In this document: positions 1 through 64,000 of the stretch, in pieces
Position numbering within the stretch: the stretch's first letter is position 1
How the letters are laid out: every line of letters starts with the position of its first letter
Assembly (NCBI RefSeq): GCF_001424755.1
Contig: NZ_LMRF01000001.1
Location: 1,298,205 to 1,362,204 of the forward strand
DNA: 64,000 nt
DNA from: Marmoricola sp. Leaf446
GTDB lineage: Bacteria > Actinomycetota > Actinomycetes > Propionibacteriales > Nocardioidaceae
Reading direction: 5' to 3'
Made by a program: the position numbers and the translations under genes
Notes under the pieces: model-generated
What the model saw: only the letters and a program-made list of their open reading frames with translations
The model's database searches: none
What the model was told of the DNA's origin: nothing

Positions 1-128
1 AACAGCGGGTTCGCGACACGCCTCACGGGAGGGTCCGGGTGTTCGGGGATCGTCCTGGGACCGGCGGTTGGCCCTGCTTGCCCGGGAGTCCTGTTGCTGT
101 GCCGGGGTCGTGGTCCCGGCGCAGCGTC

Positions 129-154
129 GGTTTCCCAAGCGACCTTGGGAAACC
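129..154. terminator. Perfect stem-loop after the GT39/GT2 operon
   Basis: An 11-bp perfect inverted repeat (GGTTTCCCAAG / CTTGGGAAACC) closes a 4-nt loop, 20 bases beyond the stop codon of the minus-strand glycosyltransferase gene. There is no strong U-tract, as is common for actinobacterial terminators. No gene is recognisable in bases 1-128. Confidence 0.6.
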
Positions 155-174
155 GCCGCCGGCCGCCGCCCCCC

Positions 175-1392
175 TCACCGCCGCACGAACACCCACAGCC
201 GCAGGGCCACGAACCGCAGCACCGTGACGGCGAGGTTGGCGGCGGTGAGCACGACGACCTCCGCGGTCGGGCCGGGGTCGGAGACGCCGTGGAGGAGGTG
301 GAGCGCGCCGGTGGTGACCGCGAGGCCGACGGCGAGGACGACCAGCCCCTGCACCTGGTGGCGTACGACGTCACGGCGACCGCGCACCCCGAAGGTGAAC
401 CGCCGGTTGGCGGCCGTGTTGGCCACCGCGGTGGCGAGCAGCGCCAGGGCGTTGGCCCACCACGGCGACATCGTGGTGCGCAGCAGCACGAACAGCAGGG
501 CGTAGGCCAGGGTCGAGGCGACGCCCACCAGCACGAACATGCCCAGCTGGAGGCCCAACCGACCCCGGCCCGCCTCGGCGCTGGTGCGGCCGAGCCGCTC
601 GCCGACCTCGCGCAGCGGCAGCGTGCCGCGCAGCAGGGCGGTGCCGAGCCGGGCCACCCCGCGCAGGTCCTCGAGCGCGGTGCGGACGAGGTCCACGCTG
701 CTGTCCGGGTCGTCGACCCAGTCGACCGGCACCTCGTGGATCCGCAGCCCGGCGCGCTCGGCCACCACCAGCAGCTCGGTGTCGAAGAACCAGGCGTCGT
801 CGCGCACCAGCGGCAGCAGCTCGCGGGCGGCGTCCTGGCGGATCGCCTTGAACCCGCACTGCGCGTCGCTGAACCGTGCCCGCAGCGCCTGCCGCAGGAC
901 CAGGTTGTAGCCGCGCGAGATCAGCTCCCGCTTGGCGCCGCGCTGCACCCGCGAGGTGCGGGCGAGCCGGGAGCCGATCGCGAGGTCGGAGTGGCCACTG
1001 ACCAGCGGGGCGACCAGGGGGAGCAGCGCCGCCAGGTCGGTGGACAGGTCGACGTCCATGTAGACGAGGACGTCGCTGGTCGAGGCGTGCCACACCCGCT
1101 TCAGCGCTCGGCCCCGGCCCTTCTCGGCCAGGTGCACCACCTCGACGTCGGCGTGGGCGTGGGCCAGGCGCCGGGCGATCAGCGCGGTCTGGTCGGTGCT
1201 GGCGTTGTCGGCGATCGTGACGCGGGCGCTCCAGGGCAGCGTCCGCAGGTGCTCCAGCACGCGGGTGACGGACGCCTCGAGCTGCGCCTCCTCGTCGTAG
1301 ACCGGGATGACCACGTCGAGCACGGTCGCCACAGCCGTGCGGTCCGATCCGGTGGGGAGCGGTCCCCCCACCGGCTCGAGCAGGGCGCTCAC
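175..1392 (-). CDS. GT2 glycosyltransferase with C-terminal GtrA-like membrane domain
   Basis: A 405-aa protein resembling dolichyl-phosphate-mannose-synthase-like GT2 enzymes, which load a polyprenyl phosphate with sugar at the cytoplasmic face. The N-terminal GT-A domain (about residues 25-260) shows VVIPVYDEE, the DNASTDQT segment, a metal-binding MDVDLS motif and QCGFKAI. About residues 275-405 form four hydrophobic helices ending in basic residues, a GtrA/DPMS-like membrane domain. The GTG start at 1392 overlaps the stop of the upstream GT39 gene by 4 nt (GTGA), implying coupled translation. The likely division of labour is that this enzyme makes the lipid-linked sugar donor and the GT39 protein transfers it outside the membrane. 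The donor sugar and acceptor cannot be read from the sequence. Confidence 0.88.
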   Translation of the reverse strand: MSALLEPVGGPLPTGSDRTAVATVLDVVIPVYDEEAQLEASVTRVLEHLRTLPWSARVTIADNASTDQTALIARRLAHAHADVEVVHLAEKGRGRALKRVWHASTSDVLVYMDVDLSTDLAALLPLVAPLVSGHSDLAIGSRLARTSRVQRGAKRELISRGYNLVLRQALRARFSDAQCGFKAIRQDAARELLPLVRDDAWFFDTELLVVAERAGLRIHEVPVDWVDDPDSSVDLVRTALEDLRGVARLGTALLRGTLPLREVGERLGRTSAEAGRGRLGLQLGMFVLVGVASTLAYALLFVLLRTTMSPWWANALALLATAVANTAANRRFTFGVRGRRDVVRHQVQGLVVLAVGLAVTTGALHLLHGVSDPGPTAEVVVLTAANLAVTVLRFVALRLWVFVRR

Positions 1393-3446
1393 CGGATCCC
1401 GGCCGCGAGGTCGTAGACGACCGTGCCGTCCACGGTCTGCGAGGCGAAGTTCTCGCTCACCCAGGTGGTGATCGCGTCGCTGCCGTCCCCACCGGGCCCG
1501 CCGCCGCTGCTCGCGATGAACCAGTGGACCTGCCCGTCGGCGACGTACTGCTGGAACTGCGCCAGCGTCGGGCTCGGGTCGCTGCCGTTGAACCCGCCGA
1601 TCGCCATCACCGGCTCCTCGCTGGCCAGCTGGTAGCCCGAGGCGTTGTTGGCGCCCACCGTGGCCGCGGCCCAGGTGTAGGCGTCGGCGTCGGTCCGGAG
1701 CAGCGCGGTCATCGCGGCCGAGGACTCGCTGGCCTCGAGCAGCCCGCCCGTGCCGCCGCCGGCCGCACCGCCGCCGGGGGTCCCGGTCGGAGCGCCAGCC
1801 GTGCCGCCGCCGGGGGTGCCGCCGGGCATCCCACCGGGCATCCCACCGGGCATCCCACCGGGCCCACCGCGGCCGCCGGGGCCGGTCGACGAGGCGGGGC
1901 CGGCGCTGGGGATCGAGCCGGTGTGGGGCGTGGCGGCGGTGCTCACGGCGTACGCCGCGGGGCCGGCCAGGCCGACGACCAGCGCGACCGAGGCGACGAC
2001 GAGCGCGATCGTGCGGGGGAGCTGGCCCAGCGCCGACAGCGCCAGCGCGGCGACCAGGCCGAGGACCAGCACGACCCACCTCAGCCACGGGACGAAGTCG
2101 CTGGTGCGGTCGAGCAGCACGAAGGCGAGCACCGAGGTCATCGCCGTCGTGGCCGAGAGCACGCCCGCGGCGACGAGCGAGGCGCGGTGCTGCCACAGCA
2201 CCCACGTGCCGGTGCCGACGAGCGCCGCGATCGCGGGGGCCAGGGCGACGGTGTAGTAGGCGTGGAAGATGCCGGCCATCAGGCTGAACGTCAGGCCGGT
2301 GACGACCAGCCAGCCGCCCCACAGCACGAGCGAGGCGAGCACCGGGGGCCGCCGGCGCACGAACCACGCCGCCGCGAGGCCGAGGACGACGGCGGCGGGG
2401 AGCAGCCAGGCCACCTGGCCGCCGACCTCGCTGCCGAACAGCCGGAACAGCCCGGTCGAGCCCCAGCCGCCACCGCCGCCGACCGACCCGGTCTCCTCGC
2501 CGTTGAGCCGGCCGAGGCCGTTGTAGCCCAGGGTGAGCTCGAGGATCGAGTTGGTCTGCGAGCCGCCGATGTAGGGACGGCTCGAGGCGGGCCACAGCTC
2601 CACGATCGCGATCCACCAGCCGCCGGCCAGCAGCATCGCGCCGAAGGCGACCAGCAGGTGCCCGACCCGCTTGCCCCACGAGGTGCGGGCGAAGAGCAGG
2701 TAGACCAGCGCCAGCGCGGGCAGCACCAGGAACGCCTGCAGCATCTTGGCCAGGAAGGCCAGGCCGACCAGGGCGCCGCCGAGGGCGACCCAGCGGACCG
2801 GACGGCCGGTGGCCCCGGCCCGGGTCTCCTCCACGGCGCGCAGGGTGGCCCCGGCGGAGCCGACGAGCAGCAGCACCAGCAGCGCGTCGGGGTTGTCGAA
2901 CCGGAACATCAGCACCGCGACCGGCGTCAGCGCCATCGTGGCGCCGGCGACGAGGCCGGCGGCCGCCGATCCCGTCGTACGCCGGACCAGCCGGTGCAGC
3001 AGCGCGATGGTGGCCACCCCCATCAGGGCCTGCGGCACCAGGATGCTCCAGCTGGAGAGCCCGAAGACCCGCACCGAGAGCGCCATCGGCCACAGCGCGA
3101 GCGGGGTCTTGTCGACGGTGATCGAGCTCGCCGCGTCGCTGGAGCCGAAGAAGAACGCCTTCCACGACTCCGACCCGGCCTGCACGGCGGCGGCGTAGAA
3201 CGAGTTGGCCCAGCCGCTGGCGCCCAGGTCCCACAGGTAGAGCAGCGCGGTGAGGCCGAGCAGCGCCAGCAGGGCCGGTCGGGCCCAGACGGGGTCGGCG
3301 TCGGGTCCGCGCCAGGCGCGGCGCAGGGCCGGGCCGGCGTCGCCGGCGCGCGGCGCGGTGCGGGAGCCCGCGGTGTCGGGCGGGGGGAGCGAGGGGGCCG
3401 GCGGGGTCGGGGCGGTCGACCGCGACAGCGTGCTGGTGGTGTCCAT
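1389..3446 (-). CDS. GT39-family (PMT/ArnT-like) polytopic glycosyltransferase
   Basis: A 685-aa protein of the GT39/ArnT type, expected to transfer a sugar from a polyprenyl-phosphate donor to an extracytoplasmic acceptor. About ten or more hydrophobic helices occupy residues 55-500. The first extracellular loop has the VDKTPLALW segment and FRFDNPDALL follows, both typical of this family. After the membrane part comes a Gly/Pro/Met-rich linker (GGMPGGMPGGMPGG, encoded by 12-bp tandem repeats near 1825-1862) and a soluble C-terminal domain (about residues 580-685). The ATG at 3446 lies 6 nt from a CACGGT -10-like box. Three 11-bp repeats upstream match those in front of the neighbouring two-component operon, suggesting control by that system. 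Confidence 0.88.
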   Translation of the reverse strand: MDTTSTLSRSTAPTPPAPSLPPPDTAGSRTAPRAGDAGPALRRAWRGPDADPVWARPALLALLGLTALLYLWDLGASGWANSFYAAAVQAGSESWKAFFFGSSDAASSITVDKTPLALWPMALSVRVFGLSSWSILVPQALMGVATIALLHRLVRRTTGSAAAGLVAGATMALTPVAVLMFRFDNPDALLVLLLVGSAGATLRAVEETRAGATGRPVRWVALGGALVGLAFLAKMLQAFLVLPALALVYLLFARTSWGKRVGHLLVAFGAMLLAGGWWIAIVELWPASSRPYIGGSQTNSILELTLGYNGLGRLNGEETGSVGGGGGWGSTGLFRLFGSEVGGQVAWLLPAAVVLGLAAAWFVRRRPPVLASLVLWGGWLVVTGLTFSLMAGIFHAYYTVALAPAIAALVGTGTWVLWQHRASLVAAGVLSATTAMTSVLAFVLLDRTSDFVPWLRWVVLVLGLVAALALSALGQLPRTIALVVASVALVVGLAGPAAYAVSTAATPHTGSIPSAGPASSTGPGGRGGPGGMPGGMPGGMPGGTPGGGTAGAPTGTPGGGAAGGGTGGLLEASESSAAMTALLRTDADAYTWAAATVGANNASGYQLASEEPVMAIGGFNGSDPSPTLAQFQQYVADGQVHWFIASSGGGPGGDGSDAITTWVSENFASQTVDGTVVYDLAAGIR

Positions 3447-3452
3447 GGGGCC

Positions 3453-3512
3453 ACCGTGCCGAGCGGGACTGCGAGGGCCGTGTGGCTCCTCTGTGCAGGT
3501 CCTGTGAGGCCC
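3453..3512 (-). promoter_or_regulatory. GT39 promoter with three 11-bp tandem repeats (predicted response-regulator site)
   Basis: On the plus strand three 11-bp units stand head to tail: GTGTGGCTCCT (3480-3490), CTGTGCAGGTC (3491-3501) and CTGTGAGGCCC (3502-3512). A minus-strand -10-like CACGGT (3458-3453) ends 6 nt before the ATG. The first repeat begins 22 bp beyond the distal edge of the -10 box, the same geometry as at 5710-5769. Direct repeats with 11-bp spacing are typical OmpR/PhoB-family sites; the assignment to the neighbouring regulator is inferred. Confidence 0.55.
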
Positions 3513-3524
3513 GGCGCGGGGACG

Positions 3525-4955
3525 TCAGCGGGGGAGCGACACCACGAAGGTCGTGCTCCCGGGACGCGACTCCACCTCGACGGTGCCGTGGTGGGCCTCC
3601 GCGATGGCCGCGACGAGCGAGAGCCCGAGCCCGGCGCCGCCGGAGGACCGGGTGCGCGAGGAGTCACCGCGGGTGAACCGCTCGAACGCCTGCGACACCA
3701 GCGCGGGCGGGAGCCCGGGCCCGTCGTCGTGCACCGTGACCCGCACCCGGTCGCCGGCCACCGCGGCCCCGACGGTCACGGTCGTGCCCGGCGGGGTGTG
3801 GGCGCGGGCGTTGCCCAGCAGGTTGCGCACCACCTGGTGCAGCCGGTCGACGTCGCCGGTCAGGGTCACCGGCTCGTCGGGCAGGTCGAGGCGCCAGTGG
3901 TGGTCGGGGGCGAGCACCCGGGCGTCGGTGACCGACTCCAGCAGCAGCAGCGTCACGTCGACCTCGGCGCGCTCCAGCGGGCGCCCGGAGTCGAGCCGGG
4001 CCAGCAGCAGCAGGTCCTCGACCAGGGCGGACATCCGGTCGGTCTCGGTCTCGACCTTGGTCAGCGCCCCGGAGAGCGCGACCGGGTCGTCCGGCGTGCG
4101 GCGCGACAGCTCGGCGTACCCGTGGATCGTGGCCAGCGGCGTCCGCAGCTCGTGCGAGGCGTCGGCGACGAACTGCCGCACCTGCTGCTCGCTGCGGTGC
4201 CGCGCGCCCAGCGAGGACTCCACGTGCACCAGGAGGCTGTTGAGCGCCGCCCCGACCCGGCCGACCTCGGTGCGCTCGTCGGTCAGGTGGGTGGGGACCC
4301 GGTCGTCGAGCGCGATCTCGCCCGAGGACAGCGGCAGGTGCGAGACCCGGTCGGCGGTGGCGGCGACCTCGTTGAGCGGGCGCAGCTGGCGGCGTACGAC
4401 GACGGTGCCGAGGCCCGCGGCCAGCCCGAGGCCGAGCAGGATCAGCAGCGCCTCGTAGCCCACGAGCGTGGCGACCGTCTCGTCGACCTCGCGGGTGGGC
4501 AACCCGTTGACCGCGGTGGTGCCGTCGGCCTGCGTCGAGGCCGCGACCCGGTAGGACCCGACGCCGGGGAGGTCGACGTGGTGCACCTCCCCGTCGGCGG
4601 GCACGTCGCCGAGGATGCCAAGCGCACGGGTCGAGAGCTCCCGCCGGCCGCCCAGCTCCCGGGTCAGCACCGCCCCGAAGGAGCCCGTCGGGCTGTCGAG
4701 GACCGACACGAGGGTGCCGGGCGCCTGGTTGCGCTGGTCGGGCCCCGGTCCCGGGCCGCCTCCGTCGCCGTCCCGGTCGGCGTAGGGACCGGGCCCGAGC
4801 CGCTGCACCGACGCGCGGACGTCGCCGTCGAGACGGTCCAGCAGCGAGGACCGGATCGCCAGCGTGGTGATCGCGGCGATGAGCAACGACACCGCCGCCA
4901 CGAGGGCGACGGCGGTGACGACGAGGCGGGCGGTGAGCGTCCGCGGCGTACGCAT
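3525..4955 (-). CDS. Two-component sensor histidine kinase (HAMP-HisKA-HATPase)
   Basis: A 476-aa class I membrane kinase. Transmembrane helix 1 spans about residues 8-32. An extracytoplasmic sensor region of roughly 120 residues contains a Gly/Pro/Asp-rich stretch (DGDGGGPGPGPD). Helix 2 is near residues 165-188, followed by a HAMP linker. The phosphoacceptor box DASHELRTPL carries His268, and the ATP-binding region shows RNLLGNARAHT (N box), DDGPGL (G1) and GGAGLGLSL (G2). The start codon lies one base after the stop of the response-regulator gene, so the two form one operon. The stimulus is unknown. Shared upstream repeats point to envelope glycosylation genes as targets. Confidence 0.93.
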   Translation of the reverse strand: MRTPRTLTARLVVTAVALVAAVSLLIAAITTLAIRSSLLDRLDGDVRASVQRLGPGPYADRDGDGGGPGPGPDQRNQAPGTLVSVLDSPTGSFGAVLTRELGGRRELSTRALGILGDVPADGEVHHVDLPGVGSYRVAASTQADGTTAVNGLPTREVDETVATLVGYEALLILLGLGLAAGLGTVVVRRQLRPLNEVAATADRVSHLPLSSGEIALDDRVPTHLTDERTEVGRVGAALNSLLVHVESSLGARHRSEQQVRQFVADASHELRTPLATIHGYAELSRRTPDDPVALSGALTKVETETDRMSALVEDLLLLARLDSGRPLERAEVDVTLLLLESVTDARVLAPDHHWRLDLPDEPVTLTGDVDRLHQVVRNLLGNARAHTPPGTTVTVGAAVAGDRVRVTVHDDGPGLPPALVSQAFERFTRGDSSRTRSSGGAGLGLSLVAAIAEAHHGTVEVESRPGSTTFVVSLPR

Positions 4956-4956
4956 C

Positions 4957-5703
4957 TCAGCCGGCGTCCGCGGCGGCGGCCTCGACCGGCTTCAGGACGT
5001 AGCCGGCGCCCCGCATGGTGTGGATCATCGGGGCCCGACCGGCGTCGATCTTCTTGCGCAGGTAGGAGATGTAGAGCTCGACCACGTTGGCCTGGCCGCC
5101 GAAGTCGTAGTTCCACACCCGGTCGAGGATCTGGGCCTTGCTCAGCACGCGGCGCGGGTTGCGCATCAGGAACCGCAGCAGCTCGAACTCGGTGGCCGTC
5201 AGGCTGATCTCGGTGCCGCCGCGGCTGACCTCGTGGCTGTCCTCGTCGAGGCTGAGGTCGCCGACGGTCAGCGTCGAGTCGCTGCGCGCCTGCTGCGCGC
5301 CGGCGCGCCGCATCAGCGCCCGCAGCCGGGCCACCACCTCCTCCAGCGAGAACGGCTTGGTGACGTAGTCGTCGCCGCCCGCCGTGAGCCCGGCGACGCG
5401 GTCCTCCACCGAGTCGCGGGCGGTCAGGAACAGCACGGGCACGTCGGCCGCGTCGGTGCGCATCCGGCGCAGCACCTCCATGCCGTCGAAGTCGGGCAGC
5501 ATCATGTCCAGCACCACCGAGTCGGGGCGGAACCGCTTGGCCGCCGCGACGGCCCTGGAGCCGGTCAGGGCGACCTCGACGTCCCAGCCCTCGTAGCGCA
5601 ACGCCATCCGGAGCAGCTCGGCGATGTTCTCCTCGTCGTCGACGACGAGCACCCGCAGCGGCGAGCCGTCGGGACGGGTGAGGTCGGGGGAGCCGTTCTT
5701 CAT
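4957..5703 (-). CDS. OmpR/PhoB-family response regulator
   Basis: A 248-aa transcription factor. The receiver domain (about residues 15-130) has the acidic pair DDEE, phosphoacceptor Asp66 in VVLDMMLPDFDGM, the TAR segment and the KPF lysine motif. The C-terminal winged helix (about residues 145-238) has the usual EFELLRFLMRNPRRVLSK and RGAGYVL segments. It overlaps nothing but directly precedes the kinase gene. Tandem 11-bp repeats occupy its own promoter (5711-5769), the GT39 promoter and the front of the divergent membrane-protein gene, suggesting autoregulation and a small local regulon. It resembles the MprA/TcrX group, but no orthology is claimed. Confidence 0.93.
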   Translation of the reverse strand: MKNGSPDLTRPDGSPLRVLVVDDEENIAELLRMALRYEGWDVEVALTGSRAVAAAKRFRPDSVVLDMMLPDFDGMEVLRRMRTDAADVPVLFLTARDSVEDRVAGLTAGGDDYVTKPFSLEEVVARLRALMRRAGAQQARSDSTLTVGDLSLDEDSHEVSRGGTEISLTATEFELLRFLMRNPRRVLSKAQILDRVWNYDFGGQANVVELYISYLRKKIDAGRAPMIHTMRGAGYVLKPVEAAAADAG

Positions 5704-5709
5704 GACTCC

Positions 5710-5769
5710 ACTGTGAAGGGGCTGTCCGGCGTGAGTCCATGAACACGCTGTGCATCACCTGTGAACGTC
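5710..5769 (-). promoter_or_regulatory. Autoregulatory region of the response regulator: 11-bp repeats
   Basis: Plus-strand units CTGTGAAGGGG (5711) and CTGTCCGGCGT (5722) are spaced 11 bp. A second array has CCATGAACACG (5737), CTGTGCATCAC (5748) and CTGTGAACGTC (5759), also spaced 11 bp. A minus-strand -10-like CACAGT (5715-5710) lies 6 nt from the ATG at 5703. The 5737 array begins 22 bp from the distal edge of the -10 box, exactly as at the GT39 promoter. Confidence 0.55.
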
Positions 5770-5784
5770 GGCCAGGACCCGCAG

Positions 5785-5817
5785 GTCGCGGCCAGCGTCG
5801 TCACAGTGCCCTGACAG
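5785..5817 (+). promoter_or_regulatory. 11-bp repeats in front of the membrane-protein gene at 5841
   Basis: Read on the minus strand, away from the plus-strand gene at 5841, there are units CTGTCAGGGCA (from 5817), CTGTGACGACG (from 5806) and a weaker CTGGCCGCGAC (from 5795), again in 11-bp phase. This is the same motif as at the GT39 and response-regulator promoters, in the orientation expected for a divergently transcribed target. Confidence 0.45.
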
Positions 5818-5840
5818 GTAGGGCGGCGACGGTGCCTGGC

Positions 5841-6446
5841 ATGAACGACGACACCCAGCCCCAGCGTCCTGTCCCCCCGGGCGAGCGACCCGGCCCCGCG
5901 TCCGCCGGGCCCGACCCGACCGTCTCGCTCCCCGCAGGCAGCTATCCCGCCGACGAGCGACCGACCGCCCCCGCGGCCCGTGCGGGGCGGCTGCAGCAGC
6001 TCAAGGGCTGGCGCGGCGCGGCCGTCGTCGGCGCCGCGGCGGTGATCCTCGGCTCCGCCGGCGGCGTCGCCATCGCGGCGGCCGGCAACGGTGCGGACGG
6101 AGCCGACGGCACCGGCGCCCGGGGCGGCCCCGGTCAGGGCCAGGGCCTCGGCGGGTACGGCGCTCCGGGCTACGGCACCGACGGTCGGCCCGGAGCCGGT
6201 CCCGGCCAGGGCGCCGGAGGCGGCCCGGAGGGTGCCGACGGCTGTAACGGGGACGGCGACGGGGACGGGGACGGGGACGGCGACCACGGTCACGGCCCAC
6301 GTGGGGACGGGGACGGCGACGGCCCGCCGGCGCCCCCGCAGGGAGCGCCGGACGGACCCCGGGGCGAGGCCCCCGACGGCACGCCCCAGCCGCCGAGCGA
6401 GCCGCCGAGCGGGTCGCCGAGCGGGGCGTCCGACCCGACCACCTAG
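5841..6446 (+). CDS. Single-pass membrane protein with Gly/Asp/Pro-rich outer region, unknown function
   Basis: A 201-aa protein of no recognised family. Residues 1-55 are Pro/Gln-rich and probably cytoplasmic. A helix with an Ala/Gly/Val core (about residues 58-82, AAVVGAAAVILGSAGGVAIAA) follows. The remaining 120 residues are low complexity: Gly-rich, then GDGDGDGDGD, then Pro/Ser/Gly with PPSEPPSGSPSGAS. The ATG at 5841 is preferred over upstream in-frame codons because the hydrophobic segment and the regulatory repeats then fall in sensible places. It is divergent from the two-component operon and shares its repeat motif. The Ser/Thr/Pro-rich tail could be an acceptor for the nearby GT39 enzyme; this is only a hypothesis. 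Confidence 0.65.
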   Translation: MNDDTQPQRPVPPGERPGPASAGPDPTVSLPAGSYPADERPTAPAARAGRLQQLKGWRGAAVVGAAAVILGSAGGVAIAAAGNGADGADGTGARGGPGQGQGLGGYGAPGYGTDGRPGAGPGQGAGGGPEGADGCNGDGDGDGDGDGDHGHGPRGDGDGDGPPAPPQGAPDGPRGEAPDGTPQPPSEPPSGSPSGASDPTT

Positions 6447-6457
6447 GCCTTCACGAC

Positions 6458-6501
6458 GACGGGCACGGCCTCCCGGTTGGGCCTGGGAGGCCGCGCCCGT
6501 C
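6458..6501. terminator. Long hairpin between the 5841 gene and hrpA
   Basis: The arms GACGGGC-A-CGGCCTCCC and GGGAGGCCG-C-GCCCGTC pair over 16 bp with a single A/C mismatch around a 10-nt loop, 12 bases after the TAG stop of the upstream gene. There is no U-tract. It should stop read-through into hrpA. Confidence 0.6.
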
Positions 6502-6515
6502 AGACTGGTGGGGCT

Positions 6516-9500
6516 GTGCGCCTCCACTTCCCTCCCGACCTCCCCGTCTCGGGCCGACGCGACGACATCGCGGCCGCGATCCGCGACCACCAGGTCGTCG
6601 TGGTCGCCGGCGAGACCGGATCGGGCAAGACCACCCAGCTGCCCAAGATCGCGCTGGCGCTCGGCCGTGGCGACCCCTCGGCGAAGGGCGGTGGCCTGAT
6701 CGGCCACACCCAGCCGCGGCGGATCGCCGCGCGCAGCGTCGCCGAGCGAATCGCCGAGGAGCTCGGCACCGAGCTCGGCGAGACCGTGGGCTACCAGGTC
6801 CGGTTCACCGACAAGACCTCGAAGCAGAGCCGGGTCAAGGTGATGACCGACGGCATCCTGCTGGCCGAGCTGCAGCACGACCGCGACCTGCGCCGCTACG
6901 ACACCCTGATCATCGACGAGGCGCACGAGCGCAGCCTCAACATCGACTTCATCCTCGGCTACCTCCGACGGCTGCTCCCGCGCCGACCGGACCTCAAGGT
7001 CGTCATCACCTCGGCGACCATCGACCCCGAGCGGTTCGCGCAGCACTTCGCCGCCGTCGACGGCACCCCGGCCCCGATCATCGAGGTCTCGGGCCGCACC
7101 TACCCCGTCGAGGTCCGCTACCAGCCCCTGGTCGAGGAGTCCTACGACGACGACGAGGGTGAGCCCGTCCAGCGCGACCAGACCGAGGCGATCCGCGACG
7201 CCGTCTCCGAGCTGGTCCGCGACACCCCCGGCGACGTGCTGGTCTTCCTGCCCGGCGAGCGCGAGATCCGCGACACCGCGGACGCGCTCGCCGACCTCGC
7301 CGAGGGGCCGCGCGCGGTGCGGGGCGGCTTCGACGTGGTCCCGCTCTACTCCCGCCTCTCCGGCGCCGAGCAGCACCGCGTGTTCGAGCGGCACACCCGC
7401 CGGCGCGTGGTGCTCTCGACCAACGTCGCCGAGACCTCCCTGACCGTGCCCGGCATCACCGGGGTCGTCGACACCGGCCTCGCGCGCATCAGCCGGTGGT
7501 CGACCCGCACCAAGGTGCAGCGGCTGCCCATCGAGGCGATCAGCCAGGCGAGCGCCCAGCAGCGCTCCGGCCGGTGCGGCCGCGTCGAGGCGGGCGTGGC
7601 GATCCGGCTCTACAGCCAGGAGGACTTCGAGTCGCGCCCGGAGTTCACCGAGCCCGAGATCCTGCGCACCTCGCTGGCGAGCGTGATCCTGCAGATGACC
7701 TCGCTGGGGCTGGGCCAGGTCGAGCGGTTCCCGTTCGTGGAGCCACCCGACACGAGGGCGGTGCGGGCCGGCGTACAGCTGCTGGAGGAGCTCGGGGCGC
7801 TGGTCCCGACGGGCTCGACCGGCGGGGGAGGGGGCCGCGGGGGGCGCGGACCGCGGCTGACCCGGACCGGGCGGTCGCTGGCACGGCTGCCGATCGACCC
7901 GCGGCTGGCGCGGATGATCCTGGAGGCCGACCGGCTCGGCTGCCTGCGGGAGGTGCTGGTCATCACCGCCGCGCTGTCCATCCAGGACCCGCGCGAGCGG
8001 CCGGTCGAGCACCGTGCCCACGCCGACCAGCTGCACGCCCGGTTCCGCGACCCGCGCTCGGACTTCCTGACCTGGCTGAACCTGTGGCGCCACCTCAAGG
8101 CGCGGCAGGCCGAGATGGGCTCGAGCGCGTTCCGGCGGCTGTGCCGCGAGGAGCACCTCAACTACCTGCGGGTGCGCGAGTGGCAGGACTTCGAGTCACA
8201 GCTGCGCCAGGTCGCCAAGCAGGTCGGTCTGACCCCCGGCCGGGCGGCGGGCCCCGACGACCCCGTCGACGACGACGCCGTCCACCAGGCGCTGCTGTCC
8301 GGGCTGCTGAGCCACATCGGGCTGCGGGACTCCGAGAAGCGCGACTACCTGGGCGCACGCGGCACGCGGTTCTCGATCTTCCCCGGCTCGGGACTGTTCA
8401 AGAAGCAGCCCGACCTCGTGATGGCGGCCGAGCTGGTCGAGACCTCGCGGCTCTACGCCCGCCAGAACGCCGCGATCGATCCCGTGTGGGCCGAGCGGCT
8501 GGCCGGCGACCTGGTGTCGCGCCAGCTCGGCGAGCCGCACTGGTCGAGCAAGCGGGAGGCGGCGATGGCCCACGAGCGGGTCACGCTGTACGGCGTACCG
8601 CTCGTCGCCGACCGGCTCGTGGCCCTCGGCACCCGCGACCCCGTGCACGCCCGGGAGCTGTTCATCCGGCACGCGCTCGTGCAGGACGAGTGGCGCTCGC
8701 GGCACAAGTTCTTCGAGACCAACCGGCAGCTGCTCGACGAGGCGGCCGAGCTGGAGAACCGTGCCCGCCGGCGCGACATCGTGGTCGACGAGGACACCCT
8801 CTACGACTTCTACGACGCCCGGATCCCGGCCGAGGTCGTCTCGGGCGGCCACTTCGACGGCTGGTGGAAGCAGGAGCGGCGGCGCCGTCCCGACCTGCTG
8901 ACCTTCGACCCCGACATGCTCGTCCACGACACCGCCGGCGAGGTGACCGGCCGCGACTTCCCCGACGCGTGGCAGGAGGGTCCGCTGACCTTCTCGCTGA
9001 GCTACCACTTCGAGCCCGGCTCCGACGACGACGGCGTCACCGTCGACGTGCCCCTGGCCACCCTCAACGCCGTGGGTCCGGCGCCCTTCACCTGGAACGT
9101 CCCCGGCCTGCGCCACGAGCTGGTGACCGCGCTGATCCGCTCGCTGCCCAAGCAGCTGCGGGTCAACTTCGTGCCGGCGCCCGACTTCGCGCGGCGGTTC
9201 CTCGACGCGGCGCCGCCCGGCGAGGAGGACCTGCTCGACGCGCTGTCGCGGCAGCTGCGGTCGATGACCGGGGTGCACGTGCCCCGCGACGCCTGGGACC
9301 TCGCCAAGGTGCCCGCCCACCTGCGACCCACCTTCCGGGTGCTCGACGAGGACGCCCGCGAGGTCGCCGTCGGCAAGGACCTCGAGGCGCTCAAGACGCC
9401 GCTCCGGCCGTCCTTCGACGCCGCCGTCCAGCAGGTCGCGTCGGAGTCCGGCATCAACGCGACCGGCCGGACCCGCTGGAGCTTCGGCACCGTCGAGACG

Positions 9501-10307
9501 TCGTTCACCCAGTCGCGCGCCGGCCACGAGGTGCGGGCCTACCCGACCCTGGTCGACGAGGGCAGCACCGTGGGGCTCCAGGTGGTGGCCTCGGCGGCGG
9601 AGCAGGAGGCCCACCACCGCCTCGGCGTACGCCGGCTGCTGCTGCTCGCCGTGCCCTCGCCCGTGTCCTCGATGGTCGAGGGGCTCGACAACGCCGCCAA
9701 GCTCGGCCTGGCCGCCTCGCCGTACCCCGGCGCCCGCGCCCTCGTCGAGGACTGCGTCGTCGCCGCGGCCGGCTCGCTCGTCGACGAGGGCAGTCCGGTG
9801 CGCGACGAGGCCGGCTTCGACGCCCTGGTCGCCCGTGCCCGGCAGGAGCTGCCCGACCGGGCCGCCGGCGTGCTGCACCAGGTGCTGCGCGTGCTCACGG
9901 CCTGGCGACCGGTCGACAAGGCGCTGCGCGGGCGCGTCGAGATGGCCGCCCTCCCGGCCATGAACGACCTCCGCGCCCAGCTCGGCCGCCTGGTCGGCCC
10001 CGGCTTCGTCGCCGACGCGGGGGCCGAGGCGCTGCGGCACCACCCGCGCTACCTCCAGGCGATGCTGCTGCGCGTCGAGCGGCTCGGCGACCTCGTCCGA
10101 GACCGGCAGCTGATGGACTCCGTCTCGCCGCTCCAGCAGGCGTGGGAGCACCGCCTCGCCGCACTGCCGTCCGGCGTACCCCCGACGGAGCCGGTGCGCC
10201 GCGTCCGCTGGATGCTCGAGGAGTACCGCGTCAGCCTCTGGGCCCAGCACCTCGGCACCGCCCAGCCCGTCTCCGACGCCCGGATCCGCAAGGCGCTCGA
10301 CGCCTGA
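6516..10307 (+). CDS. hrpA: ATP-dependent DEAH-box RNA helicase HrpA
   Basis: A 1263-aa superfamily 2 helicase matching the usual length of bacterial HrpA (about 1,300 aa). Walker A is GETGSGKT (about residues 32-39), motif II is DEAH (134-137) and motif III is SAT (166-168). Motifs IV-VI follow in the second RecA domain, including STNVAETSLT and QRSGRCGRV. The HA2/OB region and the long HrpA-specific C-terminal domain (DUF3418-type) follow. The GTG at 6516 is chosen because GGTGGGG stands just upstream and the helicase fold begins directly after it. The protein is expected to remodel RNA or mRNA-ribosome complexes in the cytoplasm; a role in ribosome rescue is known for E. coli HrpA. It appears monocistronic. 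Confidence 0.95.
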   Translation: MRLHFPPDLPVSGRRDDIAAAIRDHQVVVVAGETGSGKTTQLPKIALALGRGDPSAKGGGLIGHTQPRRIAARSVAERIAEELGTELGETVGYQVRFTDKTSKQSRVKVMTDGILLAELQHDRDLRRYDTLIIDEAHERSLNIDFILGYLRRLLPRRPDLKVVITSATIDPERFAQHFAAVDGTPAPIIEVSGRTYPVEVRYQPLVEESYDDDEGEPVQRDQTEAIRDAVSELVRDTPGDVLVFLPGEREIRDTADALADLAEGPRAVRGGFDVVPLYSRLSGAEQHRVFERHTRRRVVLSTNVAETSLTVPGITGVVDTGLARISRWSTRTKVQRLPIEAISQASAQQRSGRCGRVEAGVAIRLYSQEDFESRPEFTEPEILRTSLASVILQMTSLGLGQVERFPFVEPPDTRAVRAGVQLLEELGALVPTGSTGGGGGRGGRGPRLTRTGRSLARLPIDPRLARMILEADRLGCLREVLVITAALSIQDPRERPVEHRAHADQLHARFRDPRSDFLTWLNLWRHLKARQAEMGSSAFRRLCREEHLNYLRVREWQDFESQLRQVAKQVGLTPGRAAGPDDPVDDDAVHQALLSGLLSHIGLRDSEKRDYLGARGTRFSIFPGSGLFKKQPDLVMAAELVETSRLYARQNAAIDPVWAERLAGDLVSRQLGEPHWSSKREAAMAHERVTLYGVPLVADRLVALGTRDPVHARELFIRHALVQDEWRSRHKFFETNRQLLDEAAELENRARRRDIVVDEDTLYDFYDARIPAEVVSGGHFDGWWKQERRRRPDLLTFDPDMLVHDTAGEVTGRDFPDAWQEGPLTFSLSYHFEPGSDDDGVTVDVPLATLNAVGPAPFTWNVPGLRHELVTALIRSLPKQLRVNFVPAPDFARRFLDAAPPGEEDLLDALSRQLRSMTGVHVPRDAWDLAKVPAHLRPTFRVLDEDAREVAVGKDLEALKTPLRPSFDAAVQQVASESGINATGRTRWSFGTVETSFTQSRAGHEVRAYPTLVDEGSTVGLQVVASAAEQEAHHRLGVRRLLLLAVPSPVSSMVEGLDNAAKLGLAASPYPGARALVEDCVVAAAGSLVDEGSPVRDEAGFDALVARARQELPDRAAGVLHQVLRVLTAWRPVDKALRGRVEMAALPAMNDLRAQLGRLVGPGFVADAGAEALRHHPRYLQAMLLRVERLGDLVRDRQLMDSVSPLQQAWEHRLAALPSGVPPTEPVRRVRWMLEEYRVSLWAQHLGTAQPVSDARIRKALDA

Positions 10308-10361
10308 CGGTCGTCGTTCCGTGGGCCCGACCGCCTCCGGGATCAGCACGGCTCGGGCGCG

Positions 10362-10397
10362 CTCGGGAGACCGTGGCACCCGCCACCCTCTCCCGAG
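10362..10397. terminator. Nested hairpin between convergent hrpA and DUF2243 genes
   Basis: The outer stem CTCGGGAGA / TCTCCCGAG (9 bp) encloses an inner stem GTGGC / GCCAC with an ACCC loop and symmetric CC spacers on both sides. The element sits in the 118-base gap between two convergent genes and probably works in both directions. Confidence 0.6.
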
Positions 10398-10425
10398 TCC
10401 TCGCGCAGTCCGCCGGCCACGCCCC

Positions 10426-10917
10426 TCAGCGGTGTACGCCGCGCCGGTGGACCCCCCACCCGACGACGACGAACAGCAGCCCGGAGGCGAGGAAGCCGAG
10501 GTCCCAGGAGAGCGGGGCGCCGAGGTCGTCGCGGACGTGGTGGACGCCGAGCAGCTGGTGGTTCACCAGACCCTCGACGAGGTTGAACAGTCCCCAGCCG
10601 GCGAGCAGCAGGCCGAGGTGGAACGACCAGGTCGGTGCGATCCGGTCCTGCCGCCAGGCCGACACCGTGGCCAGGGAGCCCGCCAGCACCAGCACCCAGG
10701 TGAGCACGTGGAAGAAGCCGTCGGCCAGCGTGTTGGCCTCCAGGCCGGCGACGGTCGTCGTGGGGCTGCCGGGCACGGAGCTGATCATGTGGTGCCACTG
10801 CAGCACCTGGTGCAGCACGATGCCGTCGACGAAGCCGCCGAAGCCGATCCCGAGCAGCAGGCCGGGCACGCGGCTCGGGGGGAGCCGGGTGGATGCGGGG
10901 GAGCGGGTGCTGGTCAC
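10426..10917 (-). CDS. DUF2243-family integral membrane protein
   Basis: A 163-aa membrane protein with four predicted helices. The N-terminal part has GLLLGIGFGGFVDGIVLHQVLQWHH, with His residues in and near the membrane that are characteristic of DUF2243 proteins. The function of the family is unknown. The GTG at 10917 is used because upstream in-frame sequence is Arg/Ser/Pro-rich translation of the neighbouring gene's 3' end. It lies 25 bases downstream of the PemK/MazF-like gene on the same strand and is probably co-transcribed. The conserved His residues suggest metal or haem ligation, but this is inference. Confidence 0.8.
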   Translation of the reverse strand: MTSTRSPASTRLPPSRVPGLLLGIGFGGFVDGIVLHQVLQWHHMISSVPGSPTTTVAGLEANTLADGFFHVLTWVLVLAGSLATVSAWRQDRIAPTWSFHLGLLLAGWGLFNLVEGLVNHQLLGVHHVRDDLGAPLSWDLGFLASGLLFVVVGWGVHRRGVHR

Positions 10918-10942
10918 ACCGGCTCGTACCCGTTGGTCGTGC

Positions 10943-11527
10943 CTACAGCCAGGGCCGGGCGGCCTCGACGACCGCGTCGAAGGTGGCGCGGTCGACAGCG
11001 GCGCCCTCGCGGCGCACCGAGGCGGGGTCGAGGTGGAGCAACCGGTTGAGCCGGACCTCGCTGGGCCGGCGCTGCGCGTCCCAGTCACCGGTGCCGACGT
11101 CCATCCAGACCCGGCCGGCCCGGCGCTCCTGCTCGGCGTCGCGGTCGTGGTCCTGCGAGGTCAGCTGCAGCGCGAGCAGCGAGGCGCCCTGAGCGCCGAT
11201 GACCAGCACCGGACGGTCCTTGCCCTGCGAGGCGTCCTCCTCGTAGGGCACCCACGCCCAGCACACCTCGCCCGGGTCGGGCCGCCCGTCCGCGCGGGCG
11301 TCCCAGCCGATCACGCGGTCGCCGGCCCCCGAGGAAGGTCCCGAGGCGGACCCCGGAGCAGACCCAGGAGCAGACCCGGGGACCGGACGTCGCGGCGACG
11401 TGCGACCGGACCGACGTGGGGAAGCCGGACGACGACCCGCACGGGTGACCTGCTCGAGCGCGTCGCGGACGGCGCCGCGGGGGATGAGCGGGGTGATCGC
11501 CCGGAGGTCGGAGAGCCGGAGCCTCAT
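10943..11527 (-). CDS. PemK/MazF-like protein with N-terminal extension
   Basis: A 194-aa protein. Residues 1-35 (RLRLSDLRAITPLIPRGAV) form a short helical segment. A Pro/Gly/Ser/Ala repeat linker (PGSAPGSAPGSASGPSSG) follows, then a PemK/MazF-like beta-barrel (about residues 70-190) with GEVCWAWVPYEEDASQGKDRPVLVIG, LTSQDHD and VWMDVGTGDWD. The GD-RPVLVIG motif is the family hallmark. Classical MazF is about 110 aa and follows its antitoxin gene; here no antitoxin ORF is visible upstream, so a toxin role is not established. Either ATG 11527 or GTG 11533 could be the start; AAGGCGG upstream suits both. Confidence 0.75.
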   Translation of the reverse strand: MRLRLSDLRAITPLIPRGAVRDALEQVTRAGRRPASPRRSGRTSPRRPVPGSAPGSAPGSASGPSSGAGDRVIGWDARADGRPDPGEVCWAWVPYEEDASQGKDRPVLVIGAQGASLLALQLTSQDHDRDAEQERRAGRVWMDVGTGDWDAQRRPSEVRLNRLLHLDPASVRREGAAVDRATFDAVVEAARPWL

Positions 11528-11728
11528 CGTCACCCGCCTTCGAAGTAGGGCGTCGGGCCGGGAGCGCCTCACGGCGCGTGGCCGCTCGTAGCGGCTAAAT
11601 GTGGGACCCGGGGCTGCCGCGGCCCGACGCACTGCTCACCCTACAAGCGGACCCCGTGTCGCACACGTGCATCGCGGGCGACGATCTTCACACCGTGCCG
11701 GGGGAATGGCCACAGGGAACGGCCGGGC

Positions 11729-12340
11729 TCAGCCGAGCTGGCCCGCGAGCTCGAGGCGGCCGGCCCGCTCGAGCTGGTCGGACAGCGTGAGCAGCCGCGA
11801 GGCCGCCACGTCCGTGGCGTACGACGCCCCGCCGCGCGAGTCGTCGACCCGGCCGGCGGCGGCCACGCGGGCGAACGCCGCGGCGCGGAACAGCGTGTCG
11901 GCGAGGTCGCCCTCGACGACGCCGCCGAGCACCTGGTCGACCAGCGCGCGCACCTCGTCGGGCCCGGGCGGCTCGACCACCCCGGAGATGACCTCGGCCA
12001 CGGGCACGTGCCGGCGGCCGCGGTCGAACTCGGCGGCGGCGGTCGCCGGGTCGGCGTACACCCAGGTGCGGAGCAGGTAGAGCCGCCACAGCGCCCCGGC
12101 GAGCGAGTCGGCCGCCGCGCCCGACCACAGCTCGGCGAGCGTCTCGAGGCCCTCGGTGTCGGCCAGGCGCACGACGCGCGCCACCAGCTCGGCGTCACCG
12201 GCCTGGCGCGCGCCGCGCACCAGTGCGGTCGCGGCCCGCTCGGCCGCCTCGGTCATCGTCGCCGGGTCGACCCGGCCCTCGATGGCCTCGAAGTGGCGGG
12301 CGCCCGGCAGCGACGGACGGTGGTGGGGTCGCTCGGTCAC
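11729..12340 (-). CDS. Conserved hypothetical helical protein
   Basis: A 203-aa soluble, Ala-rich and strongly helical protein with no recognised domain. Notable segments are ALWRLYLLRTWVYADP and a central acidic DRGRRHVPVAEVISG. The GTG at 12340 has GGGCGG a few bases upstream, and a CAGGAT box 6 nt away could equally act as a -10 for a leaderless message. It is divergent from the solute-binding lipoprotein gene across a 122-base gap. No signal peptide or membrane segment is seen. No function is proposed. Confidence 0.65.
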   Translation of the reverse strand: MTERPHHRPSLPGARHFEAIEGRVDPATMTEAAERAATALVRGARQAGDAELVARVVRLADTEGLETLAELWSGAAADSLAGALWRLYLLRTWVYADPATAAAEFDRGRRHVPVAEVISGVVEPPGPDEVRALVDQVLGGVVEGDLADTLFRAAAFARVAAAGRVDDSRGGASYATDVAASRLLTLSDQLERAGRLELAGQLG

Positions 12341-12462
12341 CCGCCCATCCTGGCCGCTGCGACCACGCGAGCGCCCGGAGGGGTCACGCCGCGGCGGTGG
12401 CCCGGGCCGATATCGTGGCGGCCGCGCAGCCGTCTGGCCGCGCCGGGGAAGGGGACTCGCAG

Positions 12463-13872
12463 ATGGTGGACGCGTCGTCGGTACGCCGCTCGGTCGCCGG
12501 CGTGGTGGCCCTCGTCGCCGTGGCGGCGTTCGCGGGCGGCTGCACCTCGGAGGAGCAGGAGCCGCCGCAGGCCGACCCCAGCCCCAGCGCCAGTGCCAGC
12601 GACGACGGCGTCCTCGACTTCACCGTCTACGGCCCCGAGGCGGTCACCGACGCCTACCGCGGGCTCGCCGACCAGTGGAACGCCGACCACCCCGACACCC
12701 AGGTGGAGGTCACCGCCTACCCCGACCGCGAGCGCGCCGCCGCAGCGGTGGCGAAGGCGCGGGAGGCCGGCCAGGCCCCCGACCTGTTCCTCGCCGACCG
12801 GCAGGACCTCGGCACCCTCGTCGAGGACGAGGCGCTGCGCCGCGTCGACGACCTGCTCGCCGCTCGCGAGGTCGACTTCGGCGACGGCTTCTCCCGCGTC
12901 GGCCTGGCCGCCTTCAGCGACGAGGCCGCGCTGCAGTGCATGCCGGTCGACGTCTCGCCGCTGGTCGTCTACTACAACCCGCAGCTGATCGAGCTCGACC
13001 AGATCGCCGACGAGGGCCGGGCCGAGATCACCGCCGAGCGCGGCTGGACGATCGGCGAGTTCGGCCGGGCCGCGGCGCAGCCGCGCCGTCCCGGCGTGCG
13101 GGGGCTCTACGTCGAGCCCTCGCTGGAGCAGGTCGCGCCGTTCGTGTGGTCCGGAGGTGGGCAGGTCGTCGACGACCAGGTCGACCCGACGACCCTGACG
13201 CTGTCCGACGATGCCAGCCGCGACGCCCTGGAGCGGCTGCTCGAGGTCGTGCGCGACCCGGGGCTGACCTTCGGCCAGGACGCGCTGGAGCGGCGCTCGG
13301 CGCTGGCCCGGTTCAAGGCCGGCAGGCTCGGCATGCTGCTGGGCTACCGCGACCTCACCGCGGAGCTGCGCCGTGACCCGCGCCTGACCTTCGACGTCAT
13401 GCCGCTGCCCGTGGTCAACAGCGGCGCGACCATCGCCCGCATCACCGGCGCCTGCATCTCGGCGGACTCCACCGACGAGTCCGGGGCGGCCGACTTCCTC
13501 GCCGCGCTCACCTCGCAGTCCGCCCAGGACGCGCTGGCCGCCACCGGCTACGTGATGCCGGCCAACACCGCGAGCCTCGACGACGAGGCCTTCCTCCAGG
13601 CGGGGCAGCGGCCGCTGCACTCGCAGGTCTTCCTGCGCGAGCTGCGCGACGTGCAGCTGCTGCCCGCGACGTCGTCGTGGAACGACCTGGAGTCCTCGCT
13701 GACCGGGGCGCTCGACGACCTGTTCTACCTGCCCGTGATCGACCCGCTCGAGGAGCGGCTGACCGCGATCGACGACTCGTCGGTGCCGTTCCTCGACCCG
13801 GAGGCGGCCTCGGAGAGCCCCTCGGTCGACCCGTCGCCCAGCTCGTCGCCCAGCTCGTCGCCCAGCGACTGA
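12463..13872 (+). CDS. Extracellular solute-binding lipoprotein (ABC-type, sugar-like), orphan
   Basis: A 469-aa predicted lipoprotein. The signal peptide ends in a lipobox-like AFAGGC (Cys about residue 27). A Ser/Pro/Ala linker follows, then a family 1-type solute-binding fold (about residues 50-440) with LDFTVYGPEAVTDAYRGLADQW, ALQCMPVDVSPLVVYYNP and a C-terminal low-complexity tail (PSVDPSPSSSPSSSPSD). The ATG at 12463 is preceded by GGGGAAGGGGACTCGCAG, which contains a good ribosome-binding site. The Ser/Pro tail after the binding domain is unusual. No permease or ATPase gene is adjacent, so it is an orphan here. The ligand cannot be predicted. Confidence 0.85.
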   Translation: MVDASSVRRSVAGVVALVAVAAFAGGCTSEEQEPPQADPSPSASASDDGVLDFTVYGPEAVTDAYRGLADQWNADHPDTQVEVTAYPDRERAAAAVAKAREAGQAPDLFLADRQDLGTLVEDEALRRVDDLLAAREVDFGDGFSRVGLAAFSDEAALQCMPVDVSPLVVYYNPQLIELDQIADEGRAEITAERGWTIGEFGRAAAQPRRPGVRGLYVEPSLEQVAPFVWSGGGQVVDDQVDPTTLTLSDDASRDALERLLEVVRDPGLTFGQDALERRSALARFKAGRLGMLLGYRDLTAELRRDPRLTFDVMPLPVVNSGATIARITGACISADSTDESGAADFLAALTSQSAQDALAATGYVMPANTASLDDEAFLQAGQRPLHSQVFLRELRDVQLLPATSSWNDLESSLTGALDDLFYLPVIDPLEERLTAIDDSSVPFLDPEAASESPSVDPSPSSSPSSSPSD

Positions 13873-13873
13873 G

Positions 13874-15184
13874 CTACTCCGCGGGTGCGGTCACGGGTGC
13901 GGTCTCGGGCGTGGCCGCCGGGCGCGGGTCCAGCACCGCCTCGGCGAGCATCGGGGCGGTGATCTCGACCTGCCAGGCGCGGGCGCCGAGACGGTGCAGC
14001 TCCTCGGCGACGGCGGCCTGCACGGTCGCGGGGTCGCCCTCGGTCACCGGCGGCTTCCACATCACCCGCCGCAGGAAGTCCGGGGTCAGCAGGTTCTCGA
14101 TCGGCACCCGGTGCTCCTCGGCGTACGCCGAGACCAGGTCGCGCGCCCGAGCCAGGCGTCCGGCCGCGACCGGGTCGCGCTCGGCCCACACCCGGGGCGC
14201 CGGGGGAGCGTCGCTGCGCATCGTCAGCGGCGGCAGCTGCTGGTCGGGGATCTGGCGGGCGGCCTCGAGCGCGGCCAGCCAGCGATCGGCGAAGCGGCGC
14301 GCCCCGCGGCCGTGGAAGCCCGGGGTGTCGAGCAGCGCCGAGCGGGTGGCGGGCATGGCGTTGGCCGCGGCGATCATCGCGGCGTCGGGGATCAGCCGGC
14401 CGGGCGTGGTGTCGCGCTGCTCGGCGATCTGGTCGCGCACCGTCCACAGCTCGCGGACGGCGGCCAGGCCGCGGCGTCCCTTGGCCTTGTGGATGCCGGA
14501 CGTGCGGCGCCACGGCTCGGCGCGCGGCGCCGGCACGTGGTCGACGAGGTGCTGGAACTCCTCGGCCGCCCAGCGCTCCTTGCCCTGCTCCACCAGCTCG
14601 GCAGCCATCACCTCGCGCAGCTCGACCAGCACCTCGACGTCGAGGGCGGCGTACTCCAGCCACGGCGTGGGCAGTGGCCGCTTGGACCAGTCGACCGCCG
14701 AGTGCTCCTTGCGCATCGTGCGGCCCATGATCACCTCGACCAGCGTGGCCAGGCCGACGCGCGGGTAGCCCAGCAGCCGGGCGGCGAGCTCGGTGTCGAA
14801 CAGCGCCCGCGGCTCCAGGCCGAGCTCGCGCAGGCACGGCAGGTCCTGGCTGGCGGCGTGCAGGATCCACTCGGCGTCGCCGATGGCGGCGTCGAGGTCG
14901 GCGAGGTCGTCGAAAGCGATCGGGTCGATCAGCGCGCTCCCGCTGCCCTCGCGGCGCAGCTGGATCAGGTAGGCGCGCGAGGAGTAGCGGTAGCCGGACG
15001 CACGCTCGGCGTCGAGCGCGACCGGGCCGGTGCCGGCGGCCACCCGGGCCACGACGTCGGCGAGCGCGTCGGGGGTCTCGGTGATGTCGGGCAGGCCGTC
15101 GCGCAGCGTGAGCAGCGGGGGAGGCTCGGGCGGGGGAGTCGTCGCGGCCTCGTCGGCGGGGGCGGTCTGGGGCTCCGTCGGCAT
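13874..15184 (-). CDS. rnd: Ribonuclease D (DEDD exonuclease plus HRDC)
   Basis: A 436-aa 3'-5' exoribonuclease. The DEDDy exonuclease domain (about residues 40-205) contains PVALDAERASGYRYS (Exo I, DxE), the Exo II aspartate in LIDPIAFDDLADLDAAIGDAEWILHAASQDL, and the ALDVEVLVELRE Exo III region. An HRDC domain follows (about residues 225-300), then a C-terminal helical extension. The ATG at 15184 overlaps the stop of the upstream DUF3000 gene (TGATG), so the pair is translationally coupled. The gene ends one base from the convergent lipoprotein gene, leaving no room for a terminator outside coding sequence. Expected roles are tRNA or stable-RNA 3' maturation. Confidence 0.9.
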   Translation of the reverse strand: MPTEPQTAPADEAATTPPPEPPPLLTLRDGLPDITETPDALADVVARVAAGTGPVALDAERASGYRYSSRAYLIQLRREGSGSALIDPIAFDDLADLDAAIGDAEWILHAASQDLPCLRELGLEPRALFDTELAARLLGYPRVGLATLVEVIMGRTMRKEHSAVDWSKRPLPTPWLEYAALDVEVLVELREVMAAELVEQGKERWAAEEFQHLVDHVPAPRAEPWRRTSGIHKAKGRRGLAAVRELWTVRDQIAEQRDTTPGRLIPDAAMIAAANAMPATRSALLDTPGFHGRGARRFADRWLAALEAARQIPDQQLPPLTMRSDAPPAPRVWAERDPVAAGRLARARDLVSAYAEEHRVPIENLLTPDFLRRVMWKPPVTEGDPATVQAAVAEELHRLGARAWQVEITAPMLAEAVLDPRPAATPETAPVTAPAE

Positions 15185-15783
15185 CAGGCGGGGCCACGCT
15201 GTCCGCGGCGCGAGGGCATCACGGTGATGCCCTCCGGCACCGGCGGGAGCCCGACCGCGGTGCACAGCAGCTCGCCCCAGGCCTCGACGTGGGGGGTGAG
15301 GTCGCCGCTGGGCGACCAGGACGCACGGATCTCCAGCTGCGCGGTGGCCGGCTCGTCGGCCATGCCGCCGAAGCTCTCCGAGGACACGCAGGTGACGCTG
15401 CCCGAGGGAGCGGAGTACGTCGCCCCGTGGGCGTCGAGGGCCTCGACCAGCCAGCTCCAGCCGACCTCGGCGAGCAGCGGGTCGGTGACCAGCTCGGGGT
15501 CGATCTCGGCGCGGGCGTAGACCACGCACCGGAAGGTGCCGTCCCAGGCGTCGTTGCCGGCGGGGTCGTGGAGCACCACGAGGCGCCCGGAGCCGACGTC
15601 CTCGCCGGCGACGGTGACGTCGGCGGACAGCGCGGAGGCGTGGGGCGCGATGCGCTGGGGGGCGGGCATCTGCTCGACGAACAGCTCGGGGCGGAAGCGC
15701 GCAGCCTGGAGCTGGGTCACGGCCCGCCGGAACTCCGGGGGCGCCGCGGCCGGCTCGAGGCGTGGGTGGTCGGGTGCCGCCAT
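15184..15783 (-). CDS. DUF3000 domain protein
   Basis: A 199-aa cytoplasmic protein of the actinobacterial DUF3000 family: PPEFRRAVTQLQAARFRPELFVEQMPAPQRIAPHASALSADV, later GWSWLVEALDAHGATYSAPSGSVT and LRPHVEAWGELLCTAVGLPPVPEG-like segments. Function is unknown; the gene commonly neighbours hemE and ribonuclease D in actinobacteria. The ATG at 15783 has a TACCCT -10 box (15795-15790) ending 6 nt away and no Shine-Dalgarno sequence, so it is probably leaderless. It is divergent from hemE across 69 bases and coupled to rnd. Confidence 0.9.
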   Translation of the reverse strand: MAAPDHPRLEPAAAPPEFRRAVTQLQAARFRPELFVEQMPAPQRIAPHASALSADVTVAGEDVGSGRLVVLHDPAGNDAWDGTFRCVVYARAEIDPELVTDPLLAEVGWSWLVEALDAHGATYSAPSGSVTCVSSESFGGMADEPATAQLEIRASWSPSGDLTPHVEAWGELLCTAVGLPPVPEGITVMPSRRGQRGPA

Positions 15784-15789
15784 GGCCTC

Positions 15790-15795
15790 AGGGTA
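15790..15795 (-). promoter_or_regulatory. -10 box of the DUF3000-rnd operon (leaderless)
   Basis: Minus-strand TACCCT fits the TANNNT -10 consensus and lies 6 nt from the ATG at 15783, so transcription should begin at or next to the start codon. Confidence 0.5.
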
Positions 15796-15852
15796 GGCCG
15801 AGAGTCCGCGACCCGTGTCCCGACTCGCCGCCTGACCTGGGAGGATCGGACC

Positions 15853-16905
15853 ATGCCCGCTGCCTCCACGACCGACCCCGCCGTGCACGACTCCGCCTTC
15901 CTCCGGGCGGCGCGTCGCGAGCCGGTCCCGCACACCCCGGTGTGGTTCATGCGGCAGGCGGGTCGGTCGCTGCCGGAGTACCGCAAGCTGCGCGAGGGCA
16001 CCACCATGCTGGAGTCCTGCATGGAGCCCGACCTGGTCGTCGAGATCACCCTCCAGCCCGTACGCCGCTACGGCGTCGACGCGGCCATCTTCTTCTCCGA
16101 CATCGTGCTGCCGCTCAAGGCCGTCGGCGTCGACCTCGACATCACCCCCGGCGTCGGCCCGGTCGTCGCGCACCCGGTCGAGACGCTGGCCGACGTCGAG
16201 GCGATCCCCGACCTCACCCCCGAGCACGTCGACTTCGTCACCGCCTCGGTGCGGCGGCTGGTGGGCGAACTGGGCACGACGCCGCTGATCGGGTTCGCGG
16301 GCGCGCCGTTCACCGTCGCGTCGTACCTCGTGGAGGGCGGGCCGTCCAAGGACCACGCCCGCACCAAGGCGATGATGTTCGGCGCCCCCGAGGTCTGGGA
16401 GGCGCTGATGCGCAAGATCTCCGGGATCGCGGCGGCCTACCTCGAGGTGCAGGTCGACGCGGGCGCCTCCGCGGTGCAGCTGTTCGACTCGTGGGCCGGC
16501 GCGCTGTCGCGCGCCGACTACGCCCGGCACGTGCTGCCGTGGTCGACCCAGGTGCTGGAGCGCATCGGCGCCACCGGTGTGCCGCGCATCCACTTCGGGG
16601 TCGGCACCGGCGAGATCCTCGACCTGATGGGCGAGGCCGGCGCCGACGTCGTGGGCGTCGACTGGCGGGTGCCGCTCGAGGCGGGCATCGCCCGCGCCGG
16701 CGGGCGGGCCGTGCAGGGCAACCTCGACCCGACGCTGGTCTTCGCCCCCACCGAGGTCATGCTCGACCGTGCCCGTGAGGTCGTCGAGGTCGGCCGCACG
16801 GCGCCGGGCCACGTGTTCAACCTCGGCCACGGCGTCATCCCCGCCACCGACCCCGACCAGCTGGCCCGGCTCACCGACTTCGTGCACGAGGTCTCCGCGC
16901 GCTGA
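15853..16905 (+). CDS. hemE: Uroporphyrinogen decarboxylase
   Basis: A 350-aa enzyme that decarboxylates the four acetate side chains of uroporphyrinogen III to give coproporphyrinogen III. The signature WFMRQAGRSLPEYR is at about residues 34-47, followed by FFSDIVLPLKAVGVD, GFAGAPFTVASYLVEGG and QLFDSWAGALS; these contain the conserved Arg, Asp and Tyr residues of the family. The length is normal. The ATG at 15853 follows GGGAGGATCGGACC, a good ribosome-binding site. The oxidase and HemQ genes downstream on the same strand complete the late haem branch used by Gram-positive bacteria. Confidence 0.96.
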   Translation: MPAASTTDPAVHDSAFLRAARREPVPHTPVWFMRQAGRSLPEYRKLREGTTMLESCMEPDLVVEITLQPVRRYGVDAAIFFSDIVLPLKAVGVDLDITPGVGPVVAHPVETLADVEAIPDLTPEHVDFVTASVRRLVGELGTTPLIGFAGAPFTVASYLVEGGPSKDHARTKAMMFGAPEVWEALMRKISGIAAAYLEVQVDAGASAVQLFDSWAGALSRADYARHVLPWSTQVLERIGATGVPRIHFGVGTGEILDLMGEAGADVVGVDWRVPLEAGIARAGGRAVQGNLDPTLVFAPTEVMLDRAREVVEVGRTAPGHVFNLGHGVIPATDPDQLARLTDFVHEVSAR

Positions 16906-16933
16906 CCCCGGTCGGACAGACCCCGCTGCCGGG

Positions 16934-17869
16934 CTAGGCGGCCGGGGTCGGGCCGGCCGTCACGCCCCGGCGACGACGCACCACCAGCGCGACCGGCAGC
17001 CCGACCAGCGCGAGCAGCGCGGCGAACGGCAGCACCGCCCCGACGACGGTGGCCAGGGCCACGGCGGAGCCGGTCATCGCGTCCCAGCCGGCGCCCAGTC
17101 CGGCGAGGAACCCGCGCGCGTCCTCGCGGGCCGGCTCGTCCGCGGACGGGCGCTGGAGGTGCAGCGTGATCGTGCTGAGCGAGGTCTGGTCGGCGAGGTA
17201 GGCCTGCTGCTGCTTCAGCGAGTCGAGGTCGGCCTGGCGCCGGGCGAGGTCGGACTCGATGCGGATCACCTCGCCCAGCTGCTCGGCCCGGGACAGCAGC
17301 CGCTCGATGCTGCGGATGCTGCGCTCGGCGGCCCGCACCCGCGCCTCGGTGTCGACCACCTGGGTGGTGACGTCCTCGGCGCTGCGGGTCTGGTCGACCG
17401 CGCGGCCCAGACCGGCGAGCGCGTCGAGGGCGTCGGCGAACCGGGGCGTGGGCACCCGCAGCACCAGCGTGGAGTCCGTGGGGCGGCCGCGGTCGTCGCT
17501 GCTGGTCTGCTCGTCGGCGACCAGGCCGCCCCAGCCGCGGGTCAGCCGCAGCGCCTCCTCACGGGCGGTCCTCACGTCGTCGGCGACGACGCTCACCTCG
17601 CCCGTCGCCACCACCGCACGCTGCAGGGCCGGCTGCGCCGCGGCGGCGCCCACGACCGAGCGGCTGTCGTCCGACCCGTCGGGCGCCACCTCCTCGGTCG
17701 TGGTGCCGGCACCGTTGTCGGTGGAGGACGAGGAGGCGCCGGAGCCCGCGTCGGAGGTCGACCCCGCGTCGCCGCCAGGCCCGCAGCCGGTGAGCACCAG
17801 GAGCAGCAGCGCCAGGGGCGCCAGGCCGAGGAGGCGGGAGACGGGGGCGGTAGCGCGGGTGCGGGTCAT
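16934..17869 (-). CDS. DUF4349-domain membrane lipoprotein
   Basis: A 311-aa envelope protein. A signal peptide ends in LLVLTGC (Cys about residue 29), followed by a Ser/Thr/Gly-rich linker. The DUF4349 domain (about residues 80-250) has a long heptad-rich coiled coil (RAAERSIRSIERLLSRAEQLGEVIRIESDLARRQADLDSLKQQQAYL). One membrane helix sits at about residues 265-295 and ends in VVRRRRG. The family function is not known; the layout suggests a periplasmic coiled coil anchored at both ends. It lies between hemE and the oxidase gene but on the opposite strand. Confidence 0.88.
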   Translation of the reverse strand: MTRTRATAPVSRLLGLAPLALLLLVLTGCGPGGDAGSTSDAGSGASSSSTDNGAGTTTEEVAPDGSDDSRSVVGAAAAQPALQRAVVATGEVSVVADDVRTAREEALRLTRGWGGLVADEQTSSDDRGRPTDSTLVLRVPTPRFADALDALAGLGRAVDQTRSAEDVTTQVVDTEARVRAAERSIRSIERLLSRAEQLGEVIRIESDLARRQADLDSLKQQQAYLADQTSLSTITLHLQRPSADEPAREDARGFLAGLGAGWDAMTGSAVALATVVGAVLPFAALLALVGLPVALVVRRRRGVTAGPTPAA

Positions 17870-17953
17870 GCCGGTGTGACGCAGCCGACGCCCCACCGGT
17901 TCCCGGCCCGGTGCGCGGGGCGTCGTACGCCGCGGGTGTGCCACGCTGGCGAG

Positions 17954-19396
17954 GTGCCCGACCGTCCCACCGAAGCCCGCGGGACCCGACCCCACGTGGT
18001 CGTCGTCGGCGGCGGCATCGCCGGGCTGGCGGCCGCGTACCGGCTGCGCACGCTGCGCCCCGGCGTGGACGTGACGGTGCTGGAGTCGTCCTCGCGCCTG
18101 GGCGGCAGCCTGCGGGTCGAGGAGGTCGGCGGCGTCGCGGTCGACGTCGGCGCCGAGGCGGTGCTGCACCGGCGGCCCGAGGCCACCGGCCTGGCCCGCG
18201 AGGTCGGTCTGGGCGAGGACCTCGTGCACCCGGCCACGACCACGGCCCACCTGTGGAACCGCGGCCGGCTGGTGCGGATGCCGCGCACCCTGATGGGGGT
18301 GCCCACCGACCTCCGGGCGCTGGACGGCGTGCTCTCGGCCGCCGGCGTCGCCCGGGCCGCGCTCGACCCCGTGCTGCCCGCCACCGAGCTCGGCGAGGAG
18401 GACCTCAGCGTCGGCCGGCTGGTCGAGGACCGGCTCGGGGCCGAGGTCGTCGACCGTCTCGTCGAGCCGCTCCTCGGCGGGGTGTACGCCGGCCACGCCC
18501 GCGAGATCTCCGCCCGTGCCGCGGTGCCCCAGGTCGTCGCCCTGCTCGGCCGCGACCGGGCGCTGTCCCGGGCCGCCCGTGACGCGCTGCCCCCGGCCGA
18601 CCAGCCGCAGGCGGCCCCCGTCTTCGCCGGCGTCCGCGGGGGAGTGGGTCGGCTGCCCCTCGCGGTGGCCGAGGCCGCCACCGCCGCCGGGGTCGTGGTG
18701 CGCACGGGGGCCACCGTCCGCGACCTCGCCCGTCGCGCGGGCGGTGACTGGCACCTCGTCGTCGGCTCGGCCCACGACCCCGAGCTGCTCCGGGCCGACG
18801 CCGTGGTCCTGGCCACCCCGGCCCGCGCGACCGCCCGCCTGCTCAGCGACGTCGCGCCGACGGCGGCGCTGACCCTGGCCCGGTTGGAGTACGCCTCGGT
18901 CGCCATCGTCACCCTCGCCGTGCGCGAGACCGAGCTCCCGGCCGTGGCCGGCTCGGGCTTCCTGGTGCCCCCGGTCGACGGTCACCGGATCAAGGCGGCC
19001 ACCTTCTCGTTCGCGAAGTGGTCGTGGGTCCGCGATGCGGGAGCCCACGACGGCCTGCTGCTGCTGCGGTGCTCGCTGGGGCGCCACCGGGAGGAGCAGG
19101 TGCTGCAGCGGCCCGACGAGGAGCTGGCCGCGCTGGCGGTCGCCGACCTGGGCGCCGCGATCGGCACGACCGTGCACCCGGTGGACGCCCACGTGCAGCG
19201 CTGGGGCGGCGCGCTGCCGCAGTACGCCGTGGGCCACCTCGACCGGGTGGCGTCGGTGCGGCGCGAGGTCGGCCGGGTGCCCGGGCTGGCGGTGTGCGGC
19301 TCGGCGTACGACGGGGTCGGCGTGCCGGCCTGCATCGCCTCCGCCGAGCTGGCGGTGGCCGAGGTGCTTCTGCGGCTTGACACAATGGAGACATGA
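17954..19396 (+). CDS. hemG: Protoporphyrinogen/coproporphyrinogen oxidase (HemG/HemY, CgoX)
   Basis: A 480-aa FAD flavoprotein. The N-terminal dinucleotide fold [24 protein letters not shown] (about residues 14-37) is followed by [11 protein letters not shown]. The family segment [17 protein letters not shown] and the C-terminal [20 protein letters not shown] identify the PPOX family. Because HemQ follows, the likely reaction is coproporphyrinogen III to coproporphyrin III (CgoX in the coproporphyrin-dependent pathway). The GTG at 17954 is chosen as the start closest to the FAD motif with no competing ATG. Its stop overlaps hemQ by 4 nt (ATGA). The ferrochelatase gene is not in this window. 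Confidence 0.92.
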
Positions 19397-20106
19397 CCGA
19401 GGAGCAGAAGTCGCAGGGCAAGAAGGCGCGCGAGCTGAACGACACGATCCGCTACACGATGTGGTCGGTGTTCTCGCTGCGCGACCTGCTCGGCGCGGAG
19501 GCCGACCGCGAGGTCGAGGCCCGCGAGCTCGACGAGCTGGTGGCCAAGCTCGGGTCCGGCGACGTCGTCGTCCGCGGCCTGTACGACGTGGCCGGGCTGC
19601 GCGCCGACGCCGACGTCATGGTCTGGTGGCACGCCGAGACCGTCGAGCAGCTGCAGGCGGCCTACCACCAGCTGCGCGGCACCCGCTTCGGCCGTCGGCT
19701 GGACCCGGTCTGGTCGCAGGTCGCGCTGCACCGCCCGGCGGAGTTCAACAAGAGCCACATCCCGGCGTTCCTGGCCGGCGAGGAGGCGCGCGACTACGTC
19801 TGCGTCTACCCGTTCGTGCGCTCCTACGAGTGGTACCTCCTGGAGGACTCCGAGCGTCGCGCCATGCTCGCCGAGCACGGCCAGATGGCCCGCGGCTTCC
19901 CCGACGTGCGGGCCAACACCGTCGCCAGCTTCGCGCTCGGCGACTACGAGTGGCTGCTGGCCTTCGAGGCCGACGAGCTGCACCGCATCGTCGACCTGAT
20001 GCGTCACCTGCGCGGCTCGACCGCGCGGCGGCACGTGCGCGAGGAGCTGCCCTTCTACACCGGCCGCCGGCGCACCCCGACCGAGCTGGTCACCGCGCTC
20101 CCCTGA
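19393..20106 (+). CDS. hemQ: Coproheme decarboxylase HemQ (ChdC)
   Basis: A 237-aa member of the chlorite-dismutase-like superfamily. It converts Fe-coproporphyrin III to protohaem b by oxidative decarboxylation of two propionates. The conserved segments [43 protein letters not shown] (catalytic-Tyr region) and [30 protein letters not shown] are all present. The length is typical. The gene overlaps the oxidase gene by 4 nt. It faces msrB across a strong hairpin. Confidence 0.95.
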
Positions 20107-20127
20107 CGCGCCCGGCCCTGACGCACG

Positions 20128-20157
20128 ACGACCCCCGACCGGACGGCCGGGGGTCGT
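20128..20157. terminator. Bidirectional terminator between hemQ and msrB
   Basis: A 10-bp perfect stem ACGACCCCCG / CGGGGGTCGT closes a 10-nt loop, 21 bases after the hemQ stop and 24 bases before the end of the convergent msrB gene. Confidence 0.7.
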
Positions 20158-20181
20158 GCTGCGTGCGTGGGGGAGTGCCGT

Positions 20182-20601
20182 TCAGGCGTCCTCGGGACCC
20201 GGCTCGGCGTCGAGGGTCATGCTGACCGAGTTGATGCAGTAGCGCTGGTCGGTCGGGGTGCCGTAGCCCTCGCCGGAGAACACGTGGCCCAGGTGCGAGC
20301 CGCAGGTCGCGCAGCGCACCTCGGTGCGCACGCTGCCGAAGGAGCGGTCCTCGAGGTACTCCACGCGGTCCTCGGCGAGCGGGGCGTAGAACGACGGCCA
20401 GCCGCAGTGCGAGTCGAACTTGGTCTCGGACCGGAACAGCTCCGCCGAGCACGCGCGGCAGCGGTAGACGCCGACGGTCTTGGTGTCGGTGTACTCCCCG
20501 ACGTACGGCGCCTCGGTGCCCGCCTGGCGCAGCACGCGGAACTCCTCGGGGGTGAGCTCGGCCCTCCAGTCGGCATCGCTCTTGTTCACCTGATAAGTCA
20601 T
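20182..20601 (-). CDS. msrB: Peptide-methionine (R)-S-oxide reductase MsrB
   Basis: A 139-aa single-domain enzyme that reduces methionine-R-sulfoxide in proteins. Two zinc-binding pairs are visible, CRAC (about residue 50) and CATC (about residue 98). The signature FDSHCGWPSF and the catalytic RYCINSVSM near residue 120 are also present. The ATG at 20601 is preferred to longer in-frame forms because a TATCGT -10 box lies exactly 7 nt upstream and the usual MsrB N-terminus begins here. No Shine-Dalgarno sequence is present, so the message is probably leaderless. Confidence 0.95.
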   Translation of the reverse strand: MTYQVNKSDADWRAELTPEEFRVLRQAGTEAPYVGEYTDTKTVGVYRCRACSAELFRSETKFDSHCGWPSFYAPLAEDRVEYLEDRSFGSVRTEVRCATCGSHLGHVFSGEGYGTPTDQRYCINSVSMTLDAEPGPEDA

Positions 20602-20608
20602 GGCGCCA

Positions 20609-20614
20609 ACGATA
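20609..20614 (-). promoter_or_regulatory. -10 box of msrB (leaderless)
   Basis: Minus-strand TATCGT lies 7 nt upstream of the msrB ATG with TGGCGCC between; no ribosome-binding site is present. Confidence 0.5.
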
Positions 20615-20653
20615 ATCTCGGCGACCAAGCGGTGAAATGCACCACACAGGGTA

Positions 20654-20683
20654 TTGACCTCAGCAGTGGACATCTGTTCACTC
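20654..20683 (+). promoter_or_regulatory. Promoter and operator-like palindrome before the reductase-desaturase operon
   Basis: A TTGACC -35-like hexamer (20654-20659) is followed by the imperfect palindrome AGTGGACATCTGTTCACT (20665-20682; 7 of 9 positions pair), overlying the expected -10 region. Such AGTG...CACT sites are typical of TetR-family regulators of fatty-acid genes. The regulator is not in the window. Confidence 0.4.
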
Positions 20684-20720
20684 AAACGGACACCCAGGGC
20701 CCAGGAAGAGGACGTCGTAG

Positions 20721-21830
20721 ATGGTGGCTGAACGAGTGCCCGAGAAGGTGGCGGGGGCGACCCGCAAGCTCCCGTGGACCAACATCCGCAGGATCGGTGC
20801 CGGACTGACCACCCCGCTGCACCCGGACGACTACCTGTCGCTGATCAACCCGCTGTGGACCGCGCGCGAGCTGCGCGGGCGCATCGAAAAGGTCATCCCC
20901 GAGACCGACGACGCGGCGACGATCGTGATCCGTCCCGGGTGGGGCTGGCACTACGACCACGTCCCGGGCCAGTACGTCGGCATCGGCATCCAGGTCGAGG
21001 GCAAGTTCCACTGGCGCTCCTACTCGGTGTCCTCGCCGCCCAAGCGCACCGGCCGCACCATCGCGATCACGGTGCGCGCGATGCCGGAGGGCTTTCTCTC
21101 CGAGCACCTCGTCTCGGGCCTGGAGCCCGGCACGATCCTGCGCCTCGCGGCCCCCAACGGCGACTTCGTGCTGCCCGACCCGCCGCCCGCCAAGCTGTTC
21201 TTCCTCGTCGGCGGCAGCGGCATCACCCCGGTGATGTCGATGCTGCGCACGCTGGACCGCCGCGGCACCATGCCCGACGTCGTGCTCGCCTACAGCTCGC
21301 CGACCCAGGACCGCATGATCTTCCGCGACGAGCTCCAGGCGCTCCAGGACAAGCACGAGGGCCTGCGGCTGCACGAGCAGTACACCGACGACGACGGCAT
21401 CCTCGAGATGTCCGACCTCGACCGGGTCTGCCCCGACTGGCGCGAGCGCGAGACCTACGCCTGTGGTCCCGCCCCGATGCTCGACGCCTGCGAGGAGCAC
21501 TGGGAGCAGGCCGACCTCGAGGACCACCTGCACCTCGAGCGCTTCTCCCTCGACCTCGGCGGCGACGGCGCCGAGGGCGGCACCCTGACCTTCACCAACT
21601 CCCACAAGGAGATCGAGGTCGACGGGGCCAAGACGGTGCTCGAGGCGGGCGAGGAGGCCGGCCTCGGCCTGCCCTACGGCTGCCGCATGGGCATCTGCCA
21701 CACCTGCACCCTCACCCTCGCCGAGGGCACCGTGCGCGACCTGCGCAACGGCGACGAGTACAACGGGCCCAACGTCTCGATCCAGACCTGCGTCACGGCC
21801 CTGGCCGGCGACTGCACGCTCGACTACTAG
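20721..21830 (+). CDS. Ferredoxin reductase (FAD/NADPH plus 2Fe-2S), partner of the desaturase
   Basis: A 369-aa electron-transfer protein in the order FAD-binding barrel (FHWRSYSVSSPPK), NAD(P)-binding domain (LFFLVGGSGITPVMSML; CGPAPM) and C-terminal plant-type 2Fe-2S domain with ligands CRMGICHTC and a final Cys in IQTCVTAL. This matches the mycobacterial Rv3230c type, which passes electrons from NADPH to the DesA3 stearoyl-CoA desaturase. AGGAAGAGG stands upstream of the ATG at 20721. The desaturase gene follows after 74 bases on the same strand, so the pair is a functional unit for membrane-lipid unsaturation. Confidence 0.92.
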   Translation: MVAERVPEKVAGATRKLPWTNIRRIGAGLTTPLHPDDYLSLINPLWTARELRGRIEKVIPETDDAATIVIRPGWGWHYDHVPGQYVGIGIQVEGKFHWRSYSVSSPPKRTGRTIAITVRAMPEGFLSEHLVSGLEPGTILRLAAPNGDFVLPDPPPAKLFFLVGGSGITPVMSMLRTLDRRGTMPDVVLAYSSPTQDRMIFRDELQALQDKHEGLRLHEQYTDDDGILEMSDLDRVCPDWRERETYACGPAPMLDACEEHWEQADLEDHLHLERFSLDLGGDGAEGGTLTFTNSHKEIEVDGAKTVLEAGEEAGLGLPYGCRMGICHTCTLTLAEGTVRDLRNGDEYNGPNVSIQTCVTALAGDCTLDY

Positions 21831-21904
21831 CCCGCACCCGCACCCAGCTCGACCCGTCCCACCACCCGAGCAGCACCCAGCAGCACCGACAAGGAGTCGC
21901 ACGC

Positions 21905-23101
21905 ATGGCCATCGCCGATGTGAAGGAGTACACCCACCTCTCCCCCGAGGAGGTGGAGGAGCTCGGTCGCGAGCTCGACCAGATCCGCGCCGACATCGAG
22001 GAGTCGCGCAACAGCGACGACGCGGCGTACATCAACCGGATGATCACCATCCAGCGCCGCCTGGCCACGGCCGGCCGCATCACGCTGTTCGCCAGCAAGT
22101 GGAAGCCGGCCTTCTTCGCCGGTGCCGCGATGCTCGGCGTGGCCAAGATCCTCGAGAACATGGAGATCGGCCACAACGTCATGCACGGCCAGTGGGACTG
22201 GATGAACGACCCCGAGATCCACTCCAGCACCTGGGACTGGGACACCGCCCAGCCGGCCGAGCAGTGGAAGCACAGCCACAACTACGTGCACCACCAGTTC
22301 ACCAACGTGCTGGGCCACGACAACGACATCGGCTACGGCATCCTGCGGATGGCGCGCGAGCAGAAGTGGAACGTCTTCAACCTCGGCCAGCCGATCTACA
22401 ACGCCCTGCTCGCCTCGCTCTTCCAGTGGGGCGTCGCGCTCCACGACCTCGACATCGAGTCCATCCGCAAGATGGAGAAGGACCCCGAGGTGATGAAGAA
22501 GCAGCTCAAGCAGATCGGGGTCAAGGTCCGCCGCCAGGTCGGCAAGGACTACATCTTCTTCCCGCTGCTGACCGGTCCCGCGGCGATCCAGACCGCCAAG
22601 GCCAACGCGCTGGCCAACCTGACCCGCAACCTGTGGTCCTACATGATCATCTTCTGCGGGCACTTCCCCGACGGTGCGCTGCACTTCTCCGAGGAGGAGA
22701 TCGAGGACGAGACCCGCGCGGAGTGGTACCTCCGCCAGATGCTCGGCTCCGCCAACTTCACGGGCAGCCGGACGCTGCACATCATGTCCGGCAACCTGGG
22801 CTACCAGATCGAGCACCACCTGTTCCCCGACCTCCCCAGCAACCGCTACGAGGAGATCAGCAACCGGGTGCGGCCGCTGTGCGAGAAGTACGGCGTGCCC
22901 TACACCACCGGCCCGCTGCACCGTCAGTACGGCCAGGCGCTGCGCACGATCATGAAGCTCTCGCTGCCCAACAAGTTCACCAAGCCGGCCCGCCACGACT
23001 CGGCGGACTCGGTCGAGGTGCCGCGGGGCCGCAAGAAGGACTCCGAGCGGCCGACGCGTCGTACCGAAACCGGCACCTGGACCAGCCGGGCGTCTGCATG
23101 A
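21905..23101 (+). CDS. Acyl-CoA/fatty-acid desaturase (DesA3-like, membrane di-iron)
   Basis: A 398-aa membrane desaturase expected to introduce a double bond into stearoyl/palmitoyl chains. Three His boxes supply the di-iron site: GHNVMHGQW (about residue 88), HSHNYVHHQF (about residue 123) and YQIEHHLFPD (about residue 303). Hydrophobic segments flank the boxes. The ATG at 21905 follows CAAGGAGTCGCACGC, a clear ribosome-binding site. Its stop codon overlaps the start of the next small gene (ATGA). The reductase immediately upstream supplies electrons. Confidence 0.93.
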   Translation: MAIADVKEYTHLSPEEVEELGRELDQIRADIEESRNSDDAAYINRMITIQRRLATAGRITLFASKWKPAFFAGAAMLGVAKILENMEIGHNVMHGQWDWMNDPEIHSSTWDWDTAQPAEQWKHSHNYVHHQFTNVLGHDNDIGYGILRMAREQKWNVFNLGQPIYNALLASLFQWGVALHDLDIESIRKMEKDPEVMKKQLKQIGVKVRRQVGKDYIFFPLLTGPAAIQTAKANALANLTRNLWSYMIIFCGHFPDGALHFSEEEIEDETRAEWYLRQMLGSANFTGSRTLHIMSGNLGYQIEHHLFPDLPSNRYEEISNRVRPLCEKYGVPYTTGPLHRQYGQALRTIMKLSLPNKFTKPARHDSADSVEVPRGRKKDSERPTRRTETGTWTSRASA

Positions 23102-23508
23102 TCGATCAGCCCCGCACCGGGATCGGCGAGCTGCCGTTCGCGAGCATGGGGGACCTGGGCCTGGACAAGAAGCGGGTGACGCAGTGCGCGCTCAGCCGCA
23201 TCTGCGGTGTCTGTGCCCAGTCGTTGGACCGTCCCGTGGCCTTCGTGGGCAGCGGCGAGGAGCTGGAGCGCAACGCGTTCCACTTCCCGCCGACCCACCG
23301 GGCGTGCGCCGAGCACGCGCTGGAGCACTGGGCGCCGAGCTGGAGCGCCTCCCTGGGGCACCCCTCGCAGCCCGAGAGCTGGGTGATGGTGACGACCTCG
23401 GGTTTCGAGTTCGTGCGCCAGAACGCCGACGCGGCCGACCGCCGCCCGGTGTTCTCGCCCAACTCGATCCTCGAGGAGAAGCGGACCCCGGCGCTCCGGA
23501 GCACCTGA
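23098..23508 (+). CDS. Small Cys/His-containing protein coupled to the desaturase, unknown
   Basis: A 136-aa soluble protein of no recognised family. It contains CALSRICGVC near residues 29-38, then HFPPTHRACAEHALEHW around residues 68-84, a ligand set that could hold zinc or an Fe-S cluster. The start overlaps the desaturase stop by 4 nt, so the two are translated together. That placement suggests an accessory role in fatty-acid desaturation or lipid metabolism. No membrane segment or signal peptide is present. Confidence 0.7.
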   Translation: MIDQPRTGIGELPFASMGDLGLDKKRVTQCALSRICGVCAQSLDRPVAFVGSGEELERNAFHFPPTHRACAEHALEHWAPSWSASLGHPSQPESWVMVTTSGFEFVRQNADAADRRPVFSPNSILEEKRTPALRST

Positions 23509-23558
23509 GCAGGGGACCGACCGGCACGACACGCGCAGCGGGTGTCGCCGTGGCTGGC

Positions 23559-23564
23559 TAGATT
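23559..23564 (+). promoter_or_regulatory. -10 box of the NHEJ polymerase gene (leaderless)
   Basis: TAGATT ends 6 nt before the ATG at 23571, with GCAGCC between and no Shine-Dalgarno sequence. Confidence 0.5.
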
Positions 23565-23570
23565 GCAGCC

Positions 23571-24647
23571 ATGGCGACACCCGCTGCGCACGTCCAGGCC
23601 GACGACCACGAGGTGCGGGTGACCAGCCCCGACCGGGTGATCTACCCGGCGACCGACCGCACGCCCGAGGTCACCAAGCTCCAGGTGGTGGAGTACTACG
23701 TCGCGGTCCGCGAGGGCATCATGCGCGCGCTCACCGACCGGCCGGTCGCCCTGGAGCGGTGGACCACCGGCGTCCACGAGGGGATCACGCTGGCCACCGG
23801 TCGCGGCGACAAGAGCGACGCCTTCTACTCCAAGCGGGTGCCCAAGGGCGCCCCGCCGTACGTCGGCACCGCCCGCGTCGCCTTCCCCAGCGGCCGCCCC
23901 GCCGAGGAGGTGTGCGTGACCAACCTCGCCACCGTCGGCTGGTGCGCCCAGATGGGCACCATCACCTTCCACCCGTGGCCCACGCGCAGCGGCGACAACG
24001 ACCACCCCGACGAGCTGCGCATCGACCTCGACCCCCAACCGGGCACCACCTTCACCGACGCCGTCCGGGTCGCCGGCGTGGCCTGCGAGCTCCTCGAGGA
24101 GCTCGGCATCACCGGCTACCCCAAGACCAGCGGCAACCGCGGCGTGCACGTCTACGTCCGCATCGAGCCGCGCTGGGACTTCGTCGACGTCCGCCACGCC
24201 GCCATCGGCTTCGGGCGGGCCCTGGAGCAGCGCGACGAGGGCGTCACCACCCGCTGGTGGAAGGAGGAGCGCGGCGAGCGCATCTTCGTCGACTTCAACC
24301 AGAACGCCCGCGACCGCACCATCGCCTCGGCGTACTCCCTGCGGCCGCGGCCCGGTGCGCCGGTCTCGACGCCGGTGACCTGGGAGGAGCTCGCCGGCCT
24401 CACCGACCCGCGCGACTTCCACCTGTTCTCGGTGCCCGACCGGCTCGCCGATGGCGACCCCTGGGCGGGCATCGACGACACCGCCCACTCCCTCGAGCCG
24501 CTGCTGCGCCTCTACGAGGAGTCGGGGGAGGGGGAGGCCAACTACCCGCCCGACTACCCCAAGATGCCGGGCGAGCCGCCGCGGGTGCAGCCGTCGAAGA
24601 AGGTCGCCTCGCACTGGGACGACGAGGGCAACCGCGTCGAGGGCTGA
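23571..24647 (+). CDS. LigD-type polymerase/primase domain protein (NHEJ)
   Basis: A 358-aa stand-alone archaeo-eukaryotic primase-type polymerase of the LigD PolDom family. The active-site DxD is in LRIDLDPQPGTTF (about residue 146). GYPKTSGNRGVHVYV, FVDFNQNARDRTIASAYSLR and the C-terminal DYPKMPGEPPRVQPSKK are typical family segments. In NHEJ such enzymes fill gaps with ribonucleotides at broken ends. Here the polymerase, a ligase (25584-26687) and no phosphoesterase domain are separate genes; no Ku gene is in the window. Confidence 0.9.
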   Translation: MATPAAHVQADDHEVRVTSPDRVIYPATDRTPEVTKLQVVEYYVAVREGIMRALTDRPVALERWTTGVHEGITLATGRGDKSDAFYSKRVPKGAPPYVGTARVAFPSGRPAEEVCVTNLATVGWCAQMGTITFHPWPTRSGDNDHPDELRIDLDPQPGTTFTDAVRVAGVACELLEELGITGYPKTSGNRGVHVYVRIEPRWDFVDVRHAAIGFGRALEQRDEGVTTRWWKEERGERIFVDFNQNARDRTIASAYSLRPRPGAPVSTPVTWEELAGLTDPRDFHLFSVPDRLADGDPWAGIDDTAHSLEPLLRLYEESGEGEANYPPDYPKMPGEPPRVQPSKKVASHWDDEGNRVEG

Positions 24648-24666
24648 GCCCCGGGGTGCGGCTCAG
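24644..24666. terminator. Compact hairpin containing the stop codons of two convergent genes
   Basis: Arms CTGAGCC / GGCTCAG pair over 7 bp around a 9-nt loop. The left arm contains the polymerase-gene TGA and the right arm the stop of the opposing 111-aa gene. Confidence 0.5.
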
Positions 24667-24998
24667 GCGGTGAGGCTCTCCACGAAGGAGCGCAGCGCCG
24701 GGAGGCCGAAGCTGTCGATGGGCGTGTGGGTGGCCGGGACGACCTCGGCCACCACCTGGGCGGCGAGCGGCAGCCCGAGCGTCGCGGCGAGGACGGCCTT
24801 GGCCGCCTCGTCGCGATGGTCGGGACCGAGGTCGGCGAAGACCGGGTGGTGGACCTCGACGCCGAGCCGGCCGCGGTCGACGCGGGCGCCGACGACCACG
24901 TCGCGCAGCGCGAGGTCGTGGCCCGCGACGACCACGGAGGCGGTCTCGAGGTCCTCGACGGCCGGTTGGACCTCGGGCTTCCTGCGGAACAGTGCCAT
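24663..24998 (-). CDS. Hypothetical 111-aa protein
   Basis: A soluble alpha/beta protein starting MALFRRKPEVQP, with a central VHHPVFADLGPDHRDEAAKAVLAATLGLPLAAQVV segment. No family is recognised with confidence. The ATG overlaps the stop of the upstream 191-aa gene by one base (TGATG), so the two are translationally coupled. They stand between the NHEJ polymerase and ligase genes, but nothing in the sequence ties them to DNA repair. Confidence 0.7.
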   Translation of the reverse strand: MALFRRKPEVQPAVEDLETASVVVAGHDLALRDVVVGARVDRGRLGVEVHHPVFADLGPDHRDEAAKAVLAATLGLPLAAQVVAEVVPATHTPIDSFGLPALRSFVESLTA

Positions 24999-25573
24999 CA
25001 GAACCCCGAGATCCCCTCGCCGTCGCCGGCCTGCTCGTCGAAGCTCTCGTGCTCGAGCAGGTGCAGCACCGGCACGCCGAGCTTGCGGCGGGCTCGCGAG
25101 GTCCAGTCGACGTGGAACAGCTCGGCCACGACGTGCGGCCGGGTGAGCACGATGACCTCGCGGGCGTCGACCTCGCGGGCTCGCTGCACCAGCGCGTCGA
25201 CGGGCTCGCCGGTCACGGCCAGGCCGAGCGCCTGTGCCCCGGTGGCCTCCAGCGCCGTCACGGCCGCGGCGACGTCGGCGTCGCAGCGCTCCCGGACGTC
25301 GTGCCGCAGCTCCTCGGCGGCCTCGGCGTCGACGAGCACGGGCGGCGTGGTCAGCAGCTCGCCGGTGCCCAACGACCCGATGGCGCCCTCGACGCGGGCG
25401 GCGGGGTCCTCGACGGGGAGCAGCACGTGGTAGCGGACGGACTCGTCCACGCCCTCGTGGAGCGCGACCAGGTTGGTGACGTCGGTGGGGCTCAGCGGCT
25501 GCTCGACCAGCACCACCACGTCGTACGACGCACCGGGCCGGCGTGCGTCGGGGTCGGGGGTCTGGTCGGTCAT
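24998..25573 (-). CDS. Hypothetical 191-aa alpha/beta protein
   Basis: A soluble protein with alternating hydrophobic strands and helices (YDVVVLVEQPLSPTDVTNLVALHEG, YHVLLPVED, REVIVLTRPHVVAELFHVDWTSRARRKLGVPVLHLLEHES). The final strand-helix pattern resembles universal-stress-protein-like nucleotide-binding folds, but the G-2x-G-9x-G-S/T motif is not visible. GAGGAG stands 8 bases before the ATG at 25573. The gene is 10 bases downstream of the ATP-dependent ligase gene on the same strand and probably shares its transcript. Confidence 0.7.
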   Translation of the reverse strand: MTDQTPDPDARRPGASYDVVVLVEQPLSPTDVTNLVALHEGVDESVRYHVLLPVEDPAARVEGAIGSLGTGELLTTPPVLVDAEAAEELRHDVRERCDADVAAAVTALEATGAQALGLAVTGEPVDALVQRAREVDAREVIVLTRPHVVAELFHVDWTSRARRKLGVPVLHLLEHESFDEQAGDGEGISGF

Positions 25574-25583
25574 GCGGTGCTCC

Positions 25584-26687
25584 TCACGGTCGGGTCCCCA
25601 ACACCCTAGTGAGGTCGTAGCCCACGGGCTCCTCGAGCTGCTCGTAGCCGCACGACGCCGGGTCGCGGTCGGGGCGCCAGCGCTTGAACTGGGCCGTGTG
25701 CCGGAACCGGCTGCCCTCCATGTGCTCGTAGCCGACCTCGAGCACCCGCTCGGGCCGCAGCGGGGTGAACGACAGGTCCTTGCCGACGCTCCAGCGGCTC
25801 TGGGTGCCGGGCACCCGGTCGGGGTTGGCGATCGCGTCGCCGGCCCAGGCCGACCACGGGTGGTCCTCGATCGAGCACTCCAGGGGGGCGAGCTCCTCGA
25901 CGAGCTCGGCGCGACGGGTCTCGGTGAAGGAGGCGGCCACACCGACGTGCTGCAGCCGTCCGGAGCCGTCGTGCAGGCCGAGCAGCAGCGAGCCGAGCAA
26001 CGGCCGCTCCGGTGTCGAGTTCTTGTGGAGCCGGTAGCCCGCGACCACGACGTCGGCGGTGCGGGCGTGCTTGACCTTGAACATGGTGCGGCCGTTCTCG
26101 ACGTACGCCGATGCGAGCGGCTTGGCCATCACCCCGTCGAGCCCGGCACCCTCGAACTGCTCGAACCACCGCTCGGCCTCGGCGGGGTCGGTGGTGGTGC
26201 GGGTCAGGTGGATCGACCCGGCGACGCCGTCGAGGTGGGCGAGCTCGGCCTCGAGCCGGGCCCGGCGCTCGGACAGCGGCCGGTCGACGAGCGACTCGTC
26301 GCCGATCGCCAGCAGGTCGAAGGCGACGTAGGACGCGGGGGTCTTCTCCGAGAGCATCGTGATGCGCGACTCCGCGGGGTGGATGCGCTCCTGCAGCACC
26401 TCGAACTCCAGCCGCGGCCCGACCGCCACGAACAGCTCGCCGTCGAGCACGCACCGCTCGGGCAGCTGCTCCAGCACGGCCGCCACCACCTCGGGGAAGT
26501 AGCGGGTCAGCGGCTTGGTGTTGCGCGAGGCCAGCTCGACCTCGTCGCCGTCGCGGAAGACCAGGCAGCGGAAGCCGTCCCACTTGGGCTCGAACAGCAG
26601 CCCGCCCTCGTGCTTGGCCGGGTCGGGCACGCCCTTGACCGACTTGGCGAGCATCGGTCGGACGGGCGGCATCACGGGGAGGTCCAC
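25584..26687 (-). CDS. ATP-dependent DNA ligase (LigC/LigD ligase-domain type)
   Basis: A 367-aa ligase. The adenylation motif is EPKWDGFR with the nucleophilic Lys at about residue 34. Motif III-type AYVAFDLLAIGD-like and motif IV GLDGVMAKPL follow, and motif V is MFKVKHARTADVVV (about residue 224). An OB-fold domain completes the enzyme. A GTG at 26687 is chosen because a TAGGCT -10 box ends 7 nt upstream (leaderless); an in-frame ATG at 26672 is the alternative. With the nearby polymerase it could serve end joining, although Ku is not seen here. Confidence 0.9.
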   Translation of the reverse strand: MDLPVMPPVRPMLAKSVKGVPDPAKHEGGLLFEPKWDGFRCLVFRDGDEVELASRNTKPLTRYFPEVVAAVLEQLPERCVLDGELFVAVGPRLEFEVLQERIHPAESRITMLSEKTPASYVAFDLLAIGDESLVDRPLSERRARLEAELAHLDGVAGSIHLTRTTTDPAEAERWFEQFEGAGLDGVMAKPLASAYVENGRTMFKVKHARTADVVVAGYRLHKNSTPERPLLGSLLLGLHDGSGRLQHVGVAASFTETRRAELVEELAPLECSIEDHPWSAWAGDAIANPDRVPGTQSRWSVGKDLSFTPLRPERVLEVGYEHMEGSRFRHTAQFKRWRPDRDPASCGYEQLEEPVGYDLTRVLGTRP

Positions 26688-26694
26688 ACCGGTG

Positions 26695-26700
26695 AGCCTA
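26695..26700 (-). promoter_or_regulatory. -10 box of the ligase gene (leaderless)
   Basis: Minus-strand TAGGCT ends 7 nt before the GTG at 26687 with no ribosome-binding site; this supports the GTG rather than the downstream ATG as start. Confidence 0.5.
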
Positions 26701-26745
26701 GGAGCCGCCACCGACGACGTCGTCGTCACCGGGCGCTGGCTCCGC

Positions 26746-26751
26746 CATACT
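26746..26751 (+). promoter_or_regulatory. -10 box of ppk2 (leaderless)
   Basis: CATACT, close to the TANNNT/TATACT consensus, ends 6 nt before the ATG at 26758. It is divergent from the ligase promoter 46 bases away. Confidence 0.45.
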
Positions 26752-26757
26752 CGGCCC

Positions 26758-27615
26758 ATGAGCGACGACCGCTACGCCCTCGCCGACCAGCTGCGCCTGC
26801 CCCCGGGCCCCGTGCGGCTGGCCGACCTGCCCACCGACGCCACCCCCGTGCTGGAGGGCGACAAGGCTGCCGGGCAGCGGGCGCTCGCGGTGCTGGGCGA
26901 GGAGCTGGCCGAGCTGCAGGAGCGGATGTACGCCCACGCCTACACCGGGGGTGCGCGCCGCGTCCTCGTCGTGCTGCAGGGTATGGACACCTCGGGCAAG
27001 GGCGGGGTGGTGGAGAAGGCGATCGGCCTGCTCAGCCCCAACGGGCTGCGGATCACCTCCTTCAAGAAGCCCACCGAGGAGGAGCTCGAGCACGACTTCC
27101 TGTGGCGCATCGACCGCGCCCTGCCCGGGCCGGGCGTCGTGGGCGTCTTCGACCGGTCGCACTACGAGGACGTGCTCGTCCACAAGGTGCACGAGCTGGT
27201 CGAGGAGGACGAGCTCGAGCGGCGCTACGAGGCGATCAACGCCTGGGAGAAGGGCCTGGTCGAGGAGGGCACGCTGGTGCTCAAGTGCTTCCTGCACATC
27301 TCCGCCGACACCCAGCGCGAGCGGCTGCTGGCGCGTCTCGACGACCCCGACAAGCAGTGGAAGTTCAAGCCCGGCGACGTCGACGAGCGGCAGCACTGGG
27401 GCGACTACCAGCGGGCCTACGAGACCGCGCTGGAGCGCTGCGACACCGACGCCGCACCCTGGTACGTCGTCCCGGCCGACCGCAAGTGGTACCGCAACTG
27501 GGCCGTCGCCCGGCTGCTGCTCGACGCGCTGCGGGGCATGGAGCTCGCCTGGCCCGAGCCCGACTACGACGTGGCCGAGCAGCGCGCCCGGCTCGAGGCG
27601 GAGGCCGACGCGTGA
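26758..27615 (+). CDS. ppk2: Polyphosphate kinase 2 family protein
   Basis: A 285-aa polyphosphate:nucleotide phosphotransferase. Walker A is VVLQGMDTSGKGGVVEKAI (about residues 68-86). The lid and catalytic region shows FDRSHYEDVLV (Walker B-like, about residue 131) and YERRYEAINAWEKGL-like sequence, then LKCFLHISADTQRERLLARLDDPDKQWKF and PWYVVPADRKWYRNWAVA. It uses polyphosphate to phosphorylate nucleoside mono- or diphosphates; class assignment is not certain. The HipA-like gene follows after 7 bases. Confidence 0.92.
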   Translation: MSDDRYALADQLRLPPGPVRLADLPTDATPVLEGDKAAGQRALAVLGEELAELQERMYAHAYTGGARRVLVVLQGMDTSGKGGVVEKAIGLLSPNGLRITSFKKPTEEELEHDFLWRIDRALPGPGVVGVFDRSHYEDVLVHKVHELVEEDELERRYEAINAWEKGLVEEGTLVLKCFLHISADTQRERLLARLDDPDKQWKFKPGDVDERQHWGDYQRAYETALERCDTDAAPWYVVPADRKWYRNWAVARLLLDALRGMELAWPEPDYDVAEQRARLEAEADA

Positions 27616-27622
27616 GGCCGGC

Positions 27623-28396
27623 ATGAGACCGGTCCGCGCCACCCGCTACGTCACCCCGCTCCGCGAGGGCGGCTCCCTGCCCGGTGTGGTCGAGGCCGAC
27701 GACCTCGGCGTCTACGTCTGCAAGTTCCGCGGCGCCGGCCAGGGCGTCCGCGTCCTGGTCGCCGAGGTGGTGGTTGCCGGCCTGGCCGCGCTGGTCGACG
27801 TGCCGGTGCCGGAGCTCGTCACCGTCGACCTCGGTCGTGACATCGCCCGCTACGAGGCCGACGAGGAGGTCCAGGACCTGCTCACCGCCAGCCTGGGGCT
27901 CAACCTGGGGGTCGACCTGCTCCACCGCGCCTTCGGGTACGACGCGTCGTACGAGCCGGATCCCGACCTCGCCGGCCGCATCCTGTGGCTCGACGCGCTG
28001 ACCGCCAACGTCGACCGCTCCTGGCGCAACCCCAACCTGCTGCTGTGGAGCGGGGCGCTGTGGGCCATCGACCACGGGGCGTCGCTCTACTTCCACCACA
28101 GCTGGCCCGGGGGCGGCGGCAGCCCGGAGCGGTTCGCCGGACAGGCCTACGACGCGAGCGAGCACATCATGCGCCGGTTCACCGCGCAGGCGCGCGCCCA
28201 GGACGCCGACCTGGCCTCCCGGGTCGACGAGGCGGCGCTGCGCCGGGTGCTGGGCGAGGTGCCCGACGCGTGGCTCGAACCGGTCCCGGGGGCCGAGGAC
28301 CCCGAGGCGCTCCGTGAGCGCTACGTCGCCTTCCTGCTCGCCCGCGTGTCGGGGGAGCGGTCGTGGCTGCCGGGGCTGCCGGAGGACGGGGCGTGA
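27623..28396 (+). CDS. HipA-like kinase family protein
   Basis: A 257-aa stand-alone kinase-fold protein. The N-terminal part begins RATRYVTPLREGGSLPGVVEADDLGVYVCKFRGAGQG, matching the nucleotide-binding half of HipA-like proteins. The catalytic-type DALTANVDRSWRNPNLLLWSGALWAIDHGASL (about residues 130-162) contains the D-x-x-x-x-N and D-H-G motifs. It is shorter than toxin HipA (about 440 aa), and there is no HipB-type helix-turn-helix gene. The next gene (DUF3037) overlaps by 4 nt, and this pairing is recurrent in bacteria. The substrate is unknown. Confidence 0.82.
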   Translation: MRPVRATRYVTPLREGGSLPGVVEADDLGVYVCKFRGAGQGVRVLVAEVVVAGLAALVDVPVPELVTVDLGRDIARYEADEEVQDLLTASLGLNLGVDLLHRAFGYDASYEPDPDLAGRILWLDALTANVDRSWRNPNLLLWSGALWAIDHGASLYFHHSWPGGGGSPERFAGQAYDASEHIMRRFTAQARAQDADLASRVDEAALRRVLGEVPDAWLEPVPGAEDPEALRERYVAFLLARVSGERSWLPGLPEDGA

Positions 28397-28803
28397 ACGG
28401 CTACCAGTACGTCGTGCTGCGCTGCGTCCCGCGCGTCGAGCGCGAGGAGTTCCTCAACGTCGGCGTCGTCCTCTACTCCGAGGCGGCGGGGTTCCTGGCC
28501 TGCGCCGGCCGGGTCGACGACCAGCGGCTGCGCGCCCTCGACGCAGGGCTCGACCCCGAGCTCGTCCGGAGGGCTCTCCAGGGGGTCGAGGAGGTGTGCC
28601 GCGGCGAGGGCCGCCTCGACCTCGCGGTGGGGGCACGGGCCACGGCGTACGGCACCCGCGAGGCCGCCGACACCCTCGGCACCCGCTTCGGGCTGCTCCG
28701 CGCGCCCCGCAGCACCGTGGTGCAGCCCGGCCCGGTCCACGGCGGCCTCACCGACGACCCCGCGGCCGAGCTGCCGCGCCTGCTGGCGGCCTACGTCGGG
28801 TAG
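28393..28803 (+). CDS. DUF3037 protein, partner of the HipA-like kinase
   Basis: A 136-aa soluble protein matching DUF3037: YQYVVLRCVPRVEREEFLNVGVVLYS (about residues 4-29) and a C-terminal GLTDDPAAELPRLLAAYVG. The GTG at 28393 overlaps the HipA-like stop (GTGA), implying a fixed stoichiometry with the kinase. The biochemical role is unknown. The TAG stop lies inside the stem of the following terminator. Confidence 0.82.
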   Translation: MNGYQYVVLRCVPRVEREEFLNVGVVLYSEAAGFLACAGRVDDQRLRALDAGLDPELVRRALQGVEEVCRGEGRLDLAVGARATAYGTREAADTLGTRFGLLRAPRSTVVQPGPVHGGLTDDPAAELPRLLAAYVG

Positions 28804-28859
28804 TCCGAGACGAAAAGCACCACTAGGAGCCTCCCGGCGGTGCTCCTCGTCTCGGACTA
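28801..28859. terminator. Strong bidirectional hairpin; stop codon of DUF3037 in the stem
   Basis: A 12-bp perfect outer stem (TAGTCCGAGACG, 28801-28812, with CGTCTCGGACTA, 28848-28859) encloses a 6-bp inner stem (28816-28821 with 28839-28844). The first three bases are the TAG stop of the DUF3037 gene. The sirohydrochlorin chelatase gene converges from the other side and ends at 28873. Confidence 0.75.
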
Positions 28860-28872
28860 CCCGCAGGCGGGG

Positions 28873-29616
28873 TCAGACGGGGACGAGCTCGACCGCGCCG
28901 ACGGCGTAGCGGGCGAGGACGGTGCGGGCCAGCTCGGGGTCGGCCCCCAGCGGCTCGGAGACGGCGACGGCGCCGGCCTCCAGGGCCAGCTCGGCGGCGC
29001 GGTCGGGCAGGAAGCCCGGGGCCAGGAACATCGAGGCCACGGCCACGTGGCGGCGGCCCTCGCGGCGGAACGCGCGCACCGCCTCGCCGGTGGCGGGCGG
29101 GGCCGAGGAGGCGAACGCCGCCGCGACGGGCAGGTGGTGCCGGGCGCCCCACACCCGGGCGAGCCGGGCGACGGCCTGGTTGGCCACGGGGTCCGAGGAG
29201 CCGGAGGCCGCGAGCACCAGCGCGTCGAGCTCGCGCACCCGGGCGCCGCGCAGGGCGTCGCGCAGGCGCTCGTCGAGCACGCCGAGGAAAGCCGGCTCCA
29301 TGCCGAGGATGCGGGTCTGGCGCACCTGGAGCCCCACGTGCCGGTCCATCGCCTCCTGCACGACGCGGGGCACGTCGACCCCCGCGTGGTAGCCCTCGTT
29401 GAGCAGCAGCGGGACGACGACGACCTCGTCGTGGCCGGCGGCGACGAGGCGGTCGACGACCGCGTGGAAGCCGGGCTCGGCCAGCTCGAGGAAGGCCGCC
29501 TCGACACGCAGGTCGGGGCGCAGTCGACGGACCTCGGCGGTGAGCGACTCGATGGTGGCGGCCGACCGGGGGTCGCGGCTGCCGTGGGCGAGGGTGACGA
29601 GGGCTGGAGCGGTCAC
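28873..29616 (-). CDS. Sirohydrochlorin chelatase (CbiX/SirB-like)
   Basis: A 247-aa two-module chelatase. The N-terminal half begins LVTLAHGSRDPRS with the metal-binding His about residue 11, and the VVVVPLLLNEGYHAGVDVP segment holds a second His. The C-terminal half repeats the fold without all ligands. It should insert Fe2+ into sirohydrochlorin to make sirohaem, the cofactor of the sulfite reductase at the head of this cluster. The GTG at 29616 has GGGAG 8-12 bases upstream. It lies 91 bases downstream of cysH on the same strand. A cobalt chelatase role cannot be excluded. Confidence 0.85.
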   Translation of the reverse strand: MTAPALVTLAHGSRDPRSAATIESLTAEVRRLRPDLRVEAAFLELAEPGFHAVVDRLVAAGHDEVVVVPLLLNEGYHAGVDVPRVVQEAMDRHVGLQVRQTRILGMEPAFLGVLDERLRDALRGARVRELDALVLAASGSSDPVANQAVARLARVWGARHHLPVAAAFASSAPPATGEAVRAFRREGRRHVAVASMFLAPGFLPDRAAELALEAGAVAVSEPLGADPELARTVLARYAVGAVELVPV

Positions 29617-29707
29617 GTTCCGGCTCCCTTCGAGCTCGTGCGGCGGACGACGCTGTCCGGTGCGGGTGGTCGCCGGGGGACCGGCGGTGTGGGGTGACGC
29701 GGGCGGG

Positions 29708-30454
29708 CTACTGGTGGATGCCGCACTCGGTCTTGTTGCTGCCGGCCCAGCGGCCGCTGCGGGGGTCCTCCCCGGGGGCGACCCGGCGGGTGCAGGGCCA
29801 GCAGCCGATCGAGGGGTAGCCGTCGTACTGCAGCGGGTTGACGAGGATGCCGTTCTCGTCGATGTAGCGCTGCACGTCCTCGTCGGACCAGCGCGCCAGC
29901 GGCGAGACCTTGACCTTCTGCTTCTTCTCGTCCCAGCCCACGACGGGCGCGATCACGCGGTTGTGGGTCTCGGCCCGGCGCAGCCCGGTCGCCCAGGCGT
30001 CGTACGACGCGAGGCCCTCGGCCAGCGGCTGCACCTTGCGCAGCTTGCAGCACAGGTCGGGGTCGGTGCGGAACAGGTCCTTGCCGTACGTCGCGTCCTG
30101 CTCGGCCACCGACTGCACCGGCGTGATGTCGATCAGGTTGACCGGCATCGTCGCCTCGACGGCGTCGCGGGTGCCGATGGTCTCGGCGAAGTGGTAGCCG
30201 GTGTCGAGGAAGACGACGTCGACGCCCGGCGCGACCTTGGAGGCGAGGTGCGACAGCACGGCGTCGCTCATCGAGGAGGTGACGCAGAACCGGGAGCCGA
30301 AGGTGGCCGTGGCCCACTCGATGATGTCCTCGGCGGGCGCGAGCTCGAGCTCGGCACCGACGTGGAAGACGATGTCCTTGAGCTCCTCGGTGCTGCGGCC
30401 CTCGGTCTCCGAGCCCCGGTAGTCGCGGGCGGCCAGCGTGGTGGGGATGGTCAT
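29708..30454 (-). CDS. cysH: Phosphoadenylyl/adenylyl-sulfate reductase CysH
   Basis: A 248-aa PAPS-reductase-family enzyme. CVTSSMSDAVLSHLA supplies the PP-loop-like binding site (about residue 58) and VVFLDTGYHFAET follows. The four Cys ligands of a 4Fe-4S cluster are present: the CC pair in DLCCKLRKV (about residue 134) and CWPCTRR (about residue 220), and the catalytic Cys is in ECGIH at the C-terminus. The cluster indicates an APS reductase (5'-adenylylsulfate to sulfite). The ATG overlaps the zinc-ribbon gene by 4 nt. Sulfite goes to the reductase encoded upstream in the same operon. Confidence 0.93.
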   Translation of the reverse strand: MTIPTTLAARDYRGSETEGRSTEELKDIVFHVGAELELAPAEDIIEWATATFGSRFCVTSSMSDAVLSHLASKVAPGVDVVFLDTGYHFAETIGTRDAVEATMPVNLIDITPVQSVAEQDATYGKDLFRTDPDLCCKLRKVQPLAEGLASYDAWATGLRRAETHNRVIAPVVGWDEKKQKVKVSPLARWSDEDVQRYIDENGILVNPLQYDGYPSIGCWPCTRRVAPGEDPRSGRWAGSNKTECGIHQ

Positions 30455-30654
30455 CGCGCGCCTCCTGTCGCGGTGCTGCTCGACGTGGCGGAGGCGGGGC
30501 GACGCAGCTGACCGATCATGCTGACCTTGAACGCCCGCAGGCAGGAGTGGCATTCCCACGAGCCGTGCGGGGAGGTGCCGTCCTCGGCCTCGTGGGGACG
30601 CAGGTCCTCCTCGCCGCAGAACGGGCAGTGGAACGGCACCGCCCGGGCGCTCAC
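30451..30654 (-). CDS. Small zinc-ribbon protein of the sulfur operon
   Basis: A 67-aa protein with two Cys pairs, CPFCGEEDL and CHSCLRAF, plus His residues, typical of a rubredoxin-like or zinc-ribbon fold. It overlaps both neighbours by 4 nt (GTGA with the sulfite reductase, ATGA with cysH), so it is translated as part of a tightly coupled unit. Comparable small proteins occur between sulfite reductase and cysH in actinobacteria. Its function is unproven; an electron carrier or a regulator of the assimilatory enzymes are possibilities. Confidence 0.8.
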   Translation of the reverse strand: MSARAVPFHCPFCGEEDLRPHEAEDGTSPHGSWECHSCLRAFKVSMIGQLRRPASATSSSTATGGAR

Positions 30655-32396
30655 GAGGCCTCCCCGGCCAGCGACTTCTCGCCGCGCAGCAGGATCTCGT
30701 CGGCGCGGGTGGCCCAGGCGCCGAACGCCTCGCCGCCCTCGCGGTCGGCGAGGTAGTTGCCGACGACGGTGGTGACGTAGTCGTCGAGCCCGGCGCTGGT
30801 GACCTTGTGGGCGCGCAGCTTCTTGCCGAACTGCTCGGTCAGCCCCAGCGCGCCGCCGAGGTGGACCTGGAAGCCCTCGACCTGGTCACCGGCCTCGTCG
30901 AGCACGAGCATCCCCTTGAGGCCGATGTCGGCGACCTGGGTGCGGGCGCAGGCGTTGGGGCAGCCGTTGACGTTGACGGTGATCGGCACGTCGAGCGTGG
31001 GGAAGCGCTTCTCCAGCTCGGTGACCAGGTCGGTCGCCCGCTGCTTGGTGTCCACGATCGCGAGCTTGCAGAACTCGATGCCGGTGCAGGCCATCGTGTT
31101 GCGGCGCCAGTTGGACGGCTCGGCCTCCAGGCCGAGCTCGCGCAGGTCGCGCACCACGGCGTCGACGTCGGCCTCGGCGACCCCGAGGACGACGAGCTTC
31201 TGCTGCGCGGTCAGGCGGGCGCCGGCAGCGGCGTACCGCTCGACGACGTCGCCGACGCCGGTGAGCACCGCACCGTTGACGCGACCGGCGACCGGCGCGA
31301 CCCCGACGTAGAACTTGCCGTCCTTCTGGGCGTGGACGCCGACGTGGTCGCCGCTGACGCCGGAGGCCTCGGGCGAGGGTCCGTCGAGGAGCGGCCGCCC
31401 GAGGTACTCGGTCTCGAGGACCTCGCGGAACTTCTCCTTGCCCCAGTCCGAGACGAGGAACTTCAACCGGGCGCGCGAGCGCAGCCGGCGGTAGCCGTAG
31501 TCGCGGAACACCGAGACCACGGCCTCCCAGGCGTCGGGGACCTCCTCGACCGGGATCCAGACGCCGAGCTTCTGGGCCAGCATCGGGTTGGTCGAGAGCC
31601 CGCCGCCGACCCACAGGTCGAAGCCGGGGCCGTGCTCGGGGTGCACCGTGCCCACGAAGGAGACGTCGTTGACCGACGGCACGCAGTCGAGGCTGGGGTG
31701 GCCGCTGGCGGAGGTCTTGAACTTGCGCGGCAGGTTGGAGTAGTCGCGGTTGCCGATGTAGCGGCGCTTGATCTCCTCCAGCGCCGGGGTGGCGTCGATG
31801 ATCTCGTCGGCGGCGACACCGGCGACGGGGGAGCCGAGGAAGGGCCGTGGCGAGTCGCCGCACGCCTCGAGGCTGGTCATCCCGACGGCGTCGAGGCGGT
31901 CCCAGATCTCGGGGACGTTCTCCACCTCGATCCAGTGGTACTGGATGTTCTGGCGGTCGGTGATGTCGGCGGTGCCGCGGGCGAAGTCGGTGGAGATCGA
32001 CCCGAGGGCGCGCAGCTTGGCGGCGTCGAGCAGCTCACCGTCGGAGCGCACCCGGAGCATGAAGAACTCGTCGTCGAGCTCCTCCTCCTCGAGCATGGCG
32101 GTCTTGCCGCCGTCGAAGCCCGGGGCGCGCTGGGTGTAGAGGCCCATCCAGCGGAACCGGCCGCGCAGGTCGGCGGGGTCGATGCTGGCGAAGCCGCGCT
32201 TGGAGTAGGTGTAGAGGATCCGGTCGCGGACGTTGAGCGGGTTGTCGTCCTTCTTGGACTGCTCGTTCTTGTTCAGCGGCTCGTTGTAGCCGAGCGCCCA
32301 CTGGCCCTCGCCCTTCTTGCGGCGGGTGCGGCCGGAGCGGCCGACGCGGCCCTCGGAGGGTGCCGGGGACTGTGCCGGGGGGGTGCTGGAGGTCAT
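30651..32396 (-). CDS. Ferredoxin-dependent sulfite (nitrite/sulfite) reductase
   Basis: A 581-aa sirohaem/4Fe-4S reductase that converts sulfite to sulfide with six electrons. Two ferredoxin-like halves are seen. TDRQNIQYHWI lies near residue 140. The cluster ligands are in NTMACTGIEFCKLAIVDTK and NVNGCPNACARTQVADIG (two C-x3/5-C pairs, about residues 438-444 and 483-487). A mycobacterial SirA/NirA type is likely. The context with CysH and a sirohaem chelatase favours sulfite over nitrite. The ATG at 32396 follows CAGGAACAGG. Confidence 0.93.
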   Translation of the reverse strand: MTSSTPPAQSPAPSEGRVGRSGRTRRKKGEGQWALGYNEPLNKNEQSKKDDNPLNVRDRILYTYSKRGFASIDPADLRGRFRWMGLYTQRAPGFDGGKTAMLEEEELDDEFFMLRVRSDGELLDAAKLRALGSISTDFARGTADITDRQNIQYHWIEVENVPEIWDRLDAVGMTSLEACGDSPRPFLGSPVAGVAADEIIDATPALEEIKRRYIGNRDYSNLPRKFKTSASGHPSLDCVPSVNDVSFVGTVHPEHGPGFDLWVGGGLSTNPMLAQKLGVWIPVEEVPDAWEAVVSVFRDYGYRRLRSRARLKFLVSDWGKEKFREVLETEYLGRPLLDGPSPEASGVSGDHVGVHAQKDGKFYVGVAPVAGRVNGAVLTGVGDVVERYAAAGARLTAQQKLVVLGVAEADVDAVVRDLRELGLEAEPSNWRRNTMACTGIEFCKLAIVDTKQRATDLVTELEKRFPTLDVPITVNVNGCPNACARTQVADIGLKGMLVLDEAGDQVEGFQVHLGGALGLTEQFGKKLRAHKVTSAGLDDYVTTVVGNYLADREGGEAFGAWATRADEILLRGEKSLAGEAS

Positions 32397-32484
32397 CGTT
32401 ACCTGTTCCTGGTCGGGAGGGACGCGGAGCGCGCGGCGCGGATCGGCGCGGCGGGCAGGCGTCCGGCGGGGCCGTGAGCTCGGC

Positions 32485-32504
32485 GGGTGGGGGCGGGGGC
32501 GGGG
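32485..32504 (+). other. G-quadruplex-capable run between the leader ORF and the sulfite reductase gene
   Basis: Four G-runs separated by single bases (GGGTGGGGGCGGGGGCGGGG) lie on the plus strand, the template strand of the sulfur operon. The mRNA is correspondingly C-rich and G-poor here, which would also suit Rho loading. Confidence 0.5.
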
Positions 32505-32514
32505 CTCGCGGCGC

Positions 32515-32607
32515 TCAGGAGGCGTGACGACACATCATGCTGCGGGTGCGACCGAGGTCCACGTGGCGGCGGGCCACGAGCCAGGTCGTCGATGCAGCGG
32601 TGATCAC
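32515..32607 (-). CDS. Short leader ORF upstream of the sulfur-assimilation operon
   Basis: A 30-aa ORF from GTG 32607 (or 20 aa from GTG 32577) ends in RRHVDLGRTRSMMCRHAS. The R-x-H-V-D-L-x-R ... C pattern is that of the actinobacterial 'putative leader peptide' class found in front of sulfur and cysteine genes. It lies 118 bases upstream of the sulfite reductase ATG, on the same strand and presumably the same transcript. The single Cys codon near the end could report cysteinyl-tRNA supply. No clear ribosome-binding site is visible at either GTG, so a leaderless start is possible. The ORF is too short to be judged by composition; the motif and position are the evidence. Confidence 0.6.
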   Translation of the reverse strand: MITAASTTWLVARRHVDLGRTRSMMCRHAS

Positions 32608-32615
32608 GAGGCCAA

Positions 32616-32677
32616 GTCTCACGTCGCGGACAGGCCGCCCACAAATCTCGGTCTCATGCAGTGAGACGCCTGTCCGC
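32616..32677. promoter_or_regulatory. Nested inverted repeats upstream of the sulfur operon (operator candidate)
   Basis: The 17-bp GTCTCATGCAGTGAGAC (32651-32667) is an inverted repeat with 6-bp arms. It abuts GCCTGTCCGC (32668-32677), whose exact complement GCGGACAGGC lies at 32626-32635. A further GTCTCA half-site is at 32616-32621. The arrangement lies between the leader ORF and the divergent glyA gene and looks like a binding region for a dimeric sulfur regulator. Confidence 0.5.
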
Positions 32678-32726
32678 ATGCCGGACACGGCGGTCCGCCC
32701 GCCGCGGGCCCGCGCGACGACCGCTC

Positions 32727-32732
32727 TAGGCT
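32727..32732 (+). promoter_or_regulatory. -10 box of glyA (leaderless)
   Basis: TAGGCT ends 6 nt before the glyA ATG with GGTCCC between, and no ribosome-binding site is present. Confidence 0.55.
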
Positions 32733-32738
32733 GGTCCC

Positions 32739-34187
32739 ATGACTGACGAGCGCCTGGCCAAGACCGTCTCCTCGGCGTACGACGCCGCCCTCGAGGTCAT
32801 CGCCTCGGTGGAGCCGCGTGTGGCGCAGGCCACACGTCAGGAGCTCGCCGACCAGCGGGGCTCGCTCAAGCTGATCGCCTCGGAGAACTACGCCTCGCCG
32901 GCCACGCTGCTCACGATGGGCACCTGGTTCAGCGACAAGTACGCCGAGGGCACCGTCGGACACCGCTTCTACGCCGCCTGCCAGAACGTCGACACCGTCG
33001 AGTCGCTGGCCGCCGAGCACGCCCGCGAGCTGTTCGGCGCGCCGTACGCCTACGCGCAGCCGCACTCCGGCATCGACGCCAACCTGGTCGCCTTCTGGTC
33101 GATCCTCGCCAACCGCGTCGAGACGCCCACGCTGCAGCGGCTCGGTGCCAAGAACGTCAACGAGCTGACCGAGGAGGACTGGGAGACGCTGCGCCACGAG
33201 TTCGGCAACCAGCGCCTGCTGGGCATGTCGCTCGACGCCGGCGGTCACCTGACCCACGGCTTCCGGCCCAACATCAGCGGCAAGATGTTCCACCAGCAGC
33301 AGTACGGCACCGACCCCGAGACCGGGCTGCTCGACTACGACGTGGTGCGGGCCAAGGCCCAGGAGTTCCGTCCCCTGGTGCTGGTGGCCGGCTACTCGGC
33401 GTACCCCCGGCGGGTGGACTTCGCGAAGATGCGCGAGATCGCCGACGAGGTCGGCGCGGTGCTCATGGTCGACATGGCCCACTTCGCCGGCCTGGTCGCC
33501 GGCAAGGTGTTCACCGGCGACGAGGACCCGGTGCCGCACGCCCACATCGTCACCACCACCACCCACAAGTCGCTGCGCGGCCCGCGCGGCGGCCTCGTGC
33601 TGGCGCAGGAGGAGTTCGCGGCCGACGTCGACCGCGGCTGCCCGATGGTGCTCGGCGGACCGCTGTCGCACGTGATGGCGGCCAAGGCCGTGGCCCTGGC
33701 CGAGGCGCGGCAGCCGGAGTTCCGCACCTACGCCCAGAACATCGCCGACAACGCCAAGTCGCTCGCCGAGGGGTTCCTGAGCCGCGGCGCCAGGCTCGTC
33801 ACCGGCGGCACCGACAACCACCTCGTGCTGCTCGACGTCTCCGGCTTCGGCCTCACCGGCCGCCAGGCCGAGTCCGCGCTGCTCGACGCGGGCGTGGTCA
33901 CCAACCGCAACTCCGTCCCCGGCGACCCCAACGGCGCGTGGTACACCTCCGGCATCCGCTTCGGCACCCCGGCGCTGACCACCCGCGGCTTCGGCCACGA
34001 GGAGTTCGACACCGTCGCCGACCTGGTGGTCGAGGTGCTGTCGAAGACCCAGCCCGGCACCACCAAGGCCGGTGGCCCGTCGAAGGCGACGTACGCCACC
34101 GAGGACGGCGTCGCCGACCGCGTCAAGGACCGCGCCTCGGAGATGCTCGACCGCCACCCGCTCTACCCGGGCCTCCAGCTCTCCTGA
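32739..34187 (+). CDS. glyA: Serine hydroxymethyltransferase (long actinobacterial form)
   Basis: A 482-aa PLP enzyme that interconverts serine + tetrahydrofolate and glycine + 5,10-methylene-THF. [11 protein letters not shown] is at about residues 45-55, the PLP-binding Lys277 lies in [17 protein letters not shown], and [14 protein letters not shown] is near the C-terminus. It is about 60 residues longer than the E. coli enzyme because of an insertion around residues 125-165 ([24 protein letters not shown] region), seen in some actinobacterial GlyA. The start is supported by the leaderless promoter. It is divergent from the sulfur operon; serine is the precursor of cysteine, so shared control is plausible. 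Confidence 0.95.
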
Positions 34188-34213
34188 CCGCGACCGGGCA
34201 GCTCTGCTGAGGC

Positions 34214-34900
34214 TCAGCGCTTCCAGCCGTAGGCCACCTCGGGGCGGCCCGCGCCGCCGTAGCGAGGTCGTCGCTCGACCGCGCCGTCGTCGGCGAGGTG
34301 CTCGAGGTAGCGGCGGGCGGTGACGCGGGAGACGCCGACGGCCTGGGCGACCTCGGAGGCCGACATCGGGGAGGGCGTACGCCGGAGCACGTCGGTCACC
34401 TGCCGCAGCGAGTCCGGGCTCATCCCCTTAGGCAGCGACGACCCGGTGCCCCGGGCGCGGAGAGCGCCGAAGAGCTGGTCGACGTCGTCCTGCACCACGT
34501 CGTCGGCGGTCTCGCGGAGCTGCTCGCGGTAGGCGGCGTACTGCTCCAGCTTGGTGCGGAACGCCGCGAACGAGAACGGCTTGAGCAGGTAGAGCACGAC
34601 CCCCTGCGAGACCGCCCGCCGCACGACGTCGCTGTCGCGCGCCGAGGTGACCGCGATGACGTCGCACAGGTGGCCGGCCGCCCGGATCCGCTGGAGCAGC
34701 CCCAGGCCGTGGCCGTCGGGCAGGTGCATGTCGAGCAGCACGAGGTCGACCTCGCCGGGGCGGGAGTCGAGCAGCCGCATCGCCTCGCCGGCCGAGCGAG
34801 CGACGCCGGCGAGGTCGAACCCCGCCACCCTCCCGACGTACGCCGCGTGGGCCTCGGCCGCGATCTCCTCGTCCTCGACGACGAGCACCCGGACGCTCAC
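34214..34900 (-). CDS. CitB/DcuR-type response regulator
   Basis: A 228-aa regulator. The receiver domain (about residues 1-120) has VVEDEE, phosphoacceptor Asp in VDLVLLDMHLPDGHGL (about residue 57) and the KPF lysine motif. A linker follows, and the C-terminal helix-turn-helix is SASEVAQAVGVSRVTARRYLEHL, typical of the DcuR/CitB family. The GTG at 34900 overlaps the kinase stop by 4 nt (GTGA). With the divergent dicarboxylate symporter gene this is most likely a C4-dicarboxylate/citrate sensing system that activates transport. Confidence 0.9.
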   Translation of the reverse strand: MSVRVLVVEDEEIAAEAHAAYVGRVAGFDLAGVARSAGEAMRLLDSRPGEVDLVLLDMHLPDGHGLGLLQRIRAAGHLCDVIAVTSARDSDVVRRAVSQGVVLYLLKPFSFAAFRTKLEQYAAYREQLRETADDVVQDDVDQLFGALRARGTGSSLPKGMSPDSLRQVTDVLRRTPSPMSASEVAQAVGVSRVTARRYLEHLADDGAVERRPRYGGAGRPEVAYGWKR

Positions 34901-36486
34901 GAGGGCGGCCCCAGCGTCACGGTGAACCGCGCCCCGCCCAGGTCGGAGGAGTCGACCTCGACGCGGCCGCCGTGGCGCCGCGCGACCTGGCCGACGAGCG
35001 CCAGCCCCAGCCCCCGGCCCTCGACCGCCTTGGTCGACCAGCCGCGCTCGAGCACCCGCTCCGCGTCCTGGGGAGGTACGCCGGGCCCGCTGTCGTCGAC
35101 CTCCACGAGCAGCCCCGCCCCGCGGTCCTCCAGCCGCAGCCGCACCTGGCGGCGCTCGGACTCCGCCACCGCGTCGAGGGCGTTGTCGATCAGGTTGCCC
35201 ACCACCGTGACCAGCTCGCGCGACGGCACGGCCACCTCGGCCCCCACGGACCCGGTGAGCCGCAGCTCGACGCCCTGCTCGGCGGCCTGGGCGGTCTTGC
35301 CGAGCAGCAGCGCCGCCAGCGCGGGCTCCTCCACCGCCCCGACCACCTCGTCGGCGAGCGCCTGGGCCACGGCGAGCTCCTCGGTGGCGAAGTCGACGGC
35401 CTCCTCGTGGCGGCCGAGCTCGATCAGGCCGACCACAGTGTGCAGCCGGTTGGCCGCCTCGTGGTTCTGCGCCCGCAGCGACGCGGTCAGGCCGCGCACC
35501 AGGTCGAGCTCGCCGGTGACCGACTGCAGCTCGGTGCGGTCGCGCACCGTCACGACCGCGCCGACCTCGGCGCCGCCCCAGTAGGCGGGGGCCGAGCTGA
35601 TCACCAGCACCTGGTCGCGCAGCACGTAGAGGTGGTCGCTCTCGGCCACCCGGCCGCGCGCCGCCTCGACCATCGCCGGCGGGAGCCCGAGGTCGTCGAA
35701 GCGCCGGCCGACCACGTCGTCGGGCAGCCCGAGCAGCCGCCGCGCCTCGTCGTTGACCAGCTGCACCCGGCCGGCCTCGTCGAGCAGCACCAGCCCCTCG
35801 CGGACGGCGTGCAGCACGGCCCGGTAGTACTCGTACATCCGGGTGATCTCGCGCTCGCCCATCCCGTGGGTCTGGCGCCGCAGCCGCCGGGAGATCAGCC
35901 AGGCGCCGACCAGCCCCACCACCAGCGCCCCCAGCGCCGCGAGCCCGATCGAGGGCAGGTCGTCGAGCAGCTGCTGCTGGATCCGGTCGAGCGTGATGCC
36001 GACCGAGACCAGCGCGACCACGCGGCCGGCGTCCTCGACGGGCACGACCGCCCTCACCGAGGGGCCGAGCGTGCCGGCGTACTCCTGGGTGAAGGGGCGT
36101 CCCTCCGGCGCGGTGCCGAGGTCGCCGATGAACCTCTCCCCGATGCGGTCCGGGTCGGGGTGGGTGTAGCGGGTGCGGTCCAGGGCCATCACCACCACGA
36201 AGTCGGTGTCGGTGTCGGCGCGCACCTCCTCGGCGTACGGCTGCAGCGTCCGCGACGGGTCGGCCCCCACCACGGCCGTGCGCACGGTGGGGGAGTCCGC
36301 CAGCGACTCCGCGACCGCCAGGGCCTGGTCGCGGGACTCCGCCCGGACGTCGCGGCGGGCGTCGACCGCGGCGAGCGCGACCGCGCTCACCACCAGCACG
36401 ACCACGACGAGCACCTGGAGCAGCAGGATCTGCCGGGCCACGGGGGAGTCCCGGGGACCGCCGCGCCGTGCCATGCGCCGCATCAT
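34897..36486 (-). CDS. CitA/DcuS-type sensor histidine kinase
   Basis: About 529 aa. Helix 1 (about residues 15-40) is followed by an extracytoplasmic PDC/sCache-type domain with the family features FVVVMALDRTRYTHPDPDRIGERF and GRPFTQEYAGTLGPSVRAVVPV. Helix 2 lies near residues 185-210, a cytoplasmic PAS domain follows, and the non-canonical H box is LRAQNHEAANRLHTVVGLIELG. The ATPase domain has NLIDNALDAV, DSGPGV and GRGLGLALV. The ligand is probably a C4-dicarboxylate or citrate. The start is uncertain among ATG 36486, 36483 and 36474; none has a strong ribosome-binding site. Confidence 0.9.
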   Translation of the reverse strand: MMRRMARRGGPRDSPVARQILLLQVLVVVVLVVSAVALAAVDARRDVRAESRDQALAVAESLADSPTVRTAVVGADPSRTLQPYAEEVRADTDTDFVVVMALDRTRYTHPDPDRIGERFIGDLGTAPEGRPFTQEYAGTLGPSVRAVVPVEDAGRVVALVSVGITLDRIQQQLLDDLPSIGLAALGALVVGLVGAWLISRRLRRQTHGMGEREITRMYEYYRAVLHAVREGLVLLDEAGRVQLVNDEARRLLGLPDDVVGRRFDDLGLPPAMVEAARGRVAESDHLYVLRDQVLVISSAPAYWGGAEVGAVVTVRDRTELQSVTGELDLVRGLTASLRAQNHEAANRLHTVVGLIELGRHEEAVDFATEELAVAQALADEVVGAVEEPALAALLLGKTAQAAEQGVELRLTGSVGAEVAVPSRELVTVVGNLIDNALDAVAESERRQVRLRLEDRGAGLLVEVDDSGPGVPPQDAERVLERGWSTKAVEGRGLGLALVGQVARRHGGRVEVDSSDLGGARFTVTLGPPS

Positions 36487-36560
36487 GCCGTACGCCGCGC
36501 CCCACGCCGCCGCGCCAACCACGGCCGGGGTCCCACCCGGTGAACACAACCTACGAAAGG

Positions 36561-36574
36561 GTGACGGCAGTCAC
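36561..36574. promoter_or_regulatory. Crp-type palindrome between the two-component operon and symporter
   Basis: GTGACGGCAGTCAC fits GTGA-N6-TCAC, the core of actinobacterial Crp/GlxR sites. It is in the divergent region, 68 bases before the symporter start. A carbon-source response would suit a dicarboxylate transporter; the assignment is inferred. Confidence 0.45.
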
Positions 36575-36641
36575 AGGGGGTCGCAGGATGTGGTGCAGGG
36601 CACACGCCTGTCACGCCGCACGACCGAGAGCCGGAGGACGC

Positions 36642-38048
36642 ATGAGCAGCACGGACACCCAGGGGACGACGGTCAAGAAGGACCGCACCCACTACCTGTA
36701 CATCGCGGTGATCGTCGCCGTGGTGCTCGGCGTCATCGTCGGCTTCGTCGCACCCGACTTCGCGGTGAAGCTGAAGTGGATCGGCGAGACCTTCGTGGCG
36801 CTGGTCAAGATGATGATCCAGCCGGTCATCTTCTGCACGCTCGTGATCGGCGTCGGCTCGGTCCGCAGCGCCGCCAGCGTCGGCAAGGTCGGCGGGCTCG
36901 CGCTGGCCTACTTCCTGACGATGTCGACCTTCGCCCTGGCCATCGGCCTGGTCGTCGGCAACCTCATCGACCCGGGCGAGGGCCTCAACCTGACCGACGA
37001 GACCGCGGGCGTCGGCGCCGAGCAGGCCGCGGGCGCCGGCTCCACCACGGAGTTCATCACCGGCATCGTGCCCGACTCGCTGTTCTCCTCGCTGACCTCC
37101 GGCGAGGTGCTGCAGACGCTGTTCGTCGCGCTGCTGGTCGGGTTCGCGCTGCAGGCCATGGGTCGCTCCGGCGAGCCCATCCTGCGGGGCATCGGCCACC
37201 TCCAGCGCCTGGTGTTCCGCGTGCTCGCGATGGTGATGTGGGTCGCGCCGATCGGTGCGTTCGGCGCCATCGCCGCCGTCGTCGGCGAGACCGGCCTCGA
37301 CGCGCTGAAGAGCCTGGCCGTGCTGATGGGCGCGTTCTACCTGACCTGCTTCATCTTCGTCTTCGGCGTCCTCGGCACGATCCTCAAGCTGGTCACCGGG
37401 GTCAACATCCTGAGCCTGTTCAAGTACCTCGCCCGCGAGTTCCTCCTCATCGTCTCGACCTCCTCCTCGGAGTCCGCGCTGCCGCGGGTCATCGCCAAGA
37501 TGGAGCACGCCGGCGTCGACAAGACCACGGTGGGCGTGGTCATCCCGACCGGCTACTCCTTCAACCTCGACGGCACCGCGATCTACCTGACGATGGCCTC
37601 GATCTTCATCGCCGACGCGCTCGGCAAGCCGCTGTCGATCGGCGAGCAGATCTCGCTGCTGGTCTTCATGGTCATCGCCTCCAAGGGCGCGGCGGGCGTC
37701 TCCGGCGCCGGTCTGGCCACCCTGGCCGGCGGCCTGTCCTCGCACCGGCCCGAGCTGCTCGACGGCGTCGGCCTCATCGTCGGCATCGACCGGTTCATGT
37801 CCGAGGCCCGCGCGGTCACCAACTTCGCCGGCAACGGCGTCGCCACGGTCCTGGTGGGCCACTGGACCGGCACGCTGAACCGCGAGCGGCTCGACCAGGT
37901 GCTCGCCGGCCACGCGCCGTTCGACGAGATGACGATGCTCGACGACGACCACTCCGAGGGCGACCGCGCCCGGGAGATCGACCCGGAGGGCACCACCGCG
38001 AGCACCACCGCGAGCACCACCAGCGGGAGCTCCACCACCACCCCCTGA
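36642..38048 (+). CDS. Dicarboxylate/amino-acid:cation symporter (DAACS, DctA-like)
   Basis: A 468-aa transporter with eight predicted helices and two re-entrant hairpins. The serine-rich motif VSTSSSESALPRVI (about residue 275) and the substrate-site motif GYSFNLDGTAIYLTMA (about residue 305) are hallmarks. The C-terminal GIDRFMSEARAVTNFAGNGVATVLV contributes the conserved Asp/Arg/Asn residues. The tail is hydrophilic and Ser/Thr-rich. The ATG at 36642 follows CCGGAGGACGC. The divergent CitA/DcuS-type system supports C4-dicarboxylate rather than glutamate uptake. Confidence 0.93.
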   Translation: MSSTDTQGTTVKKDRTHYLYIAVIVAVVLGVIVGFVAPDFAVKLKWIGETFVALVKMMIQPVIFCTLVIGVGSVRSAASVGKVGGLALAYFLTMSTFALAIGLVVGNLIDPGEGLNLTDETAGVGAEQAAGAGSTTEFITGIVPDSLFSSLTSGEVLQTLFVALLVGFALQAMGRSGEPILRGIGHLQRLVFRVLAMVMWVAPIGAFGAIAAVVGETGLDALKSLAVLMGAFYLTCFIFVFGVLGTILKLVTGVNILSLFKYLAREFLLIVSTSSSESALPRVIAKMEHAGVDKTTVGVVIPTGYSFNLDGTAIYLTMASIFIADALGKPLSIGEQISLLVFMVIASKGAAGVSGAGLATLAGGLSSHRPELLDGVGLIVGIDRFMSEARAVTNFAGNGVATVLVGHWTGTLNRERLDQVLAGHAPFDEMTMLDDDHSEGDRAREIDPEGTTASTTASTTSGSSTTTP

Positions 38049-38066
38049 GCACGGCACCGGCACCCC

Positions 38067-38100
38067 GGGCCCTGGTCCGCCGCGAGGCGGGTCAGGGCCC
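38067..38100. terminator. Nested hairpin between the symporter and kinase genes
   Basis: Outer arms GGGCCCTG / CAGGGCCC (8 bp) and inner arms CCGCC / GGCGG (5 bp, GCGA loop) are joined by GT on each side. The right arm contains the stop codon of the convergent kinase gene. Confidence 0.65.
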
Positions 38101-39309
38101 GTCGTGCGTCCCGGTGCGGTCCAGCAGGTCCAGGCTGTACGCCGCGAGCACGGCGCGCTGCCGGGCGAGGTCCACCAGCGCCGGGGTCGGCTCCGAGCCG
38201 AGGTGCTCGAACGGCAGCGACGACAGGCCGGCGTACAGCACCAGCTGCAGCGCGTGGGCGCGGCGCACCACCTCGGTGGGGGTGTCGTCGCCCTCGGCCC
38301 GCAGCCCGGTGACGTAGGCCGCGAGGCAGGCCTCGTCGCGCGTGGCCAGGGACTCCAGGTCCTCGGCGCAGTGGCCGGTCTGGACCTCGCCGACGAGGAG
38401 TTGGGCCAGGTCGAAGCCGACCGGTGCCGCGCCGAAGAAGCCGTAGTCGATGAGCACGAACCCCTCGACCCCCGGCGAGGTGAGCAGGTTGTGGGGGCAG
38501 GCGTCGCCGTGGGCGGCCAGCAGCGGCACGGCGGCCAGCTCGGCGGTCAGCGCCTCGGCCCGGCGGGCGGCGTCGCGCAGGCGCTCGCGCACCTCGTCGA
38601 AGGGTCCGGCCAGCAGCGGGTGCTCCCACAGCCCGTCGTCTAGGAGGGCGGGGAGCACCTGCCCCGCCAGGCGCCCGTGGAGGTAGCTCCACACCGACAG
38701 GCCGTGGCCGACCCGGGACGCGGCCTCGCGCACCGCGGGGCTCGCGGCCAGCCGGCCCAGCAGGTGGGCCGCGGACACGTAACGCTCCAGCCCCCAGGTC
38801 CCGAGGCGCGTCGCCACCTCCGGCAGCCAGACCGCGGCCGACAGCTCGTCGAGGTCCTCGACCAGCAGCGCGCGCGGCATCGCCAGACCCTCGGGCAGCC
38901 GGGCGCCGAGGTCGGAGCGGTAGGCGAGCGGCTCGGTGCGCCAGGGCAGCCCCGCCGCCGCCAGCTCCCGCATCTCCGGCGGCACGGCCGCGAAGGCGGG
39001 GTGCCGGCTCCAGCACTGCACCTGCTTGACGAAGACCGACCACGGCCGGACCGCGTCCGTGTCCGATCCGGGGCCCCCGTTAGTCGAGCCCGTCGAGACC
39101 ACCGCCTCGCCCCGCACCCAGTGCCGGGCGGCGGTCGTGATCGCGTCCAGCTCGTAGTCCACCGGGTCGACCGTGACCCCGCGCAGCCGGACGTGGCCGG
39201 GCGGCTCGCCCAGCAGGGCGGCCACGAGCCCGGTCAGCGTGTCCGCGTCCACGGCGGCGGGGCCGAGGGCCTCCAGCGCGTCGGCAGCAGGGGCGGTGGT
39301 GTGGGCCAT
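38092..39309 (-). CDS. Aminoglycoside-phosphotransferase-like kinase
   Basis: A 405-aa protein of the APH/choline-kinase-like superfamily. An N-lobe with VFVKQVQCW (ATP-contacting Lys) is followed by a long C-lobe with the catalytic loop LLAAHGDACPHNLLTS (about residue 290) and the metal-binding VLIDYGFFGAAPVGFDLAQLL. Between the lobes is a helical region. Substrate is unknown; resistance should not be assumed. CGGAGGTCGTC upstream supports the ATG at 39309. It is divergent from a MarR-type regulator across 52 bases, so the regulator may control it. Confidence 0.8.
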   Translation of the reverse strand: MAHTTAPAADALEALGPAAVDADTLTGLVAALLGEPPGHVRLRGVTVDPVDYELDAITTAARHWVRGEAVVSTGSTNGGPGSDTDAVRPWSVFVKQVQCWSRHPAFAAVPPEMRELAAAGLPWRTEPLAYRSDLGARLPEGLAMPRALLVEDLDELSAAVWLPEVATRLGTWGLERYVSAAHLLGRLAASPAVREAASRVGHGLSVWSYLHGRLAGQVLPALLDDGLWEHPLLAGPFDEVRERLRDAARRAEALTAELAAVPLLAAHGDACPHNLLTSPGVEGFVLIDYGFFGAAPVGFDLAQLLVGEVQTGHCAEDLESLATRDEACLAAYVTGLRAEGDDTPTEVVRRAHALQLVLYAGLSSLPFEHLGSEPTPALVDLARQRAVLAAYSLDLLDRTGTHDGP

Positions 39310-39344
39310 GACGACCTCCGATCGGCAGGCGGCTCTACCACCTC

Positions 39345-39360
39345 GAAGGTAAACTTGCTT
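39345..39360. promoter_or_regulatory. MarR gene promoter and operator-like sequence
   Basis: TAAACT (39350-39355) is a TANNNT -10 box ending 6 nt before the ATG at 39362, predicting a leaderless message. It is embedded in the imperfect palindrome AAGGTAAACTTGCTT, a plausible autoregulatory site, between two divergent genes. Confidence 0.45.
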
Positions 39361-39361
39361 T

Positions 39362-39850
39362 ATGAACTCGGTCAAGGGCATTCCGCCGCGAGGGGAGTGG
39401 CACGCCGCGCTGCTCCTCGGTCAGCTGTTCCGGCGGCTGGGTGAGGCCTTCGGCGCGGGGCCGGGCCTGCGGCAGTCGCAGCTGCGCGTGGTCTCGGCCG
39501 TGCCGGCGGAGGGGATCAGCGTCACCGACCTCGCCCGGCGGGTGGGGATGACCAAGCAGGGCTGCGGGCAGTTCGTCAGCGTGCTCGTCGACTCCGGCCA
39601 CCTGGTGGTCGATCCCCGCCAGGACGACCGGCGCGTCCGCGTGGTGCGGCGTACGACGGAGGGGGAGCGGGCGACGCACGCGGCCCGCGACCGCGTCCTG
39701 GAGCTGGAGGAGGCGTGGGCGGCCCAGGTCGGGCCGGAGCGCTACCGGGTCTTCCGCGAGGTGCTCGAGGAGGTCGCGACCGGCGTCTGGCGCGCCGACG
39801 CGGCGCCCGGTGCGGCAGCAGCCCCCGGGGCTCAGACCAGCGAGCGGTAG
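39362..39850 (+). CDS. MarR-family transcriptional regulator
   Basis: A 162-aa winged-helix protein. The recognition region is ISVTDLARRVGMTKQGCGQFVSVLVDSGHLVVDPRQDDRRVRVVRRTTEGE (about residues 52-103), including the D-x-R-D/R wing motif of MarR proteins. Helices at both ends form the dimer interface. A single Cys in the recognition helix (KQGCGQF) might be redox-sensitive. The start is fixed by the leaderless promoter. Its last 19 bases overlap the convergent glgA gene. Confidence 0.87.
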   Translation: MNSVKGIPPRGEWHAALLLGQLFRRLGEAFGAGPGLRQSQLRVVSAVPAEGISVTDLARRVGMTKQGCGQFVSVLVDSGHLVVDPRQDDRRVRVVRRTTEGERATHAARDRVLELEEAWAAQVGPERYRVFREVLEEVATGVWRADAAPGAAAAPGAQTSER

Positions 39851-41019
39851 ATCTCCAGCGTCCGTTCGGCGATCGCGGGCCAGCTGAAGTGCTCCTGCGC
39901 CCGGCGCCGCCCGGCGAGGCCGTACGCCGCCGCGCGCTCGGGGTCGCTCACGGCCTCGACCAGCGCGGCGGCGAGGTCCGCGACGTACTGCTCGGGCTGC
40001 AGCGGCGTGCCGGTGCCGTCGGTGGCCTGCTCGATCGGCACCAGCCAGCCCGTCTCCCCGTCGACCACGACCTCGGGGATGCCCCCGGTCGCGGTCGCCA
40101 CCACGGCGGTCTCGCAGGCCATCGCCTCGAGGTTGACGATACCGAGCGGCTCGTAGATCGACGGGCACGCGAAGACGGTCGCCGCCGTCAGCAGCGCCAC
40201 CACGTCGGGCCGGGGCAGCATCTCGGAGATCCAGACCACGCCCTCGCGCTCGGCGGCGAGCCGGTCGACCAGCCCGCGCACCTCGGCCTCGATCTCGGGG
40301 GTGTCCGGCGCTCCCGCGCACAGCACCAGCTGCACGTCGGGCGGCAGCTGGGCGGCGGCGCGCAGGAACAGCGGCAGTCCCTTCTGGCGGGTGATCCGGC
40401 CGACGAAGATCACGCTCGGCCGGTCGGGGTCGACGCCGAGCTCGCGGACGCGGTCGGGGTCGCTCACCGGCTGCCAGTCCTCGGTGTCGATGCCGTTGTG
40501 GACGACCTGGACCCGGGCAGGGTCGATCGCGGGGTAGGCGCGCAGCACGTCCTCGCGCATCGCGGCGCTCACGGCGATCACGGTGTCGGCGGCCTCGTAC
40601 GCCGTCCGCTCGACCCAGCTCGACACGGCGTACCCGCCGCCCAGCTGCTCGGCCTTCCACGGCCGCATCGGCTCCAGGCTGTGCGCCGAGACCACGTGGG
40701 GGACGCCGTGCAGCAGCTTGGCGAGGTGACCGGCCAGGTTGGCGTACCAGGTGTGGGAGTGGACCAGGTCGGTGCCGACGCACCCGCCGACCATCTCCAG
40801 GTCGACGCCCAGCGTGCGGACCGCCGCGTTGGCGTCGGCGAGACCCGCCGGGTCGGCGTACGCCGTCGTGCCGGCCTCGGCGCGCTCCCCGCCGAAGCAG
40901 TGGACGCGGGCGTCGACCCCGTCGACGGCCCGCAGCGCCCGGACCAGCTCGGCCGCGTGGACGCCGGCGCCGCCGTACACCTCGGGCGGGTACTCCCTGG
41001 ACAACACGTCGATGCGCAT
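39832..41019 (-). CDS. glgA: Actinobacterial glycogen synthase / GT4 alpha-glucosyltransferase
   Basis: A 395-aa GT-B enzyme of the GT4 'GlgA/GlgM' type. The N-terminal fold begins DVLSREYPPEVYGGAGVHAAELVRAL, followed by LVHSHTWYANLAGHLAK. The C-terminal half has VIFVGRITRQKGLPLFLRAAAQLP and the donor-binding E-x7-E pattern in CPSIYEPLGIVNLEAMACETAVVATATGGIPEVV (about residues 290-325). In mycobacteria such enzymes use ADP-glucose to make glycogen or maltose-1-phosphate. A TAGGTT -10 box ends 6 nt before the ATG. It is divergent from glgC, which makes the donor. Confidence 0.92.
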   Translation of the reverse strand: MRIDVLSREYPPEVYGGAGVHAAELVRALRAVDGVDARVHCFGGERAEAGTTAYADPAGLADANAAVRTLGVDLEMVGGCVGTDLVHSHTWYANLAGHLAKLLHGVPHVVSAHSLEPMRPWKAEQLGGGYAVSSWVERTAYEAADTVIAVSAAMREDVLRAYPAIDPARVQVVHNGIDTEDWQPVSDPDRVRELGVDPDRPSVIFVGRITRQKGLPLFLRAAAQLPPDVQLVLCAGAPDTPEIEAEVRGLVDRLAAEREGVVWISEMLPRPDVVALLTAATVFACPSIYEPLGIVNLEAMACETAVVATATGGIPEVVVDGETGWLVPIEQATDGTGTPLQPEQYVADLAAALVEAVSDPERAAAYGLAGRRRAQEHFSWPAIAERTLEIYRSLV

Positions 41020-41025
41020 GGCAGC

Positions 41026-41031
41026 AACCTA
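41026..41031 (-). promoter_or_regulatory. -10 box of glgA (leaderless)
   Basis: Minus-strand TAGGTT lies 6 nt upstream of the glgA ATG (GCTGCC between), with no ribosome-binding site. Confidence 0.55.
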
Positions 41032-41058
41032 GTGCGCGTCGGGCGGCGGCGCTCGCGC

Positions 41059-41072
41059 GTGACCGCGGTCAC
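41059..41072. promoter_or_regulatory. Perfect Crp-type palindrome in the glgA/glgC divergent promoter
   Basis: GTGACCGCGGTCAC is a perfect 14-bp palindrome with the GTGA-N6-TCAC core of Crp/GlxR sites. It lies in the spacer just upstream of the glgC -10 box (a repressing position) and upstream of the glgA -35 region. Confidence 0.5.
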
Positions 41073-41075
41073 CCC

Positions 41076-41081
41076 TAGGGT
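41076..41081 (+). promoter_or_regulatory. -10 box of glgC (leaderless)
   Basis: TAGGGT ends 6 nt before the glgC ATG at 41088 (CGAGGC between); the start site should coincide with the start codon. Confidence 0.55.
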
Positions 41082-41087
41082 CGAGGC

Positions 41088-42334
41088 ATGAGTGCATCGT
41101 CGCGGCGCAAGAAGGTCCTGGCCATCGTGCTGGCGGGCGGTGAGGGCAAGCGGCTGATGCCGCTGACCGCCGACCGCGCCAAGCCCGCGGTGCCGTTCGG
41201 CGGCATCTACCGCCTGATCGACTTCGCGCTCTCCAACGTCGTCAACTCCGGCTACCTCCAGGTGGTCGTGCTGACGCAGTACAAGTCGCACAGCCTGGAC
41301 CGCCACGTCACCACCACCTGGCGGATGTCGACGCTGCTCGGCAACTACGTCACGCCGGTGCCGGCGCAGCAGCGGGTCGGCAAGCGGTGGTACCTCGGCA
41401 GCGCCGACGCGATCTTCCAGTCCATGAACCTCCTCGACGACGAGAAGCCCGACATCGTCGTGGTGGTCGGAGCCGACCACGTCTACCGGATGGACTTCTC
41501 GCAGATGGTCGACGCCCACGTCGCCAGCGGCGCGGGCGCCACCGTCGCCGCCATCCGGCAGCCGATCTCGCTGGCCGACCAGTTCGGCGTCATCGACGTC
41601 GACCCCGCGCGCCCCGACCGGATCCGCGCGTTCCTGGAGAAGCCGACGGACCCCACCGGCCTGCCCGACTCGCCCGACGAGGTGCTCGCCTCGATGGGCA
41701 ACTACGTCTTCGACGCCGAGGCGCTGCGCGAGGCGGTCACCCGCGACGCCGAGGACGAGGACTCCAAGCACGACATGGGCGGCGACATCGTCCCGGCCTT
41801 CGTCGCACGGGGCGAGGCGGCGGTCTACGACTACAAGGACAACGACGTGCCCGGCTCCAACGAGCGCGACCGGGGCTACTGGCGCGACGTCGGCACGATG
41901 GGCTCCTACTACGCCGCCCACATGGACCTCGTCGCCCACCTGCCGGTCTTCAACCTCTACAACCAGCAGTGGCCGATCTACACCACCTACGGCCCGCAGC
42001 CGCCCGCCAAGCTGGTCGAGGGCGACGGCATGACGCCCGTGACCGTCTACAACTCGATCCTGTCCCCGGGCGTCGTCGTGACCGGCGGCTCGGTCCGCGA
42101 GTCGGTGCTGTCGCCGTCGGTCCGCGTCGCCTCCGGCGCGCGCGTCGAGGGGTCGGTGCTGCTCAACGGCGTGAGCGTGGGGGAGGGGGCGATCGTCAAG
42201 AACGCCATCCTCGACAAGAACGTCGTGGTCCCGGCCGGGGCCCGGGTCGGCGTCGACCCCGAGGCCGACCGCGCCCGCGGCTTCGTGGTCGAGGACGGCC
42301 TGACCGTGCTCGCCAAGGGGCAGGAGGTCACCTG

Positions 42335-42335
<1 letters not shown>
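41088..42335 (+). CDS. glgC: Glucose-1-phosphate adenylyltransferase
   Basis: A 415-aa enzyme that makes ADP-glucose from ATP and glucose-1-phosphate, the committed step of bacterial glycogen synthesis. The pyrophosphorylase domain shows [26 protein letters not shown] (about residues 14-39), FSQMVD, and the [12 protein letters not shown] and YWRDVGTM segments. A left-handed beta-helix (about residues 310-405, [20 protein letters not shown] repeats) closes the protein. The length is typical. It overlaps pgm by one base (TGATG). Confidence 0.95.
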
Positions 42336-43981
<1,646 letters not shown>

Positions 43982-43987
43982 TCGGTT

Positions 43988-44071
43988 CGCAGACGCGCGG
44001 ACACAAGTCGGCGGATCGGTCCGGTTTCAGGCGGTTCGCCCACGTCCTCGCAGGACTTGTGTCCGCGCGTC
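43988..44071. repeat. Hairpin repeat, copy 1 (DUF559 3' end)
   Basis: Left arm 43992-44009 and right arm 44054-44071 are perfectly complementary over 18 bp (GACGCGCGGACACAAGTC and its complement), with a 44-nt loop. The 21 bases from 43988 are identical to the left arm of copy 2, and the loop shares 14 bases (CGGTTCGCCCACGT) in the same orientation. The DUF559 stop codon is in the loop and its last codons form the right arm. Confidence 0.85.
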
Positions 44072-44911
44072 CACGACTCGCTGCAGCACGTCGAGCACGT
44101 ACGCCGGGTCGTGCATGACGTCCTCCCAGGAGAACCGCAGCACCGTCCAACCGTCGACGACCAGGAGGTTGTAGCGACGGGCATCGCGGCGCAGGGCCGA
44201 CCGGTCGCCGTGCCACTCGAAGGAGTCGGCCTCGAGAATGATCCGCAGCCGGGTGTCGACGAGGTCGGGTCGCACCGTCGTCCTCGAGCCGACGACACGC
44301 AGCTGCGGGCTCACTTGGAGTCCCTCGACCTGCAGCGCGAGGGCACGCAGGCACGACTCGAACGGGTTGGCGGCGCTCCCGTCGGCGTGACGAGCGACGT
44401 GGCGCACGGCGGGGCGACCGCGGCCACGGATGGTTGCCGCGATGTCGGTCAGCACCTCGCGGCGTACGCCGTGGCGCAGCGCGGAGTCGCCGATCGCCAG
44501 CCCCTCGTCGACAGGGAGGGTCCGCAGGCAGTCGAGCAGCGTGCGGCGGGCCGACGTGCAGATGTCGTCGACGACCTCGTCCGACCCGAGGTCGGAACGG
44601 TGGGGGACCACCGTCGGCGGCGTGGCCAGACGCCGGCGACGTGGGACGGTGACGTGCGTCTTGTCGGGCAGGGTCTTCACCTCCCAGCCGTGCCACAGCG
44701 CGGCGCTGACGTGGCTGAGCACGCCGCGCAGCCCGTGCGCCGTCATCACGTCGAGGTCGAGGCCCGGCAGCCCGTAGCGGCCCCGCGACACCCACACGAT
44801 GTGCCCGACCCTCACGGCTCGGTCGAACTCGCTCCGCCCGGTCGCCTCGACCAGCTCGCCCCAGGTCGCGAAGCCCCCTCGCTGGACGAGGAAGCGCACG
44901 GCATCGGACAC
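44027..44911 (-). CDS. AbiEi-like winged-helix / DUF559 (Vsr-like endonuclease fold) protein
   Basis: A 294-aa protein. Residues 1-75 (RFLVQRGGFATWGELVEATGRSEFDRAVRVGHIVWVSRGRYGLP) form an AbiEi-type winged helix-turn-helix. A middle region follows (HVSAALWHGWEVKTLPDKTHVTVPRRRR). Residues 200-285 match DUF559, a PD-(D/E)XK/Vsr-like fold: PDLVDTRLRIILEADSFEWHG and YNLLVVDGWTVLRFSWEDVM, with candidate acidic residues Asp and Glu in the first segment. Such genes are common in actinobacteria and often multi-copy; a defence or mobile role is suspected but unproven. The GTG at 44911 is the first start after the upstream hairpin. Both flanks carry the same long hairpin repeat. Confidence 0.8.
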   Translation of the reverse strand: MSDAVRFLVQRGGFATWGELVEATGRSEFDRAVRVGHIVWVSRGRYGLPGLDLDVMTAHGLRGVLSHVSAALWHGWEVKTLPDKTHVTVPRRRRLATPPTVVPHRSDLGSDEVVDDICTSARRTLLDCLRTLPVDEGLAIGDSALRHGVRREVLTDIAATIRGRGRPAVRHVARHADGSAANPFESCLRALALQVEGLQVSPQLRVVGSRTTVRPDLVDTRLRIILEADSFEWHGDRSALRRDARRYNLLVVDGWTVLRFSWEDVMHDPAYVLDVLQRVVDARTQVLRGRGRTA

Positions 44912-44975
44912 GCCGACACCCTGACCCGACTCCGCTGCGTCGTCGAACGGCCGTCCACAGGACTCGCCGCCGGCG

Positions 44976-45063
44976 CGCAGACGCGCGGACACAAGTTCGT
45001 CGGAGCGTCCGGTTCGCCCACGTTCGTCTACCCCGGACGCGGACTTGTGTCCGCGCGTCTGCG
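44976..45063. repeat. Hairpin repeat, copy 2 (upstream of DUF559 gene)
   Basis: Arms 44976-44996 and 45043-45063 are perfectly complementary over 21 bp (CGCAGACGCGCGGACACAAGT and its complement) with a 46-nt loop. It has the same orientation as copy 1 and lies 65 bases before the DUF559 start and 16 bases beyond the end of the acyl-CoA dehydrogenase gene, for which it could serve as a terminator. Confidence 0.85.
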
Positions 45064-45078
45064 AGAAACGCCCGACGC

Positions 45079-46722
45079 TCAGACGACGGGGGTGGCGCGG
45101 GTGACGATGGTGGCGAGGTCGGTGCCGACGGGCAGCGTGCCGAGGGTGCCGTTGTAGTCGCCGCCCAGGCGGGTGGCGCAGAAGGCGTCGGCGACGTCGG
45201 GGTCGGCGAGGCGGAGCAGGAGCGAGGCCTGGAGGCAGGCGGCCATCTGGCCGGCGAGGCGGCGGGCGGAGTGCTCGAGGGTCTCCACCTCGCCGAGCAT
45301 GGTCAGGACGCCCTCGACGGCGCGGTCGAGGCGGGGGTCCTCGCCGCGGGCGAGACCGACCTCGGTCAGCCAGGCGGCCAGCGTCTCGGGCTCGCGCGTC
45401 AGGGCGCGCAGCACGTCCAGGGCGTTGACGTTGCCCGAGCCCTCCCACACCGAGTTCAGCGGCGACTCGCGGAACAGCAGCGGCAGCCCGGACTCCTCGA
45501 CGTAGCCGTTGCCGCCCAGGCACTCCAGCGCCTCGGCCACCATCATCGGCGTGCGCTTGCACACCCAGAACTTCGCGAGCGGCAGCGCGATCCGGCGCAG
45601 CGCCGCCTCGTGGGGGTCCGTACGCCGGTCCACGGCGCTCGCCAGCCGCATGGCCAGCACCGTCGCCGCCTCGGACTCCACCGCCAGATCGGCCACCACG
45701 TTGCGCATCAGCGGCTTGTCGCCCAGCAGCCCGCCGAACGCCGACCGGTGCGCCACGTGCCACGACGCCTCGGCCAGCGCCTTGCGCATCAGCGAGGCCG
45801 ACCCGATGACGCAGTCGAGGCGGGTGGCGGCGACCATCTCGATGATCGTGCGCACGCCGCGGCCCTCGTCGCCGAGCCGCTGCGCCCAGGTGCCCTCCAG
45901 CTCGAGCTCGGCCGAGGCGTTGGAGCGGTTGCCCAGCTTGTCCTTGAGCCGTACGACGTCGATGCGGTTGCGCTCGCCCGAGGGCAGCACCCGGGGCACC
46001 AGGAAGCACGACAGCCCGTCCGGGGCCTGGGCCAGCACCAGGAAGACGTCGTTCATCGGGGCGGAGGTGAACCACTTGTGGCCGTGCAGGGTGTACTCCC
46101 CGTCGACCGAGGTCGGCCGGGCCGCCGTCTCGTTGGCGCGCACGTCGGACCCGCCCTGCTTCTCGGTCATCCCCATCCCGGCCAGCGCGCCGCCCTTGTC
46201 GGCCAGCAGCCGCACGCCCGGGTCGTAGGAGGTCGCGGCCAGCTTGGGCGTCCACTCCTTGGCCAGCGCGTCGTCGACGCGCAGGGCGGGGACGGCGGCG
46301 TACGTCATCGAGATCGGGCAGCCGTGCCCCGGCTCGGTCTGCGACCAGGCGAAGAACCCGGCGGCGCGACGCAGGTGGGCGTGCGGGGCGCCGGACTCCT
46401 GCTGCTCCCAGGGCGCCGCCTGCAGCCCGTGGCCGACCGCGCGCTCCATCAGCCAGTGCCACGAGGGGTGGAAGCGGACCTCGTCGACGCGGTTGCCGTA
46501 GCGGTCGACGGTCACCAGCTCGGGGTGGTGCACGTTGGCCAGCCGGCCGTGCTCGCGGGCCTCCTCGGTGCCGGCCTCGCGGCCCAGGTCGCCCAGCGTC
46601 TCGACGACGCCGTCGGGGGCGTGGCTGCGCACCGCGTCGACCAGCGCGGTGTCGGAGGTCACGACGTCGTGGCCGACGAGCGGCGGGGCCTGGTTGCGGG
46701 CTACCCGGGAGTCGGCGCTCAT
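45079..46722 (-). CDS. AidB-like acyl-CoA dehydrogenase family protein
   Basis: A 547-aa flavoprotein, close to the 541 aa of E. coli AidB and longer than ordinary acyl-CoA dehydrogenases (about 390 aa). GMGMTEKQGGSDVRANET (about residues 180-197) and YTLHGHKWFTSAPMNDVFLVLAQ bind FAD. ECLGGNGYVEESGLPLLFRESPLNSVWEGSGNVNALDVLRAL (about residues 410-450) contains the AidB-like C-terminal signature. AidB is linked to alkylation resistance and binds DNA; catalytic substrate is uncertain. A TACGGT -10 box ends 6 nt before the ATG. Confidence 0.9.
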   Translation of the reverse strand: MSADSRVARNQAPPLVGHDVVTSDTALVDAVRSHAPDGVVETLGDLGREAGTEEAREHGRLANVHHPELVTVDRYGNRVDEVRFHPSWHWLMERAVGHGLQAAPWEQQESGAPHAHLRRAAGFFAWSQTEPGHGCPISMTYAAVPALRVDDALAKEWTPKLAATSYDPGVRLLADKGGALAGMGMTEKQGGSDVRANETAARPTSVDGEYTLHGHKWFTSAPMNDVFLVLAQAPDGLSCFLVPRVLPSGERNRIDVVRLKDKLGNRSNASAELELEGTWAQRLGDEGRGVRTIIEMVAATRLDCVIGSASLMRKALAEASWHVAHRSAFGGLLGDKPLMRNVVADLAVESEAATVLAMRLASAVDRRTDPHEAALRRIALPLAKFWVCKRTPMMVAEALECLGGNGYVEESGLPLLFRESPLNSVWEGSGNVNALDVLRALTREPETLAAWLTEVGLARGEDPRLDRAVEGVLTMLGEVETLEHSARRLAGQMAACLQASLLLRLADPDVADAFCATRLGGDYNGTLGTLPVGTDLATIVTRATPVV

Positions 46723-46728
46723 GGCCTT

Positions 46729-46734
46729 ACCGTA
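46729..46734 (-). promoter_or_regulatory. -10 box of the AidB-like gene (leaderless)
   Basis: Minus-strand TACGGT ends 6 nt before the ATG at 46722. The divergent YihY gene starts only 18 bases away, so the two promoters must overlap. Confidence 0.45.
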
Positions 46735-46740
46735 GTGCTC

Positions 46741-47841
46741 ATGGCCGTCCAGAGCAGTCCGCGCCGCCAGGTGCGCGGGTTGTCGTGGGCCACGATGCGC
46801 ACGTCGACCTGGCAGCTGGTCGTCAACACGGTCGGCACCTGCATGCGCCACCGGGTCACCGGGCTGGCGGCCGAGGCGGCGTTCTTCGCGGTGCTCTCGC
46901 TGCCGCCGCTGATCTTCGCGCTGGCGGGCTCGATCGGCTACATCTTCGCGCAGTTCAGCGACAGCCAGATCGCCGAGGTCCGCGACACCATCATCGCGCT
47001 GGCCAGCCAGGCGCTGACGCCGCAGACGGTCGACAGCATCATCCGGCCGACCCTCGACGAGGTGCTCTCGGGCGGCCGCTACGACGTGATCTCGATCGGC
47101 TTCGTGCTCGCGCTGTGGTCCGGCTCGCGGGCGCTCAACGTGTTCCTCGACACCATCACGATCATGTACGGCCTCGGCGGTCAGCGCGGCATCCTCAGCA
47201 CGCGCGCGCTGTCCTTCGGGCTCTACCTGCTCGGCATGCTGATGGGGGTCGTGCTCGTGCCGCTCGTGGTGGCCGGGCCCACGCTGATCGGGCGCTGGCT
47301 GCCCGAGCGCCTGGAGTTCCTCGACCAGCTCTACTGGCCGGTCGTGCTGCTGCTCGGCATCGTGTTCCTGGCGCTGCTCTACCACCTGTCGGTGCCGGTC
47401 CGGACCCGCTGGCGCTGGAACCTCCCGGGCGCGGTGTTCACGATGTTCTGCTGGGTCTTCGGGTCGGCGTTGCTGCGCTGGGTCCTGGTCGGGACCGCGC
47501 AGGGCTCGACCTCGATCTACGGACCACTGGCCGCGCCGATCGCGGTGCTGCTGTGGCTCTACCTGCTCTCCATCGCCATCCTCATCGGCGCCGCGCTCAA
47601 CGCCGCATTCGACCAGGTCTGGCCGCAGAAGGAGCTCACCACCGCCCGCGCGGAGCGGCTCAGCCGGATCTCGCTCGACAACGTGCTGCCCTGGCGGGCC
47701 GGCCCGACCACCGCCAGGACCGAGCCGGAGCCGGAGCCCGAGGCCGACGCCGAACCCGGGGCCGGGGCGACCGCGGGCGACACCCGAGGCACGGACGCCG
47801 TCGCGCCCGCCCAGCCCGTGGCGCCGGGCCGGGAGGCCTGA
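46741..47841 (+). CDS. YihY/virulence-factor BrkB family membrane protein
   Basis: A 366-aa protein with six predicted helices: the N-terminal RVTGLAAEAAFFAVLSLPPLIFALAGSIGYIF, then DVISIGFVLALWSGSRALNVFLDTITIMYG and the family segment GPLAAPIAVLLWLYLLSIAILIGAALNAAFDQ. The C-terminal 60 residues are Pro/Glu/Ala-rich (EPEPEPEADAEPGAGA) and cytoplasmic. Once thought to be RNase BN, the family is now regarded as membrane proteins of unknown function. An ATG at 46741 is used; no clear ribosome-binding site is visible. Confidence 0.9.
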   Translation: MAVQSSPRRQVRGLSWATMRTSTWQLVVNTVGTCMRHRVTGLAAEAAFFAVLSLPPLIFALAGSIGYIFAQFSDSQIAEVRDTIIALASQALTPQTVDSIIRPTLDEVLSGGRYDVISIGFVLALWSGSRALNVFLDTITIMYGLGGQRGILSTRALSFGLYLLGMLMGVVLVPLVVAGPTLIGRWLPERLEFLDQLYWPVVLLLGIVFLALLYHLSVPVRTRWRWNLPGAVFTMFCWVFGSALLRWVLVGTAQGSTSIYGPLAAPIAVLLWLYLLSIAILIGAALNAAFDQVWPQKELTTARAERLSRISLDNVLPWRAGPTTARTEPEPEPEADAEPGAGATAGDTRGTDAVAPAQPVAPGREA

Positions 47842-47886
47842 GGGTCGCTGCCGCGGGGCCCGCCGCGTGCGTGCCATGCTTCGGCC

Positions 47887-48240
47887 GTGGCCAACGTGAC
47901 CCTGCCGACCCCGGTGGTCCTCGCCGGAGCCGGCCTGTGCCTGCTCGGGGGCTACCTCGTCGGCTCCGTGGCCGGCGCGACCGACCAGGTGGAGCGGCGT
48001 ACGGCGCAGGTGGCCTCCTACGACGCGGACGACCAGCGGATCTGCCTCACCGGCGCCACCGTGGAGGACCTGCCCGGCTCCGACGACGAGGGCCGGCTGT
48101 GCGGCTCCCTGCGTCGTACGCCGTCCAGTGCCGTGCCCCGCGAGGGCGACACCCTGCGCTTCGTCTCCGTCGCCACCGCCGAGCAGGTCGACGGCGAGCC
48201 CCGGCAGTCGGTCGTCGTCATCGGCGACGTGGTCCGCTAG
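47887..48240 (+). CDS. Hypothetical single-pass membrane protein
   Basis: A 117-aa protein with one N-terminal helix (VVLAGAGLCLLGGYLVGSVAGA, about residues 9-31) and a soluble domain with two Cys (RICLTGATVEDLP ... RLCGSLRR) that could form a disulfide outside the membrane. The GTG at 47887 has CATGCT 6 nt upstream, a weak -10-like box. The K+ channel gene begins two bases after its stop, so the two are probably one operon. No family is recognised. Confidence 0.7.
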   Translation: MANVTLPTPVVLAGAGLCLLGGYLVGSVAGATDQVERRTAQVASYDADDQRICLTGATVEDLPGSDDEGRLCGSLRRTPSSAVPREGDTLRFVSVATAEQVDGEPRQSVVVIGDVVR

Positions 48241-48242
48241 TC

Positions 48243-49325
48243 GTGGCGGCCGCCCCCCGCACGTTCGGGATGCTGACCCTGCCGGCCCGGCAGCGCTCCC
48301 CGTGGTGGGAGCTCGGCCGGCGGCTGCTGGCCGCCATCGGGATCCTGGTCTTCACGGTCGCGATCGTGTGGTTCGACCGCGACGGCTACGTCGACAACAG
48401 CGACCCGACCAACCAGGTCAGCCTGGTCGACGCGATGTACTACACGACCGTCACCCTGAGCACGACCGGCTACGGCGACATCGCCCCGGCCACGGACACG
48501 GCGCGGCTGGTCAACGCCTTCGTCGTCACGCCGCTGCGCATCGCCTTCCTGGTGCTGCTGATCGGCACGACGCTGGAGGTGCTGGCCGCGCAGGGCCGCG
48601 AGATGTTCCGGGTCGCCCGTTGGAGGAGGAAGATGAACCAGCACGTCGTCGTCATCGGCTACGGCACCAAGGGTCGCAGCGCCGTGCAGACCCTGGTCAG
48701 CAACGGCACCTCCCGCGACTCCGTCGTCGTGGTGGACCCCTCGACGGTCGGTCAGGAGGAGGCCAACGCCGACGGGCTGGCCGTCGTCACGGGCGACGCC
48801 ACCCGGCGCGACGTGCTGCGGCGCGCCGGCGTCGAGCACGCCCAGCAGGTCATCATCACCACCGCCCGCGACGACACCACGGTGCTCGCGACGCTGACGG
48901 TGCGCCAGCTCAACCCCGACGCCTACATCGTCGCCGCGGTGCGCGAGCAGGACAACGTGCAGCTGGTGCGGCAGAGCGGTGCCGACTCGGTGATCACCTC
49001 CTCCGACGCGGTGGGCCGGTTGCTCGGCCTCGCGTCGTACTCGCCCAACCTCGGCGCGGTGATGGAGGACCTGCTCACCTACGGCGAGGGTCTGGAGGTG
49101 GCCCAGCGCGAGCTGCTGGTCGGCGAGGTCGGCCGGGCGCCGCAGTCGCTGCCCGACCAGGTGATCGCCGTGGTGCGCGACGAGAAGGTCTACCGCTACT
49201 TCGACCCGACGGTCACGCTGCTGGCGCGCGGCGACGAGCTGATCGTCGTACGCCCCTCCAAGGAGCTGCCCTGGGCACCCCGCCCGGGCACGCACAACGA
49301 GACGCTCGCCGACGAGGAGGAGTAG
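48243..49325 (+). CDS. K+ channel with RCK/TrkA-N domain
   Basis: A 360-aa channel of the two-helix plus RCK type. Helix 1 (about residues 26-48) and helix 2 (about 82-105) flank the pore loop with the selectivity filter TTVTLSTTGYGD (about residues 70-81). The RCK/TrkA-N domain begins QHVVVIGYGTKGRSAVQTL (about residue 134) with VVVDPS and a GDATRRDVLRRAGVEHA nucleotide-binding signature. A TrkA-C-like region near residues 285-345 completes the gating module. The GTG at 48243 follows the previous stop by two bases; an ATG at 48270 is an alternative. It probably gates in response to NAD(H), ATP or Ca2+. Confidence 0.92.
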   Translation: MAAAPRTFGMLTLPARQRSPWWELGRRLLAAIGILVFTVAIVWFDRDGYVDNSDPTNQVSLVDAMYYTTVTLSTTGYGDIAPATDTARLVNAFVVTPLRIAFLVLLIGTTLEVLAAQGREMFRVARWRRKMNQHVVVIGYGTKGRSAVQTLVSNGTSRDSVVVVDPSTVGQEEANADGLAVVTGDATRRDVLRRAGVEHAQQVIITTARDDTTVLATLTVRQLNPDAYIVAAVREQDNVQLVRQSGADSVITSSDAVGRLLGLASYSPNLGAVMEDLLTYGEGLEVAQRELLVGEVGRAPQSLPDQVIAVVRDEKVYRYFDPTVTLLARGDELIVVRPSKELPWAPRPGTHNETLADEEE

Positions 49326-49377
49326 CACCGGGCTGCACCGGACGCGCGTAGCGGCTGCGCTCTGGGGTGCCGCCTCG

Positions 49378-49383
49378 TAGGAT
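49378..49383 (+). promoter_or_regulatory. -10 box of the PGPGW membrane-protein gene
   Basis: TAGGAT ends 7 nt before the GTG at 49391. AGGGG is too close to the start to act as a normal ribosome-binding site. Confidence 0.4.
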
Positions 49384-49390
49384 CAGGGGC

Positions 49391-49933
49391 GTGAAGGAAG
49401 CCGTGAAGGGCCTGGGGCTCAAGGTGCTGGGCTGGGTCCTGCTGGTGGCGGGCATCATCTTGATGCCGGCACCCGGACCCGGGGCGATGGTCATCCTGCT
49501 CGCGATGGTCGTGCTGGCCACGCAGTACGAGTGGGCCGACAAGCGGCTCGACAAGGTCAAGGTGTGGGCGCTCAAGGGCGCCGCCGACAGCGTGAAGACG
49601 TGGCCGCGCATCATCGCCTCGCTGCTGGGCGTCGCCTGGCTGGTCGGGCTCGGCATCTACTGGGGCATGCGGCCCCCGGCGCCCGACTGGTGGCCGCTGC
49701 GCGAGAGCTGGTGGCTGATCGGCGGCTGGGGCACCGGCTCCACGCTGATCTTCTCCGGCGTCGTGGCCTTCGGCCTGCTGGTCTACAGCTTCGTCAAGCT
49801 GCGCGGCGCGACCAAGGCCGACATCGAGGCCCAGGCCACCCGCGGCGGCGCGAGCGACAGTCCCGGGGTGCAGCACGACCAGGACGGCAACCGGCTCGAC
49901 GGCGCCCGTCCGGCCGACACCGCCTCGCACTAG
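49391..49933 (+). CDS. PGPGW-type (TIGR02611-like) membrane protein
   Basis: A 180-aa protein. Two close helices (about residues 10-50) flank PAPGPGAMVILLAMVVLA, the proline/glycine hairpin of the PGPGW family. TQYEWADKRLDKVKVWALKGA follows, then two more hydrophobic segments (about residues 78-95 and 112-138) and a polar tail. Function is unknown. The GTG at 49391 is preferred to an upstream ATG because of the -10 box. Confidence 0.82.
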   Translation: MKEAVKGLGLKVLGWVLLVAGIILMPAPGPGAMVILLAMVVLATQYEWADKRLDKVKVWALKGAADSVKTWPRIIASLLGVAWLVGLGIYWGMRPPAPDWWPLRESWWLIGGWGTGSTLIFSGVVAFGLLVYSFVKLRGATKADIEAQATRGGASDSPGVQHDQDGNRLDGARPADTASH

Positions 49934-49944
49934 GCAGCCACGCC

Positions 49945-50622
49945 GTGACATCCCCGTCCTCGGAGATCGACGCCTGGCGCTCCGGCCACCGGCGTGTCTG
50001 CGACCTCGTCCTGCAGGCCAGCCCGGCCGAGCTCGAGCGCCACGTGCCCGCCACGCCCGACTGGACCGCGCGCGACCTGGTCTCTCACATGGTGGGGCTG
50101 GCCGCCGACGTGCTCGGCGGTGACGAGCCGGACGACCACAACCCCGGGTGGACGCAGGCGCAGGTCGACGCCCGTCGCGGGCGCTCCGGGGTCGAGCTGG
50201 TGGAGGAGTGGCGCGGGCTGGCCGACGACCTCGCCGCGTGGATGGCCGACCACGGCACCCGGCCCCTCAACGACGTGCTGATCCACGAGCAGGACCTCCG
50301 GGGCGCGCTCCGTCGGGCCGGTGCGCGCGACGCCCCCGGCGTCGACGTCGTACGACGGAGGATGGCCGGTCGCCTGGGCACCACCCTGGGCGAGGTGCCG
50401 GCCCTGGGCCTGGTCGGTCCCACGTGGCAGTGGGCCTCGCGCGGCGCGGCCGCCGACGCCGACACCGTGCTCGAGGCGTCCGACTTCGACCTGCTGCGGG
50501 CGCTGTGCAGCCGGCGCACGGCCGAGCAGCTGCGCGGCTGGACCACCCGCGGCGACGTCACGGCCTACCTGCCCGCCCTCGCCGGCCTCGGCGACCTGCC
50601 GACGCGGCCGCTGGCGGAGTAG
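49945..50622 (+). CDS. Maleylpyruvate-isomerase-family (mycothiol-dependent, DinB-like) enzyme
   Basis: A 225-aa four-helix-bundle protein. The N-terminal part has PATPDWTARDLVSHMVGLAADVL with the conserved metal-ligand His (about residue 48). A further His pair is in NDVLIHEQDLRGALRR (about residue 112), and the C-terminal DFDLLRALCSRRTAEQLRGW is the usual family end. Such enzymes use mycothiol as thiol cofactor, consistent with an actinobacterium. Substrate unknown. Confidence 0.82.
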   Translation: MTSPSSEIDAWRSGHRRVCDLVLQASPAELERHVPATPDWTARDLVSHMVGLAADVLGGDEPDDHNPGWTQAQVDARRGRSGVELVEEWRGLADDLAAWMADHGTRPLNDVLIHEQDLRGALRRAGARDAPGVDVVRRRMAGRLGTTLGEVPALGLVGPTWQWASRGAAADADTVLEASDFDLLRALCSRRTAEQLRGWTTRGDVTAYLPALAGLGDLPTRPLAE

Positions 50623-50697
50623 TCGCCCCACGCGGCGCCGGTGCCCGCGGGGGTGTCGGTTCGTGCGTGCACGGGGGCCGGTGCGAGGCTGGTCCTC

Positions 50698-51978
50698 ATG
50701 GACCAGTCCGGCGCGCCCACCCCCACCCCACCGTCGCAGGGCGACACCGTGCCCTCGCGCGAGAAGGTGATCGGCCGCGGTCTCGCGTGGGTGGCGACCT
50801 GGAGCGGCCGGCTCGTGCTGGTGACGCTGGCGGCGATCGTCGTCGGACTGATCATCAAGTACACCTGGACGATCCTGTTCCCCGTCGTCCTGGCGCTGGT
50901 GCTGGCGACCGTGCTCGCCCCGGTCTCCAAGCTCCTGCGCGAGCGGCTGCGGGTGCCCGGCGGCCTCGCGGCGGCCGGTACCCTGATCGGCTTCCTCGGG
51001 GTCTTCGTCGTCGCCGGCTTCCTGATCGCGCCGTCGGTGGCGGGCCAGAGCGGCGACATCGTCAAGAGCACCAACGCGGGTCTGCAGAAGCTGCAGGACT
51101 ACGTGCAGGGGCTCGACTTCGTCTCCTCGGCGCAGATCGACAACGGGCTGCAGAAGCTGCAGGAGCAGATCAGCGGCTCGGCGTCCTCGATCGCCTCGGG
51201 CGTGCTCACCGGGGTCTCGGCGGTGACCAACGGACTGATCACGCTGATCATCACGCTGATCCTGACCTTCCTGTTCCTCAAGGACGGCCGCCGCTTCCTG
51301 CCGTGGCTGCGCCGGCTCGCCGGGCCCCGCGCGGGCGGCCACCTCCAGGAGGTCGGCAACCGGTCCTGGCGCACGCTGGGCGGCTTCATCCGCACCCAGG
51401 CGCTGGTCTCGCTCATCGACGCGGTGCTGATCGGCACGGCGCTGCTGTTCGTGGGGGTCCCGCTGGCGGTGCCGCTGGCCGTGCTGACCTTCTTCGCCGG
51501 CTTCATCCCCATCGTGGGTGCCGTGGTGGCGGGCTTCATCGCCGTCCTGGTCGCGCTGGTCTCCAACGGCCTGACCGGCGCGATCATCATCCTGGTCGTG
51601 ATCTTGCTCGTGCAGCAGCTCGAGGGCAACGTGCTCTCGCCGTGGCTGCAGTCCAAGTCGATGCAGCTGCAGCCGGCGGTCGTGCTGCTGTCGGTGACGC
51701 TCGGTTCGACGCTGTTCGGCATCACCGGCGCCTTCCTGGCCGTGCCCGTCGTGGCGGTCGTCGCGGTCGTGCTGCGCTACCTCGACGACGTCGTGGAGGA
51801 CAAGTCGACCCCGGGCGACAACCCGCCCTACCTGGCCGGGGGACCCTCCGGCGACGAGCCCGACGCCAGCACCCGCCAGGGCGAGGACGAGCTCACCCGC
51901 GCCCAGCGCGACCCCGACGACGACCGCGCGGTCGACGACGGCGAGGACGACCACCCGACCGCCCCGGCCGTGTCCTGA
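50698..51978 (+). CDS. AI-2E family transporter (PerM-like permease)
   Basis: A 426-aa polytopic protein with about eight helices. LVTLAAIVVGLIIKYTWTILFPVVLALVLATVLAPV (about residues 42-77), the pair TFLFLKDGRRFLPWLRR, and the C-terminal LAVLTFFAGFIPIVGAVVAGFIAVLVAL plus QQLEGNVLSPWLQSKSMQLQPAVVLLSV segments are typical of the family. The C-terminal 55 residues are acidic and disordered. The family name does not prove AI-2 transport. The stop overlaps the next gene by one base (TGATG). Confidence 0.9.
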   Translation: MDQSGAPTPTPPSQGDTVPSREKVIGRGLAWVATWSGRLVLVTLAAIVVGLIIKYTWTILFPVVLALVLATVLAPVSKLLRERLRVPGGLAAAGTLIGFLGVFVVAGFLIAPSVAGQSGDIVKSTNAGLQKLQDYVQGLDFVSSAQIDNGLQKLQEQISGSASSIASGVLTGVSAVTNGLITLIITLILTFLFLKDGRRFLPWLRRLAGPRAGGHLQEVGNRSWRTLGGFIRTQALVSLIDAVLIGTALLFVGVPLAVPLAVLTFFAGFIPIVGAVVAGFIAVLVALVSNGLTGAIIILVVILLVQQLEGNVLSPWLQSKSMQLQPAVVLLSVTLGSTLFGITGAFLAVPVVAVVAVVLRYLDDVVEDKSTPGDNPPYLAGGPSGDEPDASTRQGEDELTRAQRDPDDDRAVDDGEDDHPTAPAVS

Positions 51979-52979
51979 TGGGCACCGGACCCACGACCAG
52001 CACCGGCCCCGTCGTCGTGGTGGGCGCCGGCATCGCCGGCATCGCGTGCGCCCGCCGGCTGCGGACGGCCGGCCTCGACGTCCACGTGCTCGACCGCGGC
52101 CGTCGGGTCGGCGGCCGGATGGCGACCCGGACCGTGGCGGGCCGCCCGGTCGACACCGGGGCGTCCTACTTCACCGTCTCGGACCGCCGCTTCGCCGCCG
52201 TGGTGCGCGAGTGGCGCTCCTCGGGGCTGGCCCACGAGTGGACCGACCGGTTCCACGTGCTCGGCTACGGCGAGCCCGAGGTCAAGGAGGGTCCCGTGCG
52301 GTGGGGCACCGCGCGCGGCAGCCGCTCGCTGGTGGAGGACCTCGCCCGCGGCATCGACGTGCGGCCGCGGCAGGTCAGGACGGTCCGCCGCCGCTCCGGG
52401 GGCCTGGAGGTCGACGGGGTGCCTGCGGCCGCGGTCGTGCTGGCGATGCCCGACGCCCAGGCCCGCCGGCTGCTGGGCCAGGACCTGCACGAGGTCCGGG
52501 GCGTCCTGACCCGGGAGAGCGAGCCCGTGCTGGCGCTCACCGCGGCGTACGACGCGCGCACGTGGGACCGCGGGGAGCGCTTCGACGGCGCCTTCGTCAA
52601 CGGCAACGAGGTGCTGGCGTGGGTCGCCGACGACGGCCGCCGCCGCGGCGACGACGCGCCCGTGCTGGTGGCGCACTCCACGCCGGACTTCGCGGCCCGG
52701 CACCTGGGTGACCCGGCCGCGGCCGGCCCCGCGATGCTCGCGGCGCTGGGCCGCCACCTCGAGGTCGGCGACCCGGTGACGACCCGGGTGCAGCGGTGGT
52801 CGCTCGCGCGCCCGACCGGGCGGCGGCTGCCCACGCACCACCTCCGCGACGGGGTCGGCGTGTGCGGTGACGGCTGGGGTCCGGTCTCGAAGGTGGAGGG
52901 CGCCTGGATCTCCGGCGACGACCTCGGCACGGCCCTGGCCCGCGAGCTCCGGTCGGCTCGCGCGGGCCGCCCGGCCTAG
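51978..52979 (+). CDS. FAD-dependent amine-oxidase/renalase-like oxidoreductase
   Basis: A 333-aa flavoprotein. The dinucleotide-binding motif VVVVGAGIAGIACARRLRTAG (about residues 12-32) is followed by LDRGRRVGGRMATRTV and DTGASYFTVSD. The C-terminal GVGVCGDGWGPVSKVEGAWISGDDLGTALA completes the FAD site. Renalase-like bacterial proteins oxidise reduced nicotinamide isomers; the substrate here is unproven. It overlaps the transporter gene by one base and should be co-translated. Confidence 0.85.
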   Translation: MGTGPTTSTGPVVVVGAGIAGIACARRLRTAGLDVHVLDRGRRVGGRMATRTVAGRPVDTGASYFTVSDRRFAAVVREWRSSGLAHEWTDRFHVLGYGEPEVKEGPVRWGTARGSRSLVEDLARGIDVRPRQVRTVRRRSGGLEVDGVPAAAVVLAMPDAQARRLLGQDLHEVRGVLTRESEPVLALTAAYDARTWDRGERFDGAFVNGNEVLAWVADDGRRRGDDAPVLVAHSTPDFAARHLGDPAAAGPAMLAALGRHLEVGDPVTTRVQRWSLARPTGRRLPTHHLRDGVGVCGDGWGPVSKVEGAWISGDDLGTALARELRSARAGRPA

Positions 52980-53052
52980 AGCAGTTCCCGTCCCGCCGCA
53001 TGGCCGGGCGCGCTTCGGGCACGTAGGGACCTCACGACGAAACGGGGAACCC

Positions 53053-53373
53053 GTGTCACCGCTCCAGCTGGACGAGGTCTTCGAGGAGCCCCCGTCCGTG
53101 GTCAGCACGATCCTGTGCACCGCGATCGAAGCCGCCGGCTGGACGCTGGTCGGCGTCTGGGACGCCGGGCAACGGCTCGTCTGGACCGTCGACGACGACC
53201 AGCTCTCGACCCCGGCCACGATCCAGGCCGTGATCAGCGACCACGCCGACGGCGGCTCCCGGGTGCACGTCTCCTCCCTCGACCAGCTCTGGCGCGGCGA
53301 CGTGCAGGACCCGCGGCTGCGCAGCACACCGCGGCTCGACGACGCCGGGTCCGACGACCCCGGCACGCGCTGA
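53053..53373 (+). CDS. Hypothetical 106-aa protein
   Basis: A small soluble protein beginning VSPLQLDEVFEEPPSVVSTILCTAIEAAGWTLVGVWDAGQRLVW, with an alternating helix-strand pattern and a polar C-terminus. No family is recognised. The GTG at 53053 has GGGGAA 4-9 bases upstream. It is followed after 17 bases by the mismatch-glycosylase gene on the same strand. Confidence 0.6.
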   Translation: MSPLQLDEVFEEPPSVVSTILCTAIEAAGWTLVGVWDAGQRLVWTVDDDQLSTPATIQAVISDHADGGSRVHVSSLDQLWRGDVQDPRLRSTPRLDDAGSDDPGTR

Positions 53374-53390
53374 CGCAGGCGTCGGTCGCG

Positions 53391-53930
53391 GTGCACGTCC
53401 TGCCCGACGTCGTCGGCGACCGTCCGGTCGTGGTCTTCTGCGGCCGGGCCGGCGTGGACAGCTCCAAGGCGCGCGAGCACCGCTACGACGCGCCCGGCAA
53501 CCGGTTCTGGTCGCTGCTGCACGACAGCTCCCTCACCCCGCGGCTGCTCCGCGCCGACGAGGAGGCCGCGCTGCCGTCGTACGGCCTCGGCAGCACCGAC
53601 CTGGTCCGCACGGGCGAGGAGTGGACCCGGCCCTCGTCGTACGCCGTGGCGGAGCTGGTCGCCAAGGTCGAGGCGTGGCAGCCCGAGTGGCTGGCGTTCA
53701 CGAGCAAGACCGTGGCCGCGCTGGTGGCCCGTGCCGAGGGACGACGGCCGCCCGGGCTGGGCCCGCAGGAGTGGTACGTCGGTGGCGCCCAGGTGTTCGT
53801 GCTCCCGGGCACCAGCGGGGCCAACCAGCGCAAGGACTACGACGGCCGGGTGGACCGGCTGTCGTGGTTCGCCGAGCTCGCCGCGCTGGCCGGCCGCCCG
53901 GGGCTCAGCGGCGCTTGCGGTCCTTCTTGA
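53391..53930 (+). CDS. mug: Mismatch-specific uracil/thymine DNA glycosylase (Mug/TDG-like)
   Basis: A 179-aa UDG-superfamily enzyme. VVFCGRAGVDSSKAREHRYDAPGNRFWSLLHDSSLTPRLL (about residues 13-52) is the motif A-type region: the catalytic position is in GRAGVDS rather than the GINPS of E. coli Mug. GLGSTDLV and WLAFTSKTVAALVARAEG (about residue 105) follow, then VFVLPGTSGANQRKDY near the C-terminus. It should excise U or T from G:U/G:T mismatches. The GTG at 53391 is the first valid start. The last 26 bases overlap the convergent LapA-like gene. Confidence 0.85.
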   Translation: MHVLPDVVGDRPVVVFCGRAGVDSSKAREHRYDAPGNRFWSLLHDSSLTPRLLRADEEAALPSYGLGSTDLVRTGEEWTRPSSYAVAELVAKVEAWQPEWLAFTSKTVAALVARAEGRRPPGLGPQEWYVGGAQVFVLPGTSGANQRKDYDGRVDRLSWFAELAALAGRPGLSGACGPS

Positions 53931-54315
53931 CCCGCCGGCGCAGCTGCAGGATGCGCAGCGCCCCCGCCGAGGCGACCAGGAGCGCGCCCCCCGCGGCGGC
54001 GATCAGCAGCGTCGCCGACAGCGGTGCCTGGCCGGTCCAGCCGAAGTAGCTGACCTCCACCCGCTGGGTGTTCTGCAGGATGAAGACGGCGAGCAGGATC
54101 AGCACCACGATGAGCGCGACGGTGGCCGACCAGATGCCGCTCGTGCGCGAGCCGCGCAGCGGGTCCTTGCCGGACCCGGAGCCGGACCCGGAGCCGGACC
54201 CGGAGCCGGACCCGGACCCGGACCCGGGTCCCGTCGACCGGGTGGCGGGGGCCTCGTCGGTGGACGCGGAGGCGGGGGAGCCGGGCTCGGTGGGGGAAGG
54301 GTGCTCAGTGCTCAC
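53905..54315 (-). CDS. LapA-domain membrane protein with Ser-Gly repeat
   Basis: A 136-aa protein. The N-terminus is polar and contains a GSGSGSGSGSGSGSGSG run (about residues 31-49) encoded by 12-bp repeats. Two helices follow: SATVALIVVLILLAVFILQNTQRVEVSYFGW (about residues 63-93), with the LapA signature FILQNTQ, and APLSATLLIAAAGGALLVASAG, then a basic tail (RRRVKKDRKRR). LapA (DUF1049) proteins act in lipopolysaccharide assembly in E. coli; the role in Gram-positives is unclear. AGGAGCAGACC upstream supports the GTG at 54315. Confidence 0.85.
   Translation of the reverse strand: MSTEHPSPTEPGSPASASTDEAPATRSTGPGSGSGSGSGSGSGSGSGSGKDPLRGSRTSGIWSATVALIVVLILLAVFILQNTQRVEVSYFGWTGQAPLSATLLIAAAGGALLVASAGALRILQLRRRVKKDRKRR
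54171..54230. repeat. 12-bp tandem repeat inside the LapA gene
   Basis: CGGACCCGGAGC is repeated three times exactly (54171-54206), followed by one and then another diverged unit, and encodes the Ser-Gly run. Copy number could vary between strains. Confidence 0.75.
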
Positions 54316-54450
54316 GGTCTGCTCCTGCGTGGGTGGGTCGATCTCGGGTCGATCTCGCTCCCGGTGTCGTACCCGGGGAGCCGCCGGCCACGCGTGCGCC
54401 GGCACCCCAGCCTAGGAGGCCCGGCTGGGTCGGGGTGTCAGGATCGGCAC

Positions 54451-54909
54451 GTGTTCCTCCAGTGCTCGTGCGGCCAGCGTCACTGGGGCCGCTACGGCGC
54501 GGCGGGGCTGCTGCTGACCGACCCGGGGCGCACCGGTGTGCTGCTGCAGAAGCGCTCGGTGCACGTCCACAGCGGCGGCACCTGGAGCGTGCCGGGCGGC
54601 GCCATCGAGCGAGGCGAGGACCCGGTCGACGCGGCGCTGCGCGAGGCGCACGAGGAGGCGGGGCTGCGAGCCGGCGACCTGGCGGTCTCGCGCACCGTCG
54701 TGGGCACCGACCACGGCACCTGGTCCTACACCTACGTCATCGCCGAGGCGCCGCGCCCCGAGCTGGCCGAGCTGCGCAGCGCGGGCGCGACCAGCTGGGA
54801 GGCCGACCGCACCCTGTGGGTCGACCTCGACCGGGTCGGCTCCTACCGGCTCCACCCGGGCCTGCGCGAGGTGTGGCCGCGGCTGCGCGAGGAGCTGCTC
54901 CTGCCCTGA
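54451..54909 (+). CDS. Nudix hydrolase
   Basis: A 152-aa protein. The N-terminus FLQCSCGQRHWGRYGAAGLLL has a short Cys/His element. The Nudix box is GGAIERGEDPVDAALREAHEEAGL (about residues 48-71), fitting GX5EX7REUXEEXGU. The rest of the alpha/beta/alpha fold follows with HGTWSYTYVIAEA. It hydrolyses some nucleoside diphosphate linked to X; substrate unknown. The GTG at 54451 is the last start before the conserved core with no good upstream alternative. Confidence 0.85.
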   Translation: MFLQCSCGQRHWGRYGAAGLLLTDPGRTGVLLQKRSVHVHSGGTWSVPGGAIERGEDPVDAALREAHEEAGLRAGDLAVSRTVVGTDHGTWSYTYVIAEAPRPELAELRSAGATSWEADRTLWVDLDRVGSYRLHPGLREVWPRLREELLLP

Positions 54910-54970
54910 GGACGTCGGCTCCGAGGCGGGAGTTCATCTCGTCGTCGTGTCGAATACCCGCTAACTCCTA

Positions 54971-54985
54971 TCTACTTTGTAGACT
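54971..54985 (+). promoter_or_regulatory. Promoter of the first GT2 gene, with TCTAC-TTT-GTAGA palindrome
   Basis: TAGACT (54980-54985) is a TANNNT -10 box ending 7 nt before the ATG at 54993, predicting a leaderless mRNA. It overlaps the 13-bp palindrome TCTACTTTGTAGA. The same TGTAGACT octamer marks the promoter of the opposite operon at 60742-60749. Confidence 0.5.
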
Positions 54986-54992
54986 TTGGGGC

Positions 54993-55925
54993 ATGACCCG
55001 CACGAGCACCCTCGCGAGCCTCCCCGGAGCCACGTCCCCGGGCGCCCCCCGACCCCTCGCCGACGTCGGCGTCGTGGTCCTCACCCAGGGCCGCCGGCCC
55101 GACGAGCTGGCCGCCGGGCTGGCGGCCGTGCTGGGCCAGCAGGGCGTCACGTGCGACGTCGTCGTCGTGGGCAACGGCTGGGAGCCGACCGGCCTGCCTG
55201 ACGGGGTGCGCGGGGTCGCCCTGCCCGTCGACGACGGCATCCCGGCCGGTCGCAACGCCGGCGTGCCCCACGTCTCCGGCGGGCTGCTGCTGTTCCTCGA
55301 CGACGACGCCCGCCCCGCGGGGCCGGACTACCTCGCCCGTGCGGTCGACCTTTTCGCCGCCGACCCGGGACTGGGGCTGGTGCACCCGCGGGTCGAGGCG
55401 ACGTACGGCGAGGCGCCGACCCGCTGGGTGCCGCGGGTCCGCACCGGCGACCCGCGGCGCTCGTCGCCGGCCTTCGTGCTGTGGGAGGGCGCCACCGTCG
55501 TACGCCGGGACGCGCTGCTCGCCGCCGGTGGCTGGCCGGAGGTCTACCGCTACGCCCACGAGGGCATCGAGCTGGTCTGGCGGGTGTGGGACGCCGGGTT
55601 CAGCGTCCGCTACGTCGGTGACCTGGTCGCGCTGCACCCCCCGATCGACCCGGCCCGCCACGCGACGTACCACCGCTTCAACGCCCGCCACCGGGTGTGG
55701 CTGGCCCGTCGCAACCTGCGCTGGCCGTTCACCTGGGCCTACGTCGCGACCTGGACGCTGGTGCAGCTGCTCCGCTCGGTCGGGACCCCGCAGGGGCGCG
55801 CCTCGCTCCGACCGTGGACCGCCGGTTGGTGGGAGGGCTGGCGGGTCGACCCGGGCGGTCGCCGCCCGCTGCGCTGGCGCACCGTGTGGCGGATGACCCG
55901 TCTCGGCCGCCCGCCGGTGGTGTGA
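54993..55925 (+). CDS. GT2 family glycosyltransferase
   Basis: A 310-aa GT-A enzyme. VGVVVLTQGRRPDELAAGLAAVLGQQ begins the fold (about residue 25), VDDGIPAGRNAGVPHVSGGLLLFLDDDARP holds the metal-binding acidic triad (about residue 104), and ATVVRRDALLAAGGWPEVYRYAHEGIELVWRVWDAG contains the acceptor ED/E-x-W-type motif. A hydrophobic segment near residues 248-262 suggests membrane association. It is followed after one base by a second GT2 gene. Together with the pyruvyl-transferase-like proteins downstream on the other strand it forms a surface-polysaccharide locus. Confidence 0.87.
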   Translation: MTRTSTLASLPGATSPGAPRPLADVGVVVLTQGRRPDELAAGLAAVLGQQGVTCDVVVVGNGWEPTGLPDGVRGVALPVDDGIPAGRNAGVPHVSGGLLLFLDDDARPAGPDYLARAVDLFAADPGLGLVHPRVEATYGEAPTRWVPRVRTGDPRRSSPAFVLWEGATVVRRDALLAAGGWPEVYRYAHEGIELVWRVWDAGFSVRYVGDLVALHPPIDPARHATYHRFNARHRVWLARRNLRWPFTWAYVATWTLVQLLRSVGTPQGRASLRPWTAGWWEGWRVDPGGRRPLRWRTVWRMTRLGRPPVV

Positions 55926-55926
55926 G

Positions 55927-56976
55927 GTGACGACCTTCCTCCCGCAGCCGGTGGTGCCGGCCCAGCGCCGACCCGGTCCGGCCGGCACCGACGTCCTCAC
56001 CCCGCTGCCGGTCTCGGTGTTCATGGCGGTGCGCGACGAGCAGGCCGACCTGGCCGCCAGCGTGGCCCGGGTCCTCGAGCAGGACTACCCCGGCGAGCTC
56101 GAGGTCGTGCTCGCCGTCGCCCCCTCCACCGACGACACCTGGGGCGAGGCCCAGCGGCTGGCCGCCCGCGAGCCGCGGGTGCGCGTGGTGTGCAACCCCG
56201 CGGGCGCCACGCCGCACGGTCTCAACGCCGCGATCGCGCACGCGCGGCACGACGTGCTGGTGCGGGTCGACGGCCACGCCCACCTGCCGCCGGGCTACCT
56301 CGTCGACGTGGTCGCGCTGCTGGAGTCCACCGACGCCGCCAACGTCGGCGGCCGCATGGTGCCCGAGGGCGACACCCCGGTCTCGCAGGCCGTGGCCGTG
56401 ACCATGAGCTCGCGGCTGGGGATCGGCGGCGGGGCGTTCCACGTCGGCGGCGAGGCCGGGCCGCAGCCGACCGTCTACCTCGGTGCGTTCCGGCGCGCGG
56501 CGCTCGTCGGGGTCGGGGGATACGACGAGCACTTCCTGCGCGCCCAGGACTGGGAGCTCAACCACCGGCTGCGGCTCGCCGGGCACACGGTGTGGTTCGA
56601 CCCCGCGCTGGCCGTCACCTACCGGCCGCGGTCGAGCTGGCGCAGCTTCGCCCAGCAGCAGTTCCGCACCGGCGGCTGGCGGCGACGGGTCATCGAGACC
56701 CACCGCGGCACCGTCGACCCGCGCTACCTCGCGCCACCCGTCGCGGTGCTGGCGATCCTCGCCGGGCTGCTGGCCGGGCTGCTCGCCCCGGTGCTCGGCG
56801 CCTGGCTGGCGCTGGGCCTGCTGGTCCCGGCGGCCTACGTCGGCGGGGTCGCGGTGCTGGGCCTGGCCCTGGCCCGGGTGCGACGACTGCCGCGGGCGGT
56901 GGCGTGGCGGATGCCGCTGGCGCTGGCGGTGATGCACCTGTCGTGGGGGAGCGGGTTCGTGCTCCGGTCCCGCTGA
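55927..56976 (+). CDS. GT2 family glycosyltransferase (ExoA-like)
   Basis: A 349-aa enzyme. VSVFMAVRDEQADLAASVARVLEQDYPG (about residues 30-57) begins the GT-A domain, DVLVRVDGHAHLPPGYL contains the DxD-type VDGH, and DEHFLRAQDWELNHRLRLAGHTVWFDP (about residue 200) the ED/Q-D-W motif. RSFAQQQFRTGGWRRRV resembles the QxxRW acceptor motif. Two or three C-terminal helices (about residues 262-325) anchor it in the membrane. It resembles ExoA-type enzymes of exopolysaccharide assembly. The GTG start is one base after the preceding stop. Confidence 0.88.
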   Translation: MTTFLPQPVVPAQRRPGPAGTDVLTPLPVSVFMAVRDEQADLAASVARVLEQDYPGELEVVLAVAPSTDDTWGEAQRLAAREPRVRVVCNPAGATPHGLNAAIAHARHDVLVRVDGHAHLPPGYLVDVVALLESTDAANVGGRMVPEGDTPVSQAVAVTMSSRLGIGGGAFHVGGEAGPQPTVYLGAFRRAALVGVGGYDEHFLRAQDWELNHRLRLAGHTVWFDPALAVTYRPRSSWRSFAQQQFRTGGWRRRVIETHRGTVDPRYLAPPVAVLAILAGLLAGLLAPVLGAWLALGLLVPAAYVGGVAVLGLALARVRRLPRAVAWRMPLALAVMHLSWGSGFVLRSR

Positions 56977-57020
56977 CCGGGCCCGAACCGGCCCGATACG
57001 GCCCGCACGGTCCCGACGGG

Positions 57021-58892
57021 TCAGGCCGGCAGGTCGGCGGGCACGTCCCGGGCCACCAGCTCGACGGCGTCCTCGAGCCGCCGCTGCACGGCGTCGAGGA
57101 CCGCGGCGTCGACGACGCGGGTCTCCAGCAGGCTCTCCAGGTCGGTCCGGCGCAGGTCGGGGCCGAGCGGGTGCACGACGGGCTCGTCGAGACCAAGACC
57201 CAGGGCGAGGTCGCGCACCACGTGGGCGAGGTCGTCGCGCGGCTCCAGGGCGACCGTCGCGCAGGGCAGCGCGAGGGCCAGGCACAGGGCGAGCACGCCG
57301 GGGTCGCTGGTCACGACCCCGTCGTACGCCGTGAGGTCGGTCAGCAGTTCGGTCACGTCGTCGGGACGCGAGACCCGGGTGCTCACCTCGTCGACGCCGT
57401 CGGGGAGCGTGAGGGTCAGCCGGGACTGGCTGACGTGGCGGAGCAGCGCGAGGCGGCCGTGCGGGGCGGGGCGGGGCAGGGCGAGCAGCCGGCCGGCGAG
57501 CACCAGCGGGTCGCCGTACGCCGTGACGACAGGCCCGCCCGCGCGCCGCAGCGCCTCGGCGCTCAGCGGCCCGCGCACGCCGAGGTAGTGGGCGTCCGGG
57601 GCGGGACGTTCGTCGGGCCACGCCACCCCGGCCCCCACCACCACGCTGCTGCGCTGGGCGTGGGACAGCACCGACCCGGACACCAGCAGGTGCGGCCGCT
57701 CGGTGGCGACGGCGGGCTTCTGGTAGGTGACCGGGTGGCCACCGACGCGGCGCACCAGGAGCGGGGCGAGCCAGTTGTCGGCCGTGCCGGGGAAGGGGCG
57801 CGGCCACCACAGCACGGGCAGCGCCCCGGCGCGCTCGGCGGGGGCGGCGAGGTGGGCGAACGCCTCGGCTCCCTCCTGATCGTCGAGCTCCTGCTGCCGC
57901 GGGCGGGCCGTGGCGCGCAACCGGGCGGCGTACGCCTCGACCTGGGGGAGGTCCCCGCCCTGGCCCGCCTGGAGCATCTGCCGCACCAGCCGGGCACGGT
58001 GGGGGGTCGGGTTGGCGGGCGGCAGGTCGAACTCGGCGCGGGCGGCCTCGTCGTCGGCGTCCTCCTCGTCGTCCCCGTCGGTCTCGTCGTCCGGGTCGGG
58101 GTCCGCGTCCCCGCCCCGGCCGCCCGCGGTGAGCCGCGCCTCGACCCGGGCGAAGCGCATGGCGCTCGCGGAGAGGTGGCCGACCTGGCTGTACATCATC
58201 CGCAGCCCGATGAAGAGCACGATCGCGTCCGCCCCGGCGATCGACCCGGTCACGGCACGCAGCAGCACCAGGGCCAGGGCCAGGGCCATCGCGAGGCTGG
58301 CCAGCACCGCGCCGAGCTCGGCGTCGCGCAGCCGACGCCCCACCCGCTCGCCCACGCCGGTGGCGGTGTCGCGGCCCTCCGCGAGGTAGGCCAGCTGGCG
58401 GGCGAGCTGGCGGCGGTAGATCACGGCCACCAGCGCGAGCACGGCCGCGCCGATGCCGATGTTGACCACCCCGAACAGGGGGTCGAGCCAGACGAACAGC
58501 AGGCAGAACGCGACCACCTGGATCAGCGCGACGCTCGCGGTGGAGAGCTCGAAGGCGGACGCCCAGCTCCACGCCTCCTGGTGGCGGGGCCGGGCGGTCT
58601 GCGAGGACTCGAAGCCGCGCCGGAACACCCGTACCCGGTTGAGCCGGACCACGTGGTGCAGGGCCCGGCTGAGCGCAAAGGCCGCGAAGAAGCCCGCCCC
58701 GGCGAGGAGCAGCGCGGTGCGCCCGGTCTCCAGCCGCTCGGCGCCGTGCAGCACCAGCTGGGAGAACATCCGGGTGACGAGCAGCTCGGTGACCGGCAGC
58801 ATCGCCATCGTCAGCAGCAGCGCCGCGACCTCCAGGCGGCTGCGCCGCTCGGTGAACAGCCCGGTGAAGGCACCCAGGAGGTCGCGGAACAC
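57021..58892 (-). CDS. ABC-exporter-like membrane domain fused to a pyruvyl-transferase-like domain
   Basis: A 623-aa protein with an unusual architecture. Residues 1-250 contain about six helices arranged like an ABC exporter membrane domain (TELLVTRMFSQLVL, LIQVVAFCLLFVWLDPLFGVVNIGIGAAVLAL, GADAIVLFIGLRMMYSQVGHLSASAMRFARVEARL), but no ATP-binding domain follows. An acidic Gly/Asp/Glu linker (about 255-285) leads to a polysaccharide-pyruvyl-transferase-like domain (about 300-600) that aligns with the C-terminal domain of the neighbouring 596-aa protein. The SAMHVM segment of that paralogue is SDPGVL here, so the likely catalytic His is missing. GTG 58892 starts 4 bases after the upstream stop. 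Function is unknown; a sensor, anchor or scaffold for polysaccharide assembly is possible. Confidence 0.75.
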   Translation of the reverse strand: MFRDLLGAFTGLFTERRSRLEVAALLLTMAMLPVTELLVTRMFSQLVLHGAERLETGRTALLLAGAGFFAAFALSRALHHVVRLNRVRVFRRGFESSQTARPRHQEAWSWASAFELSTASVALIQVVAFCLLFVWLDPLFGVVNIGIGAAVLALVAVIYRRQLARQLAYLAEGRDTATGVGERVGRRLRDAELGAVLASLAMALALALVLLRAVTGSIAGADAIVLFIGLRMMYSQVGHLSASAMRFARVEARLTAGGRGGDADPDPDDETDGDDEEDADDEAARAEFDLPPANPTPHRARLVRQMLQAGQGGDLPQVEAYAARLRATARPRQQELDDQEGAEAFAHLAAPAERAGALPVLWWPRPFPGTADNWLAPLLVRRVGGHPVTYQKPAVATERPHLLVSGSVLSHAQRSSVVVGAGVAWPDERPAPDAHYLGVRGPLSAEALRRAGGPVVTAYGDPLVLAGRLLALPRPAPHGRLALLRHVSQSRLTLTLPDGVDEVSTRVSRPDDVTELLTDLTAYDGVVTSDPGVLALCLALALPCATVALEPRDDLAHVVRDLALGLGLDEPVVHPLGPDLRRTDLESLLETRVVDAAVLDAVQRRLEDAVELVARDVPADLPA

Positions 58893-58896
58893 GCGC

Positions 58897-60687
58897 TCAG
58901 GCCCGGCGTCCGTCGTACGCCGCGATGCCCGCGGCCACGGCGGCCTGCACCTCGTCGAGCTTGTCCTCGCCGATCCGGACCTCGCGGAGCAGGTCGTCCA
59001 GACGGGTGCGTCGCAGGTCGAGGTCGACCACGACGGGCTCCCAGTCCCCGGAGAGGCCGGCGCCGAGGGCGTAGTCGCGGTACTTGATGCCGGTGCCGTG
59101 GACGAGGTCCTCGAAGCCGCGGAAGCCGACCAGCGCGCACGGGATGCCGTAGCTGTGGCACGCGATCATCACGTGCATGGCGCTGGTCACGACGGCACGG
59201 TAGCCCGCGAGCCGCTCGAGGAAGGCGCGGATCTCCTCGGGGTGGGAGACCAGGACGCTGAGCTCGTCCATGTCGTCGGGCAGCGTCAGCGGCAGGCCGG
59301 CGTGCTTGAAGTGACGCACCAGGGCGACGCGGCCGTTGTGGGGGCCACGCTCGATCGGCAGCACCCGGGAGAGCAGCACGCCGGGGTCGCCCAGGCTGGC
59401 GACCGCGGGGCCGCCCTGCCGTCGCAGCAGGTCGGCCGTGACGGGGCCGCGCAGGGAGACGTAGTGCGCGCGGCCGTCGAGCTCGATCTCCTCCGAGGAG
59501 ATCCCGGTCCCGACCACGACCGAGCGCGAGCGCACGAAGCGCCCGATCGATCCCACCATCACGAGGTGGGGCTGCAGCGTGGGTGCGGTGGGGGAGAGGA
59601 AGGTGACCGGGCGCTGCGAGACCGACTGCAGCACCAGCGGGCTCAGCCAGTCGCCGAAGTTGCCGGGGAACGGCCACACCCACCAGCTCAGCGGCAGGGG
59701 GTCGCCCGTTCCGGCGCCCGCGGCGAGGTGCGCGAAGGACTCCGCCGCACGCTGCGCGCCCGCCTCGGCCGGGGTGGGGGTGCCGGCCGCGTCGAGCCGG
59801 GACACGAGCGCACGCACGCCCTCGAGGTCACCGCGCTGTCCCTGGACCACCATCTGGTTGACCAGGCCCTGCCGGTGCCGCGAGCTGCCCGCGGGGCGGT
59901 GGGCGCCCTGGGTGAGGACGTGGGTCAGGCCCGAGCGGTCGGCGACCACCCGCAGCCGGTCCGTGAGCCGCCCGGACCGGCTGCTCAGCCGCCGCTCGGC
60001 GGCCTTGGCGGCGCGCAGCGCCCACCGTCGCGAGGCCTCGGTGCGGCGCGAGGGGCCCTGCACCGCGGCGTGCTGCACCACCTTGGTCCGGAACTCCGCG
60101 ACGTTGCCGCTGGAACCGAAGGTGAAGAAGGTCGACACCCCGGTGGCCCCGGCCCGACCGACCACCGCGGCGGAGGGGATCACCTGGAAGCTCAGCGACC
60201 CGGCGTTGCGGCGCCAGGACTCCTCGAAGAAGTAGTCGTCGGTCGCCTTGAGCGTCGAGGAGGCCTCCAGCGCCACGGCGTCGGCGACGAACCTGCGGGC
60301 GGCGGGGCTGGTGCCGATCCCGAAGAAGCAGGGCTCCCAGAAGCGGGTGCGGTTGCCGTAGCCGATCGTCGTCGGAGCGCTGAAGCCGCGCTGGAAGCCC
60401 ACGAGGTCGGCGGTGGCGTCCCGGACGTACGCCGGCAGGTCGTGCAGCCGACAGTCCACGTCGATCCAGAAGACCCGGGCGTCGGGGTGCTGGTCGCAGA
60501 CGCGGCCGAGGAAGGCGATCTTGCGCCGGCAGATGTCGGCCCAGTCCTCCCCGGGGGCCTTGACGACCTCCTCGAGCTCGCAGCGGACACCGAGGTCGGC
60601 GAGGTTCTTGCGGAGCTTCTCGGCGTGGTCGCGGTAGTAGTCGTCAGCGGTGTAGAACGAGCAGACGACGACGTCGGTGTGGCCCAT
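58897..60687 (-). CDS. Nucleotide-sugar-transferase-like domain fused to polysaccharide pyruvyl transferase
   Basis: A 596-aa protein. Residues 1-185 resemble a GT-A nucleotide-diphospho-sugar transferase: DVVVCSFYTADDYYRDHAEKL, then DARVFWIDVDCRLHDLP (DxD at about residue 76) and ATDDYFFEESWRR. A basic linker follows. Residues 270-575 match the polysaccharide pyruvyl transferase family: WVWPFPGNFGDWLSPLVLQ, VVVGTGISSEE, YVSLRGPVTADLLRRQGG, SLGDPGVLL and VVTSAMHVMIACHSYGIPCALVGF. These enzymes add ketal-linked pyruvate from PEP to sugars. It likely modifies a surface glycan made with the nearby GT2 enzymes. The next gene encodes a paralogue of its C-terminal half. Confidence 0.8.
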   Translation of the reverse strand: MGHTDVVVCSFYTADDYYRDHAEKLRKNLADLGVRCELEEVVKAPGEDWADICRRKIAFLGRVCDQHPDARVFWIDVDCRLHDLPAYVRDATADLVGFQRGFSAPTTIGYGNRTRFWEPCFFGIGTSPAARRFVADAVALEASSTLKATDDYFFEESWRRNAGSLSFQVIPSAAVVGRAGATGVSTFFTFGSSGNVAEFRTKVVQHAAVQGPSRRTEASRRWALRAAKAAERRLSSRSGRLTDRLRVVADRSGLTHVLTQGAHRPAGSSRHRQGLVNQMVVQGQRGDLEGVRALVSRLDAAGTPTPAEAGAQRAAESFAHLAAGAGTGDPLPLSWWVWPFPGNFGDWLSPLVLQSVSQRPVTFLSPTAPTLQPHLVMVGSIGRFVRSRSVVVGTGISSEEIELDGRAHYVSLRGPVTADLLRRQGGPAVASLGDPGVLLSRVLPIERGPHNGRVALVRHFKHAGLPLTLPDDMDELSVLVSHPEEIRAFLERLAGYRAVVTSAMHVMIACHSYGIPCALVGFRGFEDLVHGTGIKYRDYALGAGLSGDWEPVVVDLDLRRTRLDDLLREVRIGEDKLDEVQAAVAAGIAAYDGRRA

Positions 60688-60721
60688 GGTTCCCTCACGT
60701 GGACTGCCCCGGTCCCGGGTC

Positions 60722-60749
60722 GGACCAAAGTGCAGTGGTCCAGTCTACA
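60722..60749 (-). promoter_or_regulatory. Promoter of the pyruvyl-transferase operon
   Basis: Minus-strand TGTAGACT (60749-60742) includes a TAGACT -10 box identical to that of the GT2 gene at 54993. It is adjacent to the inverted repeat GGACC-N10-GGTCC (60722-60741) around the expected start site. The 5' leader of about 48 nt ends in GTGAGGGAACC before the ATG. Confidence 0.45.
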
Positions 60750-60809
60750 TTCAGAGGAGGGGCCGGGACGACGCCGACACGGCGGTTCGGCACCGCCCAC
60801 GTGGTCCGG

Positions 60810-61277
60810 TCAGGCGGGTCGCAGGGCCGCCTCGTCGGTGGATCGCCCCGCGGGGCGGTGGAGGGCGACCAGCCGGGCGGCCACCTCGACGAGGTCGGTG
60901 CGGTGCTCCTCGGCGTACGACGTGAGCAGGGTGGCGGCGGCCGCGAGGTCGAGCCGCTCGTGCTCGACCAGCAGCTCGAGCGCGTCGGTGACGACCGTGT
61001 CGGGCGAGCCGATCACCCACGACGCGTCGAAGTCGGCGTGGCGCCGGTGGACCAGCGCGAGCCGGCGGAACCGCGCGATCACGCTGCCGCGTCGCTCCGG
61101 GTGCGTCCGCGCCTCGGCCTGCCCGAGCTGGAGCTGCCGCAGCGTGCGCAGCTCGGCCAGGCGTCCCTCGGTGCCACCGACGTCGGCGGTGCCGACCTGG
61201 TCGCGGACCCGCTGGCGCAGGAACAGCGTGAGCTGGTCGAGCAGCTGCGTCTCGTGCCGGGTGTCGCTGAGTCTCAT
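60810..61277 (-). CDS. Hypothetical protein with ANTAR-like C-terminal helices
   Basis: A 155-aa soluble helical protein. Residues 1-75 are polar with LLDQLTLFLRQRVRDQV and LAELRTLRQLQLGQAEARTHPERR, possibly coiled coil. Residues 85-140 (SPDTVVTDALELLVEHERLDLAAAATLLTSYAEEHRTDLVEVAARLVALH) resemble the three-helix ANTAR fold that binds RNA antiterminator hairpins. No receiver or GAF domain is attached, so the assignment is tentative. It is divergent from a 98-aa zinc-ribbon-like gene. Confidence 0.6.
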   Translation of the reverse strand: MRLSDTRHETQLLDQLTLFLRQRVRDQVGTADVGGTEGRLAELRTLRQLQLGQAEARTHPERRGSVIARFRRLALVHRRHADFDASWVIGSPDTVVTDALELLVEHERLDLAAAATLLTSYAEEHRTDLVEVAARLVALHRPAGRSTDEAALRPA

Positions 61278-61421
61278 GCCGGGCCGCCTGGGGAAGCTGG
61301 TGGTGCGCCCGGAATGCCCGGTTGCGTGGTGTCGGCTGGTGCGTACCCAACGCCGCGCCTCCCACGCGGGGCCGACCGCCCCGCCGCTGTGACCACCGTC
61401 TCGCCGCGGCGGGCGCCGGGC

Positions 61422-61427
61422 TAGCGT
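61422..61427 (+). promoter_or_regulatory. -10 box of the 98-aa gene (leaderless)
   Basis: TAGCGT ends 6 nt before the ATG at 61434 with GCAGTC between, and no ribosome-binding site. Confidence 0.5.
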
Positions 61428-61433
61428 GCAGTC

Positions 61434-61730
61434 ATGAGCGAGCAGACGTCCCCGGCGGACGACCAGCAGGAGTGGCCCGAGAACTGCCCGACGTGCGGGA
61501 CCCGGCTGCAGCAGGTCGCGGTCGACTTCGCCGCCGACTCGCCCGACGAGGTAGGCGCCACGGCCGACGTCGCGGCGGCGGTCTTCGAGGACCGGTGCCC
61601 CGACCCGGAGTGCCCCGCCCACCAGGCGGCGACGGGTGCAGGGGAGGGCACGGGCAGCTCGCTCGGCGACCGCCAGCCCGACCAGCCGACGACCCCGGGC
61701 TCGCTCGGCGGCGACAACGGCGGCGCCTGA
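61434..61730 (+). CDS. Small zinc-ribbon-like hypothetical protein
   Basis: A 98-aa protein with two Cys pairs, NCPTCGTRL (about residue 18) and RCPDPECPAHQ (about residue 54), that could bind one zinc. The C-terminal 40 residues are Gly/Ser/Pro-rich and probably disordered. The start is supported by the leaderless -10 box. Function unknown. Confidence 0.7.
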   Translation: MSEQTSPADDQQEWPENCPTCGTRLQQVAVDFAADSPDEVGATADVAAAVFEDRCPDPECPAHQAATGAGEGTGSSLGDRQPDQPTTPGSLGGDNGGA

Positions 61731-61741
61731 GCTTCCTCAGG

Positions 61742-61837
61742 TCATCGGGTCAGTAGCAGCACCAGCACCAGGGTCACGACGGCGGACAGCACCAGGGAGC
61801 CGAAGCAGCCGAGGCGGTTGCTGAAGAACAGGAACAC
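61742..61837 (-). CDS. 31-aa single-helix membrane protein
   Basis: A short ORF starting GTG 61837 with GGAG 5-8 bases upstream encodes VFLFFSNRLGCFGSLVLSAV followed by a Val/Leu-rich helix end (VTLVLVLLLTR). The whole peptide is one membrane helix with a short N-terminal FFSNRLGC motif. It lacks any partner gene that would explain it. Similar tiny membrane proteins are common in actinobacteria and usually missed in annotation. Confidence 0.6.
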   Translation of the reverse strand: MFLFFSNRLGCFGSLVLSAVVTLVLVLLLTR

Positions 61838-61908
61838 GGGGACTCCGGGGGATCGGCGGGCGGCGCGTCGGTGGACGGCCGGGACACCGATACCCCCGGC
61901 AGTCCACC

Positions 61909-62124
61909 TCAGACGGGCGCGGGCTGCGTCTCCGGCGCGGTGTCCGGGTCGGCGCCGGGCTCCGGCACGACCTGCGGGCCCGACGGCACGACCTCGGGGT
62001 CGCTCTGCGGGGTGGCGCCCGGGTCCTCGCCGGGGGCGACGGGGCTGACCTCGGGAGTGCGCTCGGGCTCGTCGTCGGGCACGGCTCCGGGGTCGGTCAC
62101 CGGCTCGACGGGTGCGGTGGTCAT
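61909..62124 (-). CDS. Small acidic Pro-rich hypothetical protein (71 aa)
   Basis: A disordered protein beginning MTTAPVEPVTDPGAVPDDEPE and continuing as Pro/Glu/Asp/Val-rich sequence with repeated DPxxxP units. Its ATG overlaps the stop of the upstream 41-aa gene by 4 nt, and the two share the N-terminal MTT(A/T)P(V/A)EPV-DP pattern, so they look like a tandem duplicate. Low complexity makes coding status less certain. Confidence 0.5.
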   Translation of the reverse strand: MTTAPVEPVTDPGAVPDDEPERTPEVSPVAPGEDPGATPQSDPEVVPSGPQVVPEPGADPDTAPETQPAPV

Positions 62125-62246
62125 CGCTGGGGGTCCAGGTCGGGGTCGCCGGTGCCCGGCGTCGTGTCGGGCTGCGACGGCTCGTCGGGCTGGATGATCG
62201 GCTGCTGGTCCGGGTCCTGCACGGGTTCGGCTGGTGTGGTGGTCAT
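62121..62246 (-). CDS. Small acidic Pro-rich hypothetical protein (41 aa), paralogue of the next
   Basis: Begins MTTTPAEPVQDPDQQPIIQP and ends GTGDPDLDPQR; disordered and acidic. It is coupled by an ATGA overlap to the 71-aa gene downstream. The shared N-terminus of the pair is the main reason to believe both are translated. Confidence 0.5.
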   Translation of the reverse strand: MTTTPAEPVQDPDQQPIIQPDEPSQPDTTPGTGDPDLDPQR

Positions 62247-62597
62247 GTGTGCGTCGTACCCACCTGGGGAGCCGGCGTACGCCGCCCCGCCGTGGGAGGC
62301 GCAGCTCGTGAGGTCGTCCGCCATGTGAGACCAGTTCCCGAAGGTCCGGTGGCGGGTCCACGCCAGCACGACCGACCGAAGAGCCGGTTGAAGCATCAAT
62401 TGTCCGATTCGGCATGTGGCTCAGTCCGTGACGTACGGGATGCCAGTGGCCGGTGCGACCAGAGTTGTTCCTACCCGCTGAAGCATGGACGGGCACGTAG
62501 ATACATAGCGAAATCGGGTCATAGCACCGCTCGGCCGGGTGTCCCTACCTTCGGCTGGGTCGTCGGACCGCCGGGGTCCGACGAGGGAGTGGAGGAG
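62247..62597. other. 351-base intergenic region with divergent promoters
   Basis: No convincing ORF is seen. The region is relatively A+T-rich around 62385-62410 and 62495-62515 and separates the minus-strand Pro-rich genes from the plus-strand secreted-peptide gene, so it should hold both promoters. I could not assign -10/-35 boxes with confidence. A 9-bp hairpin occupies its right edge (62561-62583). Confidence 0.4.
62561..62583 (+). promoter_or_regulatory. 5'-UTR hairpin next to the ribosome-binding site of the secreted peptide
   Basis: CGTCGGACC / GGTCCGACG form a perfect 9-bp stem with a 5-nt loop. The 3' arm ends a few bases before GGAGTGGAGGAG, the ribosome-binding region of the 46-aa peptide gene. 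Confidence 0.5.
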
Positions 62598-62738
62598 ATG
62601 CAGATAAACCGCAGGATCCGTGGAGCAGTGTTCGCCGTCGTCGTGGCTGCCGCCGTGGCGGCCGTCCCCGCGGCCGGAGGGGCCGCCGACGCCGGCCCGA
62701 AGGAGGGCAACCGCGCCATCCTGAAGGCCATCCTCTAG
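62598..62738 (+). CDS. 46-aa secreted peptide precursor
   Basis: MQINRRIRGAVFAVVVAAAV starts a typical signal peptide: basic N-region, Ala/Val hydrophobic core and a likely signal-peptidase site after residues 25-30 (PAAGGAADA). The predicted mature part is only about 17-20 residues and ends GPKEGNRAILKAIL, amphipathic and basic. GGAGTGGAGGAG is directly upstream. The function is unknown; a small secreted signal, surface or antimicrobial peptide are options. Confidence 0.65.
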   Translation: MQINRRIRGAVFAVVVAAAVAAVPAAGGAADAGPKEGNRAILKAIL

Positions 62739-62760
62739 GAGGCACTGCACGCCGGTGGGG

Positions 62761-62787
62761 CGTGGCGACCGGGGGAAGGTCGCCGCG
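62761..62787 (+). terminator. Hairpin after the secreted-peptide gene
   Basis: GGCGACC / GGTCGCC (7 bp, extendable to 10 with one G-T pair) around a 7-nt loop, 22 bases after the stop. Confidence 0.5.
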
Positions 62788-62895
62788 TCCCACGGCTGTG
62801 CCGCGACCGGCAGGCCGACCCCGGCCGGTGGCAGGAGCCCGGGCCGTCGAGCAGGCTCGGAGCCCAGCGAGGCGGGGCAGCGACGCCGGACATGG

Positions 62896-62916
62896 AAAAA
62901 GGCCCCCGTGGGAGCC
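62896..62916 (-). terminator. Rho-independent terminator of the tRNA cluster
   Basis: On the minus strand GGCTCCC-AC-GGGGGCC is followed by TTTTT, a classical intrinsic terminator about 20 bases beyond the 3' end of tRNA-Val. Confidence 0.75.
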
Positions 62917-62934
62917 TCTGACCTGCGTCGTTGC

Positions 62935-63009
62935 TGGTGGGCGATACTGGGTTTGAACCAGTGACCTCTTCCGTGTCAAGGAAGCGCGCTACCACTGCGC
63001 CAATCGCCC
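62935..63009 (-). tRNA. tRNA-Val (anticodon GAC)
   Basis: Read on the minus strand, the cloverleaf has a 7-bp acceptor stem (GGGCGAT / ATCGCCC), D-loop GGCGCAGTGGTAGCGC, anticodon loop CTTGACACG with GAC, and T-arm CTGGTTCAAACCCAG. A 3' CCA is encoded (62935-62937). Confidence 0.95.
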
Positions 63010-63034
63010 CGGGTGGTGCTGGTTGTTCAGTTCG

Positions 63035-63105
63035 AGGTGGGTACGGGATTCGAACCCGTGTTCACGGATTTGCAGTCCGTTGCCTCGCCTCTCGGCCAAC
63101 CCACC
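63035..63105 (-). tRNA. tRNA-Cys (anticodon GCA)
   Basis: Acceptor stem GGTGGGT / ACCCACC, discriminator U as expected for tRNA-Cys, anticodon loop ACTGCAAAT with GCA, T-arm CGGGTTCGAATCCCG. The gene is 71 nt; CCA is not encoded. Confidence 0.95.
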
Positions 63106-63135
63106 GTGGAGTCCCGGCAAGACGGGGTGTTCCCG

Positions 63136-63208
63136 AGCGGACGACGAGGCTCGAACTCGCGACCTCAACCTTGGCAAGGTTGCGCTCTACCAACTGAGCT
63201 ACGTCCGC
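63136..63208 (-). tRNA. tRNA-Gly (anticodon GCC)
   Basis: Acceptor stem GCGGACG / CGTCCGC, D-arm AGCTCAGTTGGTAGAGC, anticodon loop CTTGCCAAG with GCC, T-arm GCGAGTTCGAGCCTCGT. First gene of a Gly-Cys-Val tandem, a common actinobacterial tRNA operon; CCA is not encoded. Confidence 0.95.
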
Positions 63209-63376
63209 TTGCGACCGCCGGTCTCCCTGCGGTGCGAACAGAACCATAGCCGAACCCGACGGGAGCACAAACTCGGGGGGTCCCCCCGCGTCCACGAGCG
63301 CTCCGCAGGCCGATCCCGGGCAGTTCGGACACGCGGCCCGACGCCGCCGTGCGGGGCCCGGGGGTGCCGCCGCGAC

Positions 63377-63382
63377 TAGGGT
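63377..63382 (+). promoter_or_regulatory. -10 box of the aminotransferase gene (leaderless)
   Basis: TAGGGT ends 7 nt before the ATG at 63390 (CCGAGGC between), and no ribosome-binding site is at normal distance. Confidence 0.45.
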
Positions 63383-63389
63383 CCGAGGC

Positions 63390-64000
63390 ATGCAGGTGTG
63401 GGTGGACGGCAGGGTCCTCGACGATCCGGAGGCCCCCGCGGTGCGGGTGGCCGACCACGGCTTCACCGTCGGCGACGGGGTGTTCGAGGCCGTCAAGGTG
63501 GTGCGGGGCCAGCCGTTCGCGCTGACCCGCCACCTCGAGCGGCTGCAGCGGTCCGCGGCGTCGCTCGCGCTGCCCGAGCCCGACCTCGACCGGGTGCGGG
63601 GAGCGATCGGCGAGGTGCTGGCGCGCGAGGAGCTCGCGCTGGGCAAGCTGCGCATCACCTGGACCGCGGGACCCGCGCCGTTCGGGTCGGGACGGGGGAG
63701 CGGGCAACCGACGCTCGTGGTGGTCGCGACCGCGATGGACCCGACGCCGCGGACGACCTCGTTGCACCTCGTGCCGTGGCCGCGCAACGAGCGCGGCGTG
63801 CTCGCCGGCGTCAAGTCCACGTCGTACGCCGAGAACGTGCTCGCGCTCGCCGAGGCACAGCGCCACGACGCGACCGAGGCGCTGTTCGCCAACCTCGCCG
63901 GCCACGTCTGCGAGGGCACTGGCTCCAACGTGGCCTACGTCGTGGACGGGGAGCTGCGCACGCCGACGCTCGGGTCGGGCTGCCTGGCCGGCATCACGCG
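63390..64000 (+). CDS. Class IV PLP aminotransferase (aminodeoxychorismate-lyase/BCAT-like), 3' end outside window
   Basis: The first 203 codons of an open frame that runs off the window. It begins MQVWVDGRVLDDPEAPAVRV, then DHGFTVGDGVFEAVKVVRGQPFALTRHLERL (about residues 26-56), the class IV signature start. The PLP Lys is in GVLAGVKSTSYAENVLALAEAQRHD (about residue 139), and FANLAGHVCEGTGSNVAYVVDG follows. This pattern fits 4-amino-4-deoxychorismate lyase (PabC, folate synthesis) or a D-/branched-chain aminotransferase. The start is supported by a leaderless -10 box. Confidence 0.88.
   Translation, partial: MQVWVDGRVLDDPEAPAVRVADHGFTVGDGVFEAVKVVRGQPFALTRHLERLQRSAASLALPEPDLDRVRGAIGEVLAREELALGKLRITWTAGPAPFGSGRGSGQPTLVVVATAMDPTPRTTSLHLVPWPRNERGVLAGVKSTSYAENVLALAEAQRHDATEALFANLAGHVCEGTGSNVAYVVDGELRTPTLGSGCLAGIT

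Follow-up and report, generated by a model that had tools for sequence, protein, structure and literature searches.

An AbiEi–Vsr nuclease gene between copies of its own dispersed hairpin: a possible counterpart of REPIN–RAYT systems in actinobacteria

The DNA analyzed here is a window of 64,000 nucleotides from the 3.8-Mb genome of Marmoricola sp. Leaf446 (genome G000 below). On its reverse strand, positions 44027..44911 (GTG start at 44911, TGA stop at 44027) encode a protein of 294 aa predicted to combine an AbiEi fold with a Vsr/EDxHD nuclease domain. The gene is bracketed by two copies of a long hairpin, called type A, to which no strand is assigned. Copy 1 (43987..44076), at the 3' end of the gene, consists of CGNAGACGCGCGGACACAAGT arms (43987-44009 and 44054-44076) separated by a 44-nt loop. 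Copy 2 (44976..45063, arms 44976-44999 and 45040-45063) lies on the 5' side of the nuclease gene and 3' of an AidB-like gene. Both copies have the same orientation. An earlier note, made from the letters of this DNA alone, had described two flanking hairpins sharing a left arm and a stretch of loop, and the coordinates verify the arms, the sequence CGCAGACGCGCGGACACAAGT common to the left arms and the presence of CGGTTCGCCCACGT at 44032 in one loop and at 45010 in the other, with identical orientation. This loop 14-mer is offset by ~10 nt between the copies and is therefore out of register with the arms. The final codons of the nuclease gene and its stop are located inside copy 1 (TGA 44027 falls within 43987-44076), as the note had also stated, and its placement of the locus between two housekeeping genes was borne out by Pfam: the phosphoglucomutase gene pgm (42335..43981, forward strand) ends 5 bp before copy 1, and the gene for an AidB-like acyl-CoA dehydrogenase (45079..46722, reverse strand) ends ~15 bp to the right of copy 2. 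A search tolerating two mismatches gives five matches of the arm core in the window against 0.85 expected, a number reached in 0 of 100 shuffles. The window also contains a perfect 21-bp hairpin with a 15-nt loop at 23533-23589 (GCGCAGCGGGTGTCGCCGTGG...CCATGGCGACACCCGCTGCGC).

The AlphaFold model of the 294-aa protein has a mean pLDDT of 90.3. Its N-terminal ~180 residues form a whole AbiEi fold (~aa 1-179, encoded by 44375..44911, reverse strand) that resembles 6y8q (Z 10.6 over 176 residues) and Rv2827c (1zel, Z 6.6), and PADLOC AbiEi models match this part with E 9e-10. AbiEi and Rv2827c bind inverted repeats via their N-terminal domain and autoregulate in this way (PMC7319586), which renders arm recognition by the N-terminal domain plausible; binding of the hairpin arms is a prediction, to which the tracking of this domain by arm sequence (see below) contributes. 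The last ~105 residues (~aa 182-287, 44051..44368, reverse strand) match DUF559 / MTES_1575 in Pfam and, in the model, the folds of 3hrl (Z 13.1), I-Bth0305I (3r3p, Z 12.9), Vsr (1cw0, Z 10.9) and TnsA (Z 8.4). Residues D235, D238, E246, H253 and D262 (model numbering) are invariant in 21 homologues. Fold and catalytic-type residues together predict that the C-terminal domain belongs to the EDxHD/Vsr nuclease superfamily, its nuclease activity being inferred.

The type A arm is dispersed in the genome. Its exact 14-mer core, GCGCGGACACAAGT, has 22 matches in the 3.8 Mb of G000 against 0 for the reversed control and, with mismatches allowed, 12 type A hairpins were found in G000, 12 in G008 and two in Nocardioides aequoreus (G001), which belongs to the same genus. 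The 26 aligned copies have CGNAGACGCGCGGACACAAGT and its complement as arm consensus and loops that differ from one copy to another; hairpin length is ~88–99 bp, and arm spacing falls into two classes, 73–75 and 84–85 nt, one helical turn apart. The core occurs in three of 24 congeneric genomes and is absent from the other 21. These three are exactly the genomes with the closest orthologue of the gene (100, 70 and 67% identity), the other congeneric homologues being at most 57% identical over full length, and in each of them the gene stands between two type A copies. The search for the arm in the genome and its relatives, proposed in the earlier note, has thus uncovered copies tracking with the gene. 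Inactivation of the G001 gene, suspected from one TGA, was ruled out since this codon is the natural stop, two codons earlier.

Such bracketing could be coincidental if long hairpins, for instance ordinary terminators, were common at gene ends in the genus; the window does contain other long hairpins, at 23533-23589, and relatives carry them at some of the same 3' sites. A background control of 400 kb from the same genus, searched for hairpins of equal strength around 165 genes, contradicts this explanation. Hairpins at both gene ends were encountered in 6 of 25 homologues and in none of the 165 other genes (Fisher P 3e-6), and a hairpin near either end in 15 of 25 against 14 of 165 (Fisher P 2e-8). 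A wider scan using one genome per species added 80 loci from Nocardioides, Terrabacter, Humibacillus, Quadrisphaera, Knoellia, Allobranchiibius and others, and its distance profile points the same way: hairpins lie within 150 bp of the gene in 30 of 79 cases upstream and 42 of 80 downstream, falling to ~0.01 per 150-bp bin beyond 600 bp, which corresponds to an enrichment of long-loop hairpins near the gene of about 30–50 times background. The 25-homologue and 80-locus sets are not fully independent, as a few loci are the same records. Copies that track with DUF559 genes, a pattern for which the earlier note had suggested looking, were therefore seen in congeners and again across many genera. 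The hairpins also lack the T tract (U tract in RNA) of an ordinary intrinsic terminator and any Rfam match, and their arms are gene-specific and matching, as described below. We attach scarcely any credence to coincidence.

The association between each gene and its cognate hairpin is specific. In 83% of 30 loci the hairpin upstream of a gene matches the one downstream of it, compared with 7.5% for hairpins of different genes. When eight arm sequences were searched in seven genomes, the type proper to each genome gave 5, 13, 9, 6, 9, 6 and 10 matches, and foreign arm types mostly 0–1 and at most three each. Counting against this pattern, Terrabacter aerolatus has hardly any dispersed copies and 29 of 103 homologous loci carry no recognizable hairpin. 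Arm similarity follows the identity of the AbiEi-like domain (Mantel r 0.54 over 74 loci; 0 of 2000 permutations as high) and, more weakly, that of the nuclease domain (r 0.34, 74 loci). Among pairs whose nuclease domains are at least 0.60 identical, arms agree in 1% for N-terminal domain identities below 0.45 and in 82% for those above 0.70. Of the 58 loci that have a 3' hairpin, 53 have it lying across the stop codon and beginning 20–55 bp ahead of it, and both the arms and the tail sequences found there are unrelated between types; this is the arrangement expected of an element with a reading frame entering its right end. At the pgm–aidB site of G002, a frame-broken homologue (L080) is 68% identical to the window's protein in its nuclease part and 44% in its N-terminal part, and it is accompanied by a different hairpin. 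Judging by these identities, it may represent a natural domain replacement, and it fits the tracking of the N-terminal domain by the arms.

Outside the three type A genomes, congeneric homologues stand between different hairpins. Seven genomes, G005, G006, G007, G009, G011, G013 and G017, carry dispersed copies of type B (ACATGCGAATGT), and G015 has a single additional copy; in all of these genomes except G013 the type B hairpin brackets or flanks the gene. Its spacing is constant (36 of 37 copies at exactly 65 nt, the ACATGCGAATGT arms being exactly 53 nt apart). Type C (ACGATCAGTTCG, arms 57 nt apart) forms pairs in G000, G002 and G008, 18 copies in all; in G002 it makes up the 3' terminus of the gene, and in G008 that of a second gene. 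Counts were restricted to paired sites because the variant ACGATCAGYTCG is common in coding sequence. Each family is confined to genomes that also have the cognate gene, apart from exceptions that count against the cognate reading: G013 has ~11 type B hairpins and no detected type B gene, and G000 has type C hairpins and no gene flanked by them. The arm-to-arm distance, fixed in types A and B despite loop drift, hints that proteins bind the duplex DNA in phase.

A blind prediction came from a second dispersed family, type D, represented in the window by a solo hairpin at 28797..28863 (RTAGTCCGAGAC...GTCTCGGACTAY, no strand assigned). Type D amounts to 14 copies in G000, 8 in G002, 8 in G008, 22 in G013 and 16 in G015, with 70 exact matches over seven genomes. 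Four pairs of copies lay ~1.2 kb apart, and a homologue was predicted to lie inside them before the DNA was read; all four enclose one, among them the homologous gene at G000:C2:378273-379537 (L294). The bracketed proteins are 41–58% identical. They have no Pfam match and only weak PADLOC AbiEi matches, their homology to the first family being recognized by hhalign (E 1.8e-8 over 217 columns); their AlphaFold model was poor (pLDDT 46) and was left out of the fold searches. One type D pair is 59/62 identical, the sole visible sign of recent copying.

These observations bear on the proposal that some other enzyme mobilizes the hairpins, for example a RAYT/Y1 transposase encoded elsewhere, the nuclease gene being a passenger or else encoding a domesticated enzyme for hairpin processing or repair. 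An HUH transposase in G000 is not ruled out, and movement caused by the nuclease has never been observed. An unrelated enzyme would nevertheless have to account for arm sequences that change together with the protein's N-terminal domain, for two distant subfamilies, A1 and D, that each have their own hairpins, and for G013, where two type D subtypes match two type D genes, each gene being flanked by one subtype. We regard this proposal as improbable.

The distribution of sites is informative about gain and loss. The pgm and aidB genes are adjacent without insert in G013, G014 and G009, which provides the empty site that the earlier note had proposed to look for in relatives. Only 3 of 11 hairpin loci are common to G000 and G008. 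Relatives whose flanks are 85–98% identical at private sites lack such a hairpin, one of them having a type C instead; neither a target-site duplication nor a sharp insertion junction was recognized in these comparisons. Same-type units occupy homologous loci in many pairs and non-homologous ones in some (e.g. L162/L165, L183/L201 and L187/L199), suggesting that the unit itself moves, but rarely. Loops at orthologous sites are alike, those of type C being practically identical between G000 and G002, and paralogous loops are hardly so: within one genome their identity is 0.59 against 0.53 for shuffled loops. Either dispersal is not recent or the loop is not preserved by the copying step. A recent burst of copying is unsupported by these identities, and the diverged loops form the main gap in the argument for mobility. 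The copies lie mainly 3' of genes, with 49 in tandem or convergent and three in divergent positions (heuristic gene calls). Downstream of sucD, a type A hairpin in G000 (L026) is replaced by other stems in G002, G013 and G001 (orthologues L109, L110 and L128). Different long hairpins at one gene end across species indicate that 3' ends are a niche common to several hairpin families.

A different role for the protein must be weighed here. The hairpins could be operators and terminators of an AbiEi-type regulator controlling its own gene and a small regulon, the nuclease having an unrelated role and the copies arising through ordinary recombination or selection. The autoregulatory binding of inverted repeats by AbiEi and Rv2827c (PMC7319586) is a precedent for this. 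Conserved arms, drifting loops and fixed spacing (36/37 in type B, two classes in type A) are also what protein-binding sites display, and a search for conserved secondary structure in the loops of types A, B and C detected no covariation. The outer flanks do covary, however (P 0.002 for type B and P 0.001 for type C), which points to a folded hairpin. Operators are moreover unexpected 3' of genes, where most copies lie (49 against three divergent), and on both sides of one gene with the 3' copy holding its stop codon, and the sites are lineage-private between close relatives. We consider regulation of this kind unlikely, while still allowing for it.

The earlier note had also entertained a defence cassette inserted by recombination, an alternative disfavored because the hairpins are gene-specific and dispersed. 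A related possibility is a defence or selfish-addiction module whose nuclease attacks DNA devoid of hairpins, or stays bound to hairpins and inactive until infection, the dispersed copies serving as self marks. The match of PADLOC AbiEi models to the N-terminal part and the resemblance of the nuclease fold to restriction and homing enzymes speak for it. Against these stand the neighbourhood, with pgm and aidB on either side and neither an AbiEii toxin nor defence genes, the copy number, since 2 to ~15 copies would not suffice as marks for a genome of 4 Mb, and a practical absence from phages and plasmids: carriage was limited to one unannotated 8.6-kb record (MT837367, 49% identity), with no plasmid and practically nothing in IMG/VR. 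A defence function appears quite improbable; like pure regulation, it stays possible but suits the two-sided, 3'-biased and gene-specific layout of the hairpins less well.

Several known systems share features with the one described here. In REPINs, two conserved arms in inverted orientation enclose a spacer of high diversity; the elements are dispersed and mostly extragenic and accompany a single cognate gene that they flank, the gene being vertically retained, and orphan hairpins occur (PMC8049555, PMC3733652). Types A–D likewise have dispersed, inverted, conserved arms with diverse spacers, and here too the cognate gene is flanked by the same repeat; the mostly extragenic position, vertical retention of the gene and orphan hairpins are shared as well. 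In contrast to RAYTs (REP-associated tyrosine transposases, TnpA-REP), the enzyme is an AbiEi fold joined to a Vsr/EDxHD nuclease and not an HUH Y1 transposase, hence it is not filed as a RAYT. In addition, the GTAG tetranucleotide at the foot of REPs is not conserved in the A, B and C consensus, type D having GTAG or ATAG, and each type has few copies, about 2-22. The nucleases of I-Bth0305I/Vsr and DUF559 / MTES_1575 type share the C-terminal fold and the conserved acidic and histidine residues, but here there is no intron, intein or allelic homing site, and the AbiEi fusion and dispersed hairpins are additional; dispersal to many non-allelic sites argues against a simple homing endonuclease element. 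Type IV antitoxins such as those of S. agalactiae (6y8q) and M. tuberculosis (Rv2827c, 1zel) possess the whole AbiEi fold, and relatives bind inverted repeats. Here, however, no AbiEii (DUF1814) toxin gene is adjacent, a nuclease is added and the repeats occur on both gene sides and genome-wide; lacking an AbiEii partner, the locus is not assigned to the toxin–antitoxin systems. Finally, IS200/IS605 elements and their miniature derivatives also have a hairpin at both ends of a single-gene unit and non-autonomous derivatives, but the nuclease fold differs, the hairpins of 88-99 bp have long loops and there is no TnpB.

By analogy, then, the system looks like a previously undescribed counterpart of REPIN–RAYT. 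We consider it fairly probable that it is a two-part hairpin system of this kind run by an unrelated nuclease; the association of gene and cognate hairpin is shown, mobilization being inferred and not seen. The likeness to RAYT/REP pairs raised in the earlier note is supported by the tracking of copies with the gene, the empty sites and the recurrence in 80 loci; neither finding that it held would refute it, a widespread ordinary terminator without association to DUF559 genes or the lack of any empty site in relatives, was obtained. The likeness stood up to every test applied, within two limits: the protein has no HUH transposase fold, and movement remains an inference. In the proposed mechanism, the autonomous unit would be hairpin – gene – hairpin, with the reading frame entering the right-hand hairpin. 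The AbiEi-type N-terminal domain would recognize the inverted arms of its own hairpin family (an inferred binding), the Vsr/EDxHD domain would nick or cut at the hairpin (an inferred activity), and the hairpin, or rarely the whole unit, would be copied or moved to new sites, with the nuclease as presumed cause. These sites would mostly lie just downstream of genes, where hairpins would be tolerated and may end transcripts. We lean, only slightly, towards the broader view of a second, independently evolved REPIN–RAYT solution, in which widespread actinobacterial AbiEi–Vsr nucleases of at least two distant branches (A1 and D) would recognize, cut and spread family-specific hairpins, specificity being set by the AbiEi-like domain.

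In the open-access literature, no description of such a system was found, nor any relevant link of DUF559 with hairpins, palindromic transposase systems or AbiEi; subscription papers and bioRxiv were not covered. If the interpretation is correct, domesticated mobile-hairpin systems also evolved around a class of enzymes to which hairpin dispersal had never been ascribed, and a function would be available for the DUF559/AbiEi fusions that recur in actinobacteria without assigned role, having only AbiEi-antitoxin and DUF559 model matches. With so many natural enzyme–hairpin pairs, domain swaps could probe the rules of DNA recognition directly, and a comparison with REPIN–RAYT would put to the test the idea that these systems last because they help their host.

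Two further observations concern the diversity of these hairpins. G000 encodes a second homologue (L022, G000:C2:453409-454311) with its own 3' hairpin (GACCTACAGTTCGACGC). In the Allobranchiibius genome G029 (L225), an AT-rich query spacer gave many paired matches ~55 nt apart, which suggests another abundant hairpin family.
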